Below are positions 1 to 64,000 of a stretch of DNA of 64,000 nucleotides, piece by piece (position 1 is the first letter of the stretch; every line of letters begins with the position of its first letter). The notes under the pieces are model-generated. The model did no database searches, was not told the origin of the DNA, and saw only the letters and a program-made list of their open reading frames with translations. The position numbers were made by a program, and so were the translations under genes. This DNA is from Actinoplanes lobatus (GTDB lineage Bacteria; Actinomycetota; Actinomycetes; Mycobacteriales; Micromonosporaceae): NCBI RefSeq assembly GCF_014205215.1, contig NZ_JACHNC010000001.1:8800501-8864500 (forward strand), given 5' to 3'.

Positions 1-360
1 CAGGGTGCGCCCGGCCCGCGCAGCCGGCAGCGCGAACCGCCCGCCGTTGGGCGCCCGCAGCGTCACGACCGTGTCCCTGGGCAGGTAGGCGAAGTCGGTG
101 ACGCGGGAGAACACCGACCGTCGCCCGGTCAGGGTGAGCCGCTCGTCGTCGCAGGCCACGTCGCAGCCGCCGGCCAGCGGCACGACCAGCATCTCGTCGT
201 CGCCGGTGACGAACCGGGCCCGCCCGCCGACCGGCAGGTGCACCACCCGCAGGCCGGAGTACTCCCAGCCGGCGTTCTCCGGCGTGATGTACACGTCGAA
301 CGGCCGCTCCGCGGAACTGCCCCGTGGGACCAGCGGGTTCACTCGAGCGTTGTCGGCCAT
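1..360 (-). CDS. iolB: 5-deoxy-glucuronate isomerase IolB (N-terminal part, runs off the window)
   Basis: The 120 visible residues carry the IolB N-terminal cupin, including YITPENAGWEYSGLRVVHL followed by a G-D-x-E stretch and a DVACDDERLTL turn. IolB isomerises 5-deoxy-D-glucuronate to 2-deoxy-5-keto-gluconate in cytoplasmic myo-inositol catabolism. The ATG at 360 is preceded by a strong GGGAGGGG ribosome site. The remaining C-terminal half and any other iol genes lie beyond the left edge. Identification rests on the N-terminal motif only, which is quite characteristic; other cupins are less likely. Confidence 0.85.
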   Translation of the reverse strand, partial: MADNARVNPLVPRGSSAERPFDVYITPENAGWEYSGLRVVHLPVGGRARFVTGDDEMLVVPLAGGCDVACDDERLTLTGRRSVFSRVTDFAYLPRDTVVTLRAPNGGRFALPAARAGRTL

Positions 361-470
361 GCGCACCCCTCCCACCAACGATGCTCCAGCGGCGGGGTGA
401 CCGGTCGGCAACGCTGCGTTGGACCTGGTTTCGATGTAATTACGGGAGTGCTGCCGCGTCAATACTCGAA

Positions 471-498
471 GGGGCACGGACCGTACGGCCCGTGCCCC
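471..498 (-). terminator. Hairpin downstream of the acetyltransferase gene
   Basis: GGGGCACGG (471-479) pairs with CCGTGCCCC (490-498) around a loop that itself holds CCGTACGG. It lies 16 bp beyond the stop of the leftward acetyltransferase gene and before iolB. There is no long T-run, as is common in high-GC actinobacteria. Confidence 0.5.
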
Positions 499-514
499 TT
501 CAGACTGATCCTTT

Positions 515-1108
515 TCAGACAGCCCGCCACATGCGGTAGAACGGCGTACCATCCGGCAGGTAGATCTCGAACGGCGTCATCGGCGTGTAGCCGTGCCGCT
601 GGTAGAGGCGCACGTTGTCGTCGTTGGTCGCCTCCAGGTAGGCGGCGAGGCCCTCGGCGACCAGCTGCTCGTGGGTGTGCCGCATCAGCTCCCCGCCGAG
701 ACCCCGGCCCTGCTCCGACGGGCGGACCGCCAGGAACGCCAGGTGCCAGTGCTCCTCGTGCGGGTGGTTCTTGTCGAACACCTCGTCCAGGGCGTTGAAC
801 CGCTCCAGATACTCACCGGCCAGCGCTTCGAGGCGCTCGGTGTACCGCGGGGGCTCCGGCATCTCGTTGGCGCGGTCGAACCAGACGGCGGTGGCCGCCA
901 GCCCACCGTCCTCGTGGTCGATCACGTCCACCCGGCCGTACGAGTACGCGTGCTCGGTGTAGAGGGTGAAGAAGTCGGCCATCACCCGCTCCCGGTCGTC
1001 CAGCGGCGGCACCAGGTAGGCGTTGGCGGCCAGATCGTTGAACGAGTGCGAGACGAGCGCGCCGACCGCGGGGATCTCGTCCTCGCGGGCGGGTCGGACG
1101 ACGGTCAT
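515..1108 (-). CDS. GNAT family N-acetyltransferase
   Basis: A 197-residue cytoplasmic acetyltransferase of the GNAT fold. Motif A, the acetyl-CoA pyrophosphate loop, is LAVRPSEQGRGLGGELM, and the C-terminal NVRLYQRHGYTPM is the usual motif B. The start at 1108 overlaps the stop of the upstream permease by four bases (ATGA), so translation is probably coupled; the frame is open further upstream but that part only antisenses the permease. The substrate cannot be read from sequence. Pairing with an APC permease suggests an amine or amino-acid-like acceptor (inference). Confidence 0.85.
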   Translation of the reverse strand: MTVVRPAREDEIPAVGALVSHSFNDLAANAYLVPPLDDRERVMADFFTLYTEHAYSYGRVDVIDHEDGGLAATAVWFDRANEMPEPPRYTERLEALAGEYLERFNALDEVFDKNHPHEEHWHLAFLAVRPSEQGRGLGGELMRHTHEQLVAEGLAAYLEATNDDNVRLYQRHGYTPMTPFEIYLPDGTPFYRMWRAV

Positions 1109-2649
1109 CGGGTCTCCTCGTTCAGGGCGGCGGAGAAACCGCCGGAGTTGGCGGCACTGCGGGCTCCCAGGCCGATGCCGTTGTAAACCAGCGGCCGGGT
1201 GGTGCGCAGGTAGAGGGCCCACAGGATGCCGGCCACGAAGAGCACCGCGAAGGACAGCGGGATCACCAGCGCCGGGGTGCTGCCGGGCTCGACGCCGAGC
1301 AGCGTGGCGATGTTGTCGATCGCCAGGTACGACATGACCAGCAGCAGGATCGCGCCGATCACCGGGGCGATCACGCGGTGCAGGACGTCCTCGCCCTCCG
1401 GGTTACGGGCGAAGAAGCCGATCACCGCGAAGGCGGTGAGGGTGACCAGGAGCAGCACGCCGAGGCCGCCGCCGGTGCCGCCCCAGAAGAAGAGCTGGAC
1501 GAGCGGGTCCCAGCCCATCACGGCGTAGACGACGATGACCGCGAGGCCGACCGCCGACTGGGCCAGCGAGCCGTTCTTCGGCGCGCCGGTGCCGGGCACG
1601 GTCTTACCGAAGACGCGCGGCAGCACGCCCTCACGGCCGAGCGAGAACATGTACCGCGAGATGATGTTGTGGAACGAGATCATCGCCGCGATCAGCGAGG
1701 TCAGGAACAGCGCGTGGCCCAGGTGGATGGCGACGTCACCGAGCGGCACGGCGGCCAGGTTGAAGAACAGCTCCGGGCCCTCGGCGACGGCCCGCTCGAC
1801 GACCTTGTCGGCGCCGGCCGCGGAGATCATCGCCCAGGAGGCGAAGGCGTAGAGCACGGCGATCAGCGCGATCGCGATGTACGTGGCCCGGGAGACGGTA
1901 CGCCGCGGGTCGCGCGACTCCTCGCTGAACACCACCGACTGCTCGAACCCGACGAAGCCGGTGATCGCCATGACCAGCAGGGCGCCGGCGCCCGCACCGG
2001 TCAGCGAGGACGGGTCGAGCGAGGCGGTCGAGGGGGTGAAGCCCTCCGTGGTGATCTCGGCGACCGCGTACACCACGGTCAGCAGGATCTCGGCGACCAG
2101 CAGGGTGGCCAGCACCCGGCCGTTGACGGCCACGTCACGTACACCGAGGACGGCGACCAGCGCCCAGGCGGCCAGGCCGAGCACCCACCACGGGGCGTTG
2201 ACGCCGAACCAGTCGGCGAACAGGGGCTCGGCGATCGCGCCGAACCCGCCGTACGAGGCGACCTGGAACATGTTGTAGGCGAGCAGCGCCACCCAGGAGG
2301 CGCCGACGCCGAGCGGGCGGCCGAGGCCCTGCGAGACGTATGCGTAGAAGGCGCCGGCGTTGGAGATGTGCCGGGCCATCGCCACGTAGCCGACCGAGAA
2401 GATCGCCAGGACCACGGCGACCGCCAGGAAGGCGCCGGCGATGCCGGTCAGGCCGGTGACGGCGAGGCCGGTGGGAACGACGCCGGCGACGACGGTGAGC
2501 GGGGCGGCCGCCGACATGACGAAGAAGACGACCGAGGCGACGCCGAGGCGGTCGCGGGCCAGGGTATCGGAGACGCGACTTTCCGCGGGTTTTGTGCCGG
2601 AATATGACACGAGGGGCTCCACAGGTAAGGGGGGTTTGGAGTTAGGCAC
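1105..2649 (-). CDS. APC superfamily amino acid/amine permease
   Basis: About 500 residues with roughly 12-14 hydrophobic segments and the APC start SVVFFVMSAAAPLTVVAG followed by a Gly-rich re-entrant region. The family catalyses proton- or exchange-driven uptake of amino acids or amines across the membrane. The GTG at 2649 overlaps the GPP34 stop by 8 bp. A GTG at 2610 with GGAG six bases upstream is an equally good or better start and would shorten the protein by 13 residues. A short Pro-rich lead precedes the first membrane helix. It is related to the second APC permease at 7432-9702, which has the same AAPLTVVAG/MTPLTVVAG signature. Confidence 0.85.
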   Translation of the reverse strand: MPNSKPPLPVEPLVSYSGTKPAESRVSDTLARDRLGVASVVFFVMSAAAPLTVVAGVVPTGLAVTGLTGIAGAFLAVAVVLAIFSVGYVAMARHISNAGAFYAYVSQGLGRPLGVGASWVALLAYNMFQVASYGGFGAIAEPLFADWFGVNAPWWVLGLAAWALVAVLGVRDVAVNGRVLATLLVAEILLTVVYAVAEITTEGFTPSTASLDPSSLTGAGAGALLVMAITGFVGFEQSVVFSEESRDPRRTVSRATYIAIALIAVLYAFASWAMISAAGADKVVERAVAEGPELFFNLAAVPLGDVAIHLGHALFLTSLIAAMISFHNIISRYMFSLGREGVLPRVFGKTVPGTGAPKNGSLAQSAVGLAVIVVYAVMGWDPLVQLFFWGGTGGGLGVLLLVTLTAFAVIGFFARNPEGEDVLHRVIAPVIGAILLLVMSYLAIDNIATLLGVEPGSTPALVIPLSFAVLFVAGILWALYLRTTRPLVYNGIGLGARSAANSGGFSAALNEETR

Positions 2650-3295
2650 GACGGGCCATGACGGCGTCTCCCACCGCCGCCTCGGCCTGCGACACGAGTT
2701 GTTGCAACATCGCCGGGAACAGCCTGCGGAACTGCTCGAACAGCGCCGCCCTGTCCCGTGCGTCGAGGGTGGCCAGCACGTGCTGGTCCAGGCCGGTGGC
2801 CAGGATCAGGCCGGCCAACAGCAGGTCGGCCACGTCCAGCTGCTCGTCCCGGGTGACCTTGGTACGGATGCGGGTGGCCGGCCAGCCCGCGGTCATCGAG
2901 TCGGCCGGCACGTAGGAGACCTTGGTGCCGCCGAGCAGTCCGCGTTTCTCCACCCGTTTGATCAGGGCGGCCCGGGACAGGCGGCGCTCGACCAGATCGG
3001 TGGCGACACCGGTGGAGAGGTACGCGAGCCAGTTGCGTACGCCGTGCTGGCCGGCCTCCCGCAGGATCTGTTCGAGCACCGCGGTGCTGGCGGCGTCCCC
3101 GGTCGGCCGCTCGTCTATGACGACGAGCTCGGTCTCCACGAGGTCGATCCGCCGCCACAACATCAGCTCGCCGAGCAGGGCCGCGCCGAGACCGAGACCG
3201 AGAGTGGCCGGTGACAGCAGGGACTTGCCGCGAATCGTGTCGTGAGCGGTGAGGTAGAGATCGTCCGCGGGTGGTAGCTGCGGCGGCAACGCCAC
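2642..3295 (-). CDS. GPP34 (GOLPH3-like) family protein
   Basis: A 217-residue protein with the GPP34 pattern: an N-terminal DDLYLTAHDTIRGK, a hydrophobic LGLGAALLGELML helix, then IDLVETELVVIDERPTGD and a C-terminal helical bundle. Eukaryotic relatives bind phosphatidylinositol-4-phosphate at the Golgi. The actinobacterial members are abundant but functionally undefined and probably peripheral membrane proteins. The GTG start at 3295 has a perfect AAGGAG eight bases upstream, which decides it over the in-frame ATG at 3340. It is first in a probable three-gene transcript with the permease and acetyltransferase. Confidence 0.85.
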   Translation of the reverse strand: MALPPQLPPADDLYLTAHDTIRGKSLLSPATLGLGLGAALLGELMLWRRIDLVETELVVIDERPTGDAASTAVLEQILREAGQHGVRNWLAYLSTGVATDLVERRLSRAALIKRVEKRGLLGGTKVSYVPADSMTAGWPATRIRTKVTRDEQLDVADLLLAGLILATGLDQHVLATLDARDRAALFEQFRRLFPAMLQQLVSQAEAAVGDAVMARRA

Positions 3296-3547
3296 TCCCG
3301 ATTCTCCTTTCGACGCCGTACAGGGAGGGTGCCCGCTCATGAGAGATGAGGGTGACCTTCACGAAGTCAATTACATTGCGCTCCCCCCGGCGCGACGCTG
3401 GAAGCCTGCCAGCTCCGGTCGATCGACGCAACTTCCAGAAGGGACAAATCGAGAGTCCACTTAGGGCCGTGTTGATCACAGCGTCTCTCAGGCAATTCAG
3501 TTAACGATCGAGAAACCTCCGACAATTTATGAACCACGTCTATATAG

Positions 3548-3559
3548 ATGAATCTTCAA
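3548..3559. promoter_or_regulatory. MarR-type operator candidate, distal dioxygenase box
   Basis: ATGAATCTTCAA matches TTGAA-NN-TTCAA (12 positions counting the spacer) except at the first base. It lies about 90 bp before the start of the dioxygenase gene, upstream of the perfect box at 3626-3639. Confidence 0.4.
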
Positions 3560-3625
3560 ATGTCAATCGCTACTTTTAGTAACTAGTTGCGGGATCAACT
3601 AAGTCGGCGTACCGTTGCCGAAAAG

Positions 3626-3639
3626 GTTGAAGCTTCAAC
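3626..3639. promoter_or_regulatory. MarR-type operator candidate, proximal dioxygenase box
   Basis: GTTGAAGCTTCAAC is a perfect 14-bp palindrome immediately before the GGAGG ribosome site of the dioxygenase gene. The same architecture, GTTGAA-TG-TTCAAC, occurs between azoR and marR at 59812-59825. A repressor bound here would block transcription into the dioxygenase. Confidence 0.55.
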
Positions 3640-3855
3640 GGAGGTCATCGTGCGGATGCCCGCTCTCTTCCTCAGCCACGGCGCCCCGCCACTGGTCGAC
3701 GACCCCACCTGGGTGGCGCAGCTGCGCGACGTCGCCGCCGGCCTCCCGAGGCCGAAAGCGATCCTGATGGCCTCGGCACACTGGGAGTCCGCGCCGCTCA
3801 TGCTGGGCGCCACCGAGACCGTCCCGTTGGTGTATGACTTCGGCGGATTCGCCCC

Positions 3856-3865
3856 GCACTACTAC
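3856..3865 (+). repeat. Target site duplication, left copy
   Basis: GCACTACTAC directly before the left terminal inverted repeat. The identical ten bases follow the right end at 5190-5199. Ten-base duplications are typical of the ISAs1 family. Confidence 0.93.
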
Positions 3866-5189
3866 CAGGGCCCCGGCAAAGTCGTGACGGTGTCCGACTT
3901 GGGGGATCTGGAGTAGAAGCGCCGCTGTTGGGTGTAGCAAGACGGGCATGACCGGTTCGAAAGATCATCAAGGTTCCTACGCCACGATGATCTATCCGAA
4001 GTGAGTCATGCCCGCACTGCCATCATCGCTGATCTCCTCTTTGTCCTGCGCACCGGCTCTGACCGTGCCCGAAACCGCTGGCGGCCTGGTGGCAGTGCTC
4101 GATTGCCTGCCTGATCCGCGGGCACGTCGTGGGGTCCGGCACCGGTTGACGGCGGTAGTGATCGCAGCAGTCTGTGCCGTGATCGCCGGCTGCCGTTCCT
4201 ATACGGCGATCGCCGAATGGGTCGCCGACGTTCCGGCCTCGACAGCTCTCGCCCTGGGTATCGCCCCTGACCGGCGCCCCTCTGAAGCGATGATCCGCCG
4301 ATTGCTGCAGGCCCTCGATGCGCAGCTGCTGACCACGGCGATCGCTGTCTGGCTCGTAGGCCGGGCCGAGACCTCGACAAGCCGGCAGGCCATCGCGGTC
4401 GACGGCAAGACACTGCGCGGATCCCGCACCGGCGACAGCACCGCCCGGCACCTGCTGGCCGCCTGCGATCAGAACGCCGGCATGGTCCTGGCCAGCACCG
4501 ATATCGACAGCAAGACCAATGAGATCACCCGATTCGCGCCTCTGCTGGACCAGATCGGCGACCTACGAGACGCCGTGATCACCGCCGACGCGATGCACTG
4601 CCAGCGCGAACACGTCGACTACCTCGCCGAACGGGGCGCCCATTGGATCCTGACCGTCAAAGGCAACCAACCGCACCTGCACAAACAGCTCTCCCGTCTG
4701 CCCTGGCGGCAAGTCCCGCAAGCTGCCCGCCAGGATGACCGCGGCCACGGCCGCCGGGAGATCCGCACCCTGAGGATCGTGACCGTCGCCGCAGGCATCG
4801 ACTTCCCGCATGCCGTCCAAGCCCTGCAGATCCGCCGTCGTAGACGCCGCCTCGACCAGCCACGGCGCTTCACCACCCAAACCGTCTACGCCATCACCGA
4901 CCTACACGTCCACCAGGCAAAACCTGCCCAACTGGCAGCCTGGATCCGCGGGCACTGGACCATCGAAAACAAGATCCACTGGGTTCGCGACGTCACCTAC
5001 GCAGAAGACCGCAGCCAAATCCGTACCGGCACCGGACCACACGTCATGGCCGCCCTCCGCGACGCTGCCATCAGCGCATTACGGGCAGCCGGAACCACCA
5101 ACATCGCCGCCGCCACCCGCCATCACGCCCGCGACAGCAACCGCCCGTTGACACTCCTCGGCCTCATTTAGGACTTTGCCGGGGCCCTG
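3866..5189 (+). mobile_element. Complete ISAs1-family insertion sequence, 1324 bp
   Basis: The ends are perfect 18-bp inverted repeats: CAGGGCCCCGGCAAAGTC at 3866-3883 and its complement at 5172-5189. One transposase gene (4008-5171) fills the element. The 10-bp direct duplication, length and CAGGGCC ends all match the ISAs1 family. Intact ends, an open transposase and an identical duplication suggest recent insertion into the dioxygenase gene. Confidence 0.93.
4008..5171 (+). CDS. ISAs1-family DDE transposase
   Basis: A 387-residue transposase. The N-terminal DDE_Tnp_1-associated domain (LVAVLDCLPDPRARRGVRHRL, about residues 27-47) is followed by the catalytic core. Acidic residues visible are D132 in AVDGKTLRGS, D194 in ITADAMHCQ and E320 in HWTIENKIHWVRDVTYAED, the family's signature. 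Reading is open to the TAG that overlaps the right inverted repeat, so the enzyme looks functional. It catalyses cut-and-paste movement of the element that carries it. No other copy lies in the window. Confidence 0.95.
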   Translation: MPALPSSLISSLSCAPALTVPETAGGLVAVLDCLPDPRARRGVRHRLTAVVIAAVCAVIAGCRSYTAIAEWVADVPASTALALGIAPDRRPSEAMIRRLLQALDAQLLTTAIAVWLVGRAETSTSRQAIAVDGKTLRGSRTGDSTARHLLAACDQNAGMVLASTDIDSKTNEITRFAPLLDQIGDLRDAVITADAMHCQREHVDYLAERGAHWILTVKGNQPHLHKQLSRLPWRQVPQAARQDDRGHGRREIRTLRIVTVAAGIDFPHAVQALQIRRRRRRLDQPRRFTTQTVYAITDLHVHQAKPAQLAAWIRGHWTIENKIHWVRDVTYAEDRSQIRTGTGPHVMAALRDAAISALRAAGTTNIAAATRHHARDSNRPLTLLGLI

Positions 5190-5199
5190 GCACTACTAC
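5190..5199 (+). repeat. Target site duplication, right copy
   Basis: GCACTACTAC directly after the right inverted repeat, identical to 3856-3865. The dioxygenase frame resumes at 5200 with CAG GTT CAG. Confidence 0.93.
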
Positions 5200-5765
5200 C
5201 AGGTTCAGTACCCGGCCCCCGGCGCGCCGGACCTCGCCGACAAGGTCGCCGCGCTGATGCCGGACACCGAGACCGTCGCCCGCACCGACCGCGGCCTCGA
5301 TCACGGTGCGTATGTGCCGCTAACCGTCATGTATCCGGACGCCGACATCCCGGTGCTCCAGATGTCGCTGCCCACCCTCGAACCGGACCGCCTGCTCGAG
5401 ATCGGCCGCCGCCTGGCCCCGCTGCGCGACGAGGGCGTGCTCATCGTCGGTTCCGGCTTCACCACCCACGGGCTGCCGTTCCTGCGCGACTGGAGCCCCG
5501 GGGCGGCCGCACCCGGCTGGTCCCGGGAATTCGACGCCTGGGCCGCCGAGACCCTGGCCCGCGGCGCCGTCGACGAACTCGCCGACTTCCGCGACCGCGC
5601 CCCCGGCATGCCCTACGCCCACCCCACCATCGAGCACTTCGCCCCGATGTTCCTCACCCTCGGCGCGTCCGGGGATCCGTCGCGGGCACCCGAACAACCG
5701 ATCGACGGATTCTGGATGGGACTGGCGAAAAGATCATTCCAGGTCGCCTGATCCGATCGTTTCTC

Positions 5766-5806
5766 AGCGTGCTTGCAGGATCTTTCGAGATCCTGTGAAG
5801 CATGCT
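5766..5806 (+). promoter_or_regulatory. Two-part hairpin that encloses the terC start codon
   Basis: Inner stem CAGGATCT (5776-5783) and AGATCCTG (5788-5795) close a TTCG tetraloop. Outer stem AGCGTGCTT (5766-5774) and AAGCATGCT (5798-5806) pairs over nine positions with one G-U. The ATG at 5802-5804 lies inside the outer stem. It could control translation initiation or serve as a terminator for the preceding gene, but no T-run follows. Confidence 0.55.
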
Positions 5807-6812
5807 TGAGGTCTCCGCGCTCGGGTGGATCGTCACCATCGGTGTCATCGTCGCCCTGCTCGCCCTCGATTTGACGCTCGGGGTGCTCCGTCCACATGTC
5901 GTCGGCTTCCGTGAGGCCGCCGCCTGGTCAGTCTTCTACATCGCCGTCGCGATCGCGTTCGGTGTCGTCTTCGGAAGCATCGCCGGCTGGGATTTCGGCA
6001 CCCAGTACTTCGCCGGGTACATCGTCGAGAAGAGCCTGTCCGTCGACAACCTCTTCGTCTTCGTGATCATCATGTCGACGTTCGCCGTACCCGAGCCCTA
6101 CCAGCAGAAAGTGCTCACCTACGGGATCATCCTCGCGCTGATCCTCCGGGTCATCTTCATCGCGCTGGGCGCCGCCCTGCTCAGCATGTTCTCGTTCATG
6201 TTCCTGATCTTCGGCCTGATCCTGCTCTACACCGCCTTCCAGCTCTTCCGGCACCGCGACCAGGATCCCAGCATCGAGGACAACGTCCTGGTCCGCGCCG
6301 GCCGCCGCTTCCTCCCGGTGACCGACGACTACGTCGACGGCAAGATGATCACCCGCATCGACGGAAAGCGAATGTTCACCCCCCTCTTCCTGGTCCTGCT
6401 GGCCATCGGCGGCACCGACCTGCTGTTCGCCCTCGACTCCATCCCCGCCGTCTTCGGCGTGACCGAGGAGGCGTACATCGTCTTCGTCGCCAACGCCTTC
6501 GCCCTGCTCGGCCTGCGCGCCCTGTTCTTCCTGGTGATGGGCCTACTGGACCGCCTGGTCTACCTGTCGACGGGCCTGTCGCTGATCCTCGCCTTCATCG
6601 GCGTCAAGCTGATCCTGCACTGGGCCCACAAGGACATCAGCGAGTCCATCCCCGAGGTGAGCACCGCCGCCTCGCTAGCCGTGATCATCGGCATCCTGAC
6701 CATCACCACCATCGCCAGCCTGATCAAATCCCGTCGCGACCCGTCCCTCAAGGCCCACGCCGGAAGCCTGCGCGCCCACCCGGCCCCCGACCAGCATCAC
6801 GCCGAGCCCTAG
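5802..6812 (+). CDS. TerC/Alx family integral membrane protein
   Basis: A 336-residue polytopic protein with about nine membrane helices. The TerC signatures are present: VEKSLSVDNLFVF (residues 75-87, with D82) and GGTDLLFALDSIPAVFGV (203-220, with D206 and D212), whose intramembrane acidic residues are thought to bind Mn2+. Relatives (Alx, MntP-like exporters, TerC) act in manganese efflux, pH response or tellurite resistance. No typical Shine-Dalgarno precedes the ATG, which instead sits inside a long hairpin. The C-terminal tail is short and rich in His/Pro. There are no ter operon partners nearby, so tellurite resistance is not supported. Confidence 0.9.
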   Translation: MLEVSALGWIVTIGVIVALLALDLTLGVLRPHVVGFREAAAWSVFYIAVAIAFGVVFGSIAGWDFGTQYFAGYIVEKSLSVDNLFVFVIIMSTFAVPEPYQQKVLTYGIILALILRVIFIALGAALLSMFSFMFLIFGLILLYTAFQLFRHRDQDPSIEDNVLVRAGRRFLPVTDDYVDGKMITRIDGKRMFTPLFLVLLAIGGTDLLFALDSIPAVFGVTEEAYIVFVANAFALLGLRALFFLVMGLLDRLVYLSTGLSLILAFIGVKLILHWAHKDISESIPEVSTAASLAVIIGILTITTIASLIKSRRDPSLKAHAGSLRAHPAPDQHHAEP

Positions 6813-6859
6813 CCGTCTCTCTCCCGCCAGGTGGAGGGTCGCCCTCAGCGACCCCCTCT

Positions 6860-6960
6860 CCGGTACGCGTGACGCCACCCCCAACCACACATACGGCAGT
6901 TCCCGTGGGTCCACGCGACCATCTGCCCGGTTAAGCCTGTGCCGCCCCCGCCGGGCTGAG
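6860..6960 (+). repeat. Dispersed gene-end repeat, copy 1
   Basis: Begins CCGGTACGCGTGA and ends GCCGGGCTGAG, with CGACCATCTGCCC inside. Copies with the same ends lie at 35113-35215, 50168-50246 and, inverted, 59062-59158. This copy begins 48 bp after terC in the same orientation. Confidence 0.6.
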
Positions 6961-7071
6961 ATCGGTACTCCCTCAAGCCCGGCCAGGTGTCCCCTCACGC
7001 ACCTGCCGCCGCTCCCGGCCGCCCACGCCGCCCCCGGTCCTGCCGCCGCTCCCGGCAGCTCGCCCTGTCCC

Positions 7072-7250
7072 GCTCCCGCCGCTGCCCCGGCAACCCCGCA
7101 CTGGCCCCGCTCCCGCCGCTGCCCCGGCAACCCGCACTGGCCCCGCTCCCGCCGCTGCCCGGCAACCCGCACTGGCCCCACTCCCGCCGCTGCCCGGCAA
7201 CCCGCACTGGCCCCACTCCCGCCGCTGCCCCGGCAACCCGCACTGGCCCC
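7072..7250. repeat. Minisatellite, five tandem units of 35-37 bp
   Basis: Units start at 7072, 7109, 7145, 7180 and 7215. Each reads GCTCCCGCCGCTGCC, then CGGCAACCCGCACTGGCCCC, with one- or two-base length changes in the C-runs. The varied unit lengths (37, 36, 35, 35, 36) and loss of frame argue against coding function. Confidence 0.9.
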
Positions 7251-7431
7251 GCTCCCGGCCGCCGGTGACGCTCAGCCGCTGGCCATGGCTTTGTTTTCCC
7301 AGCACCGGCCCTGCCCACTCCCTGCCGTAACGCCGCCATGGTGAACACGGGTCACGCAGGCCGGAGCGCACAAGGTGACGAACCCGGTGCGCACTCGCCA
7401 GCCTTCGGCTTGCGGAGGTCTCCGGAACCGA

Positions 7432-9702
7432 TCAGCGGTCGTCGTCGGCGCCCTCTACCGCCGGAGACTCGTCCGGGGTCTGTGGCCCGCGCGGCCGAGG
7501 GGCCTGGCGCTGTGTGCCGCGCGACCTCGAAGCCGAACCGCCCGCGGCCGGGGGTGTCCGGGCCGCCCGCGGCGCCCGGGCCGCAGGCTCCGGATCGGCC
7601 GCCCCGTTCCCCGAGGGTGGCTCGGCCGCGGGTCCCGGTTCGGCGGCTCCGGTGCCGCCCCCGCTCGCGGATGTCGTCGTCGGGCGTGGCGAAGATCGAC
7701 GGGGCGGCGGCTTCGCCACTGTCGTCTCATCGGCTGCGGACCCGCTGGATCCGGCCACCGATCGTCTCTGTGGAGCCCTCTTCCGCGGGGCGGGCCGTGG
7801 CGTCACCGCCGAGGTAGCACCGTTCTCCCCCACCGCCTCCGGCTCAGCGGCGGACTCCACTCGCGGTTCCCCCACCTCGACGGGCTCCGCTCCCGTCTCC
7901 GCGTCAGCGGCCGGCTCCACCTCGACGGACTCCGCTCCCGTCTCCGACCCAGCGGCCGGCTCCACCACGACGGACTCCACTCCGGTCTCCGCGCCAGCGG
8001 CCGGCTCCACCACGTCGGGCCGCTCCGTCGAGGTCGTTCTGCCGGAGGGATCGGCGGCAGAGTCTTCCTCCACCTCACGGACGTCCACCGGCTCACCCTG
8101 GTGGGCCGGCTCATCGCCCAGCGGCTGTCCGCCGTCGGATTCGTCGACGGTCGACTCGGTTGCCCGTACCCCATCGGTTGGGGTTTCGTCGTCGGCCTGC
8201 TCGGCATCACGCGGGGCGTGAGGTGCCCGGGCGGCAGGTTCGCCGGTGCGCAGCTCGTGGGCGGTGGGGGCGGGCGGCACGGTCTCACCGGGAGGCAGGG
8301 GCGGCTGGCCGGTGCCGATCACCGCGTACACCTCGGGGTGGTTTTGGCGCAGTTTGCGACCCCAGACGATGCCGCCGAGCAAGGCGGCCAGGAACAGCAG
8401 CGTCGGTGACCAGATCTTGAGGATGTTGTCGCTGTCCAGGAGTTCGCTGAAGAAGGCGATGCTGACCAGCAGCACGATCGACAGGAACACCGCGGCGATC
8501 CACGGCGCCACCGCACGGCGCCAGGCGGTCTCGCCGTGCGGGTTGCGGCGGAAATAGCGGACCACCGCGATCGAGGCGATGGTCATCAGGATGAGCACGC
8601 CGAGACCGCCGGAGACGGTACCGAAGAGGAACAGGTCGATCGTCGGGTTCCAGACCCCCACCGCGAAGATCAGCAGGGCGGCGAGCGCCAGGACGGACTG
8701 CGCGAACGATGCGGCGACCGGCACCCCGTCGCGGGTACGTGCGAGGCCGCGCGGCAGGACGCCCTCGCGAGCGACGGTCAGGCCGTAGCGGGCGACCGTG
8801 TGGTGGAAGGCGAGCATCGCGGCGAACAGGCTGGTGGCGAAGAAGATCCGGGCGAGATCGACGAGCACCGTCGGCAGGTAGGGTTCGGGCAGGAAGAAGA
8901 ACAGGTCGTTGAGGTGCGCGCCGGCGACCACGACGATCTGGTCGGGGCCGGCGGCGACCGACATGGCCCAGGCCGTGCCGCCGTAGAGCACCGCCGCGAC
9001 CAGCAGGGTCAGGCCGATGGCGCGGGCCACGGTGCGGCGTGGGTCGCGTGCCTCCGCCGCGTACACCAGAGGGGCCTCGAAACCGACCATCCCGGCGACC
9101 GCCGCGACCAGCAGCGACACCCCTCCGGCACTGGCGATCAGGGCGGGGTTGAGGGTGTCGAAGGTGACCGTGCCGCCGGCCGGGTTGCCGATCATCACCG
9201 CGTCGAAGATCAGCACGACCAGCACCTCGGCGCAGACCAGAACGGTGAGGATCCGGGCGTTGAGGTCGATGTCGAGGCGGCCGAGGGCGGCGATCACGGC
9301 CCAGCCGAGCAGCGCCCAGACGATCCACGAGATCTCCAGCCCGAAGATCGCGAACGCGTTGTGCGCCGCCACGCCGAAAGCGCCGTAGAGACCGATCTGC
9401 ATCGCGTTGTAGGCGAGCAGCGCCACGAAGGCGGTGCCCACGCCGGCCGGCCGGGAAAGACCGATCGACGCGTACGCGTAGAAGGCGCCGCTGTTGGGCA
9501 CGTGTCTCGCCATCGCGGCCAGCCCGACCGTGAAGATCCCCAGCACCGCGGCGACCAGCATGTACGCCACCGGGATGCCCTTCTCCCCGACCGAGCCGTA
9601 ACCCAGTGGCAGGGCACCGGCCACGACGGTGAGCGGTGTCATGGCGGAGACCGCGATGACGAAGATCGGCCACGTGCCGAGCTTGCGCTCCGGCTGGGAC
9701 AT
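7432..9702 (-). CDS. APC superfamily permease with a long disordered C-terminal tail
   Basis: A 756-residue protein. Residues about 1-480 form a typical APC transporter: MTPLTVVAGALPLGYGSVG at the first helix, about 12-14 membrane segments and EARDPRRTVARA in the cytoplasmic loop. The remaining roughly 270 residues have no membrane segments. They start acidic (three 15-residue repeats of the VEPAAGAETGVES type) and end basic and Pro/Arg/Ser-rich. ATG at 9702 has GGGAGG four bases upstream. The transporter part matches the permease at 1105-2649. The tail is unlike normal APC proteins (about 450-500 residues) and may bind a partner or the cell periphery; that is inference. Confidence 0.85.
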   Translation of the reverse strand: MSQPERKLGTWPIFVIAVSAMTPLTVVAGALPLGYGSVGEKGIPVAYMLVAAVLGIFTVGLAAMARHVPNSGAFYAYASIGLSRPAGVGTAFVALLAYNAMQIGLYGAFGVAAHNAFAIFGLEISWIVWALLGWAVIAALGRLDIDLNARILTVLVCAEVLVVLIFDAVMIGNPAGGTVTFDTLNPALIASAGGVSLLVAAVAGMVGFEAPLVYAAEARDPRRTVARAIGLTLLVAAVLYGGTAWAMSVAAGPDQIVVVAGAHLNDLFFFLPEPYLPTVLVDLARIFFATSLFAAMLAFHHTVARYGLTVAREGVLPRGLARTRDGVPVAASFAQSVLALAALLIFAVGVWNPTIDLFLFGTVSGGLGVLILMTIASIAVVRYFRRNPHGETAWRRAVAPWIAAVFLSIVLLVSIAFFSELLDSDNILKIWSPTLLFLAALLGGIVWGRKLRQNHPEVYAVIGTGQPPLPPGETVPPAPTAHELRTGEPAARAPHAPRDAEQADDETPTDGVRATESTVDESDGGQPLGDEPAHQGEPVDVREVEEDSAADPSGRTTSTERPDVVEPAAGAETGVESVVVEPAAGSETGAESVEVEPAADAETGAEPVEVGEPRVESAAEPEAVGENGATSAVTPRPAPRKRAPQRRSVAGSSGSAADETTVAKPPPRRSSPRPTTTSASGGGTGAAEPGPAAEPPSGNGAADPEPAARAPRAARTPPAAGGSASRSRGTQRQAPRPRGPQTPDESPAVEGADDDR
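7866..8000. repeat. Three 45-bp tandem units inside the permease tail
   Basis: Units at 7866-7910, 7911-7955 and 7956-8000 encode 15-residue repeats on the minus strand such as VEPAAGSETGAESV. The period is a multiple of three, so copy-number change keeps the frame. Confidence 0.8.
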
Positions 9703-9847
9703 GGCGCCTCCCGTGTCGAATCGATGGTGAATCGATGACCGCCCTCCATCATGTCCTCCACAACGGACGAGCGATATAGAAAAAATTCGATCTTGATGCC
9801 GATTTGCGGGCTCGTGTTTCCGCTTTCGCAAGGTTGGGTAGATTGCC

Positions 9848-10117
9848 GTGATGCCCATCGGAGCGCAACCCCGGGGCCGTCGCGGAACGGTCGAGGAGCC
9901 GTACAGTCCTCTCAATCTGAGGCTGGTTCTGGCTCTGTTCGGTCTGGTGGTGTGCACCGTTCTGTCGGTGCTGCTCTTCCGCGCCGGCTGGACGCTTCCG
10001 GGCTGGCTGCTGGCCGCCTGGGCGGTGTTCGCGGCCGGTGACATCGTGGTGATCCAGTTACGCCGTCGAGCACGTGCGCGCGCTGAGGGTGGCCGCAAGC
10101 ACTCGCTTTTCGAGTGA
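9848..10117 (+). CDS. Small membrane protein with two predicted helices
   Basis: An 88-89 residue protein: a short hydrophilic lead with Arg and Gly, then LVLALFGLVVCTVLSVLLF and LPGWLLAAWAVFAAGDIVVI as two membrane helices, and a very basic end (QLRRRARARAEGGRKHS). GTG at 9848 and ATG at 9851 are adjacent possible starts; a weak AAGG-type site lies upstream. It is divergent from the APC permease and converges on the response regulator. I do not recognise a family. Similar small two-helix proteins are common and uncharacterised in actinobacteria. Confidence 0.6.
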   Translation: MMPIGAQPRGRRGTVEEPYSPLNLRLVLALFGLVVCTVLSVLLFRAGWTLPGWLLAAWAVFAAGDIVVIQLRRRARARAEGGRKHSLFE

Positions 10118-10163
10118 CTTCCACCTGAACCCGATCGAGTCGGGTCATCCGGTCGGGTCTGCC

Positions 10164-10817
10164 TCAGGCGAGACCGGCGTCGTGGACCAGCAGAGCCACC
10201 TGCACACGGTTGTTGAGGTCGAGTTTGGTGAGCACTCGTGAGACGTGTGCCTTCACCGTGGCCACCGACATGTACAGCGCGGCGGATATCTCGGCGTTGG
10301 AGCGGCCCTGAGCGACCGCCAGCGCCACCTCCCGTTCGCGTGGGCTCAACCGGTCCAGTAGTGCCGCGGCGCGACCGCGCTCGGGTGGCACACCGGCCGC
10401 GACGTGCGCGATCAGTTGCCGGGTGACGCTTGGAGACAGGGTCGCCTCTCCCTGGGCGACCCGTAACACCGCCTCCCGGATCTGCCCGGGCGGGGTGTCC
10501 TTGAGCAGGAAGCCGCTCGCTCCGGCCCGCAGCGCCCGCAACACGAACTCGTCGGCGTCGAACGTGGTCAGCACCAGCACCTCGGGAGCGCTGGGCCGGC
10601 GGCGCAGCGCCTCGGTGGCGGCCAGTCCGTCGACGCCGGGCATGCGGATGTCCATCAGGACGACGTCGGGCCGGTGCCGGGCGACGGCGGCCGGAACCTC
10701 CGCGCCGTCCGCGGCCTGGCCCACCACGGCGACCTCCTCGTCCCCGGAGAGGATCATCGTCAGTCCGGCCCGGACCAGCGGGTCGTCGTCGACGATGAGC
10801 ACCCGTACCGCGCTCAT
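10164..10817 (-). CDS. NarL/FixJ family response regulator
   Basis: A 217-residue two-domain regulator. The receiver domain has the acidic pair at D10-D12 and phosphoacceptor D56 in VVLMDIRMPG. The C-terminal LuxR-type helix-turn-helix reads LSPREREVALAVAQGRSNAEISAALYMSVATVKAHVSRVLTKLDLNNR. ATG at 10817 has GGAGGTGA just upstream and overlaps the stop of the third microORF by four bases. Its partner is the DesK-like kinase at 11045-12289. A likely target is the divergent ABC exporter at 12422-14291, by analogy with other kinase/regulator/ABC sets. Confidence 0.92.
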   Translation of the reverse strand: MSAVRVLIVDDDPLVRAGLTMILSGDEEVAVVGQAADGAEVPAAVARHRPDVVLMDIRMPGVDGLAATEALRRRPSAPEVLVLTTFDADEFVLRALRAGASGFLLKDTPPGQIREAVLRVAQGEATLSPSVTRQLIAHVAAGVPPERGRAAALLDRLSPREREVALAVAQGRSNAEISAALYMSVATVKAHVSRVLTKLDLNNRVQVALLVHDAGLA

Positions 10818-10894
10818 GCCGTCACCTCCGCTGCGCTCCGGCGCCGCCACGAGTTCAAAACTGAGCCCCATGATTCACTCGCAAGCTCCCTCAT
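10814..10894 (-). CDS. MicroORF 3, 26 residues, tandem copy next to the regulator
   Basis: Begins MRELASESWGSVLNS and ends EVTA. The ATG at 10894 overlaps the stop of microORF 2, and its own stop overlaps the regulator ATG (ATGA at 10817-10814). The ribosome site of the regulator (GGAGGTGA) lies inside it. It may be a translated peptide or only a coupling element. Nothing in the sequence assigns a function. Confidence 0.45.
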   Translation of the reverse strand: MRELASESWGSVLNSWRRRSAAEVTA

Positions 10895-10971
10895 GCCGCC
10901 ACCTCCGCTGCACTCCGGCGCCGCCACGAGTTCAAAACTGAGCCCCATGATTCACTCGCAAGCTCCCTCAT
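10891..10971 (-). CDS. MicroORF 2, 26 residues, middle tandem copy
   Basis: Begins MRELASESWGSVLNS and ends SAAEVAA. It starts on the ATGA overlap with microORF 1 and stops on the ATGA overlap with microORF 3. An internal GGAGGTGG near its 3' end would serve as ribosome site for the next copy. Confidence 0.45.
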   Translation of the reverse strand: MRELASESWGSVLNSWRRRSAAEVAA

Positions 10972-11048
10972 GCCGCCACCTCCGCTGCACTCCGGCGCCG
11001 CCACGAGTTCAAAACTGAGCCCGATGATTCACTCGCAAGCTCCCTCAT
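10968..11048 (-). CDS. MicroORF 1, 26 residues, tandem copy next to the kinase
   Basis: Begins MRELASESSGSVLNS (Ser instead of the Trp found in the other copies) and ends SAAEVAA. The ATG at 11048 overlaps the kinase stop by four bases, so ribosomes finishing the kinase could reinitiate here. Confidence 0.45.
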   Translation of the reverse strand: MRELASESSGSVLNSWRRRSAAEVAA

Positions 11049-12289
11049 GCCGGCCACGGCAGCCACGCGGTGAGCATGAAGTGGTCGTCGTCCCGGCCGT
11101 GGGTGAGCCGCCCACCGGCGAGGCGGGCGCGCTCGCCGAGGCCGATCAGGCCCACTCCGGTCCCGGGGATGGGCGCGGTGGGGACGGTGACCGGCATCGG
11201 GTTGCGGATCCCGATGGTCATGCCGTCGCCGGCTTCGCCGCCGACGACGACATGCACGCTGGCTCCGGGGGCATGCTTGCGCACGTTGGTGAGACCTTCC
11301 TGGATGATCCGGTACGCGTCCCGCCCGGCCGCCACCGGAACCGTCTCGGGGTCGATCGTCATCTCCAGCCGCACCCGGTTGCCCGCGGCCCGGGACTCGT
11401 CGGCCAGGGCGGGCAGCGCGCTGAGGGTGGGTTGTGGCCGCTCCGGGGCCTGCTGCTCGTCGGATTGGCCGGCCCGCAGCACGCCGATCACCGTCCGCAG
11501 GTCCTGCAACGCCTGATGCGCGTTGGCGCGAACCACGGCGGCGGCCCCGGCGATCTCCTCCGGTGGCGCGCCGGGCCGGAACTCGAGCGCCCCGGCGTGC
11601 AGGCTGAGCAGGGAGATCCGGTGTGCCAGGACATCGTGCATCTCGCGGGCGATCCGGGTGCGTTCCAGCACTCGTGCCTGGCTGACGCGCAGCTGCTGTT
11701 CGGCCTCGGCTCGTTCGGCCCGCTCCCGCCAGGTGAGCATCAGCAGCCGGCGTGACCGGACGAGCATCCCCCACAGCGCCGCGATCGTCGCCATCGCCAC
11801 ACCCCAGCCGAACGTCTCCCAGTGGGTGACGCCGAGCTCGGGCCGCATCAGGGCGAAGACCGCGTTCCCCACCACGGTGAGGCCCATGTAGGGGGCCAAG
11901 ACCCCGAACCGGCGATGCACCGCGACGGTGAACACCATGATCAGCTGAGTCATCCAGCTGGCGATCGAGACGAACGACAACAGACCGACGAGGATCGCCA
12001 ACGGCATCAGGAATCTGCGCCGCCACCACAGGCCGAACGCGGCGACGGCGCTGACCACACCGTCCGTCATCGATGACCACGTCGACATGCCCAGCCACTC
12101 GACCGCCGTCGAAGGATCGGGGCCGACCAGGTCGTTGGTGATCAGGATGGTGAAGCCGAGCGCGAGGACGAAGCAGTGCACGTCGACGATCCAGTCGCGC
12201 GTGGAACGGCGGGCGGGCAGCGGCCCGGACGGGTCCGCGGCCAGCGCCGACGGCCACAACCAGCGATACTCCGTCGGCGATCTCCCCAC
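11045..12289 (-). CDS. DesK/NarX-type sensor histidine kinase
   Basis: About 414 residues. The N-terminal half holds five or six membrane helices (for example FVLALGFTILITNDLV and FGWGVAMATIAALWGML). The HisKA_3 dimerisation helix carries the phosphoacceptor His in IAREMHDVLAHRISLLSLHAGAL. The HATPase follows, with the N-box AYRIIQEGLTNVRKHAPGA and a G-box GTGVGLIGLGERARLAGG. The start is uncertain: GTG at 12289 gives a normal length, and upstream sequence in the same frame is only antisense to the ABC genes. It phosphorylates the regulator at 10164-10817 and is divergent from the ABC exporter. Confidence 0.88.
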   Translation of the reverse strand: MGRSPTEYRWLWPSALAADPSGPLPARRSTRDWIVDVHCFVLALGFTILITNDLVGPDPSTAVEWLGMSTWSSMTDGVVSAVAAFGLWWRRRFLMPLAILVGLLSFVSIASWMTQLIMVFTVAVHRRFGVLAPYMGLTVVGNAVFALMRPELGVTHWETFGWGVAMATIAALWGMLVRSRRLLMLTWRERAERAEAEQQLRVSQARVLERTRIAREMHDVLAHRISLLSLHAGALEFRPGAPPEEIAGAAAVVRANAHQALQDLRTVIGVLRAGQSDEQQAPERPQPTLSALPALADESRAAGNRVRLEMTIDPETVPVAAGRDAYRIIQEGLTNVRKHAPGASVHVVVGGEAGDGMTIGIRNPMPVTVPTAPIPGTGVGLIGLGERARLAGGRLTHGRDDDHFMLTAWLPWPA

Positions 12290-12421
12290 GTGGCCGACTC
12301 TACGGGCGGGCCGCCACCGGCCGATACCGACCAAAGTCGTAGTACCGATATCGACGAAGGTTCGCGGCCATCGACCGTCGGCCGAAGCGACCGGCACCGC
12401 CCGGCCCGCACGCTGAGTCAC

Positions 12422-13317
<896 letters not shown>

Positions 13318-13321
<4 letters not shown>

Positions 13322-13503
13322 GCGGCTCCACACCCGCCGTCCGCGGCCCTGCCCGAGCCGTCCCGCCCCACCCGCTCGCCCACGCCGCACCGACCGCCCG
13401 CTGGTTCGCCCACGCCATGCGGGCTGCCGGCCCGCTTGTTCACGTCGTCCCGGCCGCGGCTGTCGCGCCGGTGATCGCCCAGGCTCAGGAGGTTTCCCGA
13501 TGA
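13318..13503 (+). CDS. 61-residue open frame between the ABC ATPase and permease genes
   Basis: GTG at 13318 overlaps the ATPase stop (GTGA), and the TGA overlaps the permease ATG (ATGA), so it is fitted exactly between the two. The product is rich in Ala, Pro, His and Arg, with no membrane helix and no recognised domain. The AGGAGG ribosome site of the permease lies near its 3' end. It may be a translated linker peptide or just a reading frame kept open for coupling. Confidence 0.35.
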
Positions 13504-14291
13504 CCGCGACCGTGCCCGTCTCCACCGCGCCGGCCGCCCCCGCGGCGGCCGCGACCGGACGCATCCCGCTGACCCGGCTCACCGTCGTGGAGCTGCGTAA
13601 ACTCGCCGACACCCGGGCCGGGTCCTGGCTGTTGATCGTGATCGGCCTGGCCACCGTTGCCACCTCGGCGATCCTGCTGGGGTGGGCCTCCGACGAGGAA
13701 CAGACGTTCAGCGCGCTGTACTCCTTCGGCCTGCTCCCGTCGTCGGTGCTGCTGCCGGTGCTCGGCATCCTCTCGGTGACCAGCGAGTGGTCGCAGCGCA
13801 GCGCGCTGGCCACCTTCACCCTGGTGCCGGCTCGTGGCCGGGTCTTGCTCGCGAAGATCGCCGCGGCCATCCTGATCGCGATCGCGGCCACGGCTGCGAC
13901 CGCCGTTCTGGCAGCCGGGGCCAACGTGCTGGCCTCGGCCCTCGGCGGCGACGGGTCGTGGTCCCTGGATTCCTCGCTGATCTGGCAGAGCCTGCTCCTC
14001 CAGGTGATCTTCGTACTGATGGGTGTCGGGTTCGGCGCGCTGCTGCTGAACTCGCCGCTGGCGATCGTCATCTACTTCGCCCTTCCGACGGTCTGGACGA
14101 TCCTGGGGGAAACCATCAAGGGCCTTGGTGAGGCGGCCGAGTGGCTGGATCTCAACGTCACCTCGCAGGCGCTGACGGAGCCGGACATGACTTCCGGAGA
14201 GTGGGCCCGGCTGGCTGTCTCGGTCGGGGTCTGGGTGGGGCTTCCGCTGGTCCTGGGCACCGTTCGTGTGCTCCGCCGGGAGGTTTCCTGA
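13500..14291 (+). CDS. ABC-2 type transporter permease
   Basis: A 263-residue integral membrane protein. An Ala/Pro-rich cytoplasmic lead is followed by RLTVVELRKLADTRAGSWLL, the usual first part of ABC-2 permeases. Helices about 44-64, 78-98, 113-141, 158-190 and 235-252 follow, and the protein ends with a short Arg-rich tail (VRVLRREVS). It partners the ATPase at 12422-13321 to form an exporter. The AGGAGG site is seven bases before the ATG. The substrate is unknown. Confidence 0.88.
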   Translation: MTATVPVSTAPAAPAAAATGRIPLTRLTVVELRKLADTRAGSWLLIVIGLATVATSAILLGWASDEEQTFSALYSFGLLPSSVLLPVLGILSVTSEWSQRSALATFTLVPARGRVLLAKIAAAILIAIAATAATAVLAAGANVLASALGGDGSWSLDSSLIWQSLLLQVIFVLMGVGFGALLLNSPLAIVIYFALPTVWTILGETIKGLGEAAEWLDLNVTSQALTEPDMTSGEWARLAVSVGVWVGLPLVLGTVRVLRREVS

Positions 14292-14348
14292 TCCACAACG
14301 GCCGGTGTTGGCATCACGATCCGACGATCAGCGGTAGCGTGCCGAGAC

Positions 14349-16445
14349 GTGACGCGTACCCTATTTGCCACCTTCGCAGCAATAGCGGCTTCTATCCCGT
14401 TATTCACAGGCCCGGCACCGGCCACGCCACCGACCGTCCCGCAACCCACCCCGTCCGGACTTCGCGATCCGTTCCAGGTGGAGACGCGGGAACCGGATCT
14501 GGACCGGCTCACCTTCGACGGTAAGCCGCTCCCGGCCGCCAGTTACGAGCCACGGCCCAGCGCGCGGATCGCCGTGCAGACCCCACCGGTCGGCACGGTC
14601 CGCAGCTGGGCCGGCCTCAACGAGATCGACGGCGACGTCTACCGCAAGGACTACACACTGCGCGGCGTCGGGGAGCACATCGAGGTCTGGGTCGCGAAGG
14701 ACATCGCCTTCCCGGAGAACGACTGCCGCAAGGACTCCACCGAGATCACCGACGCCCAGGTCACCGGGCTGATTCGCGAATTCGACGAGGTCATCTACCC
14801 TCGCGAGACCAAGGCGTTCAGCACTCCGCCGGACCGGAGCGGCGCGAACCCCGGCCTGCCAGGCGATTTCACCGGCACGGGCAACCGGACCGTCACACTG
14901 GTCGACAACATCCGCGACGACAACTACTACGACTTCCCGGCGCATCAGACCTATGTCTCGGGCTTCTTCTCCGAGCAGCTCAATGAGCTCTTCGACCGCA
15001 ACGTGATCACAATCGACGCCTACGACTGGGAGCATCGCACCGGCCCGGATCCGAAGCACGAGCCCAACGACGACGTGTGCATCAGCCGCCCGGCCCGGCC
15101 GCGGATGTACGAGTCGACCTTCGCCCACGAGTGGCAGCACCTGATCAGTTATTACACCGACCCGGACGAGGACGTGTGGATCAGTGAGGGTCTCGCCGAC
15201 TACGCTCAGACGCTGACCGGTTATGTGGACGCGAGAATCGGCGTCCACCACCGCGGATTCGACAACCACGTCGTCTGCTACCAGGGTTTCGGCAACGTCA
15301 AGACCGACTTCAATCCGAACCCGCGCGACTGCGGCGGCCCGGCGAACTCGCTGAACCTCTGGGCCGAGGGCGCGCCGGACGAGTTGCTCGCCGACTACGG
15401 TCAGAGCTACCAGCTGATGCTCTACCTGAGCGACCGTTTCGGGGCGGATTTCCACTCCAAACTGCACCAGGACAAGGAGCACCACGGCCTGGACGCGATC
15501 GCTGCGGCCCTGCCCAGCGGGACGAAACTCTACGACGTCCTGCACGATTTCCAGGTCATGACGCTGGTCGACAAGGTGACCGACGAAGCGGGCAGCATCC
15601 TCCGGGGCGCGCCCCGCAACCGGGTGACCTCGGCGAGCGTGCACTCGACGGTGAACCTCGACAACCCCTCCGCCTACGGGTCGGCGGGCGCGCCGCCCAA
15701 CGGCGCCGATTACGTCCGGCTGCCGCGCGGATGGCGGACGGTCGCCTTCGACGGCGCGAAAACCCTTCCACCGACCCCGCTGGCGTGGACGCTGGACGAG
15801 AAGATGCTCTTCTCCGGCAACGCCCCGGACACCGACGAGGCCGCGGTGCGCTCCGTCGACGTCCCGCAGACCGACGCCGTCCTGCGTTTCAAGACCACCT
15901 ACGGCCTGGAGGACCGGTTCGACTACGGATACGTCATGGCCTCGGCCGACGGCGGCAAGACCTACCAGATGCTCGAAGGTGACCACACGGTCAAGGGGCC
16001 CCTCGGCCCGGCGATCACCGGCAAGGCCACGGACGTCACCCTGAGTTACGACCTCAAGAAGTACGCCGGGAAGCAGGTGCTCCTGGGCTTCCGTTATGTC
16101 AGCGACAGCGCCGTGAACATCGGTGGCTGGCACCTTTCCGAGGTCAAGGTCGGCGCCACCGAACTGGTCACCGACACGCTCGAGGGCTGGAAGTCGCCGA
16201 CCCAGGTGCACCCCACGCCGGTCTTCGACTGGCACGTGTCCCTGGTCGGCCTCGACACCACCAAGGCCAAAGTGGTCCCGCTGGCACGTCAGGCCAGGGT
16301 TCGCCACTACCCGAAGGTCGTCGCGGTGATCTCCTACGACGAGCCCACCGGCACGGTGACTCATTACGCCCCCTACACCTTGAGGGTCGATGGCAAGCCC
16401 TATCAGCCCGCCACTGGGAATCAGGACGGCGGAAGCACCCCGTAG
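14349..16445 (+). CDS. Secreted M6-like (immune-inhibitor-A-type) metallopeptidase
   Basis: A 698-residue protein. The signal peptide is about residues 1-26 (LFATFAAIAASIPLFTGPAPA). The zinc site is HEWQH at 260-264, followed by the downstream glutamate E280 in VWISEGLADYAQ, the gluzincin arrangement. A C-terminal beta-rich domain (about 440-600) has the jelly-roll look of M6 accessory domains, with YAGKQVLLGFRYVSD. Such enzymes degrade extracellular proteins. GTG at 14349 is used. The 3' end overlaps the convergent cyclase gene by 25 bp. The assignment to M6 rather than a sister family is moderately sure. Confidence 0.85.
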   Translation: MTRTLFATFAAIAASIPLFTGPAPATPPTVPQPTPSGLRDPFQVETREPDLDRLTFDGKPLPAASYEPRPSARIAVQTPPVGTVRSWAGLNEIDGDVYRKDYTLRGVGEHIEVWVAKDIAFPENDCRKDSTEITDAQVTGLIREFDEVIYPRETKAFSTPPDRSGANPGLPGDFTGTGNRTVTLVDNIRDDNYYDFPAHQTYVSGFFSEQLNELFDRNVITIDAYDWEHRTGPDPKHEPNDDVCISRPARPRMYESTFAHEWQHLISYYTDPDEDVWISEGLADYAQTLTGYVDARIGVHHRGFDNHVVCYQGFGNVKTDFNPNPRDCGGPANSLNLWAEGAPDELLADYGQSYQLMLYLSDRFGADFHSKLHQDKEHHGLDAIAAALPSGTKLYDVLHDFQVMTLVDKVTDEAGSILRGAPRNRVTSASVHSTVNLDNPSAYGSAGAPPNGADYVRLPRGWRTVAFDGAKTLPPTPLAWTLDEKMLFSGNAPDTDEAAVRSVDVPQTDAVLRFKTTYGLEDRFDYGYVMASADGGKTYQMLEGDHTVKGPLGPAITGKATDVTLSYDLKKYAGKQVLLGFRYVSDSAVNIGGWHLSEVKVGATELVTDTLEGWKSPTQVHPTPVFDWHVSLVGLDTTKAKVVPLARQARVRHYPKVVAVISYDEPTGTVTHYAPYTLRVDGKPYQPATGNQDGGSTP

Positions 16446-17125
16446 ATCAGGGCGGTCGACCCGGAACCGGCCTTGTTGATCTGCCCGCCACAGAGCACCC
16501 AGGCGCCTGTGGTGGGCAGACTCGCAAGATTGGCGAGCACCTCGAGACTGATCCGTCTGCGCCGGTAGACCGCCCGGGAGACGGCGAAGCTCGTGTCGGT
16601 GCTGACATCGGGGCTGAACGCGTCCGTCCCCGTACCGCCCCTCTCTCCCAGCCGGCCGGTGTCGATCAGCCACTGCACGGTCTCCGGCGCGAACCCCGGA
16701 TGCGGCAGGAACGCTTCGGTGCCGAACCGCTCCTGCCAGCCGGTCCAGAGCACCACGAACGAGTCGCCGGGGATGCGGCCGTGCCCCTGCTCCCACTCCG
16801 CCAGATCGGCGACGGTCACCGCATAGCCGGGATCGGCGGCGCACCGGCGCCGTACATCGATCTTGACCGCCGGCCGGAACAGATCCTCCGGGGTCAGCTC
16901 GTCGGCGAGCAGCCCACCCGGCGTGAAGTGGCCGGGCGCTCCCCAATGGGTGCCGGTGTGCTCGCCCATGAACACCGTCTGCAGATAGAACCCGTCCGGC
17001 TCCAGCCGGGCCACGGTCTCCAGACGGGGTGGTGGATCGCCCGGATAGACGCTCGCCCTCGCCGGGTCGTTGACGTGCGACAGGCTCACCAGCCGCAACC
17101 CGCCCAGCAGCGCGTCCCCGTTCAT
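16421..17125 (-). CDS. Cyclase family protein (kynurenine-formamidase-like hydrolase)
   Basis: A 234-residue member of the Cyclase/KynB family. The metal-binding pattern appears as HTGTHWGAPGHF, where most members have H-x-G-T-H-x-D-x-P-x-H; here Gly replaces the usual Asp. A later GTDAF...DTSFAV and the end LIYGVLPPS fit the fold. Members hydrolyse amides or lactones such as N-formylkynurenine, isatin or carbamates; the substrate here is unknown. ATG at 17125 has GGAGGGAG just upstream. The altered ligand may mean different metal binding. It is divergent from the MerR gene and shares its promoter region. Confidence 0.75.
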   Translation of the reverse strand: MNGDALLGGLRLVSLSHVNDPARASVYPGDPPPRLETVARLEPDGFYLQTVFMGEHTGTHWGAPGHFTPGGLLADELTPEDLFRPAVKIDVRRRCAADPGYAVTVADLAEWEQGHGRIPGDSFVVLWTGWQERFGTEAFLPHPGFAPETVQWLIDTGRLGERGGTGTDAFSPDVSTDTSFAVSRAVYRRRRISLEVLANLASLPTTGAWVLCGGQINKAGSGSTALIYGVLPPS

Positions 17126-17178
17126 GGCGCTCCCTCCTCCGGCCGCCGGCCGTCTCGTCCTGCCCGCCATCATGCCAT

Positions 17179-17203
17179 TGACACTGTCACGATGACAGTG
17201 TCA
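17179..17203. promoter_or_regulatory. 25-bp perfect inverted repeat, MerR-type operator
   Basis: TGACACTGTCA and TGACAGTGTCA face each other around CGA with no mismatch, 10 bp before the merR ATG. A TTGACA at 17178-17183 overlaps the left arm. MerR proteins bind such dyads between promoter elements, so this is probably its own operator and may also govern the divergent cyclase gene. Confidence 0.75.
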
Positions 17204-17213
17204 TTCTCGGGGC

Positions 17214-17843
17214 ATGTGGACGATGGAGCAGTTGGTCGAGCGGGTCAGCGCGGCGCTCGCCGCGGAGTACCCGGGCGCCCCCAACGGCCGCGTCCGGGAG
17301 CTGCCCGACCGCAGGTCGATCCGGTGGTATACGACCATCGGCCTGGTCGACCGGCCTCTCGGCACGCGGGGGCGCACCGTCCTCTACGGGCCCCGCCACC
17401 TCCTGCAACTGGTGGCGATCAAGCGACGGCAAGCCTCCGGGCGCACACTCGCCGAGATCCAGGCAGAGCTGTCCGGCGCCTCGGAGGAGACACTGGCCGA
17501 GGTGGCGCGCATCCCCGGGAGCCTGCTGGAGACTCCGGCCGTCGCGGCGCCTTCTCCGGCCCGTCCGAACTTCTGGAGGGCCGCTCCCGCCGATCCCGAG
17601 CCGGTTCCCGGTTCCACCCGCAGAGCGCTGGCCGAGACCGTCGCCGCTCTTGACCTGGAGTCGGCGCCGCCACCGGCGCACCGCCCACAGACCTTGGTGA
17701 CCGGGGTGCCTCTCGGCGAAGGCGTGATCCTGCTGCTGCCCCACCATGTCGCCGAGGTCGACCGCGACGAGATCGCCGCGGCTGCCCGTCCCCTGCTCGA
17801 CCTGCTCGCGACACGCGGGCTCACCGATGGGAGAAGCGAATGA
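17214..17843 (+). CDS. MerR-family transcriptional regulator
   Basis: A 209-residue protein. The N-terminal winged helix (about residues 1-85) includes RSIRWYTTIGLVDRPLG and RHLLQLVAIKRRQASGRTLAEIQAEL, the MerR pattern with its two wings. The C-terminal half is Pro/Ala-rich with a small hydrophobic domain (GVILLLPHHVAEVDRDEIAAAARPLLDLL), not a known cysteine metal site. The stop overlaps the next gene by four bases, so it is translated with the VIT-VWA protein. A perfect dyad upstream suggests autoregulation. Confidence 0.8.
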   Translation: MWTMEQLVERVSAALAAEYPGAPNGRVRELPDRRSIRWYTTIGLVDRPLGTRGRTVLYGPRHLLQLVAIKRRQASGRTLAEIQAELSGASEETLAEVARIPGSLLETPAVAAPSPARPNFWRAAPADPEPVPGSTRRALAETVAALDLESAPPPAHRPQTLVTGVPLGEGVILLLPHHVAEVDRDEIAAAARPLLDLLATRGLTDGRSE

Positions 17844-20416
17844 TCATTTCAGTGAACCCGATGGGACCGGCAGAGCTGGAGCACCACCGGACCATGCCGG
17901 ACGCCGGCCTCGGCACATTGCGGACCGATCGCGGAAACCTTCCGCTCGACCGCCTCGACGTTCGGGCCTCGATCAGCGGGCTGCTCATGCGCACCGAGCT
18001 GACCACGGAGTTCGTCAACTCCCACGACACCGCGCTCGAGGCGACCTACGTCTTCCCCCTGCCCGACCGGGCCGCGGTGACCGGCATGACGATGACCGCC
18101 GCCGACCGCACCGTCACCGCCGAGCTGCGCGAGCGCGGTGCCGCACGCGAACAGTACGACCAGGCGATCGCGGCCGGCCAGCGGGCGTCGATCGCCGAAG
18201 AGGAGCGCCCGGACGTCTTCACCATGCGGGTCGGCAACATCCTGCCCGGCGAGCGGGTCACGGTGCGGCTGCGACTGGTCGGCCCCCTGCCGTATGAGGA
18301 CGGCGCGGCGACCTTCCGCTTCCCGCTGGTCGTGGCACCGCGATACATCCCCGGCCACCCGCTGCCGGGGCCCTACACCGGCGACGGCCAGCAGGCCGAC
18401 ACCGGTGATGTGCCCGACGCGTCCCGCATCTCCCCACCGGTGCTCCTGCCGGGCTTCCCCAACCCGTTACGCCTGTCCCTCACGGTCGACATCGATGCGG
18501 CCGGGCTCGAGCTCGGCGAGGTCCGGTCCAGCCTCCACACCGTCACCGACCACGGCGGGACGCTGCGGATCGACCCCGGCGAGCGGGCCGACCGCGACTT
18601 CGTGCTTCGGCTCGCCTACGCCGCCGGCGGTGAGTCCGCGGTCGCCGTCCCCGACGAGGACGGCGATCAGGGCACCTACCAGCTCGTGGTTCTCCCGCCG
18701 GAGGCCAGCACGGCGCCCCGGCCGAAAGACGTGGTGCTCCTGCTCGACCGCTCCGGCAGCATGGGCGGCTGGAAGATGGTGGCCGCCCGGCGCGCCGCGG
18801 CCCGGGTCGTCGACACCCTGACCGCCGGCGACCGTTTCGCCGTCCTCACCTTCGACCACGAGGTCGACCAGCCAGCCGACCTCGGCCCCGGCCTCGCCGA
18901 AGCCACCGACCGTCATCGGTACCGGGCCGTCGAGCACCTCGCCCGTGCTCAGGCCCGTGGTGGCACCGAGCTTCTCAAGCCCCTCACCACCGCCCTCGCG
19001 ATGCTCTCCGACAGCCCCGGCCGTGACCGTGTTCTGGTGCTGGTCACCGACGGCCAGGTCGGCAACGAGGACCAGATCGTCAAACAGGTGGCACCTCTCA
19101 TCGGCACGATCCGGGTGCACACCATCGGCATCGACCGTGCGGTGAACGCCGGATTCCTCGGCCGGCTCGCCGCGCTCGGCGCGGGCCGGGCCGAGCTGGT
19201 GGAGAGCGAGGACCGGCTCGACGAGGCGATGGAGCAGATCCACCGCCGCATCGGCGCCCCGGTCGTCACCGGCCTCACGGTCACCGGTGACGGCTTCACG
19301 CCCGTCGACGGCACCCGCAGTCCCGCACGCTTGCCAGGTCTCTACCCCGGAGTCCCGCTGGTCATCACCGGCCGGTTCACCGGAGCCGTCGAGGGCTCGC
19401 TCACGGTCACCGGGCGGACTCGCGACGACCAGGAGTTCCGGACGGCGGTTCCGGTCCAGCCCAGTGCCGAGCCGGCGGTCACCTCCGTCTGGGCACGGGC
19501 CCGGCTTCGCGATCTCGAGGATGCGTATGCGGCCGGCAACCATTCCTTGGAGGCCGAGATCCTCGGCACGTCGCTGCGGTTCGGGGTTCTCTGCCGGTTC
19601 ACCTCCTACATCGCGGTGGACGAGCGTGTGGTGAACGAGGGCGGTCACCACCGCAGGGTCACCCAGCCGGTCGAGATGCCGTCCGGCTGGGAGAGCCCGG
19701 CACCCGCGGCGCCGATGCCCCAGTACTTCGCCGTCGCCTCGTCGCCATTCCCCGACCAGGCGGCGCCCGCAGCACCGGGTGCCATGCCGCCGCTGCCGCC
19801 GCCTGTCGCGCCTGCCCCCGCTCGGCCCGCGTTCGCGCCACAGCGCGCGCAGGGCTCGCATGGCGGGGCACCTGGCAGCGCCGTCCCGACGTCCGGGGCA
19901 CCGGTCGGGGGCGCCGCACCGACGTCCGGGACACCGTCCGGGGGCGCCGCGTCACCGTTCGCCGCACCGAAAGTAGCCGGAGGTGCCCCCGCCGGGGAGG
20001 CAGCCGACAGCATGGAACTGGCGCAGCCGGCGCGTGCCTTCGCCCGGCCGCGGCGTCCCTCCGGCCCATCAGCCGCGAGCGGGCATGGCGGGCGTGCCCG
20101 CTCGCTACGGTCCGCACAGGGCGCCGGCATGTCGGTAGGCGAACTTCGGGAACTGGCCGCGGTCGAGGTCGCACGGCTCCGCGAGGCGGCCCAGCAGCCA
20201 GCTCTTGACCGCCGCGACCTGCTCGACGACCTGGCCAGCCGTCTCGCCGTGCTGATCGAGCCGCTGGCCGATGCCGAGCTCACCGCCGTACGCGACCTGA
20301 TCGGCGTCCTCCGCGGGGACTCGTCCCTCGAGGACAGGTGGGAGGCCGCGATCCGGGTCTTGGAGGCGTTCGCTGCGAGCAAGCCGGAGAAGAAGCGCCC
20401 ATTCTGGAAAGCCTGA
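17840..20416 (+). CDS. VIT and VWA domain protein
   Basis: An 858-residue protein. The VIT domain (about 15-140) includes ATYVFPLPDRAAVTGM and RPDVFTMRVGNILPGERV. The VWA domain (about 295-460) has an intact MIDAS start, LLLDRSGSMGG, and LVTDGQVGNED. Next comes a Pro/Gly/Ala-rich linker (about 610-750) with short repeats such as PTSGAPVGGAA. A helical C-terminal segment (about 760-858) ends KKRPFWKA. No signal peptide is visible, so it probably acts in the cytoplasm as an adhesion-like scaffold. Translation is coupled to merR by an ATGA overlap, a pairing that suggests a ligand-induced two-gene unit. Confidence 0.88.
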   Translation: MIISVNPMGPAELEHHRTMPDAGLGTLRTDRGNLPLDRLDVRASISGLLMRTELTTEFVNSHDTALEATYVFPLPDRAAVTGMTMTAADRTVTAELRERGAAREQYDQAIAAGQRASIAEEERPDVFTMRVGNILPGERVTVRLRLVGPLPYEDGAATFRFPLVVAPRYIPGHPLPGPYTGDGQQADTGDVPDASRISPPVLLPGFPNPLRLSLTVDIDAAGLELGEVRSSLHTVTDHGGTLRIDPGERADRDFVLRLAYAAGGESAVAVPDEDGDQGTYQLVVLPPEASTAPRPKDVVLLLDRSGSMGGWKMVAARRAAARVVDTLTAGDRFAVLTFDHEVDQPADLGPGLAEATDRHRYRAVEHLARAQARGGTELLKPLTTALAMLSDSPGRDRVLVLVTDGQVGNEDQIVKQVAPLIGTIRVHTIGIDRAVNAGFLGRLAALGAGRAELVESEDRLDEAMEQIHRRIGAPVVTGLTVTGDGFTPVDGTRSPARLPGLYPGVPLVITGRFTGAVEGSLTVTGRTRDDQEFRTAVPVQPSAEPAVTSVWARARLRDLEDAYAAGNHSLEAEILGTSLRFGVLCRFTSYIAVDERVVNEGGHHRRVTQPVEMPSGWESPAPAAPMPQYFAVASSPFPDQAAPAAPGAMPPLPPPVAPAPARPAFAPQRAQGSHGGAPGSAVPTSGAPVGGAAPTSGTPSGGAASPFAAPKVAGGAPAGEAADSMELAQPARAFARPRRPSGPSAASGHGGRARSLRSAQGAGMSVGELRELAAVEVARLREAAQQPALDRRDLLDDLASRLAVLIEPLADAELTAVRDLIGVLRGDSSLEDRWEAAIRVLEAFAASKPEKKRPFWKA

Positions 20417-20973
20417 ATTCCGGCGCCGCCCCGGGCTCCACGGCCCGGGGCACCCACATCCCGGAAACACCACGGGGCACCACGCCCGAGGGAAGCACGG
20501 CCCAAGGGCACCACGGCTCGGGGCCGAGGCCAGGACAGGGCCAGGCACGGGCGCCGGGCACCAGGCACGGGCACCAGGCACGGGCACCAGGCACGGGCAC
20601 CAGGCACGGGCGCCGGGGCCCGGCACGGGCGGCGGGCGCCGGGGCCCGGCACGGGCCAGGGGCAGGACGGCGGCGGCTGGGGCCAAAGCCCGAGGCGGGG
20701 CGGGGACCGAGGGCGGGTCCGGAGGGCGGGGCGACGGTGGCCAGACACGACGCAGAGCAGCAGGACGCAGAGCAGCAGGACGCGGTCCGGGCTCACGCAG
20801 GTTGGGAAAGGCTGGGCCGACGTGGCAAATCGCCGTGGGGAGGCGAAACGCGCCTGAGTGGACGGCCCGGTGCGGTGCATGGCGGCTCGCATCGGCTGAA
20901 CGTGCCCCCACAGCGGCGGCCGAATGGCGGTAAGTTGGGTCACCGGTGCTCGACCGGGGGGTGGCAACGCCAA
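20417..20973. other. GC-rich intergenic stretch with simple repeats
   Basis: No gene is supported in these 557 bp. From about 20535 to 20660 there are short CACGGGCACCAGG-like tandem repeats, and GACGCAGAGCAGCAG occurs twice in tandem around 20750-20780. Open frames that cross it owe their length to GC bias. The promoter of the lectin gene should lie near its right end. Confidence 0.6.
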
Positions 20974-21906
20974 GTGGGCGATGATCGGGGCAAGGATCGT
21001 GATCCGTTGTTGGTGCGTCCGTTCGTTCTGCCGGATGGGGACCACGACGAATCAGCGCCGTCAGTCGCGACCTGGCCGGCTCAGCGGCCTCCAGAGGAGC
21101 CACCTACGCAGTTGCTGCCGATCGTGTCGGCCGGGGAGGCCGACGACTCCGATGCCGGGGAGCAGCGGCGGGTCCGGCCGCTTCTGCTGATCGGCGCCGG
21201 GGTCGCCGCGGTCGCGACCGTCGCCGGTTATGCGCTGTTCCGGCCGGGTGAGGGGCAGGAGCGCTGGATGTCCATGCCCGATCAGTCGCTGCCGGCCGCG
21301 GTGGGGCCTGCCAACTCGGCGAGTGTCGCCACCGAGGAGAGCCCGGTGGAGAACTCGAATGCTGGTGAGGGTGGCGACGATGGCGGGGGCGCCGTTCCGA
21401 CCGGCCCGCGGAGCCCGAGCCGATCGGCTACGGGGTCGGCGGTGAATGCCTCGGCCACGGCCTCGACAGCGCCCAGCGTCTCGAAATCGGCCGAGGCTCC
21501 GGCTCCGCCTATATCGCTTCTGCCCAGTTCGGTCGCGACCGGGAGCGGCCTCCTCGTCACTGGCAACGGACTCTGCCTCGACCTCCGAGGTGGTTCCGCC
21601 GAGGACAACCAGGAGGTCCACGTCGACGACTGCAACGGCACCAGCCCGCAACGGTGGCAGCTCAACGCGGATCGCACCCTCGAGGTGCTGGACATGTGCG
21701 CCTACCTGGTGGGTGACGGCACCGTGCATCTCACCCGCTGCGACACCCGGACCACGGCGCAGTGGCAACTGTTCGAGAACGGGGTGTTGCGCAACGTCTC
21801 GAACGGGCAGTGCCTCACCGATCCCTACTCGGGTGCCCAGCCGGCCCGCGCCGTTGTGGTGACCACGTGCGCCGGCGGCAACAACCAGAAGTGGACGTTC
21901 CGCTGA
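20974..21906 (+). CDS. Membrane-anchored ricin-type beta-trefoil lectin protein
   Basis: About 310 residues. A cytoplasmic N-terminal segment contains RDPLLVRPFVLPDGDHDESAPS; one membrane helix follows (PLLLIGAGVAAVATVAGYALF, about 73-93), then a Ser/Ala/Thr-rich linker and a C-terminal ricin B-like domain (about 190-310). The domain carries three Q-x-W repeats (QRWQL, AQWQL, QKWTF) and paired cysteines, implying carbohydrate binding outside the cell. GTG at 20974 is my choice; the frame is open further upstream through repeat sequence with no conserved features. The ligand is unknown. Confidence 0.78.
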   Translation: MGDDRGKDRDPLLVRPFVLPDGDHDESAPSVATWPAQRPPEEPPTQLLPIVSAGEADDSDAGEQRRVRPLLLIGAGVAAVATVAGYALFRPGEGQERWMSMPDQSLPAAVGPANSASVATEESPVENSNAGEGGDDGGGAVPTGPRSPSRSATGSAVNASATASTAPSVSKSAEAPAPPISLLPSSVATGSGLLVTGNGLCLDLRGGSAEDNQEVHVDDCNGTSPQRWQLNADRTLEVLDMCAYLVGDGTVHLTRCDTRTTAQWQLFENGVLRNVSNGQCLTDPYSGAQPARAVVVTTCAGGNNQKWTFR

Positions 21907-21981
21907 CTCGTCGCAGGCCTGATTTCGTTCGCGAGAACGGGGTTCTGTCCCGTGAAGAGTTATTGATCTTCGAGTCGAGGG

Positions 21982-22512
21982 CTAGGTGGGGCGGCTGGGT
22001 GCCTCCATGTCATGCACGTAGAGCCGCAGCATTGCCGGCGTTCCGTCGGGGTGTTTGTCCGTGCCGGACGTGAAGTCGTGGACGTAGATGAAGCCGCTCT
22101 TCTCGGCGACGCGGACGGATGCGACGTTGTCGGGATCGACTCGGACGACGGCACGTATTCCGATTCGGTTATCGCGCATGTACTCGAGGATGAGACGTAC
22201 AGCTTCACCCGCGACTCCGTGCCCGCGTGCCCACGGGTGGACGGCATAGCTGATGTTGACGTCGCCGGGTTCCAGGCCGTCCGTGACATCCGGGTCGCAG
22301 TCGACGTATCCGGCGAGGCGGTCATCGAGGCACACGCCGAAGCCTCGCTTGCCGCGCTCCGCGCGAGCGTTGTCGGCCAGGCTGTCGAAGTGGGCGGCCG
22401 TCGTCTCGGCGGTGCCGGGGGCGCCGTTCAGCCAGCGAACGGTGTGCTCGTCCTCACCGGCGTTGTGCGCCTCAATGTCCTCGTCTGTCAGAGCTCGCAG
22501 CGTGATCCTCAT
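21982..22512 (-). CDS. GNAT family N-acetyltransferase (RimJ-like)
   Basis: A 176-residue protein of the GNAT_3/RimJ-like type: starts MRITLRALTDEDIEAHNAGEDEHTVRWLNG, has the acetyl-CoA loop YAVHPWARGHGVAGEAVRLILEYM and ends with the NVASVRVAEKSGFIYVHDF motif. ATG at 22512 begins the conserved domain. No clear ribosome site is seen, and the in-frame sequence upstream belongs to an insertion-sequence remnant. The acceptor may be an amino-terminus or small amine; context does not decide. Confidence 0.8.
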   Translation of the reverse strand: MRITLRALTDEDIEAHNAGEDEHTVRWLNGAPGTAETTAAHFDSLADNARAERGKRGFGVCLDDRLAGYVDCDPDVTDGLEPGDVNISYAVHPWARGHGVAGEAVRLILEYMRDNRIGIRAVVRVDPDNVASVRVAEKSGFIYVHDFTSGTDKHPDGTPAMLRLYVHDMEAPSRPT

Positions 22513-22573
22513 TCGAGGACCATAGGGAGCCGCTAGCAGTGCACGACAGAGATATTTGAAGCCCTTCGCGGCA

Positions 22574-23023
22574 TCAGGCCAGTAGAACGGCTTGTTTCGA
22601 TACAGCTCCAGTGGGTGCGGCATCTCTGCCACGACGCGCCGGGCAGGTTCGCCGCGATCGCGTCGACCAGGCCGGCATGAGCGTCCGAGGTGACCAGCAG
22701 GCGCGAGCGATGTCGCCGGCGCGGATGAGCCCATCAATAGCCTCGATCGTCGCGGTGATGCCGGGCCGCGGCGTGATGACGAGGTCCAGCTCGCAGTAGT
22801 AGCGACTTGCCGTGGCTTCGCCGGTCTGCGCCCACCGGCGTAGCACGGTGCCGATCGCGTCGAGGGTCATGAGGCTCAGGTAGTAGGTCGGGTCCCCGGC
22901 GACCGTGACGTATATGTCCTGGTCCTGAAGTTCTTCCAGGTCGTCGTTCAGGTCAGCCGGGAATCGGGCAACAGACCCGTCGCGCTCGATGATGAGGAAG
23001 GGTCCGTCTTGCGTGATTTCCAT
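22574..23023 (-). CDS. Uncharacterised small protein with an insertion-sequence-derived end
   Basis: A 149-residue frame starting at ATG 23023. Residues 1-107 look like a genuine soluble domain (MEITQDGPFLIIERDG, then TYYLSLMTLDAIGTVLRRW and YYCELDLVITPRPGI). The final 42 residues are low-quality Arg/Pro-rich sequence. They are the wrong frame of an IS256-type transposase piece at 22608-22700. The original C-terminus has therefore probably been replaced, and the gene may be a pseudogene. I do not recognise the N-terminal domain. Confidence 0.5.
   Translation of the reverse strand: MEITQDGPFLIIERDGSVARFPADLNDDLEELQDQDIYVTVAGDPTYYLSLMTLDAIGTVLRRWAQTGEATASRYYCELDLVITPRPGITATIEAIDGLIRAGDIARACWSPRTLMPAWSTRSRRTCPARRGRDAAPTGAVSKQAVLLA
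22608..22700 (-). mobile_element. Remnant of an IS256-family (mutator-type) transposase
   Basis: One minus-strand frame reads LLVTSDAHAGLVDAIAANL then PGASWQRCRTHW. This is the conserved core of IS256 transposases, including one catalytic Asp in VTSDAH. It covers about 31 codons with no start or end of its own. It is out of frame with the gene it joins, so it is a relic. Confidence 0.75.
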
Positions 23024-23502
23024 GGCGGGTCTCCGAGCGACCACCCTCGACGACAGCCCGTGACCTCGGGCCAACCGGCGACACCACGCTCGAACAGCCG
23101 AAGGGCGGGACGCCCCACGCGCTGGCCAGAGGCCACTGGCCACCGACGTCAACCCGGACGAAAACTGCGCCGGTGACAGCACGCCCGAGCGGTCGGCCGG
23201 TCGCCCCGACACGCCGCTTGGCGGGCGCGGCGAGCGGCGTGTCGGGGCGACCGGCGACGGCGGTGAGCAGCGCGACCAGCGAGCAGCGGGCGACGGGCGG
23301 CGAGCGGCGAGCGGCGAGCCACGGGCGCGGCTGGCGGCTGGCGGCGGTGGTGATGCCGGGTGGCTTGGGATGGTTCGGGGCGGCGGAGGCATGGGAATTT
23401 CGGGGGACGGTTCGGGTGGGCGTACCGGGGAGGGGTTGGGTTTGGTTTTGAAGATCGAATCCCCATGTCGGGAGGTTGGTGATCGCTCGTTAGGGTCATC
23501 GG
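23024..23502. other. Divergent intergenic stretch, GC-rich with a strong hairpin
   Basis: 479 bp between the leftward small gene and the rightward glycosyltransferase. It holds a 22-bp perfect inverted repeat (23196-23255) and runs of GCGAGCGGC near 23285-23325. No convincing gene is present. A promoter for the glycosyltransferase operon should lie near 23400-23500. Confidence 0.6.
23196..23255. repeat. 22-bp perfect inverted repeat with a 16-base loop
   Basis: Left arm 23196-23217 (starts GCCGGTCGCCCC, ends ACACGCCGC) pairs without mismatch with 23234-23255. It could be a very stable terminator or RNA structure, but no annotated transcript ends here. Confidence 0.85.
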
Positions 23503-24831
23503 GTGATCTCCCAGCCGCTTCGCATCGCCCTGCTTTCATATCGGAGCAAACCCCACAGTGGGGGTCAGGGGATCTATGTCCGGCACCTGTCCCGGGAACT
23601 CGTCGCGTTGGGTCATCACGTTGAGGTGATCTCGGGGCCGCCGCTGCCGGTGCTCGATGAAGGGGTGCGGCTCACCGAGCTGCCCAGCCTGGATCTCTAC
23701 CGTGAGCCTGATCCGTTTCGGACGCCGGCGTGGTCCGAGTTCAAAGACAGTATCGATGTTCTCGAGTGGGCGGCGATGTGTACGGGGGCGTTCCCGGAGC
23801 CGTTGACGTTTTCGCTTCGGGCCTGGCGGCACCTGCGGGGGCGGGCCGGTGAGTTCGATGTCGTGCACGACAACCAGTGCCTCGGGTACGGGCTTCTGCC
23901 GCTGAGCCGGTCGGGCACGCCGGTGGTGGCGACGATCCACCATCCGATCACCGTCGACCGTGATCTCGAACTGGCCGCCGCGCCGGACTGGAAGAGGCGG
24001 ACGTCGCTGCGGCGGTGGTATGCGTTCACCCGGATGCAGGGGCGGGTGGCCCGGCGTCTGCCCTGGCTGACCACGGTTTCCGGGGCGGCGCGGGACGAGA
24101 TCGTCGATGCCTTCGGGGTGCGGGCCGAGCGGCTGCGGGTGATCGGCGTCGGCGTCGACACCGACACGTTCAGCCCAGCGCCCAGGACGAGGCCCGGCAT
24201 CGGCACGCCCGGCACGGCATCCGAGGAGCCGGACACGTTCAGCGCGGCGCTCGGCGAGGGGCCCGGCTCGAAGGTGGGGCGGATCGTGGCCGTGGCCAGC
24301 GCGGACGTGCCGCTCAAGGGGCTCAGCGAGCTGATCGAGGCGGTGGCCAAGCTGCGCGCCGAGCGCGATGTCGAGTTGGTCGTCGTGGGGTCGGCGCGGC
24401 CGAAGGGGGCCGCTGCCCGGGCTGTCGCGCGGCTCGGGCTGGATCGGGTGGTGCGGTTCGTCTCCGGGATCAGTGATGACGAGCTTGCTGATCTTTTCCG
24501 GTCAGCGACGGTTGCGGCGGTGCCCTCCCGGTACGAGGGTTTCTCGCTGCCCGCCGTGGAGGCGATGGCGTGCGGGGTGCCGCTGGTGGTGACCACCGCG
24601 GGCGCACTGCCGGAGGTCGCCGGGCCGGACGGGCTGGCGTCGCTGCATGTGCCGCCGGGGGATGCCGGGGCGCTGGCCGCCGCGATCGGGCGACTGCTCG
24701 ACGACGAGGACCTGCGCCGCAGGCTGGGCGCTGAAGGCCGCCGCCGTGCGGTCGAGAACTTCACGTGGCGGCACACGGCGGTACGGACCGCGCAGTGGTA
24801 TGCCGACGCGATCGCCGCGAAGGGTAGGTAA
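23503..24831 (+). CDS. Family 4 glycosyltransferase
   Basis: A 442-residue GT-B enzyme. The N-terminal domain has RIALLSYRSKPHSGGQGIYVRHLSREL, the glycine-rich acceptor loop. The C-terminal donor domain contains VPSRYEGFSLPAVEAMACGVPLV, the E-x7-E motif that binds the nucleotide sugar. It transfers a sugar to an unknown acceptor in the cytoplasm. GTG at 23503 starts the conserved domain. It is first gene of a probable operon with a methyltransferase (10 bp gap) and a barrel protein, so the product is likely a modified glycan or glycolipid (inference). Confidence 0.9.
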   Translation: MISQPLRIALLSYRSKPHSGGQGIYVRHLSRELVALGHHVEVISGPPLPVLDEGVRLTELPSLDLYREPDPFRTPAWSEFKDSIDVLEWAAMCTGAFPEPLTFSLRAWRHLRGRAGEFDVVHDNQCLGYGLLPLSRSGTPVVATIHHPITVDRDLELAAAPDWKRRTSLRRWYAFTRMQGRVARRLPWLTTVSGAARDEIVDAFGVRAERLRVIGVGVDTDTFSPAPRTRPGIGTPGTASEEPDTFSAALGEGPGSKVGRIVAVASADVPLKGLSELIEAVAKLRAERDVELVVVGSARPKGAAARAVARLGLDRVVRFVSGISDDELADLFRSATVAAVPSRYEGFSLPAVEAMACGVPLVVTTAGALPEVAGPDGLASLHVPPGDAGALAAAIGRLLDDEDLRRRLGAEGRRRAVENFTWRHTAVRTAQWYADAIAAKGR

Positions 24832-24841
24832 GGGGAACAAC

Positions 24842-25564
24842 ATGTTGACCGTCGACTACGACCGGCTGGACGTGCGTCCGGGGATGCGGGTCCTGGATCT
24901 GGGTTGCGGCGAGGGCCGGCACACCTTCGAGGCGTACCGGCGCGGCGCGCACGTCGTCGCGCTGGACCTCAGTGAGAAGGATCTGGGCACCACCCGGCAG
25001 TGGTGCGCGGCCATGGACATGGCCGGGGAGGCGCCGGCCGCGGCGAGCGCCACCACCGTACGCGGAGATCTTCTGGCGTTGCCGTTTCCGGACGCCAGTT
25101 TCGACCGGGTGATCGCCTCCGAGGTGATGGAGCACATTCCGGACGACGTGACGGCGATCGCCGAGCTGACCCGGGTGCTGAAGCCGGGTGGGCTGGCCGC
25201 GGTGACGGTGCCGCGCTGGCTGCCGGAGCGGGTGTGCTGGGCGCTGTCCGACGAGTACCACGCGAACGAGGGTGGCCACGTCCGCATCTACAAGGAGGAC
25301 GAGCTGTCCGGCCGGCTGCGTGACGCGGGGCTGACCGTGACCGGCAACGGGTTCGCGCACGCCCTGCACAGCCCGTACTGGTGGTTGAAGTGCGCGATCG
25401 GTGACGCCGCGCCCACCCGGGCGTACCACAAGCTTCTGGTCTGGGACATCGTCGACCGGCCGGCGCTGACCCGGGTGCTGGAGCAGGCGCTCAACCCGCT
25501 GATCGGAAAGAGCGTGGTGATATACCTCCGTAAGGAGGAGGTGGCCGCGGGTGTCGCTGCCTGA
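24842..25564 (+). CDS. Class I SAM-dependent methyltransferase (Methyltransf_11 type)
   Basis: A 240-residue enzyme. Motif I is VLDLGCGEGRHTFEAYRRGA, the acidic ribose-binding residue is in VVALDLSEKDL, motif II is FDRVIASEVMEHI and LKPGGLAAVTVPR follows. The acceptor-binding tail contains HSPYWWLKCAIG. It methylates a small molecule or glycan intermediate, to judge from the glycosyltransferase just upstream. ATG at 24842 follows GTAAGGGGAA. The 3' end overlaps the next gene by 14 bp, which indicates a tight operon. Confidence 0.88.
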   Translation: MLTVDYDRLDVRPGMRVLDLGCGEGRHTFEAYRRGAHVVALDLSEKDLGTTRQWCAAMDMAGEAPAAASATTVRGDLLALPFPDASFDRVIASEVMEHIPDDVTAIAELTRVLKPGGLAAVTVPRWLPERVCWALSDEYHANEGGHVRIYKEDELSGRLRDAGLTVTGNGFAHALHSPYWWLKCAIGDAAPTRAYHKLLVWDIVDRPALTRVLEQALNPLIGKSVVIYLRKEEVAAGVAA

Positions 25565-26612
25565 CCTGGCGGGAGTGCTCAGCACCGACGATGTTCTCGC
25601 CACGGTCGCCAGCATCGCCGCCGAGCAGGAGCCGTCCGGGGCCATCCCGTGGTTCTCCGGCGGGCAGCTCGATCCGTGGGATCACGTCGAGGCCGCGATG
25701 GCACTGGACGTGGGCGGGGAGAACGCGAAGGCGGAGGCCGCCTACGACTGGCTGCGCCGCACGCAGCGGCCGGACGGCTCGTGGGCGGCACGTTACGAGG
25801 CGGGTGACGTGGTCGCGGACGCGACCGCGGAGACCAACCATGCGGCGTACGTGGCGGTCGGCGCCTGGCATCACTGGCTGTGCACCGGTGACGACGCCTT
25901 CCTGGAGCGGATGTGGCCGACGGTGCGCCGGGCCGTGGACTTCACGGTGGGCTGTCAGGCGCCGGGTGGCGAGATCTGGTGGGCGGTGGGCCCGGACGGA
26001 CAACCGGACCGGGTGGCGCTGTTGACCGGGAACTCCAGCGTGCATCAGGCGCTGCGCTGCGCGGCGGCGATCGCCGGGCGGCTGGGTGAGCCGCAGCCGG
26101 ACTGGGAGCTGGCCGCGGACCTGGTCGGGCACACGATCCGGCGGCATCCGGTGGCGTTCGCGGACAAGGACCGGTTCTCGATGGACTGGTACTACCCGGT
26201 GCTGGGCGGTGCGCTGCGCGGCGAACCGGCCCGGGAGCGGCTGCGCGACCGGTGGGACGAGTTCGTGGTGCCGGGGCGGGGTGCCCGCTGTGTGTCCGAC
26301 CGGCCGTGGGTGACCGGGGCGGAGACGTGCGAGCTGGCTCTGGCGTTGCATGCGGTCGGTGACCGGAATGCCGCCGAGGAGATGGTTTCGGCCATGCAGC
26401 ATCTGCGGGAGGCGGACGGGTCGTACTGGACCGGACTGGTTCTCACCGACGGGGTGCGGTGGCCGGTGGAGCGGACCACCTGGACGGCCGCGGCCGTGGT
26501 GCTGGCGGTGGACGCCCTGCACGGCGCCCACCCGCGGTCGGAGATCTTCAGTGGTCCCGTCGAAGCAGCCGCAGCGAGCCCTGGCCGGGAAGCTCCGAGT
26601 AGGAACCGGTAG
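25551..26612 (+). CDS. (alpha/alpha)6-barrel protein, prenyltransferase/cyclase-like
   Basis: 353 residues of repeated helical hairpins with signature pieces AYDWLRRTQRPDGSWAARY, ETNHAAYVAVGAWHHWL and WTAAAVVLAVDALHG. The repeats resemble both the terpene cyclase/prenyltransferase beta-subunit fold and six-hairpin glycosidases. No complete DxDD or QW catalytic set is evident, so enzyme type is open. GTG at 25551 overlaps the methyltransferase by 14 bp. The last 65 bp overlap the convergent methyltransferase gene, and the C-terminal 20 residues look unstructured. It probably works in the same pathway as its upstream partners. Confidence 0.7.
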   Translation: MSLPDLAGVLSTDDVLATVASIAAEQEPSGAIPWFSGGQLDPWDHVEAAMALDVGGENAKAEAAYDWLRRTQRPDGSWAARYEAGDVVADATAETNHAAYVAVGAWHHWLCTGDDAFLERMWPTVRRAVDFTVGCQAPGGEIWWAVGPDGQPDRVALLTGNSSVHQALRCAAAIAGRLGEPQPDWELAADLVGHTIRRHPVAFADKDRFSMDWYYPVLGGALRGEPARERLRDRWDEFVVPGRGARCVSDRPWVTGAETCELALALHAVGDRNAAEEMVSAMQHLREADGSYWTGLVLTDGVRWPVERTTWTAAAVVLAVDALHGAHPRSEIFSGPVEAAAASPGREAPSRNR

Positions 26613-27174
26613 CCAGCGCCTGCTGGTAGATGCGGTAGGGGGCCTGGCCGCCGTCGGCGGGGTCGGGGAAGACGTCGTGGATGGCCAGGACCCCGCCGAC
26701 GGCCAGGTGCGGCGCCCAGTTCGCCAGGTCGCGCCGGGCGGACTCGTCGGTGTGGCTGCCGTCGAGGAAGAGCAGGGCGAGCGGGGTCGACCAGATCCGG
26801 GCGAAGTCCTCGGCGCGGGCCACCACGGCGGTCACCACGTCCTCGGCGCCGGCGGCCGCGATGGTCCGCCGGAAGCCGGGCAGGGTGTCGATCAGGCCGA
26901 CGGCCGGGTCGACCAGGGTGGGGTCGTGGTACTCCCAGCCCACCTGGTGCTCCTCGGAGCCGCGGTGGTGGTCGACGGTGACGACGGTCGTGCCGCGCGG
27001 GCGGGCGGCCGCGGCCAGGTAGAGGGCGGACTTGCCCAGGTAGCTGCCGACCTCCAGCAGGGGGCCGTCGACGTCGACGGTCAGTGCCGCGGTGGCCAGG
27101 GCGGTGCCCTCGTCGTCGGGCATGAACCCGGGGGCGTCGGCGGCGGCCTTAAGAAGTTCGGGAGACAGCATCAC
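26548..27174 (-). CDS. Class I SAM-dependent methyltransferase (Methyltransf_24 type)
   Basis: A 208-residue enzyme with LLEVGSYLGKSALYLAAAA as motif I, VVTVDHHRGSEEH for the ribose-binding acidic residue and LALLFLDGSHTDESARRDL, the pattern of CmcI/rhamnosyl O-methyltransferase-like proteins. GTG at 27174 and ATG at 27171 are adjacent starts. Its 5' end overlaps the upstream membrane protein gene by 26 bp, so both are on one leftward transcript. It converges on the barrel protein gene. Together the two transcripts make a five-gene cassette, probably one pathway. Confidence 0.82.
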   Translation of the reverse strand: MMLSPELLKAAADAPGFMPDDEGTALATAALTVDVDGPLLEVGSYLGKSALYLAAAARPRGTTVVTVDHHRGSEEHQVGWEYHDPTLVDPAVGLIDTLPGFRRTIAAAGAEDVVTAVVARAEDFARIWSTPLALLFLDGSHTDESARRDLANWAPHLAVGGVLAIHDVFPDPADGGQAPYRIYQQALATGSYSELPGQGSLRLLRRDH

Positions 27175-28168
27175 GCGATCTTAGCGATCGCCTCCGCCAC
27201 AGCGCGGCGACCGGCCAGAGCAGCAGGACGAGTACCGAGAGCAGCAGATATTCGGCCATCGGTACGCGCAGGACCTCGTGGATGTGGGTGAGGCCGCGTC
27301 CGGCGTACACATAGATCAGAAGCGCGAGATAGCCGCCGAGGATCAGCCACCGGGTGGTCGCGCCGAGGCCGAGACCGTGCATCTGGGTGATCACGAAGAC
27401 GGCCAGGAAGCCGAACAGGAATTTGGGCCAGGCGCCGTCGGGTCCGGAATTCATCACGGCGACGAGGGTGCCGTGGACGGCCACCATGAGTTCCAGGCTG
27501 ACCGTCCACCAGCGGTTGGTGTGTGCGGTGGTGAACATCAGGCTGCTCTGGACGAGCAGCAGGAACATGTAGAAGAAGCCGATCAGGTGGCCGCTGGTGG
27601 TGACCATCGGGTGGTACCAGAAAGTGTAGATAATGGCCCAACTGAACAAGTAACCATGATATTTCCGAACAAAATGCACTAACAGGGCCGGTATCGGGGC
27701 GGGCTTTCCGGCGATCAGGCCGCGCCGCCGGTTCTCCATGAGCAGGACGACGACCAGCAGGAGCACCACCGAGCCCTGCGAGCTGAAGATCGACACGTCC
27801 TGGGCCAGGCCGTCGTAGAACAGGTGGGTCTGCAGCTCGTGCAGGCCGATGAAGCCGAGGTTCGCGGCGAGCGCCACCACGTTCACCCGTTTCAGGCCAG
27901 GGGTGTAGCGGCGGGCGTGGGTCTGCGCCCACCAGATCAGGCCCCAGGAGACGATCTGGTGCGCGGCGTAGCCGAACCAGGCGGACAGCCGGGTCCACGC
28001 GGTCGGTTCGGGCAGCTTCCAGTAGTACCAGCTCGCGCCCTGGTCGGGCAGCAGCGTGACGTCGGTCAGGCTCTGCCCGAGCAGCCAGACGAGGCCGGTG
28101 AGCACCGCGACGGCGGGCACTCCGACGATCAGCGCCCGCTCACTGGGAAACGGCGTTTCATTGACCAC
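27149..28168 (-). CDS. Polytopic membrane protein of unknown function
   Basis: About 339 residues with eight to ten predicted helices (for example [31 protein letters not shown] and [20 protein letters not shown]). Several conserved-looking polar spots lie in loops, such as [13 protein letters not shown] and [20 protein letters not shown], with His residues near membrane edges. GTG at 28168 is my choice; a TTG at 28201 is possible. A short stretch near 27625-27685 is clearly less GC-rich than its surroundings. I do not recognise a family. Linkage to the methyltransferase suggests a role in the glycan or lipid cassette, perhaps as a membrane enzyme or flippase. Confidence 0.65.
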
Positions 28169-28212
28169 GGCCCCGAGTATGGCCGATATTCGGCTGGCCA
28201 AACAATCTGCGG

Positions 28213-28692
28213 ATGTCGATGGAGGCGGAGTTGAGCCGGTACCGGTTGCACGTCAACGGCAGGCGTCGCACGGTGGACGTGCCCGGGGAGACGCCGCTGC
28301 TCTGGGCGTTGCGGGAGGAGCTCGGGCTGACCGGGCCGCGGTACGGATGCGGCGTCGGCGCGTGCGGCGCGTGTGTGTCGCTGATCGACGGGGCGGCGGC
28401 GCGGCCGTGTGTGCGCAGTGTCGAGGATGCGGCGGGCGCCCGGATCACGACGATCGAAGGCCTGCACGACCATCCGGTGCAGCGGGCGTGGCTGGAGCTG
28501 GACGTGGCACAGTGCGGCTACTGCCAGCCGGGGCAGATCATGAGCACGGTGGCGCTGCTGGCGCGGATCCCGGATCCGGACGACGAGCAGATCGACCAGG
28601 CGCTGCGGGACAACGTGTGCCGTTGCGGGACGTATCCGCGGATCCGGGCGGCGGTCCGGCGGGCCGCCGAGATCGTCCGGGGTTCCCGATGA
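28213..28692 (+). CDS. (2Fe-2S) subunit of a molybdenum hydroxylase, isoquinoline 1-oxidoreductase alpha-like
   Basis: A 159-residue small subunit. The plant-type cluster ligands are in [16 protein letters not shown] followed by RPCVRS; the second cluster ligands are in [10 protein letters not shown] and [16 protein letters not shown]. These two clusters carry electrons from the molybdenum centre. ATG at 28213 or the in-frame ATG at 28219 are both possible. The stop overlaps the large subunit ATG (ATGA). The two-gene layout without an FAD subunit matches IorAB-type aldehyde or N-heterocycle oxidoreductases, which pass electrons to a cytochrome or quinone. Confidence 0.92.
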
Positions 28693-30680
28693 CGATCACC
28701 CGGCGGGGCTTCCTCGGCGCGGCGCTGGTGGTCGCGGTCCCTACCCCGATCCAGGATCAACAGATCAAGACCGTCTTCGTACGCGTGGACGCGCGCGGCC
28801 GGATCACGGCGACCGTTCCGAAACCCGACACCGGCCAGGGGGTACGCACGATGGCCGCCGTCCTGGTGGCCGAGGAACTGGCGGTCGAGGTCGCCGACGT
28901 CACCCTGGAGCAGGCGCCCGGCGACCCGGCCACCTACGGCCCGCAGGCTGTCGCGAACTCGACGTCCAGCCGGCAGATGGCCGAACCCCTGCGCACCGCC
29001 GCGGCGACCGCCCGCTGTCTGCTGATCGCCGCGGCGGCCGCCCGCTGGCAGGTTCCGGTCGAGGAGTGCACGGCTCGCCAGGGCCGGGTGCGGCATCCCG
29101 CGCACGCCCCGCTCCTCTACCGCAGCCTGGTGCCGGCCGCCGCCGCTCTGGACCCGGCGTCCGTCGCGGTGACGCTCACCCCGCCGGAGAGGTGGCGGCT
29201 CATCGGCCGGACCCGGGCCGGGCGCTCGGACGCCCGCGACATCGTCACCGGCCGGGCCCGCTACGGCGCCGAGTCCGCCCCGGCCGGCAGCCTGGTCGCG
29301 GTGGTGGCCCGGCCGCCGTGGATCGGCGCGATCCCGGACACCGTCGACGATTCCGCCACACTGGCCGTGCCGGGGGTGGTCGCCGTGGTCCGGCTCGCCG
29401 CACCCGGCGCCGGGCAGGGCGGTGTCGCCGTGGTCGCGGACCGGACGGCCACCGCCCTGCGCGGTCGTGAGCTGCTTGATGTCACCTGGACCGGGGGCAC
29501 GCCGGCCGCCGACAGCCGGGTCTGGCTCGATGCGCTGGAGGCCGCGCTGCCCGCGGCGCCGGGCGATCCGGCCGTCCAGCGGGTCTACCGGCTGCCGTTG
29601 CTCGCGCACGCGCCGATGGAGCCGATGAACGCGACCGCCCACGTCACCGCAACGGGGGTACGGGTGTGGGCGCCGATCCAGGATCCGGGCGGTGTGCGGA
29701 CCCAGCTGGCCCGGGCGCTGGCCCTGCCGGAGGGGCAGATCGAGGTGCGGCCGACACTGGCCGGCGGTGGGTTCGGGCGGCGGATCGAGACCGACGCCGT
29801 GTTCGAGGCGGTCGCGTGCTCGCGGGCGGCCGGGCAGCCGGTCAGCGTGCGGTGGACCCGTGACGACGACACCCGGCACGACTCGTACCGGCCGATGTCG
29901 GTGCACCGGCTTTCCGCCACGCTCGGCGCCGACGGGCTGCCGGCGGGCCGGTCTCATCAGGTCGTGACGTGGCCGTTGTCGGTCAGTCCGCCGTTCGCCA
30001 GCCCGGTGGTGGTGAAGGCCAGCGGCGACCATTTCCCGTACGCGGTGCCCGGCGACGTGACGGTGACGCTGCGTCCCGCGCCGATCCGTACCGGTTTCTG
30101 GCGGGGTGTCTACGCGGGTCAGTTCGGGTATGCCGAGGAGTGTTTCCTCAGCGAGATCGCCCAGGCCGGCGGGCATGACCAGGTGGAGTTCCGGCGTCGT
30201 CTGCTGCCGGCCGGCTCGCGGCTGCGCGCGGTGCTGGACGCCGCGGCCCGGTCGCACCCGGATCCGGACGGCGTCGCCTGTCACCTGGACTACGGGTCGG
30301 CGGTCGCCGTGCTGGCCACCGTCGATGCGGCCGCCCGGCGGGTGCGGAAGGTGACCGCGGCGGTGGATGTAGGTGTCCCGGTTCACCCGTCCGGGGTCAG
30401 GGCGCAGGTGGAGGGGGCGGTCCTGGACGCGGTGTCGACGGTCCTCGGGGCGCAGATCACGGTTCGCGACGGTGCGGTGACGCAATCGTCGTTCCGAGAC
30501 TACGCGTGGGCGCGGATCACCGACTGCCCGGAGATCGCGGTGGTGCTGGTGGGTTCGGATGCCCCGATCGGTGGGCTGGGCGAGCTCGCCTATCCCCCGG
30601 CGGCGGCCGCGATCGCGTCGGCTTTCGCGGCGTACGGCGGGCCGGTCACCGGCATGCCGTACGGCGTCACGGTCGGGTGA
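28689..30680 (+). CDS. Molybdopterin-binding subunit of a molybdenum hydroxylase, isoquinoline 1-oxidoreductase beta-like
   Basis: A 663-residue subunit. An N-terminal twin-arginine motif ([14 protein letters not shown]) suggests export folded with its partner. The chain then shows [33 protein letters not shown] and [16 protein letters not shown], regions that surround the cofactor in IorB-type enzymes. The catalytic glutamate is probably in [15 protein letters not shown] near the C-terminus. It is somewhat shorter than typical IorB proteins (often over 700 residues). No XdhC-like maturation gene lies within the window, so insertion factors must be elsewhere. The substrate is likely an aldehyde or N-heterocycle. 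Confidence 0.88.
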
Positions 30681-30682
30681 GC

Positions 30683-31426
30683 TCAGGCGAGGCGGAAGGC
30701 GGCGAGGCCCGCGGTGATCAGCAGGCCCAGGCCGTTGGTGGCCCAGTGCAGGGCGGCCGCCGCGAGGAGGCTGCCGCTGCGGCGGCGCAGTTCGCACAGC
30801 AGCAGGCCGGCTACGGCGGTGAAGGCGACGGCGCCGAGGATCGCGAGGATCTGGCCGGTGAGGTCGGTGCCGAGGACGGCGCCGATGCCGTGGTTGGCCT
30901 TGGTGAGGCGCAGCGACGGCAGGATGTGCCAGAGGCCGAACAGCACCGATGAGGTGATGCTCGCCCACATCGCGCCGCGGTGGCGGTTGATCAGGCCGTG
31001 CAGGACGCCGCGGAAGGCGACCTCCTCCAGCAGCACGGTGCCGAGTGGCACGACCACGAAGGCGGTGAGCAGCGCGGCGTGCAGGTGCAGTTGGTAGCGG
31101 ACGTCGTCGAAGGCGCCGCGGGTGAACGGCAGGGCGGCGCCGATGGCGTAGACCACGGCCACGGCGAGAACCGCGCCGACCGCGTATTTCAGGCCGGGGA
31201 GCAGGGTACGCCGGGACAGTCCCATGTCGTGCCAGGTGAGCCCGGCACGGTGGCCGAGCAGGATGAGCCCCGCTGCCACGAGCGGCCCGGCGACGAGGCC
31301 GGTGTGCGGCGGCCCGTACTTCGAGGCGATGTTGACGGTGACCAGGAGCACGAGCACCGCGCCGAGGACGAGACCCAGCCTGCGGCGACTCGGGACGGCC
31401 GTTCGATCTTGGTTGATTTCCGGCAT
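30683..31426 (-). CDS. CPBP family intramembrane metalloprotease
   Basis: A 247-residue membrane protein with about seven helices. The three CPBP (Abi) motifs are visible: EEVAFRGVLHGLI, the FGLWHIL histidine and HWATNGLGLL. Eukaryotic relatives (Rce1) clip prenylated proteins; bacterial ones take part in bacteriocin self-immunity or membrane protein turnover, and the role here is open. ATG at 31426 begins a sensible N-terminus (PEINQDRTAVPSRRRLGLVLGAVLVLLV); earlier in-frame sequence is not conserved-looking. It converges on the molybdenum hydroxylase operon with only two bases between the stops. Confidence 0.85.
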   Translation of the reverse strand: MPEINQDRTAVPSRRRLGLVLGAVLVLLVTVNIASKYGPPHTGLVAGPLVAAGLILLGHRAGLTWHDMGLSRRTLLPGLKYAVGAVLAVAVVYAIGAALPFTRGAFDDVRYQLHLHAALLTAFVVVPLGTVLLEEVAFRGVLHGLINRHRGAMWASITSSVLFGLWHILPSLRLTKANHGIGAVLGTDLTGQILAILGAVAFTAVAGLLLCELRRRSGSLLAAAALHWATNGLGLLITAGLAAFRLA

Positions 31427-31514
31427 AGCCGCCAGAGCGTATCCGTCGGGCTGCGGGACAAATCCACCGGATGTCACCGTGTGTGACTCAGGACTCCGGT
31501 CGTCTACCGCCTGA

Positions 31515-33731
<2,217 letters not shown>

Positions 33732-33746
33732 GAAACGGACATATCA

Positions 33747-34544
33747 GTGAAATATGTAAGCGTAAGCGTCGAGAACGGCATCGCGCAGGTGCGCCTCGAC
33801 CGCCCGGACAAGCTCAACGCCCTCGCCCTGGACACCCTCGACGAGTTGATCACCGTAGCGAAGAAGTTGCGCAAGGACCGCACGCTGCGGGCCGTCGTCA
33901 TCGCCGGCGAGGGCGCCTCGTTCTGCTCCGGCCTGGACATCGCCGCCGCCATGCGCACCCCGAGTCGTATCGTCAAGGCGTTCATCCCGGCCCCGTGGCG
34001 CGGCACCAACCGCTTCCAGGAGGCCTGCTGGGCGTGGCGGCGCATCCCGGTGCCGGTGATCGCGGCGGTGCACGGCCATTGCTACGGCGGTGGTGTCCAG
34101 ATCGCGTTGGCCGCCGACTTCCGGTACGCCACGCCCGACTCGAAGTGGTCGGTCCTCGAGGGCAAGTGGGGCATCATCCCCGACATGTCCGGCATCCGCA
34201 GCCTCACCGAGGTGACCGGCCCGGATGTCGCCAAGCGCCTCACCATGACCGCCGAGACGATCTCCGGGACCGAGGCGCAGCGGCTGGGCCTGGTCACCGA
34301 GCTGGCCGACGACCCGGTCAAGGCCGCGACCGCGTTCGCCGAGAGCCTGCTGACCCGGTCACCGGATGCGCTGGCCGCCGCGAAACGCCTGATCGACGGC
34401 GCTTTGACGAGCAGCGCACGGCGGACCTTCGCCCGCGAGCGCCGCGCGCAGATCAAGCTGCTGGCCCTGCCGAACACCAAGATCCTGCGCAAGGCCGTGA
34501 TGTCCAAGAGCACGCCGGATTTCCAGCCGCGCAGCCGTCCGTAG
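33747..34544 (+). CDS. Crotonase/enoyl-CoA hydratase family protein
   Basis: A 265-residue crotonase-fold enzyme. GEGASFCSGLDIAAAM and HGHCYGGGVQIALAADFRYA form the oxyanion hole and CoA-binding regions, and LEGKWGIIPDMSGIRSL holds the acidic active-site region. Hydration or isomerisation of an enoyl-CoA is expected. The catalytic glutamate pair of true hydratases is only partly visible, so another crotonase reaction is possible. GTG at 33747 is used. It is second gene of the FadH-like operon and ends 9 bp before the PadR gene. Confidence 0.88.
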   Translation: MKYVSVSVENGIAQVRLDRPDKLNALALDTLDELITVAKKLRKDRTLRAVVIAGEGASFCSGLDIAAAMRTPSRIVKAFIPAPWRGTNRFQEACWAWRRIPVPVIAAVHGHCYGGGVQIALAADFRYATPDSKWSVLEGKWGIIPDMSGIRSLTEVTGPDVAKRLTMTAETISGTEAQRLGLVTELADDPVKAATAFAESLLTRSPDALAAAKRLIDGALTSSARRTFARERRAQIKLLALPNTKILRKAVMSKSTPDFQPRSRP

Positions 34545-34553
34545 GATTCCGGC

Positions 34554-35111
34554 GTGGCTTTGAGGAATGCGTTGCTGGCGGCGCTGGCCGATCGTGAGTC
34601 GTCCGGCTATGACCTGGCCAAGAAGTTCAGCAGCTCGGTCGCCAACTTCTGGACGGCCACGCCGCAGCAGCTCTACCGCGAACTGGAGAAGATGGAGGCC
34701 GAGGGACTGCTCTCGGCCCGTCTCGTCAAGCAGGACAAACGCCCGGACAAGCGGCTGTTCTCGGTCACCGGGGAGGGCCGGGCCGCGCTGCTCGCCTTCT
34801 CCCGCCGCTCCCCCAAGCCGACGACGGTCCGCGACGAGCTGCTCGTCCAGGTCGAGGCGCTGGCACACGGCGACGTGGCGAGCGTGCGCGCCTCGATCGT
34901 GGAACATCGCGAGGCCAGCCGCAGCCGGCTGAAAGGCTACGAGCAACGGCTTTCCGACATCCTCGGCGACCGCACCGACGACGAGTTCCTGGCCACCGGC
35001 AACCGGCTCGGCCCGTACCTCACCCTCCAGCGCGGCATCAGCTTCGAACGCGAGAACATCGCCTGGGCGGAACTCGCTCTAGGCGTCCTGACCCGGCGTT
35101 TCCCCCTTTGA
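34554..35111 (+). CDS. PadR family transcriptional regulator
   Basis: A 185-residue regulator. The N-terminal winged helix reads LLAALADRESSGYDLAKKFSSSV then PQQLYRELEKMEAEGLL. The C-terminal helical dimerisation part (about 95-185) is of the Vir_act_alpha_C type. PadR proteins repress phenolic-acid or multidrug genes, and this one is the last gene of the FadH/crotonase operon, so autorepression of that operon is the simplest model. GTG at 34554. A dispersed repeat begins one base after the stop. Confidence 0.88.
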   Translation: MALRNALLAALADRESSGYDLAKKFSSSVANFWTATPQQLYRELEKMEAEGLLSARLVKQDKRPDKRLFSVTGEGRAALLAFSRRSPKPTTVRDELLVQVEALAHGDVASVRASIVEHREASRSRLKGYEQRLSDILGDRTDDEFLATGNRLGPYLTLQRGISFERENIAWAELALGVLTRRFPL

Positions 35112-35112
35112 T

Positions 35113-35215
35113 CCGGTACGCGTGAGCCCGCCGGCAACCGCAACGGCGACCGCCCCGCCGATTCCCCGCGGCCACCGGCTTCTGGTCACGGCCGCAACGC
35201 GCCCGCCGGGCTGAG
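35113..35215 (+). repeat. Dispersed gene-end repeat, copy 2
   Basis: Begins CCGGTACGCGTGA, identical to copy 1 over 13 bases, and ends GCCCGCCGGGCTGAG. It starts one base after the PadR stop in the same orientation. Confidence 0.6.
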
Positions 35216-35237
35216 GCGCGCATCGCCGGAAAAAGCC

Positions 35238-35276
35238 GCGACGCCCCGGCCGTTCCCCCCACGGCCGGGGCGTCGC
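35238..35276. terminator. Bidirectional terminator between padR and pntB
   Basis: GCGACGCCCCGGCCGT (35238-35253) and ACGGCCGGGGCGTCGC (35261-35276) form a perfect 16-bp stem with a seven-base loop. On the minus strand it is followed by GGCTTTTTCC, a proper T-run, so it is a strong terminator for the leftward pntAB operon. Confidence 0.88.
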
Positions 35277-35287
35277 CTTGTCCTCGG

Positions 35288-36727
35288 TCAGCGGGCGCCG
35301 ACCCGCTCCGTCACCGCCCGCAGGATGTCCTCGACCCGGTCCTTGGCGTCGCCGAAGAGCATCGCGGTGTTCTCCTTGAAGAACAGCGGGTTCTGGACAC
35401 CGGCGTATCCGGAGGCCATCGACCGTTTGAACACGATCACGTCCTCGGCCTCCCACACCTTGAGCACCGGCATCCCGGCGATCGGGCTGGTGGGGTCCTC
35501 GGTCGCGGCCGGGTTGACCGTGTCGTTGGCGCCGATGACCAGAACCACCGACGTGCCCGAGAAGTCGTCGTTGACCTCATCCATCTCGAGCACGATGTCG
35601 TAGGGCACGCGCGCCTCGGCGAGCAGTACGTTCATGTGGCCGGGCAGGCGGCCGGCGACCGGGTGGATGCCGAACCGGACGTCCACGCCACGGTCGCGCA
35701 GCACCCGGGTGAGCTCGGCGACGCCGTACTGGGCCTGGGCCACGGCCATGCCGTACCCCGGGGTGATGACCACCGTGCTCGCCTCGGCGAGCAGGTCGGC
35801 CACGCCCTCGGCGGTGATCTCGCGGTGCTCGCCGTACTCCTTGTCGTCGGCGGGCCCGGCCTCGATGCCGAAGCCGCCCGCGATGACCGAGATGAACGAC
35901 CGGTTCATCGCCTTGCACATGATGTACGACAGGTAGGCGCCGGACGAGCCGACCAGCGCGCCGGTGACGATGAGCAGGTCGTTCTCGAGCAGGAACCCGG
36001 CGGCCGCGGCGGCCCAGCCGGAGTAGCTGTTGAGCATCGACACGACCACCGGCATGTCGCCGCCGCCGATCGAGGCGACCAGGTGCCAGCCGAGCGCCAG
36101 CGCGATCACGGTGACCGCGACGAGCAGCCACAGCTGCGGGTCGATGACGAACCAGGTGGTGAGGACCGCGAAGACGGCCAGCGCGCTGAGGTTGAGGAAG
36201 TTCTTGCCGGGCAGCATCAGCGGGCTCGACTTGATCTTGGCGGAGAGCTTGAGGTACGCCACGATCGAGCCGGTGAAGGTGACCGCGCCGATGAAGACGC
36301 CGATGAACACCTCGGCGCTGTGGATGCCGAGCACGCCCAGCCCGTCCAGGGCCAGCGCCTCCTCGCCGGTCAGGTGCGCCTCGACGTGCAGGTAGCCGTT
36401 CCAGCCGACCAGCACGGCGGCGAGGCCGACGAAGCTGTGCAGCAGGGCGATCAGCTCCGGCATGCCGGTCATCTCGACCTTGGCGGCCCGGTAGAGGCCG
36501 ATCGCCGCGCCGATCACGACGGCCGTGACGAGCAGGGCCAGGTCGACCGGGCGCAGCGTGCCGGCGACGGCCAGGCCGATGGTGGCCGCCAGGGCCAGGG
36601 TCATTCCGGCGATGCCGAACGTGTTGCCGGCCTTCGCGGTCTCGTGCTTGGACAGGCCGGCCAGCGCCAGGATGAAGAGCAGGGCGGCGACGATGTACGC
36701 GGCCTGCGCCGCGGCTTCGATGGTCAT
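35288..36727 (-). CDS. pntB: NAD(P) transhydrogenase beta subunit
   Basis: A 479-residue subunit. About nine membrane helices (residues about 8-290) form the proton channel, and the C-terminal dIII domain binds NADP(H), with [21 protein letters not shown] and [21 protein letters not shown] as its fingerprint. The complex transfers hydride between NADH and NADP+ coupled to proton movement. ATG at 36727 has AGGAG upstream inside the end of pntA, and the gap to pntA is four bases. It ends 11 bp before a T-run terminator. Confidence 0.96.
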
Positions 36728-36731
36728 CGGG

Positions 36732-38249
36732 TCAGCTCCTGGTGAACATGGCGAGCATGCGGCGGGTGACCGCGAATCCGCCGAAGACGTTGATGCTGGC
36801 CAGCAGGATCGCGACGAACGACAGCGCGGTCACGAGGCTGCCGCCGTGGCCCAGTTGCAGCAGGGCGCCGACGACGATGATCCCGGAGATCGCGTTGGTC
36901 ACCGACATGAGCGGGGTGTGCAGCGCGTGATGCACGTGCCCGATCACGTAGTAGCCGATCACGATGGCCAGCGCGAAGACCGTGAGGTGCCCGCGCAGGG
37001 CGGCCGGGGCCAGGGCGGTGAGCAGGAACAGGGCGCCCGCTCCGGCGCCGATCAGCGGCAGCCTCGGCAGCGGCTTCCGCGCCTTGACCGGCGCGGGTGC
37101 GGCGGCCGGGGCGGCGGCCGCCGGGGCCGCGGACACCGACACCGCCGGCGGCGGCCAGGTCAGCTCGCCGTCGCGGACCACGGTGATGGACCGCTGGACC
37201 ACGTCGTCGAAGTCGAGGACCAGCTGGCCGTCCTTCTCCGGGGTCATCAGCTTCATGAGGTTGACCAGGTTGGTGCCGTACAGCTGGGAGGCCTGGGCGG
37301 GCAGCCGGCCGGCCAGGTCGGTGTAGCCGATGATGGTCACGCCGTTGGCGGTCACGACCACCTCGCCGGCGACCGTGCCCTCGACGTTGCCGCCGTTGGC
37401 CGCGGCCATGTCGACGATCACGCTGCCGGCCTTCATCGCGGCGACCATCCGCGCGGTGATCAGGCGCGGCGCGGGCCGGCCCGGGATCAGCGCGGTGGTG
37501 ATGATGATGTCGACCTCGCTGGCCTGCTCGGCGTAGAGGCGGGCGGCCCGCTCGTTGTAGTCGTCGGACATCTCCTTGGCGTACCCGGTGGCGGAGACCT
37601 CGACGTCGGCGGCCTCGACCGACAGGTACTCGCCACCCAGCGAGCGGACCTGGTCGGCGACCTCGGGGCGGGGGTCGGTGGCCCGGACGACGGCGCCCAG
37701 GCTGCCGGCCGCGCCGATCGCCGCGAGCCCGGCCACGCCGGCGCCGGCCACCAGCACCTTCGCCGGCGGAACCTTGCCGGCCGCGGTGACCTGGCCGGTG
37801 AAGAAGCGGCCGAAGGCGTGCGCCGCCTCGACGACCGCCCGGTACCCGGCGATGTTGGCCATCGAGGACAGCACGTCCAGGGACTGGGCGCGGGAGATGC
37901 GCGGCACCGCGTCCATCGACAGGGCGGTGATCGGGCGGCGGGCCAGGTCCTCGACCAGGTCGGGGCTCAGCCGCGGGCTGAGCATCCCGATCAGGGTGGT
38001 GCCCGGCGCGAACTCGTCCAGCCGGGACGCGGCCGGTGGGTTGATGGTGAACACGATGTCGGCGGTCAGCGGGTCCCCGATCGTGGCGCCGGCCTCGGCG
38101 AACGCCTCGTCGGAGAACGACGCCGCGGCGCCCGCTCCCGGCTCCACCACCACCTGGTAGCCCAGTTTGACCAGTTGCGCCACGGTGGCTGGCGTGGCGG
38201 CAACGCGCCGCTCGCCCGGATCCGGGTCCCTGATTACACCGATGTCCAC
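36732..38249 (-). CDS. pntA: NAD(P) transhydrogenase alpha subunit (dI and membrane part fused)
   Basis: 505 residues. The NAD-binding dI domain (about 1-375) has [16 protein letters not shown] and the Rossmann loop [23 protein letters not shown] short Ala/Pro linker leads to four helices (about 410-500), including the conserved [26 protein letters not shown]. Many actinobacteria split these parts into two genes; here they are fused as in E. coli. GTG at 38249 has GAGGAG six bases upstream. It is first gene of the pntAB operon, divergent from the amine oxidase gene. Confidence 0.95.
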
Positions 38250-38343
38250 GTCGACTCCTCGGTAGATGTTGACCATGAAAACGTTCGACGGACGTCGTCA
38301 GTTCAAAACGCGGAGTGATTGTTACTCACCAGTACGTTGTTGG

Positions 38344-38383
38344 CCAGACTTCGGGCGCAGGTCCCAGACTTCGGGCACAGGTC
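38344..38383. repeat. 20-bp tandem direct repeat in a divergent promoter region
   Basis: CCAGACTTCGGGCGCAGGTC at 38344-38363 is followed directly by the same sequence with one change (G to A). It lies midway between the pntA and amine oxidase starts and could be a paired regulator site. Confidence 0.65.
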
Positions 38384-38453
38384 ATCGATCACGCCACTGC
38401 GGCCACGGCAGCCCCACAGCCTCCATCATGACGCCTGACGTACGCTCCCGAGC

Positions 38454-39695
38454 ATGTCGATCTCGCAATGGGTGGTTGCGTCGGCGGTCTCCCGCTGGGG
38501 CGACGACCCCTGGGCGCGCGGCTCGTGGAGCCTGATCGGCCGGGGCGGCACCCCACGCCACCGCACCGACCTCGGCACCCCGATCGGCTCACGCCTGCGG
38601 ATCGCCGGGGAGGCCACCCATGCCACTCGTGCGGCGATGACGCATGGGGCGTACGAGGAAGGGGTGTCCGCCGGAGCCTGGGCCGCCGGGCAGGGACATG
38701 CCCGGGTGGCGGTGATCGGCGCCGGCATCGCCGGCCTGGCCGCGGCCCGCACGCTGACCGACCGTGGCGTGTGGACACGGGTGCTCGAGGCCCGGGACCG
38801 CATCGGCGGCCGGACCGCGCCCGCACAGGTCGGCGGCTTCGGCTTCGACCTGGGCGCCAACTGGTTGCAGCAGTTCCACGACAACATCCTGGCCCGGCTC
38901 GCCGAGCGGCTGGAACTGCCGATGGTCCCGACCGACTTCACCGACCCGCTCGTGCTGGGCACCCCGTACGCGCTCCCGGACGGTCTGGAGGAGGATCTGC
39001 GGGCCCGGCTGGCCGCCGCCTCCGAGCAGGCCGGCATCGCCGAGGTCCTCGACGGCTGGCTGGCCGATCCCGGCAGGTGGACAGCGGACGACATCCGCCG
39101 GTTCGTCGACGCGGAGATCGTGATGGACTCCGGCGCCCCGCTGTCCTGGCTCAGCGCCCGGCACGGCTTCGAACCGGGCGTCGGCGAGGGCGACCGCTGG
39201 ATCGTGGGCGGCTACCGGCTCCTGGTCGACCACCTGGCCGAAAGCCTCGACATCCACCTGAACCGGCCGGTCCACCACATCCGCACCGGCCCTGACGGCG
39301 TGGCCCTCGACGACGACCTGCGGGTGGACGCCGTGATCGTGACCGCGCCGGTCGGGGTGCTCGCCGGTGACGCGATCACGTTCGACCCACCGCTTCCCGC
39401 CACCCACCGCACCGCCCTGCAACGGCTCGGGATGGGCCGGGTGGAGAAGGTCATCCTGCGCTGCGACAGGCGGTTCTGGCCGGTGCATCCGGCCGGCTAC
39501 TACCGGGTGCACGGTCCCGGCGAGAACTGTGTCAGCGAATGGCTGGACGCCACCGCCGCGGACGGGACACCGACGCTGGTCGGCCTCTTCGCCGGGCCCT
39601 GGCTGGACGACCTGTGGACCGGCCCGGACGAGCAGGTCGCCGCACGCGCCGCGGCCGTCTTCGCCGAGGCGGCCGGCGGGGACCCGGCCCGCTGA
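38454..39695 (+). CDS. Flavin amine oxidase with apparently circularly permuted order
   Basis: A 413-residue protein. Residues 1-77 contain VSRWGDDPWARGSWSLIG and RLRIAGEATHATRAAMTHGAY, which in flavin amine oxidases form the C-terminal FAD-binding segment. The normal N-terminal Rossmann motif follows at 85-100 (VAVIGAGIAGLAAART), then E112 in LEARDRIGGRT and FDLGANWLQQ. The chain ends in VFAEAAGGDPAR, just where the RWGDDPW segment would normally begin. All parts of the fold are present once, so it is probably a working FAD enzyme that oxidises an amine. Its end converges on a LacI gene nine bases away. ATG at 38454; a weak ribosome site. Confidence 0.85.
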   Translation: MSISQWVVASAVSRWGDDPWARGSWSLIGRGGTPRHRTDLGTPIGSRLRIAGEATHATRAAMTHGAYEEGVSAGAWAAGQGHARVAVIGAGIAGLAAARTLTDRGVWTRVLEARDRIGGRTAPAQVGGFGFDLGANWLQQFHDNILARLAERLELPMVPTDFTDPLVLGTPYALPDGLEEDLRARLAAASEQAGIAEVLDGWLADPGRWTADDIRRFVDAEIVMDSGAPLSWLSARHGFEPGVGEGDRWIVGGYRLLVDHLAESLDIHLNRPVHHIRTGPDGVALDDDLRVDAVIVTAPVGVLAGDAITFDPPLPATHRTALQRLGMGRVEKVILRCDRRFWPVHPAGYYRVHGPGENCVSEWLDATAADGTPTLVGLFAGPWLDDLWTGPDEQVAARAAAVFAEAAGGDPAR

Positions 39696-39704
39696 CCGAG
39701 CGGG

Positions 39705-40709
39705 TCAGCGGGGCGCGGTGCTCGCCCGGATCACCAGGTCGGTGTGCACCGTCGACCGCTCCCGGGCCGTCGCGCCGCCGGCCAGCGAGAGGATCGCCTC
39801 GGCGGCGAGCCGGCCCATCTCGCGCAGCGGCTGCCGCACCGTGGTCAGCGGCGGCGACGCCCACCGGGCGCCCGGCAGATCGTCGAACCCGACCACGCTG
39901 AGCTGCCCGGGAACCGACACCCGGCGCCGCCGGGCCGCCTCGTAGACACCCATCGCCATGTGGTCGCTGCACGCGAAGACCGCGGTCGGCGGATCCGGGC
40001 GGTCCAGCAGCCGGCTCCCCGCGGCCAGCCCGGACGGAAAGTCGAAATCGCCCTGCTCGGCCAGCCCCGGGCCGGGCGCCACCCCGAACTCGTCGTGCGC
40101 CGCGAGATAGCCCTCCAGCCGGGCCCGGCTGCACAGCAGCTCGTCCGTCCCGGTGATCACCGCGATCCGCCGGTGCCCCAGCTCCAGCAGGTGCCGGGTC
40201 GCGGCCCGGGCGCCCGCCCAGTTCGCCGCGTCGACCATCGGCAGGTCGGACGGCGCCCGCCGGGCCGGTTCCAGCGCCACCACCGGCACCCTCAGCCGCC
40301 GCAGCGACGCCGCGAGCGGTCCGGCCGCCGCGCCTGCCGCGAGGATCACCCCATCGGTACGCCCGGCGCGCAGCCTCTGCACCAGCTGCCGCCCGGACGC
40401 GGCGCCCCGCTGCAACGACGACACCACGGTCCGCACGCCGGCGTCACGGACGGCCGCCTCGATACCGCGGATGTGCTCGCCCTCCCAGGCGCAGTCGATC
40501 TCCGGGAACACCACGTCGACGACCCCCGCCGACGCCGGGAGCCGTGCGGCGCGCGCCCGGTAGTCGTGGTCGCGCAGCAGCCCCTCGACCCGCGCCCGGG
40601 TGGCCGCGGACACGTCCGGCCGGCCGTTCCACACCTTCGACACGGTCGCGGGCGACACGTTCGCGGCCCGCGCGATCGCGGCGATCGTCGCCCGCCGCTC
40701 ATCCGCCAT
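39705..40709 (-). CDS. LacI family transcriptional regulator
   Basis: A 334-residue repressor. The helix-turn-helix and hinge read TIAAIARAANVSPATVSKVWNGRPDVSAATRARV (residues 8-41). The periplasmic-binding-like domain follows, with VVFPEIDCAWEGEHIRGIEAA and ATRHLLELGHRRIAVITG, and ends FDDLPGARWASPPLTTVRQP. ATG at 40709 begins the conserved domain. It binds a sugar-like effector, unknown here. There is no adjacent sugar operon; the nearest genes are a small unknown protein upstream and the permuted amine oxidase, convergent. Confidence 0.92.
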   Translation of the reverse strand: MADERRATIAAIARAANVSPATVSKVWNGRPDVSAATRARVEGLLRDHDYRARAARLPASAGVVDVVFPEIDCAWEGEHIRGIEAAVRDAGVRTVVSSLQRGAASGRQLVQRLRAGRTDGVILAAGAAAGPLAASLRRLRVPVVALEPARRAPSDLPMVDAANWAGARAATRHLLELGHRRIAVITGTDELLCSRARLEGYLAAHDEFGVAPGPGLAEQGDFDFPSGLAAGSRLLDRPDPPTAVFACSDHMAMGVYEAARRRRVSVPGQLSVVGFDDLPGARWASPPLTTVRQPLREMGRLAAEAILSLAGGATARERSTVHTDLVIRASTAPR

Positions 40710-40773
40710 CCCGCGAGCCTTCCAGCGAGCTTGCCCGCGCCACAAACCATTTTCTCGTACGCCGCAGGCCGGG

Positions 40774-41115
40774 TCAGGCGCGCAGCCAGCCGCCGCCCGG
40801 GACACGGACCTCGACCCCGGTGACCGGCCCGTCGCCGTCGCGCAGGAACCGGACGTCGGGGCAGCCCTCGACGACGTCCTGCCACCCGTGTTCCGGATCG
40901 TGCACGGCGTGCCGCCGACAGTGCTTCTCGTCCGCATAACCCCAGGCCATCAGCACATCGCGGCCCCCGTAGCGGTAGCGGCCGACGGACGCCACACGAT
41001 CGCCGTCCACCTTGCGGAAATAGTCGGCGCGCAGCCCCGGCACCGCGGTGCCCTCGAACTCCGCGTCCGGCATCGACCGCTGTGGGGTGTAGGTGCTCAG
41101 ATCCGGCAGGCTCAT
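40774..41115 (-). CDS. Small uncharacterised protein
   Basis: 113 residues, soluble, rich in Asp, Gly and aromatic residues: MSLPDLSTYTPQRSMPDAEF, then VASVGRYRYGGRDVLMAWGYADEKHC and a C-terminal PGGGWLRA. ATG at 41115 has GGAGGAGA about nine bases upstream, so translation is likely. The fold is probably a small beta protein. I do not recognise a family. It lies upstream of the LacI gene on the same strand, with 64 bp between them. Confidence 0.7.
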   Translation of the reverse strand: MSLPDLSTYTPQRSMPDAEFEGTAVPGLRADYFRKVDGDRVASVGRYRYGGRDVLMAWGYADEKHCRRHAVHDPEHGWQDVVEGCPDVRFLRDGDGPVTGVEVRVPGGGWLRA

Positions 41116-41307
41116 CGTCTCGTCTCCTCCTGAGTGCAACGGCGCACCACTCCGGCAGTCGCGATCTTGGGCCGGCGGGTTCCCGGCGCCCCTCGTTCGG
41201 GTGACGGCCGGTTTCGGGCAGTAGAGTCCACCGTTGAAGGGACGACCGGCGAGGGTGCGCCGGCCGCCGACATCGAACGCCTCGGACACGAACGTGGAAT
41301 CAACCGC

Positions 41308-42240
41308 ATGACCCTGACCGGCGACGGCGCGGTCTTCGACCATCCCGGCCTGCTCTACGACAGCCGCGCCCGGTACCTGTCCGGGGTCACCGGGTTCGTC
41401 CGGGAGGCGGTGGGTGCCGGCGACCCCGTCCTGGTCGCGGTGCCGCCACCGAACCTGGAGGCGCTGCGTGGGGCGCTCACCGACGTCGCCGGCCGGGTGA
41501 CGTTCGCCGACATGACGGTGGCCGGGCGCAACCCGGGCCGGATCATCCCCGGGGTGCTGCTGGAGTTCGTGTCCGCGCATCCCGGCCGCCGGGTGTCGAT
41601 CGTCGGCGAACCGGTCTGGCCGGACCGCACCGACCTGGAGTACCCGGCCTGCGCCGCGCACGAGGCGTTGATCAACGTGGTGTTCGCGGCCCGGGACGTG
41701 GCGATCCTCTGCCCGTACGACGTGGGTGGCCTGGATCCGGCCAGGGTCCGCGACGCGTGGCGCACCCACCCGGTGATGATCGTCGGCGGTGCGCGGCGGC
41801 CCAGCCCGTGGTACGACGACCCGTACGCCACGGCCGCCGCCTTCAACCAGCCGCTGCCGAAGGTGCCGGTCACCGCCGCGACCCTGACCTACCGGCACGC
41901 CGCCGACCTGGCCGCGGTCCGCCGGTTCGTCGCCGCCGAAGCCGGCCACCTGGACCCGGACCGTGGTGGCGACCTGCTGATCGCCGTCAACGAACTGGCC
42001 GAGAACACCATCGCCCACACCGGCGGCGACGGGACGGTCAGCATCTGGGCGGAGTCCGGCCGGCTGGTCTGCCAGATCGACGACCGAGGCTTCCTGTCGG
42101 ATCCGCTGGCCGGGCGGATCCCGCCACCACCGGACGCCGAGGGCGGCCGCGGCCTGATCCTGGCGAACCGGCTGTGCGACCTGGTCCGCGTCCACACCGG
42201 CGCCGACGGCACCAACATCCGCCTGCACATGGAATTCTGA
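41308..42240 (+). CDS. MEDS-domain and HATPase protein, RsbA-type anti-sigma regulator
   Basis: 310 residues. The N-terminal MEDS domain (about 10-175) includes HPGLLYDSRARYLSGVTGFVREAVGAGDPVLVAVP and RIIPGVLLEFVSAHPGRRVSIVGEPVWP. The C-terminal HATPase_c_2 domain (about 205-305) has VNELAENTIAHTGGDGTVSI and GRGLILANRLCDLVRVH, as in RsbW-type serine kinases. Proteins with this layout sequester sigma factors or antagonists in stress signalling. ATG at 41308 is my choice; the frame is open upstream. The next gene, a histidine kinase, begins four bases after the stop, so the three genes form one signalling operon. Confidence 0.82.
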   Translation: MTLTGDGAVFDHPGLLYDSRARYLSGVTGFVREAVGAGDPVLVAVPPPNLEALRGALTDVAGRVTFADMTVAGRNPGRIIPGVLLEFVSAHPGRRVSIVGEPVWPDRTDLEYPACAAHEALINVVFAARDVAILCPYDVGGLDPARVRDAWRTHPVMIVGGARRPSPWYDDPYATAAAFNQPLPKVPVTAATLTYRHAADLAAVRRFVAAEAGHLDPDRGGDLLIAVNELAENTIAHTGGDGTVSIWAESGRLVCQIDDRGFLSDPLAGRIPPPPDAEGGRGLILANRLCDLVRVHTGADGTNIRLHMEF

Positions 42241-42244
42241 GCGG

Positions 42245-43333
42245 GTGCGGCTGCCCCGGGACGCCGCGGTCGCCGTGGCCGTCGCCGCGCTCACCACGGT
42301 CACGGCGCTGACCAGCACCGACGGCGCCCGGCCGCTGATGCCGGCCGGCGCGGCGCTGATCGCGGCCGCCTGTGCCGCGCTGCTGTGGCGGCAGCGTTTC
42401 CCGGCCACCGTCCTTGCCGTCACCGCGATGGCGACGCTGCTCTACTACCCGCTGGGCTTCCCGGACGCGCCGCTGATCCTGGCGCCGGTCGTCGCCCTCT
42501 ACACCGCCGCCCGTGAACGCGGGCCGGTTCCGGCCGGCGCCGCCGCCATCGCGATGACGGCCGTATTCGCGGCGGCCGGCGGTGACCCGTTCCAGGTGCT
42601 CATCGGGATCGCGCCGCTCCTGCTGCTGCCGGTCGTGCTCGGCGAGGTGGCCCGCGGCCGGGCCCGGCAGGTGGCGCAGGCCGAGGAACGGGCCGCGCTG
42701 GCCGAGGCGAGCCGGGAGAACGAGGCGCTGCGCCGCGCCGCCGAGGAACGGCTGCGGATCGCCCGGGAACTGCACGACGTCCTCGCCCACCAACTGTCGA
42801 TGATCACCGTGCAGGCCGGCGCCGCCCTGCACACCCGGGAACCGGACGGCGCGTTCGCGGCGCTGCGCACCATTCGCGCCGCCGGCAAGGAGGCGCTGCG
42901 GGAGGTCCGCACGGTGCTCGGCGTGCTCCGCGACGACGAGCCGTCGCTCGCCGGCCTGCCCGCCCTGATCGGCCGTACCGAGGCCGCCGGCCTGCCGGTG
43001 CATCTCACCGGGCCGCCGGCGGAGACGACGGTGCCGGCCGCAGTCCAGGCGGCCGCCTACCGGATCGTCCAGGAGGCGCTGACCAACACGATCCGGCACG
43101 CCGAAGCCGACCACGCCGAGGTGACCCTGCTCGTGGACGGCCCGGATCTGCTGGTCACGGTCACCGACGACGGATCCGCGACCACCGCCGTCACCGAGGG
43201 CAACGGCCTGCGCGGCATGACCGAACGCGCCACCGCCCTCGGCGGCGACCTACGGGCCGGACCACGGCCCGACGGCGGCTTCCAGGTCCGCGCCCGGATC
43301 CCCCTCACCCTTCCCGAGGACGGCACGCGATGA
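42245..43333 (+). CDS. NarL-type sensor histidine kinase
   Basis: A 362-residue membrane kinase. Four or five helices span about residues 5-135, including PVVALYTAARERGPVPAGAAAIAMTAVF. The HisKA_3 helix contains the phosphoacceptor in IARELHDVLAHQLSMITVQAGAAL. The ATPase follows with AYRIVQEALTNTIRHAEADHAEV and GNGLRGMTERATALGGDL. GTG at 42245. The stop overlaps the regulator start by four bases (ATGA). The signal is unknown. It differs from the kinase at 11045 in the absence of a microORF linker. Confidence 0.92.
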   Translation: MRLPRDAAVAVAVAALTTVTALTSTDGARPLMPAGAALIAAACAALLWRQRFPATVLAVTAMATLLYYPLGFPDAPLILAPVVALYTAARERGPVPAGAAAIAMTAVFAAAGGDPFQVLIGIAPLLLLPVVLGEVARGRARQVAQAEERAALAEASRENEALRRAAEERLRIARELHDVLAHQLSMITVQAGAALHTREPDGAFAALRTIRAAGKEALREVRTVLGVLRDDEPSLAGLPALIGRTEAAGLPVHLTGPPAETTVPAAVQAAAYRIVQEALTNTIRHAEADHAEVTLLVDGPDLLVTVTDDGSATTAVTEGNGLRGMTERATALGGDLRAGPRPDGGFQVRARIPLTLPEDGTR

Positions 43334-43992
43334 TCTCCGTTGCCCTGGCCGACGATCAGGCACTGGTACGGGCGGGCTTCCGCGCCATCCTCAACAGCGA
43401 ACCGGACATGACCGTCGCCGGTGAGGCCGCCGACGGCACACAGGCCGTGGATCTGGCCAGGTCCGCCCGTCCGGACGTGATGCTGATGGACATCCGCATG
43501 CCCGGCACCGACGGGCTCGCCGCCACCCGCCGGATCTGCGCCGACCCCGATCTGGCCGGTGTCCGGGTCGTCATCCTCACCACCTACGAGTCCGACGAGT
43601 ACGTGTACGGGGCCATCCGCGCCGGCGCCAGCGGTTTCCTGCTCAAGGACCTGGAACCGGACGAGCTGATCCACGCCGTACGGGTGGTGGCCCGCGGCGA
43701 CGCCCTGCTCGCCCCGTCGGTGACCCGCCGCCTGATCGCCGAGACCGCCGGCCGGCTCAACCCGCCGCCCGCCCCGCTGCTGGATGCCCTGACCGGCCGC
43801 GAAACCGAGATCCTCGACCTGGTCGCGGCCGGGCTGTCGAACGAGGAGATCGCCGCCCGGCTGGCGATCAGCTACGCCACCGCCAAGACCCACGTCAGCC
43901 GGATCCTCGCCAAACTCGGCCTGCGCGACCGCGCCCAACTGGTGGTGCTGGCCTACGAATCCGGCCGGATCCGGCCCGGCTGGCTGCCCTGA
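43330..43992 (+). CDS. NarL/FixJ family response regulator
   Basis: A 220-residue regulator. The receiver domain carries D8-D9 and the phosphoacceptor D54 in VMLMDIRMPGTDGL, with the conserved Lys in FLLKDLEPDEL. The LuxR-type domain reads LTGRETEILDLVAAGLSNEEIAARLAISYATAKTHVSRILAKLGLRDRAQ. It is cotranscribed with its kinase. A perfect 16-bp palindrome begins two bases after its stop and may be its binding site or that of another regulator of the multicopper oxidase gene. Confidence 0.94.
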   Translation: MISVALADDQALVRAGFRAILNSEPDMTVAGEAADGTQAVDLARSARPDVMLMDIRMPGTDGLAATRRICADPDLAGVRVVILTTYESDEYVYGAIRAGASGFLLKDLEPDELIHAVRVVARGDALLAPSVTRRLIAETAGRLNPPPAPLLDALTGRETEILDLVAAGLSNEEIAARLAISYATAKTHVSRILAKLGLRDRAQLVVLAYESGRIRPGWLP

Positions 43993-43993
43993 A

Positions 43994-44009
43994 TACATCC
44001 CGGGATGTA
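43994..44009. promoter_or_regulatory. 16-bp perfect palindrome before the multicopper oxidase gene
   Basis: TACATCCCGGGATGTA is fully self-complementary and lies 60 bp before the oxidase start. It is an operator candidate, for a copper-responsive repressor or the adjacent response regulator. Confidence 0.5.
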
Positions 44010-44034
44010 CGCGCATTTCCGGGACACCACCGAT

Positions 44035-44048
44035 TTCACCGGCGTGAA
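44035..44048. promoter_or_regulatory. 14-bp inverted repeat before the multicopper oxidase gene
   Basis: TTCAC-CGGC-GTGAA is a perfect five-base dyad 21 bp before the GTG start. Together with the palindrome at 43994 it makes the leader unusually symmetric. Confidence 0.35.
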
Positions 44049-44069
44049 TGAAACGCCACGATAGATTTC

Positions 44070-45500
44070 GTGAAACGCAGAAGTCTTCTTTCCCTGGCCG
44101 TTCTCGGACCGCTGCTCAGCGGCTGCTCCAGCGCCGATGAACAGCCGCTGACCTTCGCCAACAGGCTGCACATCCCACCGCTGGCGCCGTCGGAAATCGA
44201 CCCGGACGGGTTCCGTTCGTTCGCATTGAGTCTGCAACCCGGAAAGAACGGCACCTGGGGAATAAACGGCGACCATCTCGGGCCGACGGTCCGCGCGAAA
44301 CGGGGTGAACGCGTGCGGATGGCGGTCACCAACCGGCTACCCGAGGCGACCACCCTGCACTGGCACGGCATGCGCCTGCCGGCCCGGATGGACGGCGGCC
44401 CGCACCAGAGCATCGAACCCGGCGCCACCTGGACCCCGCAGTGGACCGTCGACCAGCCGGCCGCCACCACCTGGTTCCACCCGCATCCGCACGGGAAGAC
44501 GGCGATGCACGTCTACCGCGGGCTGGCCGGGCTGTTCCTCCTCGACGAACCGGGCGGGCCGGCCCTGCCGTCGGACTACGGCGCCGACGACATCCCGCTG
44601 ATCGTCCAGGACAAGATCCTCGACGACGGGCGGCTGGTCACCGGCCCGGTCGGCAACGGCACCTTCGGCCTGCTCGGCGACACCATCATGATCAACGGCA
44701 CGATCGATCCGTACGTCGAGGTGACCACCACACAGGTGCGGTTCCGGCTGCTCAACGCCTCCAACACCCGCGTCTACCGGATCGGGTTCGCCGACAACCG
44801 TACGTTCCAGGTCGTCGGCGGCGACGCCGGGCTGCTGCGCGAACCGGCCCCGGCCGACCGGGTGAAGATCAGCCCCGGGGAGCGGATCGAGATCGTGGCC
44901 GCCTTCTCCCCCGGCGAGACCGTGGTGCTCAACAGCATCGGCGAAAACCGCAGGGACGCCAACGACCCGGAGGAGGACGACTTCGAGCTGCTCAAGGTGG
45001 TCGCGGCCGCCGTGTTGAAACCCTCGAAGCCGCTGCCGCAGACGCTCGGCGGCCCGGCCCCCGTGATCCCGCCACCGGGCGCCCGGGTACGCCGGTTCAC
45101 GCTGTCCGGCTCGGAGATCAACGGCCGGGACATGGACATGAACCGGATCGACGAGGTGGTTCCGGCCGGCGCCGTGGAGATCTGGGAGATCGACAACACG
45201 ACCTACGCGCACAACTTCCACATCCACGAGGTGGCGTTCACCATCCTCGACATCAACGGCGAACGGCCACCGGCCTACCTGGCCGGCCCCAAGGACACCG
45301 TCTTCCTGAAGAAGCACGCCGACGTGCGCCTGGCCGTCCGGTTCGGCCGCCACACCGACCCGGTCACCCCGTACATGTACCACTGCCACCTGCTGCGCCA
45401 CGAGGACAAGGGCATGATGGGCCAGTTCGTGATCGTCGACCCCGGCACCGAACACCTGGTCCCCCGCACCATCCCCACCGGCCACCATCACCACGGTTGA
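44070..45500 (+). CDS. Multicopper oxidase (CueO/CotA-like), probable lipoprotein
   Basis: A 476-residue oxidase. The N-terminal signal ends with the lipobox LLSGC (Cys about 18), so it is probably anchored outside the membrane. All four copper motifs are present: TLHWHGMRLP, TTWFHPHPHGK, HNFHIHEVAF and MYHCHLLRHEDKGMMG, in the order of the type 2/3 and type 1 sites, with the axial Met in the last. Such enzymes oxidise Cu(I), Fe(II) or phenols with reduction of O2 to water. GTG at 44070; the C-terminus has a run of His that may bind metal. No copper pump is adjacent. Confidence 0.92.
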   Translation: MKRRSLLSLAVLGPLLSGCSSADEQPLTFANRLHIPPLAPSEIDPDGFRSFALSLQPGKNGTWGINGDHLGPTVRAKRGERVRMAVTNRLPEATTLHWHGMRLPARMDGGPHQSIEPGATWTPQWTVDQPAATTWFHPHPHGKTAMHVYRGLAGLFLLDEPGGPALPSDYGADDIPLIVQDKILDDGRLVTGPVGNGTFGLLGDTIMINGTIDPYVEVTTTQVRFRLLNASNTRVYRIGFADNRTFQVVGGDAGLLREPAPADRVKISPGERIEIVAAFSPGETVVLNSIGENRRDANDPEEDDFELLKVVAAAVLKPSKPLPQTLGGPAPVIPPPGARVRRFTLSGSEINGRDMDMNRIDEVVPAGAVEIWEIDNTTYAHNFHIHEVAFTILDINGERPPAYLAGPKDTVFLKKHADVRLAVRFGRHTDPVTPYMYHCHLLRHEDKGMMGQFVIVDPGTEHLVPRTIPTGHHHHG

Positions 45501-45536
45501 GCTTGCCGGCCAGACATTCGCACCGGCCCTGACCCG

Positions 45537-46202
45537 TCACTCGAGGCGGGTGAGCCAGTGGTGGTCGGGGAGAGTGGACCGCAGCACGTCGCGGATCCAG
45601 GTACGGCGCCGGCCGCTCAACAGCGGCAGGACCGCCTCGAAGTCCGCGTCGTCCTTCCGCCGTCTCAATCGGGCCTTGTAGGCAAGGACGATTTCCGGCA
45701 GAAGGTACCGGATGCCGTCGCCGGCGATCCACGTGACATTTTCGACCTCGTCGACGTGTTCGGGCAGAAGCTTGTTGGCCCACTTACCGTGGTCATCAGG
45801 GGTGAGGGGGATGTCAACGACCCAGGGAGATGTCGCGTTGGCTCGTAGCCACAACTGGCTGCCTGGTTCATCGACAGTGGCCCACCGGCCGCCCAACGGG
45901 TGAAGGACACCACCGACGTTGTTCCAGACGTGCCAGCGATCTTTCATGAACTCGACGAAGGCCGGCACGTCGCAGGCCAGGATAGACACGTCGGTGTCCT
46001 CGTGCTGTCGACGGTAACCGGTAGCGGCCTCGATCGCCCATCCCCCGACGACCCACCACGGGCGGTCGAAGCCCCGCATCTCCCGAGCGAACGCTTGAGG
46101 CTCCAGCGGTGCCCACGCGCCGTACAGCGCCAGGAAAGCATCCTCCTCGGCCTGCTCCTCCGGTGTTCGCTCGAGCGGCACGCGGCCCGGTTGAGTCTGC
46201 AT
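45537..46202 (-). CDS. Aminoglycoside-adenylyltransferase-like nucleotidyltransferase
   Basis: A 221-residue protein with the MNT-fold signature WWVVGGWAIEAATGYRRQHEDTDVSIL, i.e. G-G-W followed by H-x-D-x-D, where the two Asp bind Mg2+ and the nucleotide. SPWVVDIPLTPDD and RYLLPEIVLAYKARLRRRKDDADFEAVLP match the ANT(2'')-like family. Such enzymes transfer AMP to hydroxyls of aminoglycosides or lincosamides; others have unknown substrates. ATG at 46202 is two bases after the amine oxidase stop, so it belongs to the polyamine operon. Whether it modifies an antibiotic or a metabolite is not shown. Confidence 0.75.
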   Translation of the reverse strand: MQTQPGRVPLERTPEEQAEEDAFLALYGAWAPLEPQAFAREMRGFDRPWWVVGGWAIEAATGYRRQHEDTDVSILACDVPAFVEFMKDRWHVWNNVGGVLHPLGGRWATVDEPGSQLWLRANATSPWVVDIPLTPDDHGKWANKLLPEHVDEVENVTWIAGDGIRYLLPEIVLAYKARLRRRKDDADFEAVLPLLSGRRRTWIRDVLRSTLPDHHWLTRLE

Positions 46203-46204
46203 CT

Positions 46205-47566
46205 TTACGAGAGCAGCCGGGCCGCGACCGCCTCGCCCATGCGGATGGCCCCGTCGACGTGCTGGAAGCCGAGACCGGCGATGTCGCTGCTGGCGAAAGC
46301 CAGCGGCCCGACGTCCGACCGCAGATGCCGGCCGTAACGGGTCAGCGAACCGATGTCGAAACTGGTGCCGAACGCGCCGACCGTCCACTCGTCGGCCATC
46401 CACGGGCTCTCGTAGTAGTGCACCGGCGACAGCGCCTCCGGCCCGTAGTAGGTGGCCAGCGACTCCAGCACCTTCGCCCGGCGTTCCGCAGCGTCCAGCG
46501 CCAGCAGCCCGTCCGCCTTCACGTCCGAGACGAAACCGACGAGCGTCCCCCGGGTCTCACCCTCGACGTCCTCGTTGGTGTTGTCGTACGCCTCGTGGAC
46601 CAGCGCGTACGGGCTGAACGCCGTCCCCGACAACCCGAGTTCCCGCCAGAACGGCGTCGCATAGGTGATGTGCAACTTGATCACCAGGCCGAACGAGATG
46701 TGCTGGCGCATCTGGGCCTGCACCGGCGGCAGCGCCGGAACGTACTGCACCCGGCTGACCAGGGTCGGCGGCACCGCCATCACCACGTTGCGGCCACGGT
46801 AGCTGTCCTGCCCGGTGAACACGGTCGCACCGTCGGCGTCCCACTCCACCTTCGTGACCGCCTCACCGAGACGCACCGTCCCGGCCGGCAACCGGGAGGC
46901 GAGAGCCAGGGGCACCCGCTGCAATCCGCCGACCACCCGCCGGTCCAGGATGAAATCGGCGTCAACCAGGTGGCTGAATCCACCGGCCGACGCGGCCATC
47001 AGCACCGCCGACAGCGCCGAGAACGAGTGCGCCGGCTTGGTCAGCATGGCCGGCCCGATGTAGAGGCCGATGTTGTCACGCGCCTCGGCGTCGTCGGTCT
47101 GCTCAGCCAACCAGGCGGCGAACGAGATCCGGTCAAGGTAGTCGGCGTCCGGATGGTTCCACGGTTCGAGGGGATCCATCTCGGCGGCCAGCTTGTCGAG
47201 GATGACGGTGAGCCGGTCCATCTCGGTGGCGGTCCGCTCGGACACCGGGAACTTCTCGCCTTCGAAGGTGCACCGCACCCCGTCAAGCCCGATGTAGACC
47301 GACTCGCCTTCCCGATACCGGGAGTAGGTCTCCAGGCCCAGTTCGCCCAGCAGCGCCAGCAGACTGGTCTGGTCCGGCGACACCCACTGGCCGCCGACCT
47401 CGAGACGTACGCCGTCGAGCGTGTCGGTCAGCAGCCGGCCGCCGACGCGGTCGCGGGCCTCCAGCACGATCACACTGCGGCCGGCCGCGCGCAGCCGGTT
47501 GGCCGCGGTCAGCCCGGTGACGCCGGCGCCGACCACCACCACGTCGTAGTCGGGGTCGCTGGTCAC
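46205..47566 (-). CDS. Flavin monoamine oxidase, putrescine-oxidase-like
   Basis: A 453-residue enzyme in normal order. The Rossmann motif VVVVGAGVTGLTAANRL is at about 9-25, then VLEARDRVGGRL and LEVGGQWVSPDQT. The C-terminal segment has the expected WTVGAFGTSF...LRSDVGPLAFASSDIAGLGFQHVDGAIRMGEAVA. It would oxidise putrescine to 4-aminobutanal with release of H2O2 and NH3, given its place after agmatine deiminase and N-carbamoylputrescine amidase. GTG at 47566 has TGGAGG upstream and overlaps the preceding stop (GTGA). Compare the permuted oxidase at 38454. Confidence 0.9.
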   Translation of the reverse strand: MTSDPDYDVVVVGAGVTGLTAANRLRAAGRSVIVLEARDRVGGRLLTDTLDGVRLEVGGQWVSPDQTSLLALLGELGLETYSRYREGESVYIGLDGVRCTFEGEKFPVSERTATEMDRLTVILDKLAAEMDPLEPWNHPDADYLDRISFAAWLAEQTDDAEARDNIGLYIGPAMLTKPAHSFSALSAVLMAASAGGFSHLVDADFILDRRVVGGLQRVPLALASRLPAGTVRLGEAVTKVEWDADGATVFTGQDSYRGRNVVMAVPPTLVSRVQYVPALPPVQAQMRQHISFGLVIKLHITYATPFWRELGLSGTAFSPYALVHEAYDNTNEDVEGETRGTLVGFVSDVKADGLLALDAAERRAKVLESLATYYGPEALSPVHYYESPWMADEWTVGAFGTSFDIGSLTRYGRHLRSDVGPLAFASSDIAGLGFQHVDGAIRMGEAVAARLLS

Positions 47567-48564
47567 GAGAGTCCTCCAGGTATCGCCGGTTCCTGCTGGG
47601 TGATGCAGTGGATGCCACCGCCCCGCGCGAAGATCGCCCGGGCGTCGACCCCGATCACCCGGCGGCCGGGGTAGGCGGCGGCCAGGATGTCCAGTGCGGC
47701 GGCGTCCCGGGGATCGTCGAACGTGCAGGCGATCACACCGGCGTTGCACACTAGGTGATTCACGTACGAGTGATCAACTGGGCCACCGTCGTCCTCCAGA
47801 CCCTCCGGCGCGGGCAGGTCGACGATCGTCCAGTCGCCCGGGAACGCGCTTCTCAGAACAGACCCGAGCGCGTGGTCGGGGTGCCGCGGATCCGGCTGGA
47901 CGTGCAGCAACACCGTCCCCGGGGCGGTCATCGTAGCCACGATGTCGACGTGCCCACGGGTACCGAACTCGCCGTAGTCCCGGGTCAGGCCGCGCGGCAG
48001 CCACACCACCCTCTCGACACCGAGGGTGCGGCGCAACTCACCCTCCACCCGCTGCCGCGTCCACCCAGCGTTACGGCCCGGATCCAACTGCACCGTCTCG
48101 GTGACCAGAACTGTTCCCCGGCCGTCGACATGGATCCCGCCACCCTCGTTGACCATGTCCGAGCCGATGATCGTGGCGCCCGCCCACTCGGCGACCTGCC
48201 GGGCGATCCGCGCGTCCCGCTCCCACGTCGCCCAGCTCTGCTGCCCCCAGCCGTTGAACACCCAGTCCACGGCGCCCAGCCCGTCCGGGCCGACCACGAA
48301 CGTGGGGCCGAAGTCGCGCATCCACGCGTCGTCCAGCGGGGCCTCGAAATACTCGACGGCGCGACCCAGCCAGGTGCGCGCTTCCCGTACAGCCGACGGG
48401 TCGACGACCATGCGGACCGGCTCGAACTCGGCCACGGCCAGCGCCACCGACGCCCACGCCTGCCGCGCCTCGTCCGGGTCGTCGCCGAGGGTGTAACCCG
48501 ACGACGGCCACGCCATCCACGTACAGGTGTGCGGCTCGGTCTCGGCCGGCATCCGCCAGCTCAT
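47563..48564 (-). CDS. aguA: Agmatine deiminase
   Basis: A 333-residue member of the Porphyromonas-type peptidyl-arginine deiminase family. It starts with PAETEPHTCTWMAWPSS. The catalytic set includes DAWMRDFGPTFV, NEGGGIHVDGRGT, RGHVDIVA and the nucleophile Cys in GGGIHCITQQEP near the C-terminus. It hydrolyses agmatine to N-carbamoylputrescine and ammonia. The ATG overlaps the upstream amidase gene by four bases and its stop overlaps the oxidase start, so the three enzymes are translated as a chain. Confidence 0.94.
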   Translation of the reverse strand: MSWRMPAETEPHTCTWMAWPSSGYTLGDDPDEARQAWASVALAVAEFEPVRMVVDPSAVREARTWLGRAVEYFEAPLDDAWMRDFGPTFVVGPDGLGAVDWVFNGWGQQSWATWERDARIARQVAEWAGATIIGSDMVNEGGGIHVDGRGTVLVTETVQLDPGRNAGWTRQRVEGELRRTLGVERVVWLPRGLTRDYGEFGTRGHVDIVATMTAPGTVLLHVQPDPRHPDHALGSVLRSAFPGDWTIVDLPAPEGLEDDGGPVDHSYVNHLVCNAGVIACTFDDPRDAAALDILAAAYPGRRVIGVDARAIFARGGGIHCITQQEPAIPGGLS

Positions 48565-49475
48565 GCCAGACCCCGGTACGTGTCCGGCCGCCGCGTACGC
48601 AGGAACGGGAACAGCGTCAGCCAGTCCCGGCGCTGGTCCAGGTCCAGATCGGCCACCAGCACCGCCTCCCGGCCACGCGGCGCCTGGGCGAGGATCCGCC
48701 CGTACGGGTCGGCGATGAACGACGAACCGTAGAAGCTGATCCGCCCCTCGTCACCGGTGCGGTTCGGCACCACCATGAACAGCCCGTTCGCGATGGCGTT
48801 CCCGACGATCACCTGCTGCCACAGCGGCTGCGTGTCGAAATCCGGGTGGTCGGGCTCGGAACCGATCGCCGTCGGATAGGCCAGCAGGTCGGCGCCGCCC
48901 AGCGCGTACAGCCGGGCCACCTCCGGGAACCACTCGTCCCAGCAGGTCGGCATCCCGATCCCGGCGCCGAGGAACCGGTGCACCGGATAGGCGTCGCCGG
49001 CCGGGCCCGGGCGAAAATACTTGTCCTCCACATAGCCCTCGGTCACCGGAATATGCGTCTTACGGGTTCTCGCCACGATCGCGCCGGACGGATCCACCAG
49101 GATCGCCGTGTTGTAGCCGAGCCCGTCACCGAGATCGGCGTCCTCATAGAGCGACGCGTGCACGAAGATGCCGTGCCCGGTGGCCATGGCGGCCGCGAAC
49201 GCCGCGGTCGGCCCGGTCTCCAGATCCTCGGCCAGGTCGGCCGGCCGACCGGTGGGCTCCTCGAACGCCGGATACCGCGACAGCGTCAACTCCGGCAGGA
49301 ACACCACCCGTGCCCCGGATCCGGCCGCCGTCGCGATCCCGTCGGCGAGAACCCGCCGCAGCTCGGCGCCGTCCTCCCGCCACCGGTGCTGAACCAGGCC
49401 GACCCGCAACGGCGGCCGGACCGGCTCGTCGACACGAGCGGGAGAATCGAACACGGCGGACCGGATCAGTTCCAT
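48561..49475 (-). CDS. aguB: N-carbamoylputrescine amidase (nitrilase superfamily)
   Basis: A 304-residue C-N hydrolase. The E-K-C triad is visible: Glu in VVFLPELTLSRYP, Lys in ARTRKTHIPVTEGYVED and Cys in GMPTCWDEWFPEVARLYALGGAD. The second glutamate region is typical of the AguB branch. It hydrolyses N-carbamoylputrescine to putrescine, CO2 and ammonia. It is first gene of the leftward operon, facing the TetR repressor; an inverted repeat lies in the 77-bp gap. The product feeds the amine oxidase two genes down. Confidence 0.9.
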   Translation of the reverse strand: MELIRSAVFDSPARVDEPVRPPLRVGLVQHRWREDGAELRRVLADGIATAAGSGARVVFLPELTLSRYPAFEEPTGRPADLAEDLETGPTAAFAAAMATGHGIFVHASLYEDADLGDGLGYNTAILVDPSGAIVARTRKTHIPVTEGYVEDKYFRPGPAGDAYPVHRFLGAGIGMPTCWDEWFPEVARLYALGGADLLAYPTAIGSEPDHPDFDTQPLWQQVIVGNAIANGLFMVVPNRTGDEGRISFYGSSFIADPYGRILAQAPRGREAVLVADLDLDQRRDWLTLFPFLRTRRPDTYRGLA

Positions 49476-49492
49476 GGATCACCCAGACCATT

Positions 49493-49509
49493 AACGAACG
49501 GCATTCGTT
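49493..49509. promoter_or_regulatory. TetR-type operator between aguB and tetR
   Basis: AACGAA-CGGCA-TTCGTT is a perfect six-base dyad with a five-base spacer. It lies 18 bp from the aguB start and directly precedes a TACTAT that could be the -10 of tetR. A repressor here would control both directions. Confidence 0.65.
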
Positions 49510-49552
49510 TTACTATGGTGGCCACCCTCACCACCACGCAAGGGGGTTCCCG

Positions 49553-50245
49553 TTGCCACGCCCCGCCACGCCGAAACTGTCCGTCGACAAGATCGCCCGG
49601 GCCGCCCTCGCCCTCGTCGACACCCGCGGCGAATTCACCCTCGGCGAGGTGGCCGCCGCCCTCTCCGTCCGCCCGTCCTCGCTCTACAACCACATCGCCG
49701 GCAAAACCGACATCATCGAGGCGATGCGCGCCCTCATCTTCGCCGAAACGCCACCCGCACCCACCCTGCCGACCTGGCACGAAACCCTGCGCGCCCTGCT
49801 GCGCCGCTACCGCGAGGCCTTCGCCCGCCACCCCCGCCTCATCCCCATGCTCACGGCGCACACCGTCTCCTCCCCCGACGTCGTCCACATGTACGACGAC
49901 ATCGCCACCGTCCTGCACACCGCCGGAATCCCGCCAACCCAGCTCCTCGACGTGATCACCGTCCTGGACAGCTTCGTCATCGGCTCCGCCCTCGACATCG
50001 CCGCACCCGACCAGGTCTGGGACCCCAACCAGGCACGCAACCCGATTCTGGTCACCGCCATCGAAGCCGCCGGCCAGGGCCGCCCACGAGCCGACCGCGC
50101 CTTCGAACTCGGCCTCGACCTCATCCTCAGCGCCGTCGCCGCGATCCCTCCACAATCAACCCCCTCACCGGTACGGGCCAAGACCAGTCCCGCCCCACCG
50201 GCGACCGTCTGCCGGGCCGAGCCTTTGCCGCCCGCGCCGGGCTGA
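49553..50245 (+). CDS. TetR family transcriptional regulator of the polyamine operon
   Basis: A 230-residue repressor. The helix-turn-helix is in GEFTLGEVAAALSVRPSSLYNHIAGKTDIIEAMRALIF (about residues 24-61), followed by a helical effector domain with VHMYDDIATVLHTAGIPPTQ. The start is a TTG at 49553 with AAGGGGG upstream. The last roughly 25 residues (from about SPVRAKTS) are encoded by a dispersed repeat, so the original stop was probably nearer 50170. It is divergent from the agmatine operon and probably binds the dyad between them with agmatine or putrescine as inducer. Confidence 0.85.
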   Translation: MPRPATPKLSVDKIARAALALVDTRGEFTLGEVAAALSVRPSSLYNHIAGKTDIIEAMRALIFAETPPAPTLPTWHETLRALLRRYREAFARHPRLIPMLTAHTVSSPDVVHMYDDIATVLHTAGIPPTQLLDVITVLDSFVIGSALDIAAPDQVWDPNQARNPILVTAIEAAGQGRPRADRAFELGLDLILSAVAAIPPQSTPSPVRAKTSPAPPATVCRAEPLPPAPG

Positions 50246-50246
50246 G
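50168..50246 (+). repeat. Dispersed gene-end repeat, copy 3
   Basis: Begins CCGGTACGGG and ends GCGCCGGGCTGAG, with CGACCGTCTGCC inside. It lies within the 3' part of the tetR frame and supplies its C-terminal residues. It is shorter than the other copies. Confidence 0.6.
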
Positions 50247-50254
50247 CTGCCCAC

Positions 50255-51517
50255 TCACCCTCCGGAGGCACGCCGGTAAAGCAGGTAGGGGCGACGGCGC
50301 TTCTCGAACGCAGTGGTCTCCGACTGCCAGGCCCCGACCACGTCGGCAACCGTCGCACCGGCGTCGAGCATGGTCCGCAACCGGGAACCACCGGCCAGCA
50401 GATCCACGAAGAACGGCCGCGCACCACCGTCGTTGCGCCACGCGAACCCCGGATACCTCCGGGCCTCGTACAGCATCGCCACCGCCGTACGAATCGGGTC
50501 GAACACCGCCGGATCGCTGACCCGCACCTCGACGCCCGCACACAACTGCTTCTCGAACTTCCCCACCCGCGGCTCGAAATACGCCTCCCGGAACTCGGCG
50601 CCCGGCAGATCGTGCGCCGCCAGCCGGTCCCGCCACCGAAAGTCCAGCCCCGGGGCGCCGGCCAGCTCGAACGGCCGAGTCGTCCCCCGCCCCTCGGACA
50701 GCGACGTCACCCCCTCGAACAGGCACGTCCCCGGGTAGACCAGAGCCGTCTCCGGCGTCGGCATGTTCGGGCTCGGCATCACCCACGGCACATCGGTGTC
50801 CCTGGCGAAAAGACCACCGTGCCAGCCCTCGCACGCCACCACCTCCAGACGCACCCGCGGCAGCCACTCCCCCTGGAAGAACCGGGCCAGCTCCCCCACC
50901 GTCATCCCGTGCCGCAGCACGATCTCCTTGCGCCCGACACCCGACGCGAACGCCGGATCCAGCACCGGGCCGGAAACCCGCCCACCGATCGGATTCGGCC
51001 GGTCCAGCACCACATACCGCAGCCCACCCGCGGCGGCGCCGGCCATCGACTCGTACAGCGTCCAGATGTAGGTGTAGAACCGCGCGCCGACATCCTGCAT
51101 GTCGAACACCACGGTCCGGACCCCCGCGTCGGCGAACAGCCGCGCCCAGTCCTCCGGGGTGGCCAGATAGCCGTCGAACACCGGCAGACCTGTCCGCGCA
51201 TCGGTCGACCGGGCCGCCCCACCACCCGCCGGCGCCGCCCCGCGAAACCCGTGCTCCGGCCCGAAGATCCCACCGATCCGCACCCCGGCCGCATGCATCC
51301 GGTCGACGAGATGCCGATACTCACGGTCCACCGCGGTCAGATTCGACACCACCCCGACGGTCTCGCCACGGAGCCTCGCCCACTCCTCCGCGGCCAGAAG
51401 ATCCATTCCGGTACGCACCCGCACCGCCCGTTTCCCGCCGGCCGCCGCCCCCGCCGGTGCACCGGCCGAACCCAGCACCGCCGCCCCGGCCGCCGCCAGC
51501 ATGCCCCGTCGCCTCAC
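50255..51517 (-). CDS. DUF1343 protein, exo-beta-N-acetylmuramidase NamZ-like
   Basis: 420 residues with a signal-like N-terminus (MRRRGMLAAAGAAVLGSAGAPAGA), so probably exported. The family motifs are VGVVSNLTAVD, IFGPEHGFRGAA, VVFDMQDVGARFYTYIWTL and VMPSPNMPTPETALVYPGTCLFEG, in NamZ order. NamZ enzymes remove terminal MurNAc from peptidoglycan fragments during cell-wall recycling. GTG at 51517 is the start. No MurNAc transport or kinase genes are next to it. It converges on tetR. Confidence 0.88.
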   Translation of the reverse strand: MRRRGMLAAAGAAVLGSAGAPAGAAAGGKRAVRVRTGMDLLAAEEWARLRGETVGVVSNLTAVDREYRHLVDRMHAAGVRIGGIFGPEHGFRGAAPAGGGAARSTDARTGLPVFDGYLATPEDWARLFADAGVRTVVFDMQDVGARFYTYIWTLYESMAGAAAGGLRYVVLDRPNPIGGRVSGPVLDPAFASGVGRKEIVLRHGMTVGELARFFQGEWLPRVRLEVVACEGWHGGLFARDTDVPWVMPSPNMPTPETALVYPGTCLFEGVTSLSEGRGTTRPFELAGAPGLDFRWRDRLAAHDLPGAEFREAYFEPRVGKFEKQLCAGVEVRVSDPAVFDPIRTAVAMLYEARRYPGFAWRNDGGARPFFVDLLAGGSRLRTMLDAGATVADVVGAWQSETTAFEKRRRPYLLYRRASGG

Positions 51518-52072
51518 CTAAAACCCCCGAAAACGGATGAACAATCCCGATTGAGGCTAAAGGCCGTGGACGCCGCTCACCGGCATATGCCGAGGTAAAC
51601 CTCCAGGTCATGGAGCAGCCGAACCGGGTCACCATCAGCGACGCCGACGAAAACCGGCTCACCCGCCGGAGTCCGGCCGAGCCGCCACACCGCCTCGGCC
51701 GAACCCCGATCGGCACGGCCCGCCAGGTGCAAACTCCATGACCGGCGAGCGGTCCAGCGGTCACTGTCCCCCGGAACCTGCCTGCCGCATGCACTGGCCG
51801 AAGGCTCCGATCGCTGACGCCCGTGTCGCGGCCGGCACACGGCCTAGGCCATCCTAGGAGGCTAGTTCAAAGCTGGCTTCGCGATGAAAGCCCTCATCGG
51901 CCGGCCACCCGCTCGGCACCCAGCCATGAGCAGCACCCATCCGTCCGTTCGAGACCGTCCGGAAATCTCCGGCTGACCGTCAGCGCCGCCCCAAGCACTT
52001 TGAAACAGCTCCCACGGCCGGCCGGACAAGATCATCCACCGCTCGGCCGCCTGGAAACGGACGCGCCTGCGC
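51518..52072. other. Intergenic stretch with one possible gene fragment
   Basis: 555 bp. A minus-strand fragment at 51577-51840 reads like protein, described separately. The rest has short palindromes (GGCCTAGGCC at 51841-51850, CCTAGG again at 51853-51858) and no other convincing frame. Confidence 0.5.
51577..51840 (-). CDS. Possible gene fragment of unknown family
   Basis: The last about 50 residues look like genuine protein: SWSLHLAGRADRGSAEAVW, then GEPVFVGVADGDPVRLLHDLEVYLGI. The first 30 residues are Arg/Ser-rich and poor. The only early in-frame start is the GTG at 51840 and no ribosome site is seen. It could be the 3' end of a lost gene or a small protein with a mis-set start. No family was recognised. 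Confidence 0.3.
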   Translation of the reverse strand: MCRPRHGRQRSEPSASACGRQVPGDSDRWTARRSWSLHLAGRADRGSAEAVWRLGRTPAGEPVFVGVADGDPVRLLHDLEVYLGICR

Positions 52073-53332
52073 TCAGCTGTGCACCGACGGCGCGACGCCG
52101 GGCGGAGCGGCAGGCAGGGCGGCGGGCGGAGCGGCAGGCGCGATGGCTGGAGGGGTGACGGGTGCGAGAGCTGGAGGGGTGACGGGTGCGAGAGCTGGAG
52201 GGGTGACGGGTGCGAGAGCTGGAGGGGTGACGGGTGCGAGAGCCTGCGCGGCCGCCGCCCTGGCTGGAAAGTCGCTGGCCACCGACGGTGTGGACCTGAC
52301 CTTCACCGCGGCGGCGGGCGGGGCGGGACGTAGTTGCAGTGCGGCGGCCGAGGAGAGGACCAGGAGGCCGCCGAGCAGTTGGAGGGCCGTGAGGGACTCG
52401 CCGAGGGTGAGGGCGGCGAGGGCCGTCGTGACGACCGGCTCGAATGTGGACAGGATCGCGGCGGTGGACGGGCCGGTGCGGCGCAGGCCGGCGAAGAACG
52501 TCAGCATGGCCAGGATCGTGGAGACCACCACGATGCACGCCAGCCAGAACCAGCCCGCCGAGGTGAAGGCCAGGTCCACGCCGCCGGTGGCCAGCGACTT
52601 CCCGGCCAGGGCGGCGGCCGCGCCGGTCATCACCAGGGCGGACAGCGGTAGCGGGGGCAGGGCGTGCACGACCCGGTCGGACACCAGGATGTAGACGGTG
52701 TAGGTGAGCGCCGACCCGAACGCCAGCACCGCGCCGAGCGGGCGGAACGCCACACCGCCGGTGCCGAGCAGGACGAGCAGGGTGCCGCCGGAGGCGGCGA
52801 GCAGCGCCAGGACGCGGCCGGGAGTGAGGCGGTCCCGGCCGAGCAGGACGGCCACGACCGTCACCAGCAGCGGGTACGTGTAGAAGATCAGCGACAGCAG
52901 CGAGGCGTCCATCACCCGCAGCGCCTCGAAGTAGAGGGTCGCCTGTGTGGCGTACCCGATGGCGCCCAGGGCGAGCGCGGTGAGCAGGACCCGGACGCCC
53001 GGCCGGGGACCCGGGCGCGGCGTGGTGCGGCCGAGCGCGGTGAGCGGGACCCGAACACCCGGCCGGGGACCCGGGCGCGGCGTGGTGCGGCCGAGCGCGC
53101 TGAGCGGGACCCGGACGCGCTGCGCGGCACGGGCGGTGAGCAGGACCCGGAGGGGCGGCGCGGCAAGGGCGGTGAGCAGGACGGCGGCGAGGCTGAATCG
53201 CACGAGCAGCAGCGCGGACGGTGAGACGCCGGCCTGGTAGGCGAACTTGCCGAAGATCGCCATCGCGCCGAAGCAGGCGGCCGAGAGGAGGCAGAGCAGT
53301 GGTCCCATGCTTTCGAGCATCGGTGCCCACAT
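52073..53332 (-). CDS. EamA/DMT family transporter with internal repeat expansions
   Basis: 419 residues. Ten membrane helices in two EamA halves are readable, from MGPLLCLLSAACFGAMAIFGKFAYQAG to LLGGLLVLSSAAALQL. Two insertions are unusual. A 60-bp tandem duplication between helices 2 and 3 gives two 20-residue units (GRTTPRPGPRPGVR within). The tail contains four to five APVTPPAL repeats. Part of the tail is an inverted copy of an internal segment. The substrate is unknown, perhaps amino acids or nucleosides. ATG at 53332, 53320 and 53308 are all possible; 53308 best matches the family. It is divergent from a LysR gene that probably controls it. Confidence 0.85.
   Translation of the reverse strand: MWAPMLESMGPLLCLLSAACFGAMAIFGKFAYQAGVSPSALLLVRFSLAAVLLTALAAPPLRVLLTARAAQRVRVPLSALGRTTPRPGPRPGVRVPLTALGRTTPRPGPRPGVRVLLTALALGAIGYATQATLYFEALRVMDASLLSLIFYTYPLLVTVVAVLLGRDRLTPGRVLALLAASGGTLLVLLGTGGVAFRPLGAVLAFGSALTYTVYILVSDRVVHALPPLPLSALVMTGAAAALAGKSLATGGVDLAFTSAGWFWLACIVVVSTILAMLTFFAGLRRTGPSTAAILSTFEPVVTTALAALTLGESLTALQLLGGLLVLSSAAALQLRPAPPAAAVKVRSTPSVASDFPARAAAAQALAPVTPPALAPVTPPALAPVTPPALAPVTPPAIAPAAPPAALPAAPPGVAPSVHS
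52147..52242. repeat. Four identical 24-bp tandem units in the transporter tail
   Basis: Units at 52147, 52171, 52195 and 52219 each begin CTGGAGGGGTGACGG. On the minus strand they encode APVTPPAL repeats. Their identity suggests recent expansion. Confidence 0.95.
52246..52623. repeat. Inverted duplication inside the transporter gene
   Basis: The segment 52246-52317 is the reverse complement of 52554-52623 with about six mismatches over 70 bases, with about 236 bp between. The right arm encodes conserved transporter sequence (ALAGKSLATGGVDLAFTSA) and the left arm encodes part of the odd tail. Confidence 0.9.
52973..53092. repeat. 60-bp tandem duplication inside the transporter gene
   Basis: Units 52973-53032 and 53033-53092 differ at a few bases. 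On the minus strand they encode a 20-residue repeat that includes GRTTPRPGPRPGVR, inserted between helices. Confidence 0.9.
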
Positions 53333-53381
53333 CGTGAAGGTCCAGTGATGATTTCTGGAGCTGATTGATTAGAGTTCGTGC

Positions 53382-54293
53382 ATGGTGGTGCTTGATCTGC
53401 GACGGCTGCGGTTCCTGCGCGAGTTCGCCGAGCGCGGCACGCTAGGTGCGGTCGCCACCGCTCTCGGCTACAGCCCGTCCGCCGTGTCGCAGCAGCTCAC
53501 CGTCCTGGAGAAGGAGGTCGGCACGCGCCTGCTGGAGAAGGCCGGGCGCGGGGTTCGGCTCACCGACGCGGGGCGGCTGCTGGCCGGGCACGCCGGGGTG
53601 CTGCTGGCGGCGGCCGAGGCGGCCACCGCCGACCTGGCGGCGCTCGGCGGGGAGGTGCGCGGCACGGTCCGCGCCGGCGGTTTGCAGTCGGCCGCCCGGA
53701 AACTGCTCGTTCCGGCGGTCGCCCGGGTGATGGCGGACCATCCGCGGGCCCGGGTGGAGATCTCCGAACTGGAGCTGGAGGAGGCGCTGCCCGGGCTGCG
53801 GTTGGGCACTGTCGACCTGGTGATCAGCGACGAGTACGACGGTCATCCCCGGCCCCGGCCACCGGGCATGCGGTTCACGCCGCTGTTGTCCGAACCGGTG
53901 CGGCTGGTGCTGCCCGCCGCGCATCCGCTGGCCGTTTCCGGGCGCCCGGTGCCGCTGGCCCGGCTACGTGACGAGGCCTGGGTCTCGTCGCACGAGGGCA
54001 CCGGCCATCACGCCATGGTCATCGGGACGTGCCGGTCGCTGGGCGGCTACGAACCCGATCTGCGGCACCACTCGAACGACGCCGACGTCCAGCTGGAGCT
54101 GATCCGCGTCGCCGGGGCGGTCGGGCTGCTGCCGGTACTGACGCTGCCGCCGCCGGAGCGGGCGCTCGCCTACCGGGAGGTGGCCGAGGCGGATCTGGGC
54201 CGGCGGCTGTTCACGGTGACCCGGGAGGGGCCACGGTCACCGGCGCTGTCGGCCTTCGCCGAGGCGGTGACCGCTCAGGCGGCCACACAGTAG
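53382..54293 (+). CDS. LysR family transcriptional regulator
   Basis: A 303-residue regulator. The winged helix LRRLRFLREFAERGTLGAVATALGYSPSAVSQQLTVLEKEVG is at residues 5-47. The substrate domain follows, with VEISELELEEALPGLRLGTVDLVISDE. ATG at 53382 is the natural start. It is divergent from the EamA transporter with only 49 bp between, so it probably regulates that gene. LysR/EamA pairs often export the co-inducer. The 3' end overlaps the convergent beta-propeller gene by 19 bp. Confidence 0.92.
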   Translation: MVVLDLRRLRFLREFAERGTLGAVATALGYSPSAVSQQLTVLEKEVGTRLLEKAGRGVRLTDAGRLLAGHAGVLLAAAEAATADLAALGGEVRGTVRAGGLQSAARKLLVPAVARVMADHPRARVEISELELEEALPGLRLGTVDLVISDEYDGHPRPRPPGMRFTPLLSEPVRLVLPAAHPLAVSGRPVPLARLRDEAWVSSHEGTGHHAMVIGTCRSLGGYEPDLRHHSNDADVQLELIRVAGAVGLLPVLTLPPPERALAYREVAEADLGRRLFTVTREGPRSPALSAFAEAVTAQAATQ

Positions 54294-55930
54294 ACGTCGC
54301 GGCGGACGGCCACGATCAGCTCGCCGGTCGGGGCCCAGGTCAGGGCGGTGGCGGCGAAGGGGAACGTACGCCGGTCGCGCTCGCCCCCGGTGGGGACGTC
54401 CACGATCGCCACACTGCCGTCGGTGCGGGCGACCGCGATGACCGTGCCGAACGCGGCCAGCGCGGTGACCGGCTCGTCCTCCTTCGGCTGCAGTGGCGTG
54501 ATCGTGCCGGTCCGCATGTCGTGGGCCAGCACCTCCCCTAGGCGCACGGTCACCACGGCGTCGCCGACCCAGGCCCGGGGCGATTCGCCGATCGCCACGT
54601 CCGCGGGAGCCGGGATCGGGGTGAGGGTGTCCAGGTCGTAGACGGTGAACGGCCCGAACATCCAGTTCACGGCGATCGCGCGGCGGTCGGCGAGCAGGCC
54701 GGCGGCGGCTCCGCGGGGCGGGTAAGGGTGTTCGATCGTACGGTCGCCGCCGAGCCGCACACCGCCCAGCGAGCCGTGGAAGGTCGCCACCAGTTCGCCG
54801 TCCAGCCGGACGCGAAGGGGCTGGTCCGCCGGAAAATCGCCACCCCCGGTCCCGGGTACGCCGTCCATGACCCGCCACCGCACCGGGCCGCCGTCGCCGA
54901 CCACCCAGCCGTCCGTCGTCACCTCGATCCGGCGGATGTCGCCGGGGCTGCGTATCTCCTCGGGCGCCCGGTTCTCGCCGAGCCGCCACAGGGAGACGGT
55001 GTCGTCGTCCGCGGACGCGGCGATCAGGGTTCCGGGCCCGGCGGGGATCACCTGGGCGTTCAGCAGCGCTCCGTTCAGCGGCGCCCCGAACTCCCGGTCG
55101 GCGGCCACGTCCCACAGGTGGACCGCGCTGCCGCCGTCCAGGGTGAGCAGCCGGCGCCCGCCGGGTGTGGTCACCGCCCCGAGACGGCCGAACTCGTAGA
55201 CCGGTGGTGTGGCGGGATGGTGGTGGGCACCGGTCGCGGTGTCCCAGAGCACGATGCCGCCGGCCCGGTCCTGTACGGCCACCGACGGCGAGCCGGGCCA
55301 GGTGGCGAGTGCGTACGCGTCGACGTCGAGGCGGCCGAGCGGGGCGCCGTCGGTGAGGTCCCACAGGGTGACGGCGTCGCGCCCGGTCACCACGGCGGCG
55401 CGCCGCCCGTTCACGTCCAGGATCGCCAGCGCGTTCGACCGTTCGCCGGTCTCGAAGGCCACGTTCCGGCCGGCGATCCGCAGGATGCCGTCCCATCCGG
55501 CGGTCACCACGTCCGTTCCGGCCAGGGCGAGCGCCTGCACGTCGGTGGCGTCCTGGTGGCCGGGCAGCACGCCGATCCGGTCGCCGGTGGCGAGGTCCAG
55601 CATCACGGGCGGTTCCTGCCAGAGACCGACGACCGCGACCGTACGTCCGTCGAACACGGCCGTGACCAGCATCGGATTGCCCGTGCCGCCGGGGTTGACG
55701 CCGGAGACGGCCCGCAGCGGCCGTCCGGAGATCTTGTCCCAGATCCGCAGGCCGGCCGGCGGGCAGCGCCGGTCGTGCAGGTCGCCGAGATGGCAGTCGA
55801 AGTCCTCGTGGTGCTCGGTCAGCGTGACGATCAGGTCACCGGCGTCGGCGACCGCGGACGGCTGGTCCGCGGGGAACGTCCGCACCAGCGCCGGATCCGG
55901 TCCGCTATCGGTTGACCAGGCGATACGCAT
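54275..55930 (-). CDS. WD40-like beta-propeller protein
   Basis: 551 residues made of repeated blades: GLRIWDKISGRPLRAVSG, VMLDLATGDRIGVLPGHQD, VTLWDLTDGAPLGRLDV, IVLWDTATGAHHH, VHLWDVAADREFG and VSLWRLGENRA, each ending in the WD-type pair. Two stacked propellers are likely. No signal peptide or enzymatic domain is visible, so it is a cytoplasmic scaffold or sensor. ATG at 55930 overlaps the 3' end of the DapA-like gene by 26 bp and is on the same transcript. Why it is joined to an aldolase is unclear. Confidence 0.85.
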   Translation of the reverse strand: MRIAWSTDSGPDPALVRTFPADQPSAVADAGDLIVTLTEHHEDFDCHLGDLHDRRCPPAGLRIWDKISGRPLRAVSGVNPGGTGNPMLVTAVFDGRTVAVVGLWQEPPVMLDLATGDRIGVLPGHQDATDVQALALAGTDVVTAGWDGILRIAGRNVAFETGERSNALAILDVNGRRAAVVTGRDAVTLWDLTDGAPLGRLDVDAYALATWPGSPSVAVQDRAGGIVLWDTATGAHHHPATPPVYEFGRLGAVTTPGGRRLLTLDGGSAVHLWDVAADREFGAPLNGALLNAQVIPAGPGTLIAASADDDTVSLWRLGENRAPEEIRSPGDIRRIEVTTDGWVVGDGGPVRWRVMDGVPGTGGGDFPADQPLRVRLDGELVATFHGSLGGVRLGGDRTIEHPYPPRGAAAGLLADRRAIAVNWMFGPFTVYDLDTLTPIPAPADVAIGESPRAWVGDAVVTVRLGEVLAHDMRTGTITPLQPKEDEPVTALAAFGTVIAVARTDGSVAIVDVPTGGERDRRTFPFAATALTWAPTGELIVAVRRDVYCVAA

Positions 55931-56738
55931 CAGCCGATGTTAGGGGTCCGGCGGGCAGCAGTGGCAGCCGAACCGCCGCGGTGGGGATCCGGCCCTGGGC
56001 GTGCAGGACCGCCTTGATCACGGTCGGGTTGGGTTCGGCGAACAGTGCGCTCGACACCTCGGCGAGGCGCGCGCCGAGGGTGCGGGCGGCTTTGACGTCC
56101 CCGGCACGCCATGTCTCGAACAGCTCCACGAACGACGATGTGGCCACGTGCGCGGATGCCAGGATCCCGCCGTCCGCGCCCAGCGCCAGCATCGGCGAGA
56201 TCAGCGCGTCGTCCCCGCCGAGCAGCGCGAACCCGGGCGGCGGGTCGGCGAGCAGGTTCACGGTGGTGGCGTCGACGGCGCCTGTCGCGTATTTGATGCC
56301 GAGCACGCCGGGGATCGCGGCCAGCCGCCGGATGGTCGCGGTGGACAGGTCCTGACCGGTCCGGTACGGCACGTGGTAGATCACCCTGGGCCCGGCGCCG
56401 GCCGCGAAGTGGGCGACCACGCCTTCCTCCCCCGGCCGGACGAACGGCGGCACGAGGCTCAGCGCGATCGCGCCGCCGGGCGGGGTCATTCCGGCTCCCA
56501 CCAGCAGGGTCGTTCCGCGTTCACGGCTCACCCGGGCGGCGACGTCGACGACCGCCTGCCGTTCGCCGGGGTCCAGCGAGCCCGGTTCACCGGTCGTGCC
56601 GAGCGCGACCAGCCCGGCCGCGCCGTCGTCGAGAACCTGGTGGGCCAGGCGTTCCAGCGCGCTGAGCGCGACGGCACCGGCATCGTCGAAGGGAGTGATG
56701 AGGGGTACGAGGATTCCGTTCAGCATGCGGTCCAGCAT
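55905..56738 (-). CDS. DapA-like dihydrodipicolinate synthase/N-acetylneuraminate lyase family aldolase
   Basis: A 277-residue TIM barrel. The family's GTTGEPGSLDPGERQAV matches GTTGE-x-x-x-L, the Tyr is in RVIYHVPYRTGQDL and the Schiff-base Lys is in VLGIKYATGAV. It joins or cleaves pyruvate with an aldehyde. Because a lysine-pathway DapA is usually elsewhere in actinobacteria, a catabolic aldolase is as likely. ATG at 56738 and 56726 are both possible. It is divergent from the LysR gene at 56799, which probably regulates it. Confidence 0.85.
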   Translation of the reverse strand: MLDRMLNGILVPLITPFDDAGAVALSALERLAHQVLDDGAAGLVALGTTGEPGSLDPGERQAVVDVAARVSRERGTTLLVGAGMTPPGGAIALSLVPPFVRPGEEGVVAHFAAGAGPRVIYHVPYRTGQDLSTATIRRLAAIPGVLGIKYATGAVDATTVNLLADPPPGFALLGGDDALISPMLALGADGGILASAHVATSSFVELFETWRAGDVKAARTLGARLAEVSSALFAEPNPTVIKAVLHAQGRIPTAAVRLPLLPAGPLTSADAYRLVNR

Positions 56739-56798
56739 TCCGGCGCTCGCAGCATAAGGTCCAGTTCACATTTCCACCGAGAACCGTAAGCTGAACTG

Positions 56799-57686
56799 AT
56801 GCTCGATGTCCGCCGTCTGCGTCTGCTCAGTGATCTGCACCGGCTCGGCACCATCGCCGCGGTGGCCGAGGCCCGGGCGTACACCCCTTCGGCGGTCTCC
56901 CAGCAGTTGTCGGCGCTGGAACGCGAGGCCGGCGTGCCGCTGCTGGAGCGCACCGGCCGGCGGGTGGCGCTCACCGCGGCCGGGCAGGTCCTGGTGCGGC
57001 ACGCCGAGGCGGTGCTCGCGGCGCTGGAGGAGGCGGATGCCGCGATCGCCGCGGTCCGGGCCGGGCCGGCCGGGCCGATCCGGATCGGCGCATTCCCGAG
57101 TGCCGTGCGCACGCTGCTGCCGCAGGCGCTGGTGGCTCTCGGCCGCGACCATCCGGCGCTGGAGCTGATGGTCACCGAGCTGGACCCGGTGGCGGTTCCG
57201 GCGGCGCTGCGCGAACGCAGCCTCGACGTCGGGCTGCTCCACGACTACGACATCGCGCCGGCCGAGGCGGATCCGGCGCTGGACTCGGTGCCGCTGTTGC
57301 AGGAGACCGTCTTCCTGGCCGAACCCGCGGGGACGGCGGCCGGTGCGCTGGCGGAGACGGCGTCCCTGCCGTGGATTCTCGCCACGCCCGGGACGCTGTG
57401 CCACGAGGTCACCCAGCGGGTCTGCCGGGCCGCCGGGTTCACTCCGCGGGCGCGCCATCACGCCGACGACTTCGCCACCGTCCTGGCGCTGGTCGCCGCG
57501 GGTCAGGGTGTCTCGCTCGTGCCCGAGCTGGCGGCCGTGACGCCACCGGCCGGGATCCGGCTGACCGCGCTGGCGACCCGGCGGCGTACCCGGGTCGCGT
57601 TCCGGCGCGGCGCCGCCACCCATCCGGCGGTCGCGGCGGTCGTCGCCGCTCTCGATATCGCTACCCGCCGTCCGTCCGGCGGGTGA
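56799..57686 (+). CDS. LysR family transcriptional regulator
   Basis: 295 residues. The DNA-binding part reads DVRRLRLLSDLHRLGTIAAVAEARAYTPSAVSQQLSALEREAGVPLLERTGRRVALT. The effector domain contains LMVTELDPVAVPAALRERSLDVGLLHDYD. ATG at 56799. It is divergent from the DapA-like gene with 60 bp between. It resembles the LysR at 53382 in its N-terminus but differs in its effector domain. Confidence 0.92.
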   Translation: MLDVRRLRLLSDLHRLGTIAAVAEARAYTPSAVSQQLSALEREAGVPLLERTGRRVALTAAGQVLVRHAEAVLAALEEADAAIAAVRAGPAGPIRIGAFPSAVRTLLPQALVALGRDHPALELMVTELDPVAVPAALRERSLDVGLLHDYDIAPAEADPALDSVPLLQETVFLAEPAGTAAGALAETASLPWILATPGTLCHEVTQRVCRAAGFTPRARHHADDFATVLALVAAGQGVSLVPELAAVTPPAGIRLTALATRRRTRVAFRRGAATHPAVAAVVAALDIATRRPSGG

Positions 57687-57837
57687 GGGCGGGTCCGCAT
57701 CGCGGCGGACGACAGCTTCCCGACATGTCCCTACCGTTCAATCCCGACCGGCCGGGACAGTTGTCCCTGGCGATCCGGGACGCTCGTCCACTGTGATGGG
57801 GGCCCGGTTTACTGAGATACCTCATGGGGGGAACGAG

Positions 57838-58995
57838 ATGCAGGAACTGGTCGACCGCGCGCGTGCTCTGACGCCGTCGCTGCGGGCCCGGGCCGATCAG
57901 CTGGACGCGGAGCGGCGGCTGCCGTCGGACCTGGTCGAGGAGCTGAGGTCGGCGGGATTCTTCCGGATGTTCGTGCCACGGTCGCACGGCGGGCACGAGA
58001 TCGGCCTGCGCGCCGGGATGGCGGTCCTGGAGGCGCTGGCCACCGCGGATCCGGCGGTCGGCTGGACGGTGATGATCGGCTCGGAGACCCCGCAGCTGAT
58101 GGCGTTCCTGGGCCGGGAGACGTTCGACAAGATGTACGCGGCCGGGCCCGACGTGATCGTGGCCGGTGGCTTCAATCCGCAGGGCACGGCCGTTCCGGCC
58201 AATGACGGATTCCAGGTGGACGGTCGCTGGGCGTTCGGCAGCGGCAGCACCCACGCCGACTGGATCTTCGGCAACTGTGTGGTGCTGGGCGCCGACGGTG
58301 GCCCGCGGCCGGGGCCCGTCCCGGGGACGCCGCTGATGCGTTCGGTGCTGGTGCCGGCGTCGCAGGCGCGGGTGGTCGACACATGGCAGGTGCTGGGCCT
58401 GCGCGGCACCGGCTCGCACGACGTCGAGGTCCGCGGGGTGCAGGTGCCGAATGAGCACACCTTCGACCTGTTCGCCGGGACGCCGTCGGTCCCCGGCCCG
58501 GGGTTCACGTCGCCGCTCACCCATTTCATCCTGCATCTGGGTGCGGTCGCGGTCGGCATCGCGCAGGGCGCGCTGGACGCGACGGTCGAGCTCGCCACAT
58601 CCGGAAAACAGCGACTGTACGCGCGGGCGCGGCTCGCCGACAGCCAACTGTTCCAGGCGAACCTGGGGCGGGCCGACCTCAGCCTGCGGGCCGCGCGGGC
58701 GCTGCTGGAATCGACCGCCGACGAGGTGTGGGCGCTGTGCTCGGCCGACCCGGCCGGGCTGGCGGCGATCGGCCCACGGGTTTCGGCCACGCTGACGTGG
58801 GTGACCGACGCCGCGCTGTCGGTAGTGGACACGTGCTACCGCTCCGGCGGCGGCCAGGTGGCCCGGGACGCGTCGCCGGTGCAGCGCCGGTTCCGGGACA
58901 TGCACACGTTCAGCCAGCACGCCGCTGCGGCCGAGGGCTGGCTGAGCGGCCACGGCGCGGCGCTCGTCGGCGCTCCGGGCGGCCTGTCCTACTGA
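57838..58995 (+). CDS. Flavin-dependent monooxygenase of the acyl-CoA dehydrogenase fold (HsaA/HpaB-like)
   Basis: 385 residues. The N-terminal helical part has LPSDLVEELRSAGFFRMFVPRSHGGHE and the beta domain WAFGSGSTHADWIFGNCVV followed by VVDTWQVLGLRGTGSHDVEV. The C-terminal bundle (AVGIAQGALDATVELAT, CYRSGGGQVARDASPVQRRFRDMHTFSQHAA) is typical of group D oxygenases that use reduced flavin to hydroxylate aromatic or heterocyclic compounds. The Glu base of true acyl-CoA dehydrogenases is absent. ATG at 57838 has GGGGGGAA upstream. No reductase gene is adjacent. Confidence 0.82.
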   Translation: MQELVDRARALTPSLRARADQLDAERRLPSDLVEELRSAGFFRMFVPRSHGGHEIGLRAGMAVLEALATADPAVGWTVMIGSETPQLMAFLGRETFDKMYAAGPDVIVAGGFNPQGTAVPANDGFQVDGRWAFGSGSTHADWIFGNCVVLGADGGPRPGPVPGTPLMRSVLVPASQARVVDTWQVLGLRGTGSHDVEVRGVQVPNEHTFDLFAGTPSVPGPGFTSPLTHFILHLGAVAVGIAQGALDATVELATSGKQRLYARARLADSQLFQANLGRADLSLRAARALLESTADEVWALCSADPAGLAAIGPRVSATLTWVTDAALSVVDTCYRSGGGQVARDASPVQRRFRDMHTFSQHAAAAEGWLSGHGAALVGAPGGLSY

Positions 58996-59002
58996 TCTGG
59001 CC

Positions 59003-59037
59003 ATCCGGCGGCGGTCACGGGGTCACCGCCGCCGGAT
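59003..59037. terminator. Terminator hairpin after the flavin monooxygenase gene
   Basis: ATCCGGCGGCGGT (59003-59015) pairs perfectly with ACCGCCGCCGGAT (59025-59037) with a nine-base loop, seven bases after the stop and between convergent genes. Confidence 0.75.
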
Positions 59038-59061
59038 CCGGCCATCAGGGTGAGTGGGCAG

Positions 59062-59158
59062 CTCAGCCCGGCGGGCGCGGCACGGGCGGGAGTGGGCAGA
59101 CGGTCGCGCCGTCCGGCGGAACAGCCCTGGTTCCGCGGGACGGCGCAGCCCGTACCGG
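59062..59158 (-). repeat. Dispersed gene-end repeat, copy 4
   Basis: On the minus strand it begins CCGGTACGGGC and ends GCCGGGCTGAG, with CGACCGTCTGCCC inside. It follows azoR by 12 bp in azoR's orientation. Confidence 0.6.
59106..59146 (-). terminator. Terminator hairpin after azoR
   Basis: Arms 59106-59122 and 59130-59146 (GCGCCGTCC...GGAAC against GTTCC...GGACGGCGC) pair at 16 of 17 positions. It lies within repeat copy 4, which may therefore act as the azoR terminator. Confidence 0.65.
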
Positions 59159-59170
59159 AAATAAACGACG

Positions 59171-59791
59171 TCAGCGGGAGGCGAGCACCCGGCCGGCGGC
59201 CGACGCGGCCTCGGCGGCGGTCTTGTGCATGAGCTCGGCCGTCTCGATGAAGGCGTCGAGGGCCGGGTTGACGCCGACCAGGGTGAACTCGCGCTCGATG
59301 AGGATGAGGTCGGCGCCCCAGATGTCGCCGACGACGCGCCGCAGGTAGTCGGTGTTGTGGTCCCAGCCGTCGCGGGGCGTGCCCGGGCCGTAGGCGCCAC
59401 CACGGGTGGTGAGGACGACGGCCGTCTTGCCGTCGAGGAACTTCTCGCCCTGCTCGCCGCCGGCCATGGCCAGGTCGAACCACGTCTTGACGTGCTGCGA
59501 GACGCCGTAGTTGTAGAACGGCAGGGCGAGGATCGCGGCGTCGGCGGAGCGCAGTTCGCCGGCCAGCTCACCGGCGAGCGCGAGGGCGCTCCGGTGGGCG
59601 TCGGTCCGGTGCTCGGCCGGGGTGTAGGTGCCCTGGATGGCGTTCGTCCAGGCGTCCGCGGGGATCGGGTCGGTGGCGAGGTGGCGGCGGGCGATCGGGG
59701 CGCCGGCCAGTTCCTTCTCCACCAGGTCGGCGAGCGCGCTGCTGGCGGAGTTCGGGCCCTGGATGCTGGCGTCGATACGCAGGATTGCCAT
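59171..59791 (-). CDS. azoR: FMN-dependent NADH-azoreductase
   Basis: A 206-residue flavodoxin-fold enzyme. The FMN phosphate loop is at RIDASIQGPNSASSALADL and FYNYGVSQHVKTWFDLAMAGG follows, then VVLTTRGGAYGPG and HNTDYLRRVVGDIWGADLI, the AzoR pattern. It reduces quinones and azo compounds by two electrons with NADH. ATG at 59791. The gene is divergent from a MarR regulator, with two TTGAA-NN-TTCAA boxes between, so induction by quinones or aromatic compounds is expected. Confidence 0.93.
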   Translation of the reverse strand: MAILRIDASIQGPNSASSALADLVEKELAGAPIARRHLATDPIPADAWTNAIQGTYTPAEHRTDAHRSALALAGELAGELRSADAAILALPFYNYGVSQHVKTWFDLAMAGGEQGEKFLDGKTAVVLTTRGGAYGPGTPRDGWDHNTDYLRRVVGDIWGADLILIEREFTLVGVNPALDAFIETAELMHKTAAEAASAAGRVLASR

Positions 59792-59811
59792 CGATTTCTC
59801 CCCAAATCAGA

Positions 59812-59825
59812 GTTGAATGTTCAAC
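59812..59825. promoter_or_regulatory. MarR operator candidate, azoR side
   Basis: GTTGAA-TG-TTCAAC has perfect six-base arms and lies 20 bp before the azoR start. It differs only in the spacer from the box before the dioxygenase at 3626-3639. Confidence 0.7.
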
Positions 59826-59847
59826 ACGAAGGTTGCCACATCAACTA

Positions 59848-59859
59848 TTGAAAGTTCAA
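59848..59859. promoter_or_regulatory. MarR operator candidate, marR side
   Basis: TTGAA-AG-TTCAA lies 28 bp before the marR start. With the box 36 bp away it would let one repressor shut both promoters. Confidence 0.65.
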
Positions 59860-59887
59860 GGGCAGGGATCGCGTATTCTGCTCAGTC

Positions 59888-60400
59888 GTGAGCGACCCCA
59901 CATCCGCCCCCTGGCTCTCCGACGACGAGCAGCGCGCGTGGATGGCGCTCACCACGGTGCTCACCACACTTCCCGCCGCGATCGACGCGCAGCTCAAGCG
60001 GGACTCCGGGCTCAACTTCTTCGAGTACACGATCCTGTCCTCGCTGGCCCAGGCCCCCGGCCGGGCGCTGCGCATGAACAGCCTCGCCCACCTCGCCTGC
60101 GCCTCACCGTCCCGGCTCTCGCACGCGGTCTCCCGGCTGGAGAAACACGGCTGGGCGACGCGGCGCACCACCGACTCCCCGGAGGGCCGCTGGGTCGAGG
60201 CGGTGCTCACCGACGCGGGCGCCACCGCCGTCACGGCGGCCGCACCGGCGCACGTCCGGGAGGCCCGCCGGCTGGTCTTCGACGTGCTCACCCCGGAGCA
60301 GGTGGAGCAGCTCACCCGGATCGGCTACCAGCTGCTGCGGGCCGCCGCGCCGCACCTCACAGCCTGTTTGGAGGTTCCCGCGGCCCGGCCGCCGGACTAG
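59888..60400 (+). CDS. MarR family transcriptional regulator
   Basis: A 170-residue winged-helix regulator: SDDEQRAWMALTTVLTTLPAAIDAQL, LNFFEYTILSSLAQAPGRALRMNSLAHLACASPSRLSHAVSRLEKHGWATRR and the wing TDSPEGRWVEAVLTDAG. GTG at 59888. It is divergent from azoR and, by its boxes, probably represses azoR, itself and perhaps the dioxygenase 56 kb away. No Cys suited to quinone alkylation is near the N-terminus, unlike some quinone sensors; Cys residues lie in HLACASPS and HLTACLEV. Confidence 0.9.
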   Translation: MSDPTSAPWLSDDEQRAWMALTTVLTTLPAAIDAQLKRDSGLNFFEYTILSSLAQAPGRALRMNSLAHLACASPSRLSHAVSRLEKHGWATRRTTDSPEGRWVEAVLTDAGATAVTAAAPAHVREARRLVFDVLTPEQVEQLTRIGYQLLRAAAPHLTACLEVPAARPPD

Positions 60401-60581
60401 GCAGGGTCCTGCCGATCGGTGAGGTTCCCTTCCGGCGACGCCGACCCGGGATGAAACGCAGAGCCCAGCATGCCGAAGGCCTGATACAACGGGTGCGTGT
60501 GCCCGGTTCGGCTGACACTCAGCCGTCGCAACTGGTGTCGCTACCGGCACGTCCGCAAGGCGGCGACCGGAGGGGGTGCAG

Positions 60582-61076
60582 ATGACGCTCGCTGAGGTGT
60601 TTCGTCATGTCGAGACGTTGGACGGTGACCCGTGGCCGTCAGTGCGTGAGCTGGCCATGAGCGGAGACGGCTCGCTGATCCCGCCCGTTCAGGCCGCGCT
60701 GGAACGGTATCTCGACGAGGGCAACTGGTACGGCCGGGACCTCATGGTCTACATCCTGGCCGGCCTTCGCGGGGTTGCCGCCTTCCCGCTGCTGCTGCGT
60801 GCCTTCGCCCGTCCCCTGCGGGGTAACGACCTCGACAATTTCTGCGCATGGCTGGCCGACATCATGGAGACGGACCCGGCGGCGTGCCGTCCCACCATCA
60901 TGTCGTTCATCGCCACCGGCCATCGCGACCTGCGCAGTGCCGGGCTGTGGGCCCTCGGCCATGTCGTCCAGCCCAGCGACGTGGAACTGCTGCGGCAGGC
61001 GCTGGCCGACCCCGACCCAAGGATCCGTCAAGACGCGCTTGGCGCGCTGGGAGTGCCGCGACCCGCCGCGACCTGA
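60582..61076 (+). CDS. HEAT-repeat-like protein
   Basis: A 164-residue all-helical protein. Repeated hairpins include GRDLMVYILAGLRGVAAFPLLLRAFARPL, RDLRSAGLWALGHVVQPSDVELLRQALADPDPRIRQDALGALG, the last being a classic HEAT unit. It probably binds another protein. ATG at 60582 has GGAGG eight bases upstream, better spaced than the GTG at 60576. I cannot name a partner. A secreted-peptide gene follows after a 170-bp gap. Confidence 0.75.
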   Translation: MTLAEVFRHVETLDGDPWPSVRELAMSGDGSLIPPVQAALERYLDEGNWYGRDLMVYILAGLRGVAAFPLLLRAFARPLRGNDLDNFCAWLADIMETDPAACRPTIMSFIATGHRDLRSAGLWALGHVVQPSDVELLRQALADPDPRIRQDALGALGVPRPAAT

Positions 61077-61246
61077 AGGCCCGCTGCGCACGGCATACAG
61101 GTCGTCGGCGGTTGCGCGGCAAGATGCCGAAACCTCAGCGGGGCTGACATGACTGGCTACTCAAACAAGGGACGCCTGTGTCGTGTCGACGATGGCCGGT
61201 ACTCTCGGCTCGAACAGGCACGTCCACCTCATCTGGGGAGATCATT

Positions 61247-61357
61247 GTGCGTCTGCGAACTGTGGTCCTGACCATCACGGCATTCGTGCTCGCCACCATC
61301 GCTGCCATCCTGGCCAGCCCGGGCGCCGCCATGGCCGGTTACACCTGGTCCAACTGA
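61247..61357 (+). CDS. 36-residue secreted-peptide precursor
   Basis: GTG at 61247 with GGGGAG seven bases upstream. The product is a signal peptide in full: RLR, a hydrophobic core VVLTITAFVLATIAAILA, then SPGAAMA and the end GYTWSN. Cleavage after AMA would release the six residues GYTWSN. The stop is TGA at 61355-61357. Either it is a genuine exported short peptide or the remains of a secreted protein gene whose body is lost. No transporter or receptor gene is adjacent. Confidence 0.5.
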   Translation: MRLRTVVLTITAFVLATIAAILASPGAAMAGYTWSN

Positions 61358-61635
61358 GGCGCGCGGAGCCCACCGCCCACGTGGCGCTGGTGGGCCTGAC
61401 CCGCCTCGACGGACATCCGAACCGACGGTCGGCTGGTGGCACCCTGGTCTCACTGAGATACGGAACCCACCGCCGCCGTCGAAGCCACCGGGCCACGCGG
61501 AGTGGTGACTGTCTGGCGGCGCCATCGCTGGATGAATTCCGCGCAGTCAACGAGGTGGGGTCGCCGTCCAGGCCTGTCGCACGGATCTGCTGCCGACCGG
61601 GCGGGCGGCGGTCGTGACGTGTGTTGAACTGGGAC

Positions 61636-62454
61636 ATGCAGATACGCCCCGCGGAACTGGCGGCGATCCGTGCCGGTGATGTCGATGTGGCATTCCGCCG
61701 GTGGGAACAGCCTCGCGTCAGGATCGGTACCCGGATGCGTACCGCGGTCGGACTGGTTGAGATCACATCCGTCGACCGCGTGCCGGTGAGTTCGCTGACC
61801 GCCGCGGACGCCCGCCGGGCCGGTGCGGTGTCCCTGGCCGCGCTCCGGCGGGGGTTGGACCGTGTGCACCCCGACCGGCCGATTTATCGGATCGGGCTTA
61901 GGTACGCGGACGTCGACCCTCGGCACGCGCTGCGCGACGCGGTTCCCGACGCTGCGGAGATCGACACGATCGTCGCGTGGCTCGACCGGCTCGACCAGGC
62001 CTCGCCGACCGGGCCCTGGACTCGGGAAACCCTCCTGCTGATCGACGAACTGCCGGCCACCCGGGCACCTGACCTCGCACAACGGGCGGGGCGCGACACC
62101 CCGGCGTTCAAACAGAATGTGCGCAAGCTGAAGGAACGCGGTCTGACCGAATCGCTCGACATCGGCTACCGGCTTTCGGCGCGCGGCGCCGCCGTCCTGG
62201 ACCACGAGGGACATCCCCGGCCGTCCCTGGGCCGACCGGAGCCGGAGCCGGGTGTTCCGCTGCCGCACCTCGGCGCAGCCGCGACCCGCGCGCTCACCGC
62301 GCACGGCCTCATTCGCCTTGAGCAGGTCGCCAGGCTCACCGAGAGCGAGGTGCGAGCACTGCACGGAGTCGGGCCGTACGCCCTTGACCATCTCCGAGCA
62401 GCGATGGAAGCGGCCGGTCTGGCCTTCCGTGGCGATCCCACAGAATCAGGGTGA
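61636..62454 (+). CDS. ASCH-like and helix-hairpin-helix protein
   Basis: About 272 residues. The N-terminal part (MQIRPAELAAIRAGDVDVAFRRW...VRIGTRMRTAVGLVEITSVDRV) matches the ASCH RNA-binding-like fold. The middle (AFKQNVRKLKERGLTESLDIGYRLSARGAAVL) looks like a winged helix. The C-terminus (LTESEVRALHGVGPYALDHLRAAMEAAGL) is a helix-hairpin-helix DNA-binding end. It is probably a nucleic-acid-binding protein. GTG at 61621 is an alternative start. No obvious operon partner. Function unknown. Confidence 0.75.
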   Translation: MQIRPAELAAIRAGDVDVAFRRWEQPRVRIGTRMRTAVGLVEITSVDRVPVSSLTAADARRAGAVSLAALRRGLDRVHPDRPIYRIGLRYADVDPRHALRDAVPDAAEIDTIVAWLDRLDQASPTGPWTRETLLLIDELPATRAPDLAQRAGRDTPAFKQNVRKLKERGLTESLDIGYRLSARGAAVLDHEGHPRPSLGRPEPEPGVPLPHLGAAATRALTAHGLIRLEQVARLTESEVRALHGVGPYALDHLRAAMEAAGLAFRGDPTESG

Positions 62455-62536
62455 CCTGATCCAACGGCTGGCGCTGCGGCCAACACCGCAAGGCGGCGTC
62501 GCGGAGCCGATGAGCTGTGCCGAGCCACCGCGGCGT

Positions 62537-63004
62537 CTATCCGCTTGCTACACCCAAAATCTTCACAAGATTCAAGAGGGTGTCTTCGACGAATACGTTC
62601 TTGGCAGTGAGAGCCTGTGCGACCACCGTCGAATCGACGCTGCTACCGGCTTCACGGGCCCAGCCGACGATATGAGCAATCGCCTCTGGCAGCGGCTGCT
62701 CGAGTGCTGGCGCACCCAATTCTTCCGCGGTTTCCGGGTGCAGATAGACATGCCAGTGGTTGCCGCCAGGACTGGTGGCTTCCACGTCCGCGACGTCGCT
62801 GTCGAAGATGTAGGCGCACAACGCCGGTGCGCGGGTGACGGCAACCACCTCCTGCGGCTTCAGCGGTGAGTCTCTGTCAACCCACATGCAGCGCCAGCCG
62901 TCGTCGAAAACCAGTTCGTCAAGGACAGGCATCTCTCCGCTCAGCGATGAGCCGGCCACCGGCTGCTCGAACCGCGCGACGACGATCACTCCCGAATAAC
63001 CCAT
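62537..63004 (-). CDS. Uncharacterised cytoplasmic protein
   Basis: A 155-residue soluble protein: MGYSGVIVVARFEQPVAG, DDGWRCMWVDRDSPLKPQEVVAVTRAPALCAYIFDSDVADVEA, then HWHVYLHPETAEELG and a helical C-terminus. GGAGGC precedes the ATG at 63004. The composition is less GC-biased than its neighbours. I do not recognise a family; it could be an immunity-type or SUKH-like small protein, but no motif proves it. Confidence 0.7.
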   Translation of the reverse strand: MGYSGVIVVARFEQPVAGSSLSGEMPVLDELVFDDGWRCMWVDRDSPLKPQEVVAVTRAPALCAYIFDSDVADVEATSPGGNHWHVYLHPETAEELGAPALEQPLPEAIAHIVGWAREAGSSVDSTVVAQALTAKNVFVEDTLLNLVKILGVASG

Positions 63005-63185
63005 CCTGCCTCCTTACGGGTTGCTCGACGTATTTTGGCGCATCATCGTGGTGGGGCTTGAACATGGGCCGTGCCCCCGCCACGGACCACGCGATTCGGG
63101 TCGCCCTCGGCATTGCACTCCGATGACGCGGTGGGCTGGTCCGGAGCGGCACTTGTGCTGGGAGCCGGAGGTCTGAACGGCGAAC

Positions 63186-64000
63186 TCAGGCAGGGTGGCG
63201 CATCGGTTCCGGGATCAGGCCGAGGAGTGCCAGGCCGTGGGCGAAGCCGTCGTCCGTGGCCGTCCTGGTGGTGAAGGTGGCGGCGGCGCGTACCGCTGGG
63301 TGGGCGTTGCCCATCGCGACCGAACGGCCGCAGCAGGCGAACATCGGAAGGTCGTTGGGCATGTCGCCGAAGGCGACGGCCTCCTCCGGGGTGCGGCCGA
63401 GCACGGTGAGCCCGCGCCGGATCCCGGTCGCCTTGTCGACGCCGAGCGGGTTGACGTCGACCAGACGCTCCGCCGAGTAGGTCAGGTTGAGCCGGCCGGC
63501 GAAACCGGCGGCGGTGAGCTGGGCGATCAGGTCGTCCGAGGTCAGTGTGGGGTGCCGGATGGCGGCGGCGTAGCCGGGGCGGTCCGCGAGGGCGTCCGGC
63601 TCGACGGCTCGCCACGGCTCCCGCGGCGCCCGGCCGCGGAGTTCGAGGTAGGCGGGCGTCATCTTCCAGACGTCCACGCCGAACACCGACATGCCCGCGC
63701 CCGGCACCGTGCCGACGAACGCGGCGAGGTCAGCCAGGTCCGTGGTGGCGATGGTCTCCTGCCAGAGGATCTCACCGGTCGCCGGAGCCCAGCCGAGAGC
63801 GCCACCGTTGCCGACGACCAGGGCGAGATGTTCCGCGAACAGGCCCAGCCGGGAGACACCGGCCGGGGTTCGCGCGGTCACGGCCACGAGTGGAACGTCC
63901 CGGTCTCGCAGCGCGGCCGCGGCGGCCAGCGTGGCGGAACTGATCGTGTCCCCGTGCGGAACGACCGTTCCGTCGAGATCGGTGACCACGACCCGGCAGG
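63186..64000 (-). CDS. HAD superfamily phosphatase, Cof type (5' end may lie beyond the window)
   Basis: About 268 residues visible. Motif I is VVTDLDGTVV with the nucleophile Asp and acid-base Asp, motif II is VAVTARTPAG, the Cof C2-type cap spans about 85-190 and motif III/IV is AVAFGDMPNDLPMFACCG. Such enzymes hydrolyse sugar phosphates or pyridoxal/FMN phosphates. GTG at 63989 could be the start, but the frame stays open (CRVV before TDLDG), so the true start is probably outside. Confidence 0.88.
   Translation of the reverse strand, partial: CRVVVTDLDGTVVPHGDTISSATLAAAAALRDRDVPLVAVTARTPAGVSRLGLFAEHLALVVGNGGALGWAPATGEILWQETIATTDLADLAAFVGTVPGAGMSVFGVDVWKMTPAYLELRGRAPREPWRAVEPDALADRPGYAAAIRHPTLTSDDLIAQLTAAGFAGRLNLTYSAERLVDVNPLGVDKATGIRRGLTVLGRTPEEAVAFGDMPNDLPMFACCGRSVAMGNAHPAVRAAATFTTRTATDDGFAHGLALLGLIPEPMRHPA

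Follow-up and report, generated by a model that had tools for sequence, protein, structure and literature searches.

The gene at 38454..39695 of the window, the whole 64,000-nucleotide stretch of Actinoplanes lobatus DNA analysed here, raises the question whether a well-known enzyme fold has been opened and rejoined at another point of its chain, or whether an error or a fusion imitates such a rearrangement. The translated open frame on the forward strand comprises 413 aa plus stop without an internal stop and starts only five codons before the ATG, so that a longer N-terminus is impossible. The protein matches itself at 100%, and the other such genes of its own genome score at most 34.6 bits. 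As a whole it reaches 177.9 bits against PF01593 (Amino_oxidase), which has a gathering score of 19.8, and thus belongs to this family. Scanned alone against Pfam, residues 82–413 match PF01593 columns 1–366 (E 2.1e-45, 156.3 bits), and residues 1–81 match a single family, again PF01593, in columns 374–438 of 443 (E 4.4e-8, 33.3 bits). The model is covered once and in rotated order, with about 7 columns without a match at the cut, instead of the canonical order in which the Rossmann motif comes first and the GE.T segment last. The protein is a single chain with rotated parts, none of them duplicated, as expected of a circular permutant. In a phmmer comparison with human LSD1, residues 83–180 and 222–344 align in order and residues 10–45 match the C-terminal part of LSD1, a piece that is weak taken alone (i-Evalue 0.087). 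Among the 25 NCBIfam matches listed for the protein, no model reached its cut-off.

The preliminary description had taken the N-terminal segment for the usual C-terminal oxidase segment, and residues 9–73 do match PF01593 columns 374–438. The two-part scan (columns 374–438 followed by 1–366) likewise bears out that each part of the fold is present once and that the last segment is missing from the C-terminus. The GEATH motif lies at residues 52–56, as had been proposed, and the first motif, VIGAGIAGLAAA, placed at about 88, starts at residue 87, within one residue. The gene is thus very probably that of a natural circular permutant of a flavin-dependent amine oxidase from the LSD/polyamine-oxidase branch of PF01593. 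Its features are given below, where A1 denotes an alignment of 35 close permuted sequences and A2 one of 30 permuted sequences whose identity to the 413-aa protein goes as low as 27%.

38454..39695, + strand: whole gene of the probable permuted flavin amine oxidase (open frame, self match, homologues of the same order)
38478..38672, + strand: moved segment, residues 9–73, normally the C-terminal segment of the FAD domain with the last strands and the last helix (PF01593 columns 374–438)
38487..38531, + strand: VSRWGDDPWARGSWS motif, residues 12–26, with W15 and W25 (conservation in A1 and A2; alignment to the C-terminal part of LSD1)
38607..38621, + strand: GEATH, residues 52–56, with E53 (E53 kept in A1 and A2)
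38691..38702, + strand: new junction, residues 80–83, between the old last helix (63–79) and the old first Rossmann strand (84–88) (DSSP on the AlphaFold2 model)
38703..39668, + strand: body, residues 84–405, which in the usual order forms the front and the middle of the oxidase (PF01593 columns 1–366)
38718..38735, + strand: GAGIAG dinucleotide-binding motif, residues 89–94 (G89, G91 and G94 invariant in A1 and A2)
39447..39449, + strand: Lys332 (aligned to a K in LSD1)

The structure prediction that the preliminary description had proposed agrees with this arrangement. AlphaFold2 with A2 yields one confident fold for the 413-aa protein (pLDDT 93.3, pTM 0.93), and its elements are a rotation of those predicted with A3 for the actinobacterial normal-order control L059 (pLDDT 94.4, pTM 0.93). 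According to DSSP, the front of the permuted model consists of strands 7–12 and 25–29, helix 34–41, strand 48–50 and helix 63–79, and is followed by the body from strand 84–88, helix 92–103 and strand 107–111 to strand 374–380 and helices 381–387 and 392–406. In L059, the counterparts of the body come first (strand 9–13, helix 17–28 and strand 32–36 to strand 308–314 and helices 316–320 and 326–337), and those of the front come last (strand 344–347, short strands at 361–364, helix 369–376, strand 383–385 and helix 398–413). From these matching rotated elements and confident models, the permuted protein is predicted to share the fold of its unpermuted relatives. A predicted fold in which the front does not pack against the FAD site had been named as a refutation; the pTM of 0.93 indirectly favours such packing, and the moved segment probably contacts the FAD site. 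The top Foldseek match of the permuted model is LSD2 (4hsu; E 1.1e-20, TMq 0.68). Foldseek aligns in sequence order only and cannot superpose the moved piece; a TMq of 0.68 is therefore expected, since a sequential aligner must omit one piece, and it is equally expected from an oxidase merely truncated and extended, so that it is no proof of permutation.

The predicted elements suggest how the rotated chain may be organized. The cut would lie in the loop leading from the last helix of the body to the strand that precedes the W..DP..GSY/W motif, and a linker of four residues would join the old C-terminus to the old N-terminus. This would make one continuous beta-alpha-beta unit of the last strand, last helix and first Rossmann strand, and an unchanged fold and FAD site would be assembled from the same parts, differently ordered. 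The old chain ends presumably lie side by side in the fold, which would ease the join. The spacing from GE to GAG across the junction is 37–42 residues in 82 of the 87 permuted frames sampled; in the other five (L066, L067, L077, L079 and L108) it was counted from a later GE, and these are in register in A2.

Homologues from other genomes bear directly on whether the order is real. A scan of genome contigs yielded 17 loci, namely 16 relatives from Actinoplanes, Symbioplanes, Nucisporomicrobium and Kineosporia and one normal-order protein from Caulobacteraceae. The homologues of the four genera show the same rotated order in one frame, and the permuted order is shared by separate assemblies of Actinomycetota and Pseudomonadota. 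A separate gene for the front segment or a frameshift, which the preliminary description had counted among the findings against permutation, was not seen in the intact homologues read, which have both parts in one shared frame. Since the rotated order is common to many related bacteria, it looks like a real conserved rearrangement and not an error. In A1 (n=35), the moved part ranks with the well conserved regions. Its dN is lower than its dS in 14 of 14 codon-aligned pairs, which indicates purifying selection, and in 13 of the 14 it is also lower than the body dN, the exception being L079/L082.

An ordinary oxidase given a permuted appearance by a frameshift, by chimeric assembly or by an adjacent gene would be an artefact, and the few damaged relatives that exist (L035/L048 and G184) could speak for one. 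In Actinoplanes liguriensis (L035/L048), the permuted gene lacks approximately residues 10–26 and is disrupted near residue 377, and in L118 (G184) the match is interrupted near residue 320 and resumes about 8 kb away on the other strand. Against such an origin stand the intact homologues in other genomes with both parts in one frame, the purifying selection on the moved part and the recurrence of the rotated order at 27–45% identity, and there is next to no chance that it accounts for the gene; assembly error, frameshift and a separate gene were rejected on the ground that both parts are in frame in intact homologues of other genomes. A domain fusion would be a different matter. Here the front piece would come from another oxidase gene and serve a role other than completing the fold, for example by reaching into a dimer partner, and a swap between two chains would leave an identical sequence signature, the evidence in hand being the sequence order and a monomer prediction. 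This is very unlikely, given that each part occurs once, that the linker of residues 80–83 is too short for a long reach, that a monomer is predicted with a pTM of 0.93 and that the spacing across the junction is near-constant. Circular permutation, as the preliminary description had read the gene, is instead supported by the rotated profile match, by the occurrence of the order in two phyla, by the single frame and by the one confident predicted fold.

Relatives of normal order serve as controls for the identity of the moved segment. The oxidase at 46205-47566 had been regarded as a built-in control, and it does have normal order, with PF01593 columns 2–443 in one stretch; it is too remote for the profile of the moved segment, and closer normal-order relatives were therefore taken. 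At E up to 1e-3 with the database size set to 100,000, residues 1–80 match 43 of the 62 distinct normal-order relatives, in every case (43 of 43) behind the match of the body (query residues 81–413); in the remaining 19 of 62, residues 1–80 gave no match at this threshold. Shuffled versions of residues 1–80 matched none of the normal-order relatives in 200 shuffles. Separate searches with front segment and body, of the kind recommended at the outset, give the opposite order in these 43 normal-order relatives. Two-copy intermediates (segment-body-segment) were not found among the distinct frames, 74 permuted and 62 of normal order, and the best weak scores for a second copy are unconvincing (E 0.11 at the C-terminus of permuted L016 and E 0.026 at the N-terminus of canonical L091). 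The permuted order may have come about by tandem duplication and later loss of both outer halves, which would be compatible with the data, or by fusion, the other route that the preliminary description had named.

The protein had initially been treated as a single oddity, a view that did not hold: it belongs to a family with 74 distinct permuted frames among the loci sampled. Within its own taxonomic family, 43 of 300 genomes (its own included) match it at E 1e-40 or better, and loci were taken from 38 of these 43. The profile of A1 (35 sequences) matches 20 of 396 genomes at the level of the phylum and 62 of 394 at that of the class, again with its own genome included. The Actinomycetota loci sampled in these phylum and class surveys, the latter covering part of the 62 matching genomes, are a mixture of permuted and normal order. 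In Pseudomonadota, the phylum of the Caulobacteraceae genome, the A2 profile matches 43 of 299 genomes, and at least 3 of the 299 have the permuted order (L129, L130 and L134), a lower bound because loci were taken from 30 of the 43 matching genomes. Over all loci sampled, 87 open frames are permuted, 66 have normal order and 7 have no detectable segment, and none is two-copy; frames scoring below 40 bits for the body were left out, and the 7 with a body and without a segment were kept unclassified. Because some loci came up in more than one search, counts were also made of distinct frames, giving 74 permuted and 62 of normal order, numbers that describe the sequences sampled and not prevalence and that include a few incomplete or damaged frames (e.g., L035/L048, L073, L117 and L118). 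In a plasmid collection, 8 of 72,556 records match; two from Haloarcula have normal order and the other six are unclassified.

Whether the permuted order arose once or several times was approached with trees built on both parts joined in one order, using chosen subsets of 78, 73 and 65 rows, of which the 73-row set results from dropping five long rows after the first (78-row) tree had been viewed. Several independent permutations at the same hinge would explain why the 78-row and 65-row trees contain four order changes each and why a single change occurs in 0% of 200 bootstrap trees in both sets. Branches with good support require no fewer than two changes in the 78-row tree and at least one in the 65-row tree, where permuted L134 pairs with normal-order L061 (92/67). 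L134 also differs at its junction, with a spacing of 42 as opposed to 37–39 in most, and lacks P.P at the new N-terminus. Conversely, the 73-row tree needs only two changes, and a single permuted clade is not rejected in this set (p-AU 0.433); for all 36 rows the p-AU of one clade is 0.151, rising to 0.38 without L134. The hinge and the junction length are moreover near-identical throughout. Recurrent permutation thus remains a tentative reading, somewhat less probable than its absence.

The residues that are kept indicate what the permuted protein may do. W15, E53, E112 and R120 are invariant in 35 of 35 sequences of A1 and 30 of 30 of A2, and the FAD motifs of the family (GAGxAG, E of EARDR, GGR and GE.T) are represented by G89, G91, G94, E112, R120 and E53, the last of which we take to be the expected FAD contact. 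From these motifs, the protein probably binds FAD. The nearest solved relatives, and best solved PF01593 matches, are LSD2, LSD1, spermine oxidase and maize polyamine oxidase, which places it in the LSD/polyamine-oxidase branch. Lys332 presumably occupies the place of the flavin lysine K661 of LSD1, and its position holds K in 35 of 35 sequences of A1 and 21 of 30 of A2. The protein would most likely oxidize an amine in the cytosol, passing hydride to FAD with Lys332 next to the flavin. W25 and M62, at what we presume to be the positions of the aromatic cage, are unlike the usual cage, and an altered reaction is therefore possible.

The enzyme may also be permuted and yet catalytically retired, a flavoprotein that keeps FAD and structure without oxidizing amines. 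Besides W25 and M62 in the presumed cage, the absence of the flavin lysine in 9 of 30 sequences of A2 and of a conserved gene neighbourhood among the loci compared would fit such a protein, which is nevertheless unlikely because the close clade has K at position 332 throughout and the solved proteins closest to the 413-aa protein are active as demethylases or polyamine oxidases. An amine oxidase thus remains the preferred reading for the 413-aa protein itself; given the 9 sequences without the lysine, not every permuted member need be one. Seven permuted proteins with a Tat-type signal, all of family code f22 (L066, L067, L070, L088, L095, L096 and L106), have T, L or A at the Lys332 position, and two others (L109 and L111) have R. 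Judged by their sequences, these members keep the FAD motifs and may perhaps catalyse a different reaction.

Export signals were sought by pattern match, untrained. The 413-aa protein begins with the moved segment and shows no RRx(F/L/V/I) motif with a hydrophobic stretch; it is probably cytosolic and without a signal peptide. It carries a WLQQ motif at residues 137–140, and none of the 46 permuted frames of the WLQQ group has a Tat-like motif. In the 28 distinct permuted frames without WLQQ, a Tat-like RRx(F/L/V/I) motif precedes the moved segment in 26, and in 17 of these a lipobox cysteine lies behind it. Most of the other permuted members sampled thus appear to carry Tat-type, often lipoprotein-type signals. 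By a similar pattern, 12 of 30 normal-order frames are Tat-like, so that export is not peculiar to the permuted form.

The surroundings of the gene show little constancy and do not point to a substrate. Among 17 loci compared, no cluster of neighbours beyond the gene itself and its shadow frames covers more than a handful, and the upstream region of the window is common only to Actinoplanes flavus (L037). In the window, genes for NAD(P) transhydrogenase subunits (PNTB; AlaDh_PNT with PNTB_4TM) lie upstream on the opposite strand (35288-38276, −). On the − strand at 46205-49475, the normal-order amine oxidase (46205-47566) stands beside a PF04371 deiminase (47563-48564), presumably of the agmatine-deiminase type, and a CN_hydrolase (48561-49475), and the three are possibly a cluster for agmatine/putrescine breakdown. 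In Actinoplanes couchii (L044, 1385-4224; also in L014 and L021), a normal-order oxidase of another subfamily immediately precedes the permuted gene, in the same orientation. Its scores (103.8 bits for the body, 20.6 for the segment) are too low for a recent duplicate, an explanation that was rejected.

Compared with known systems, the permuted protein shares profile columns, FAD motifs and predicted fold with the PF01593 oxidases (MAO, polyamine and spermine oxidases, LSD1/LSD2) and differs from them in having the last segment first and its new ends at a former internal loop. Two close normal-order relatives with a Tat-type signal are encoded on Haloarcula plasmids (L119 and L120), and Haloarcula pelagica has such a plasmid-borne relative; the one on L119 lies near a transposase and an integrase-like gene. 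The L119 oxidase, WP_284011681.1, is 36% identical to the 413-aa protein and has both parts recognised; in contrast to the permuted protein, L119 and L059 have the body first and the segment last. The permuted profile matches 115 PDB sequences at E 1e-10; for the 60 matches listed, the best stretch starts at position 77 or later, and none of these 60 of 115 shows the permuted order in one full-length stretch. Natural circular permutants are known from other folds, with one cut, the old ends joined and each part present once, and the 413-aa protein has the same single cut, joined ends and unduplicated parts. A literature search (full text, with few subscription papers) found no report of a circularly permuted flavin amine oxidase. 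Such proteins are easily overlooked, since profile searches give two- or three-piece matches.

Among the flavin amine oxidases are drug targets (MAO, LSD1) as well as biocatalysts. The evidence supports a conserved family of natural circular permutants of this well-known enzyme fold, unreported as far as searched. On a more speculative note, and with somewhat less than even probability, the MAO/LSD1 fold may be a naturally closable ring that has been cut and rejoined repeatedly at the same hinge, with at least two lineages of Actinomycetota and Pseudomonadota arriving independently at the order of segment and body and with a large group exported by Tat, often as lipoproteins. The conserved permutant shows where the amine oxidase fold opens and rejoins, permuted oxidases are scaffolds with new termini, and a large permuted family makes the origin and recurrence of permutants testable.
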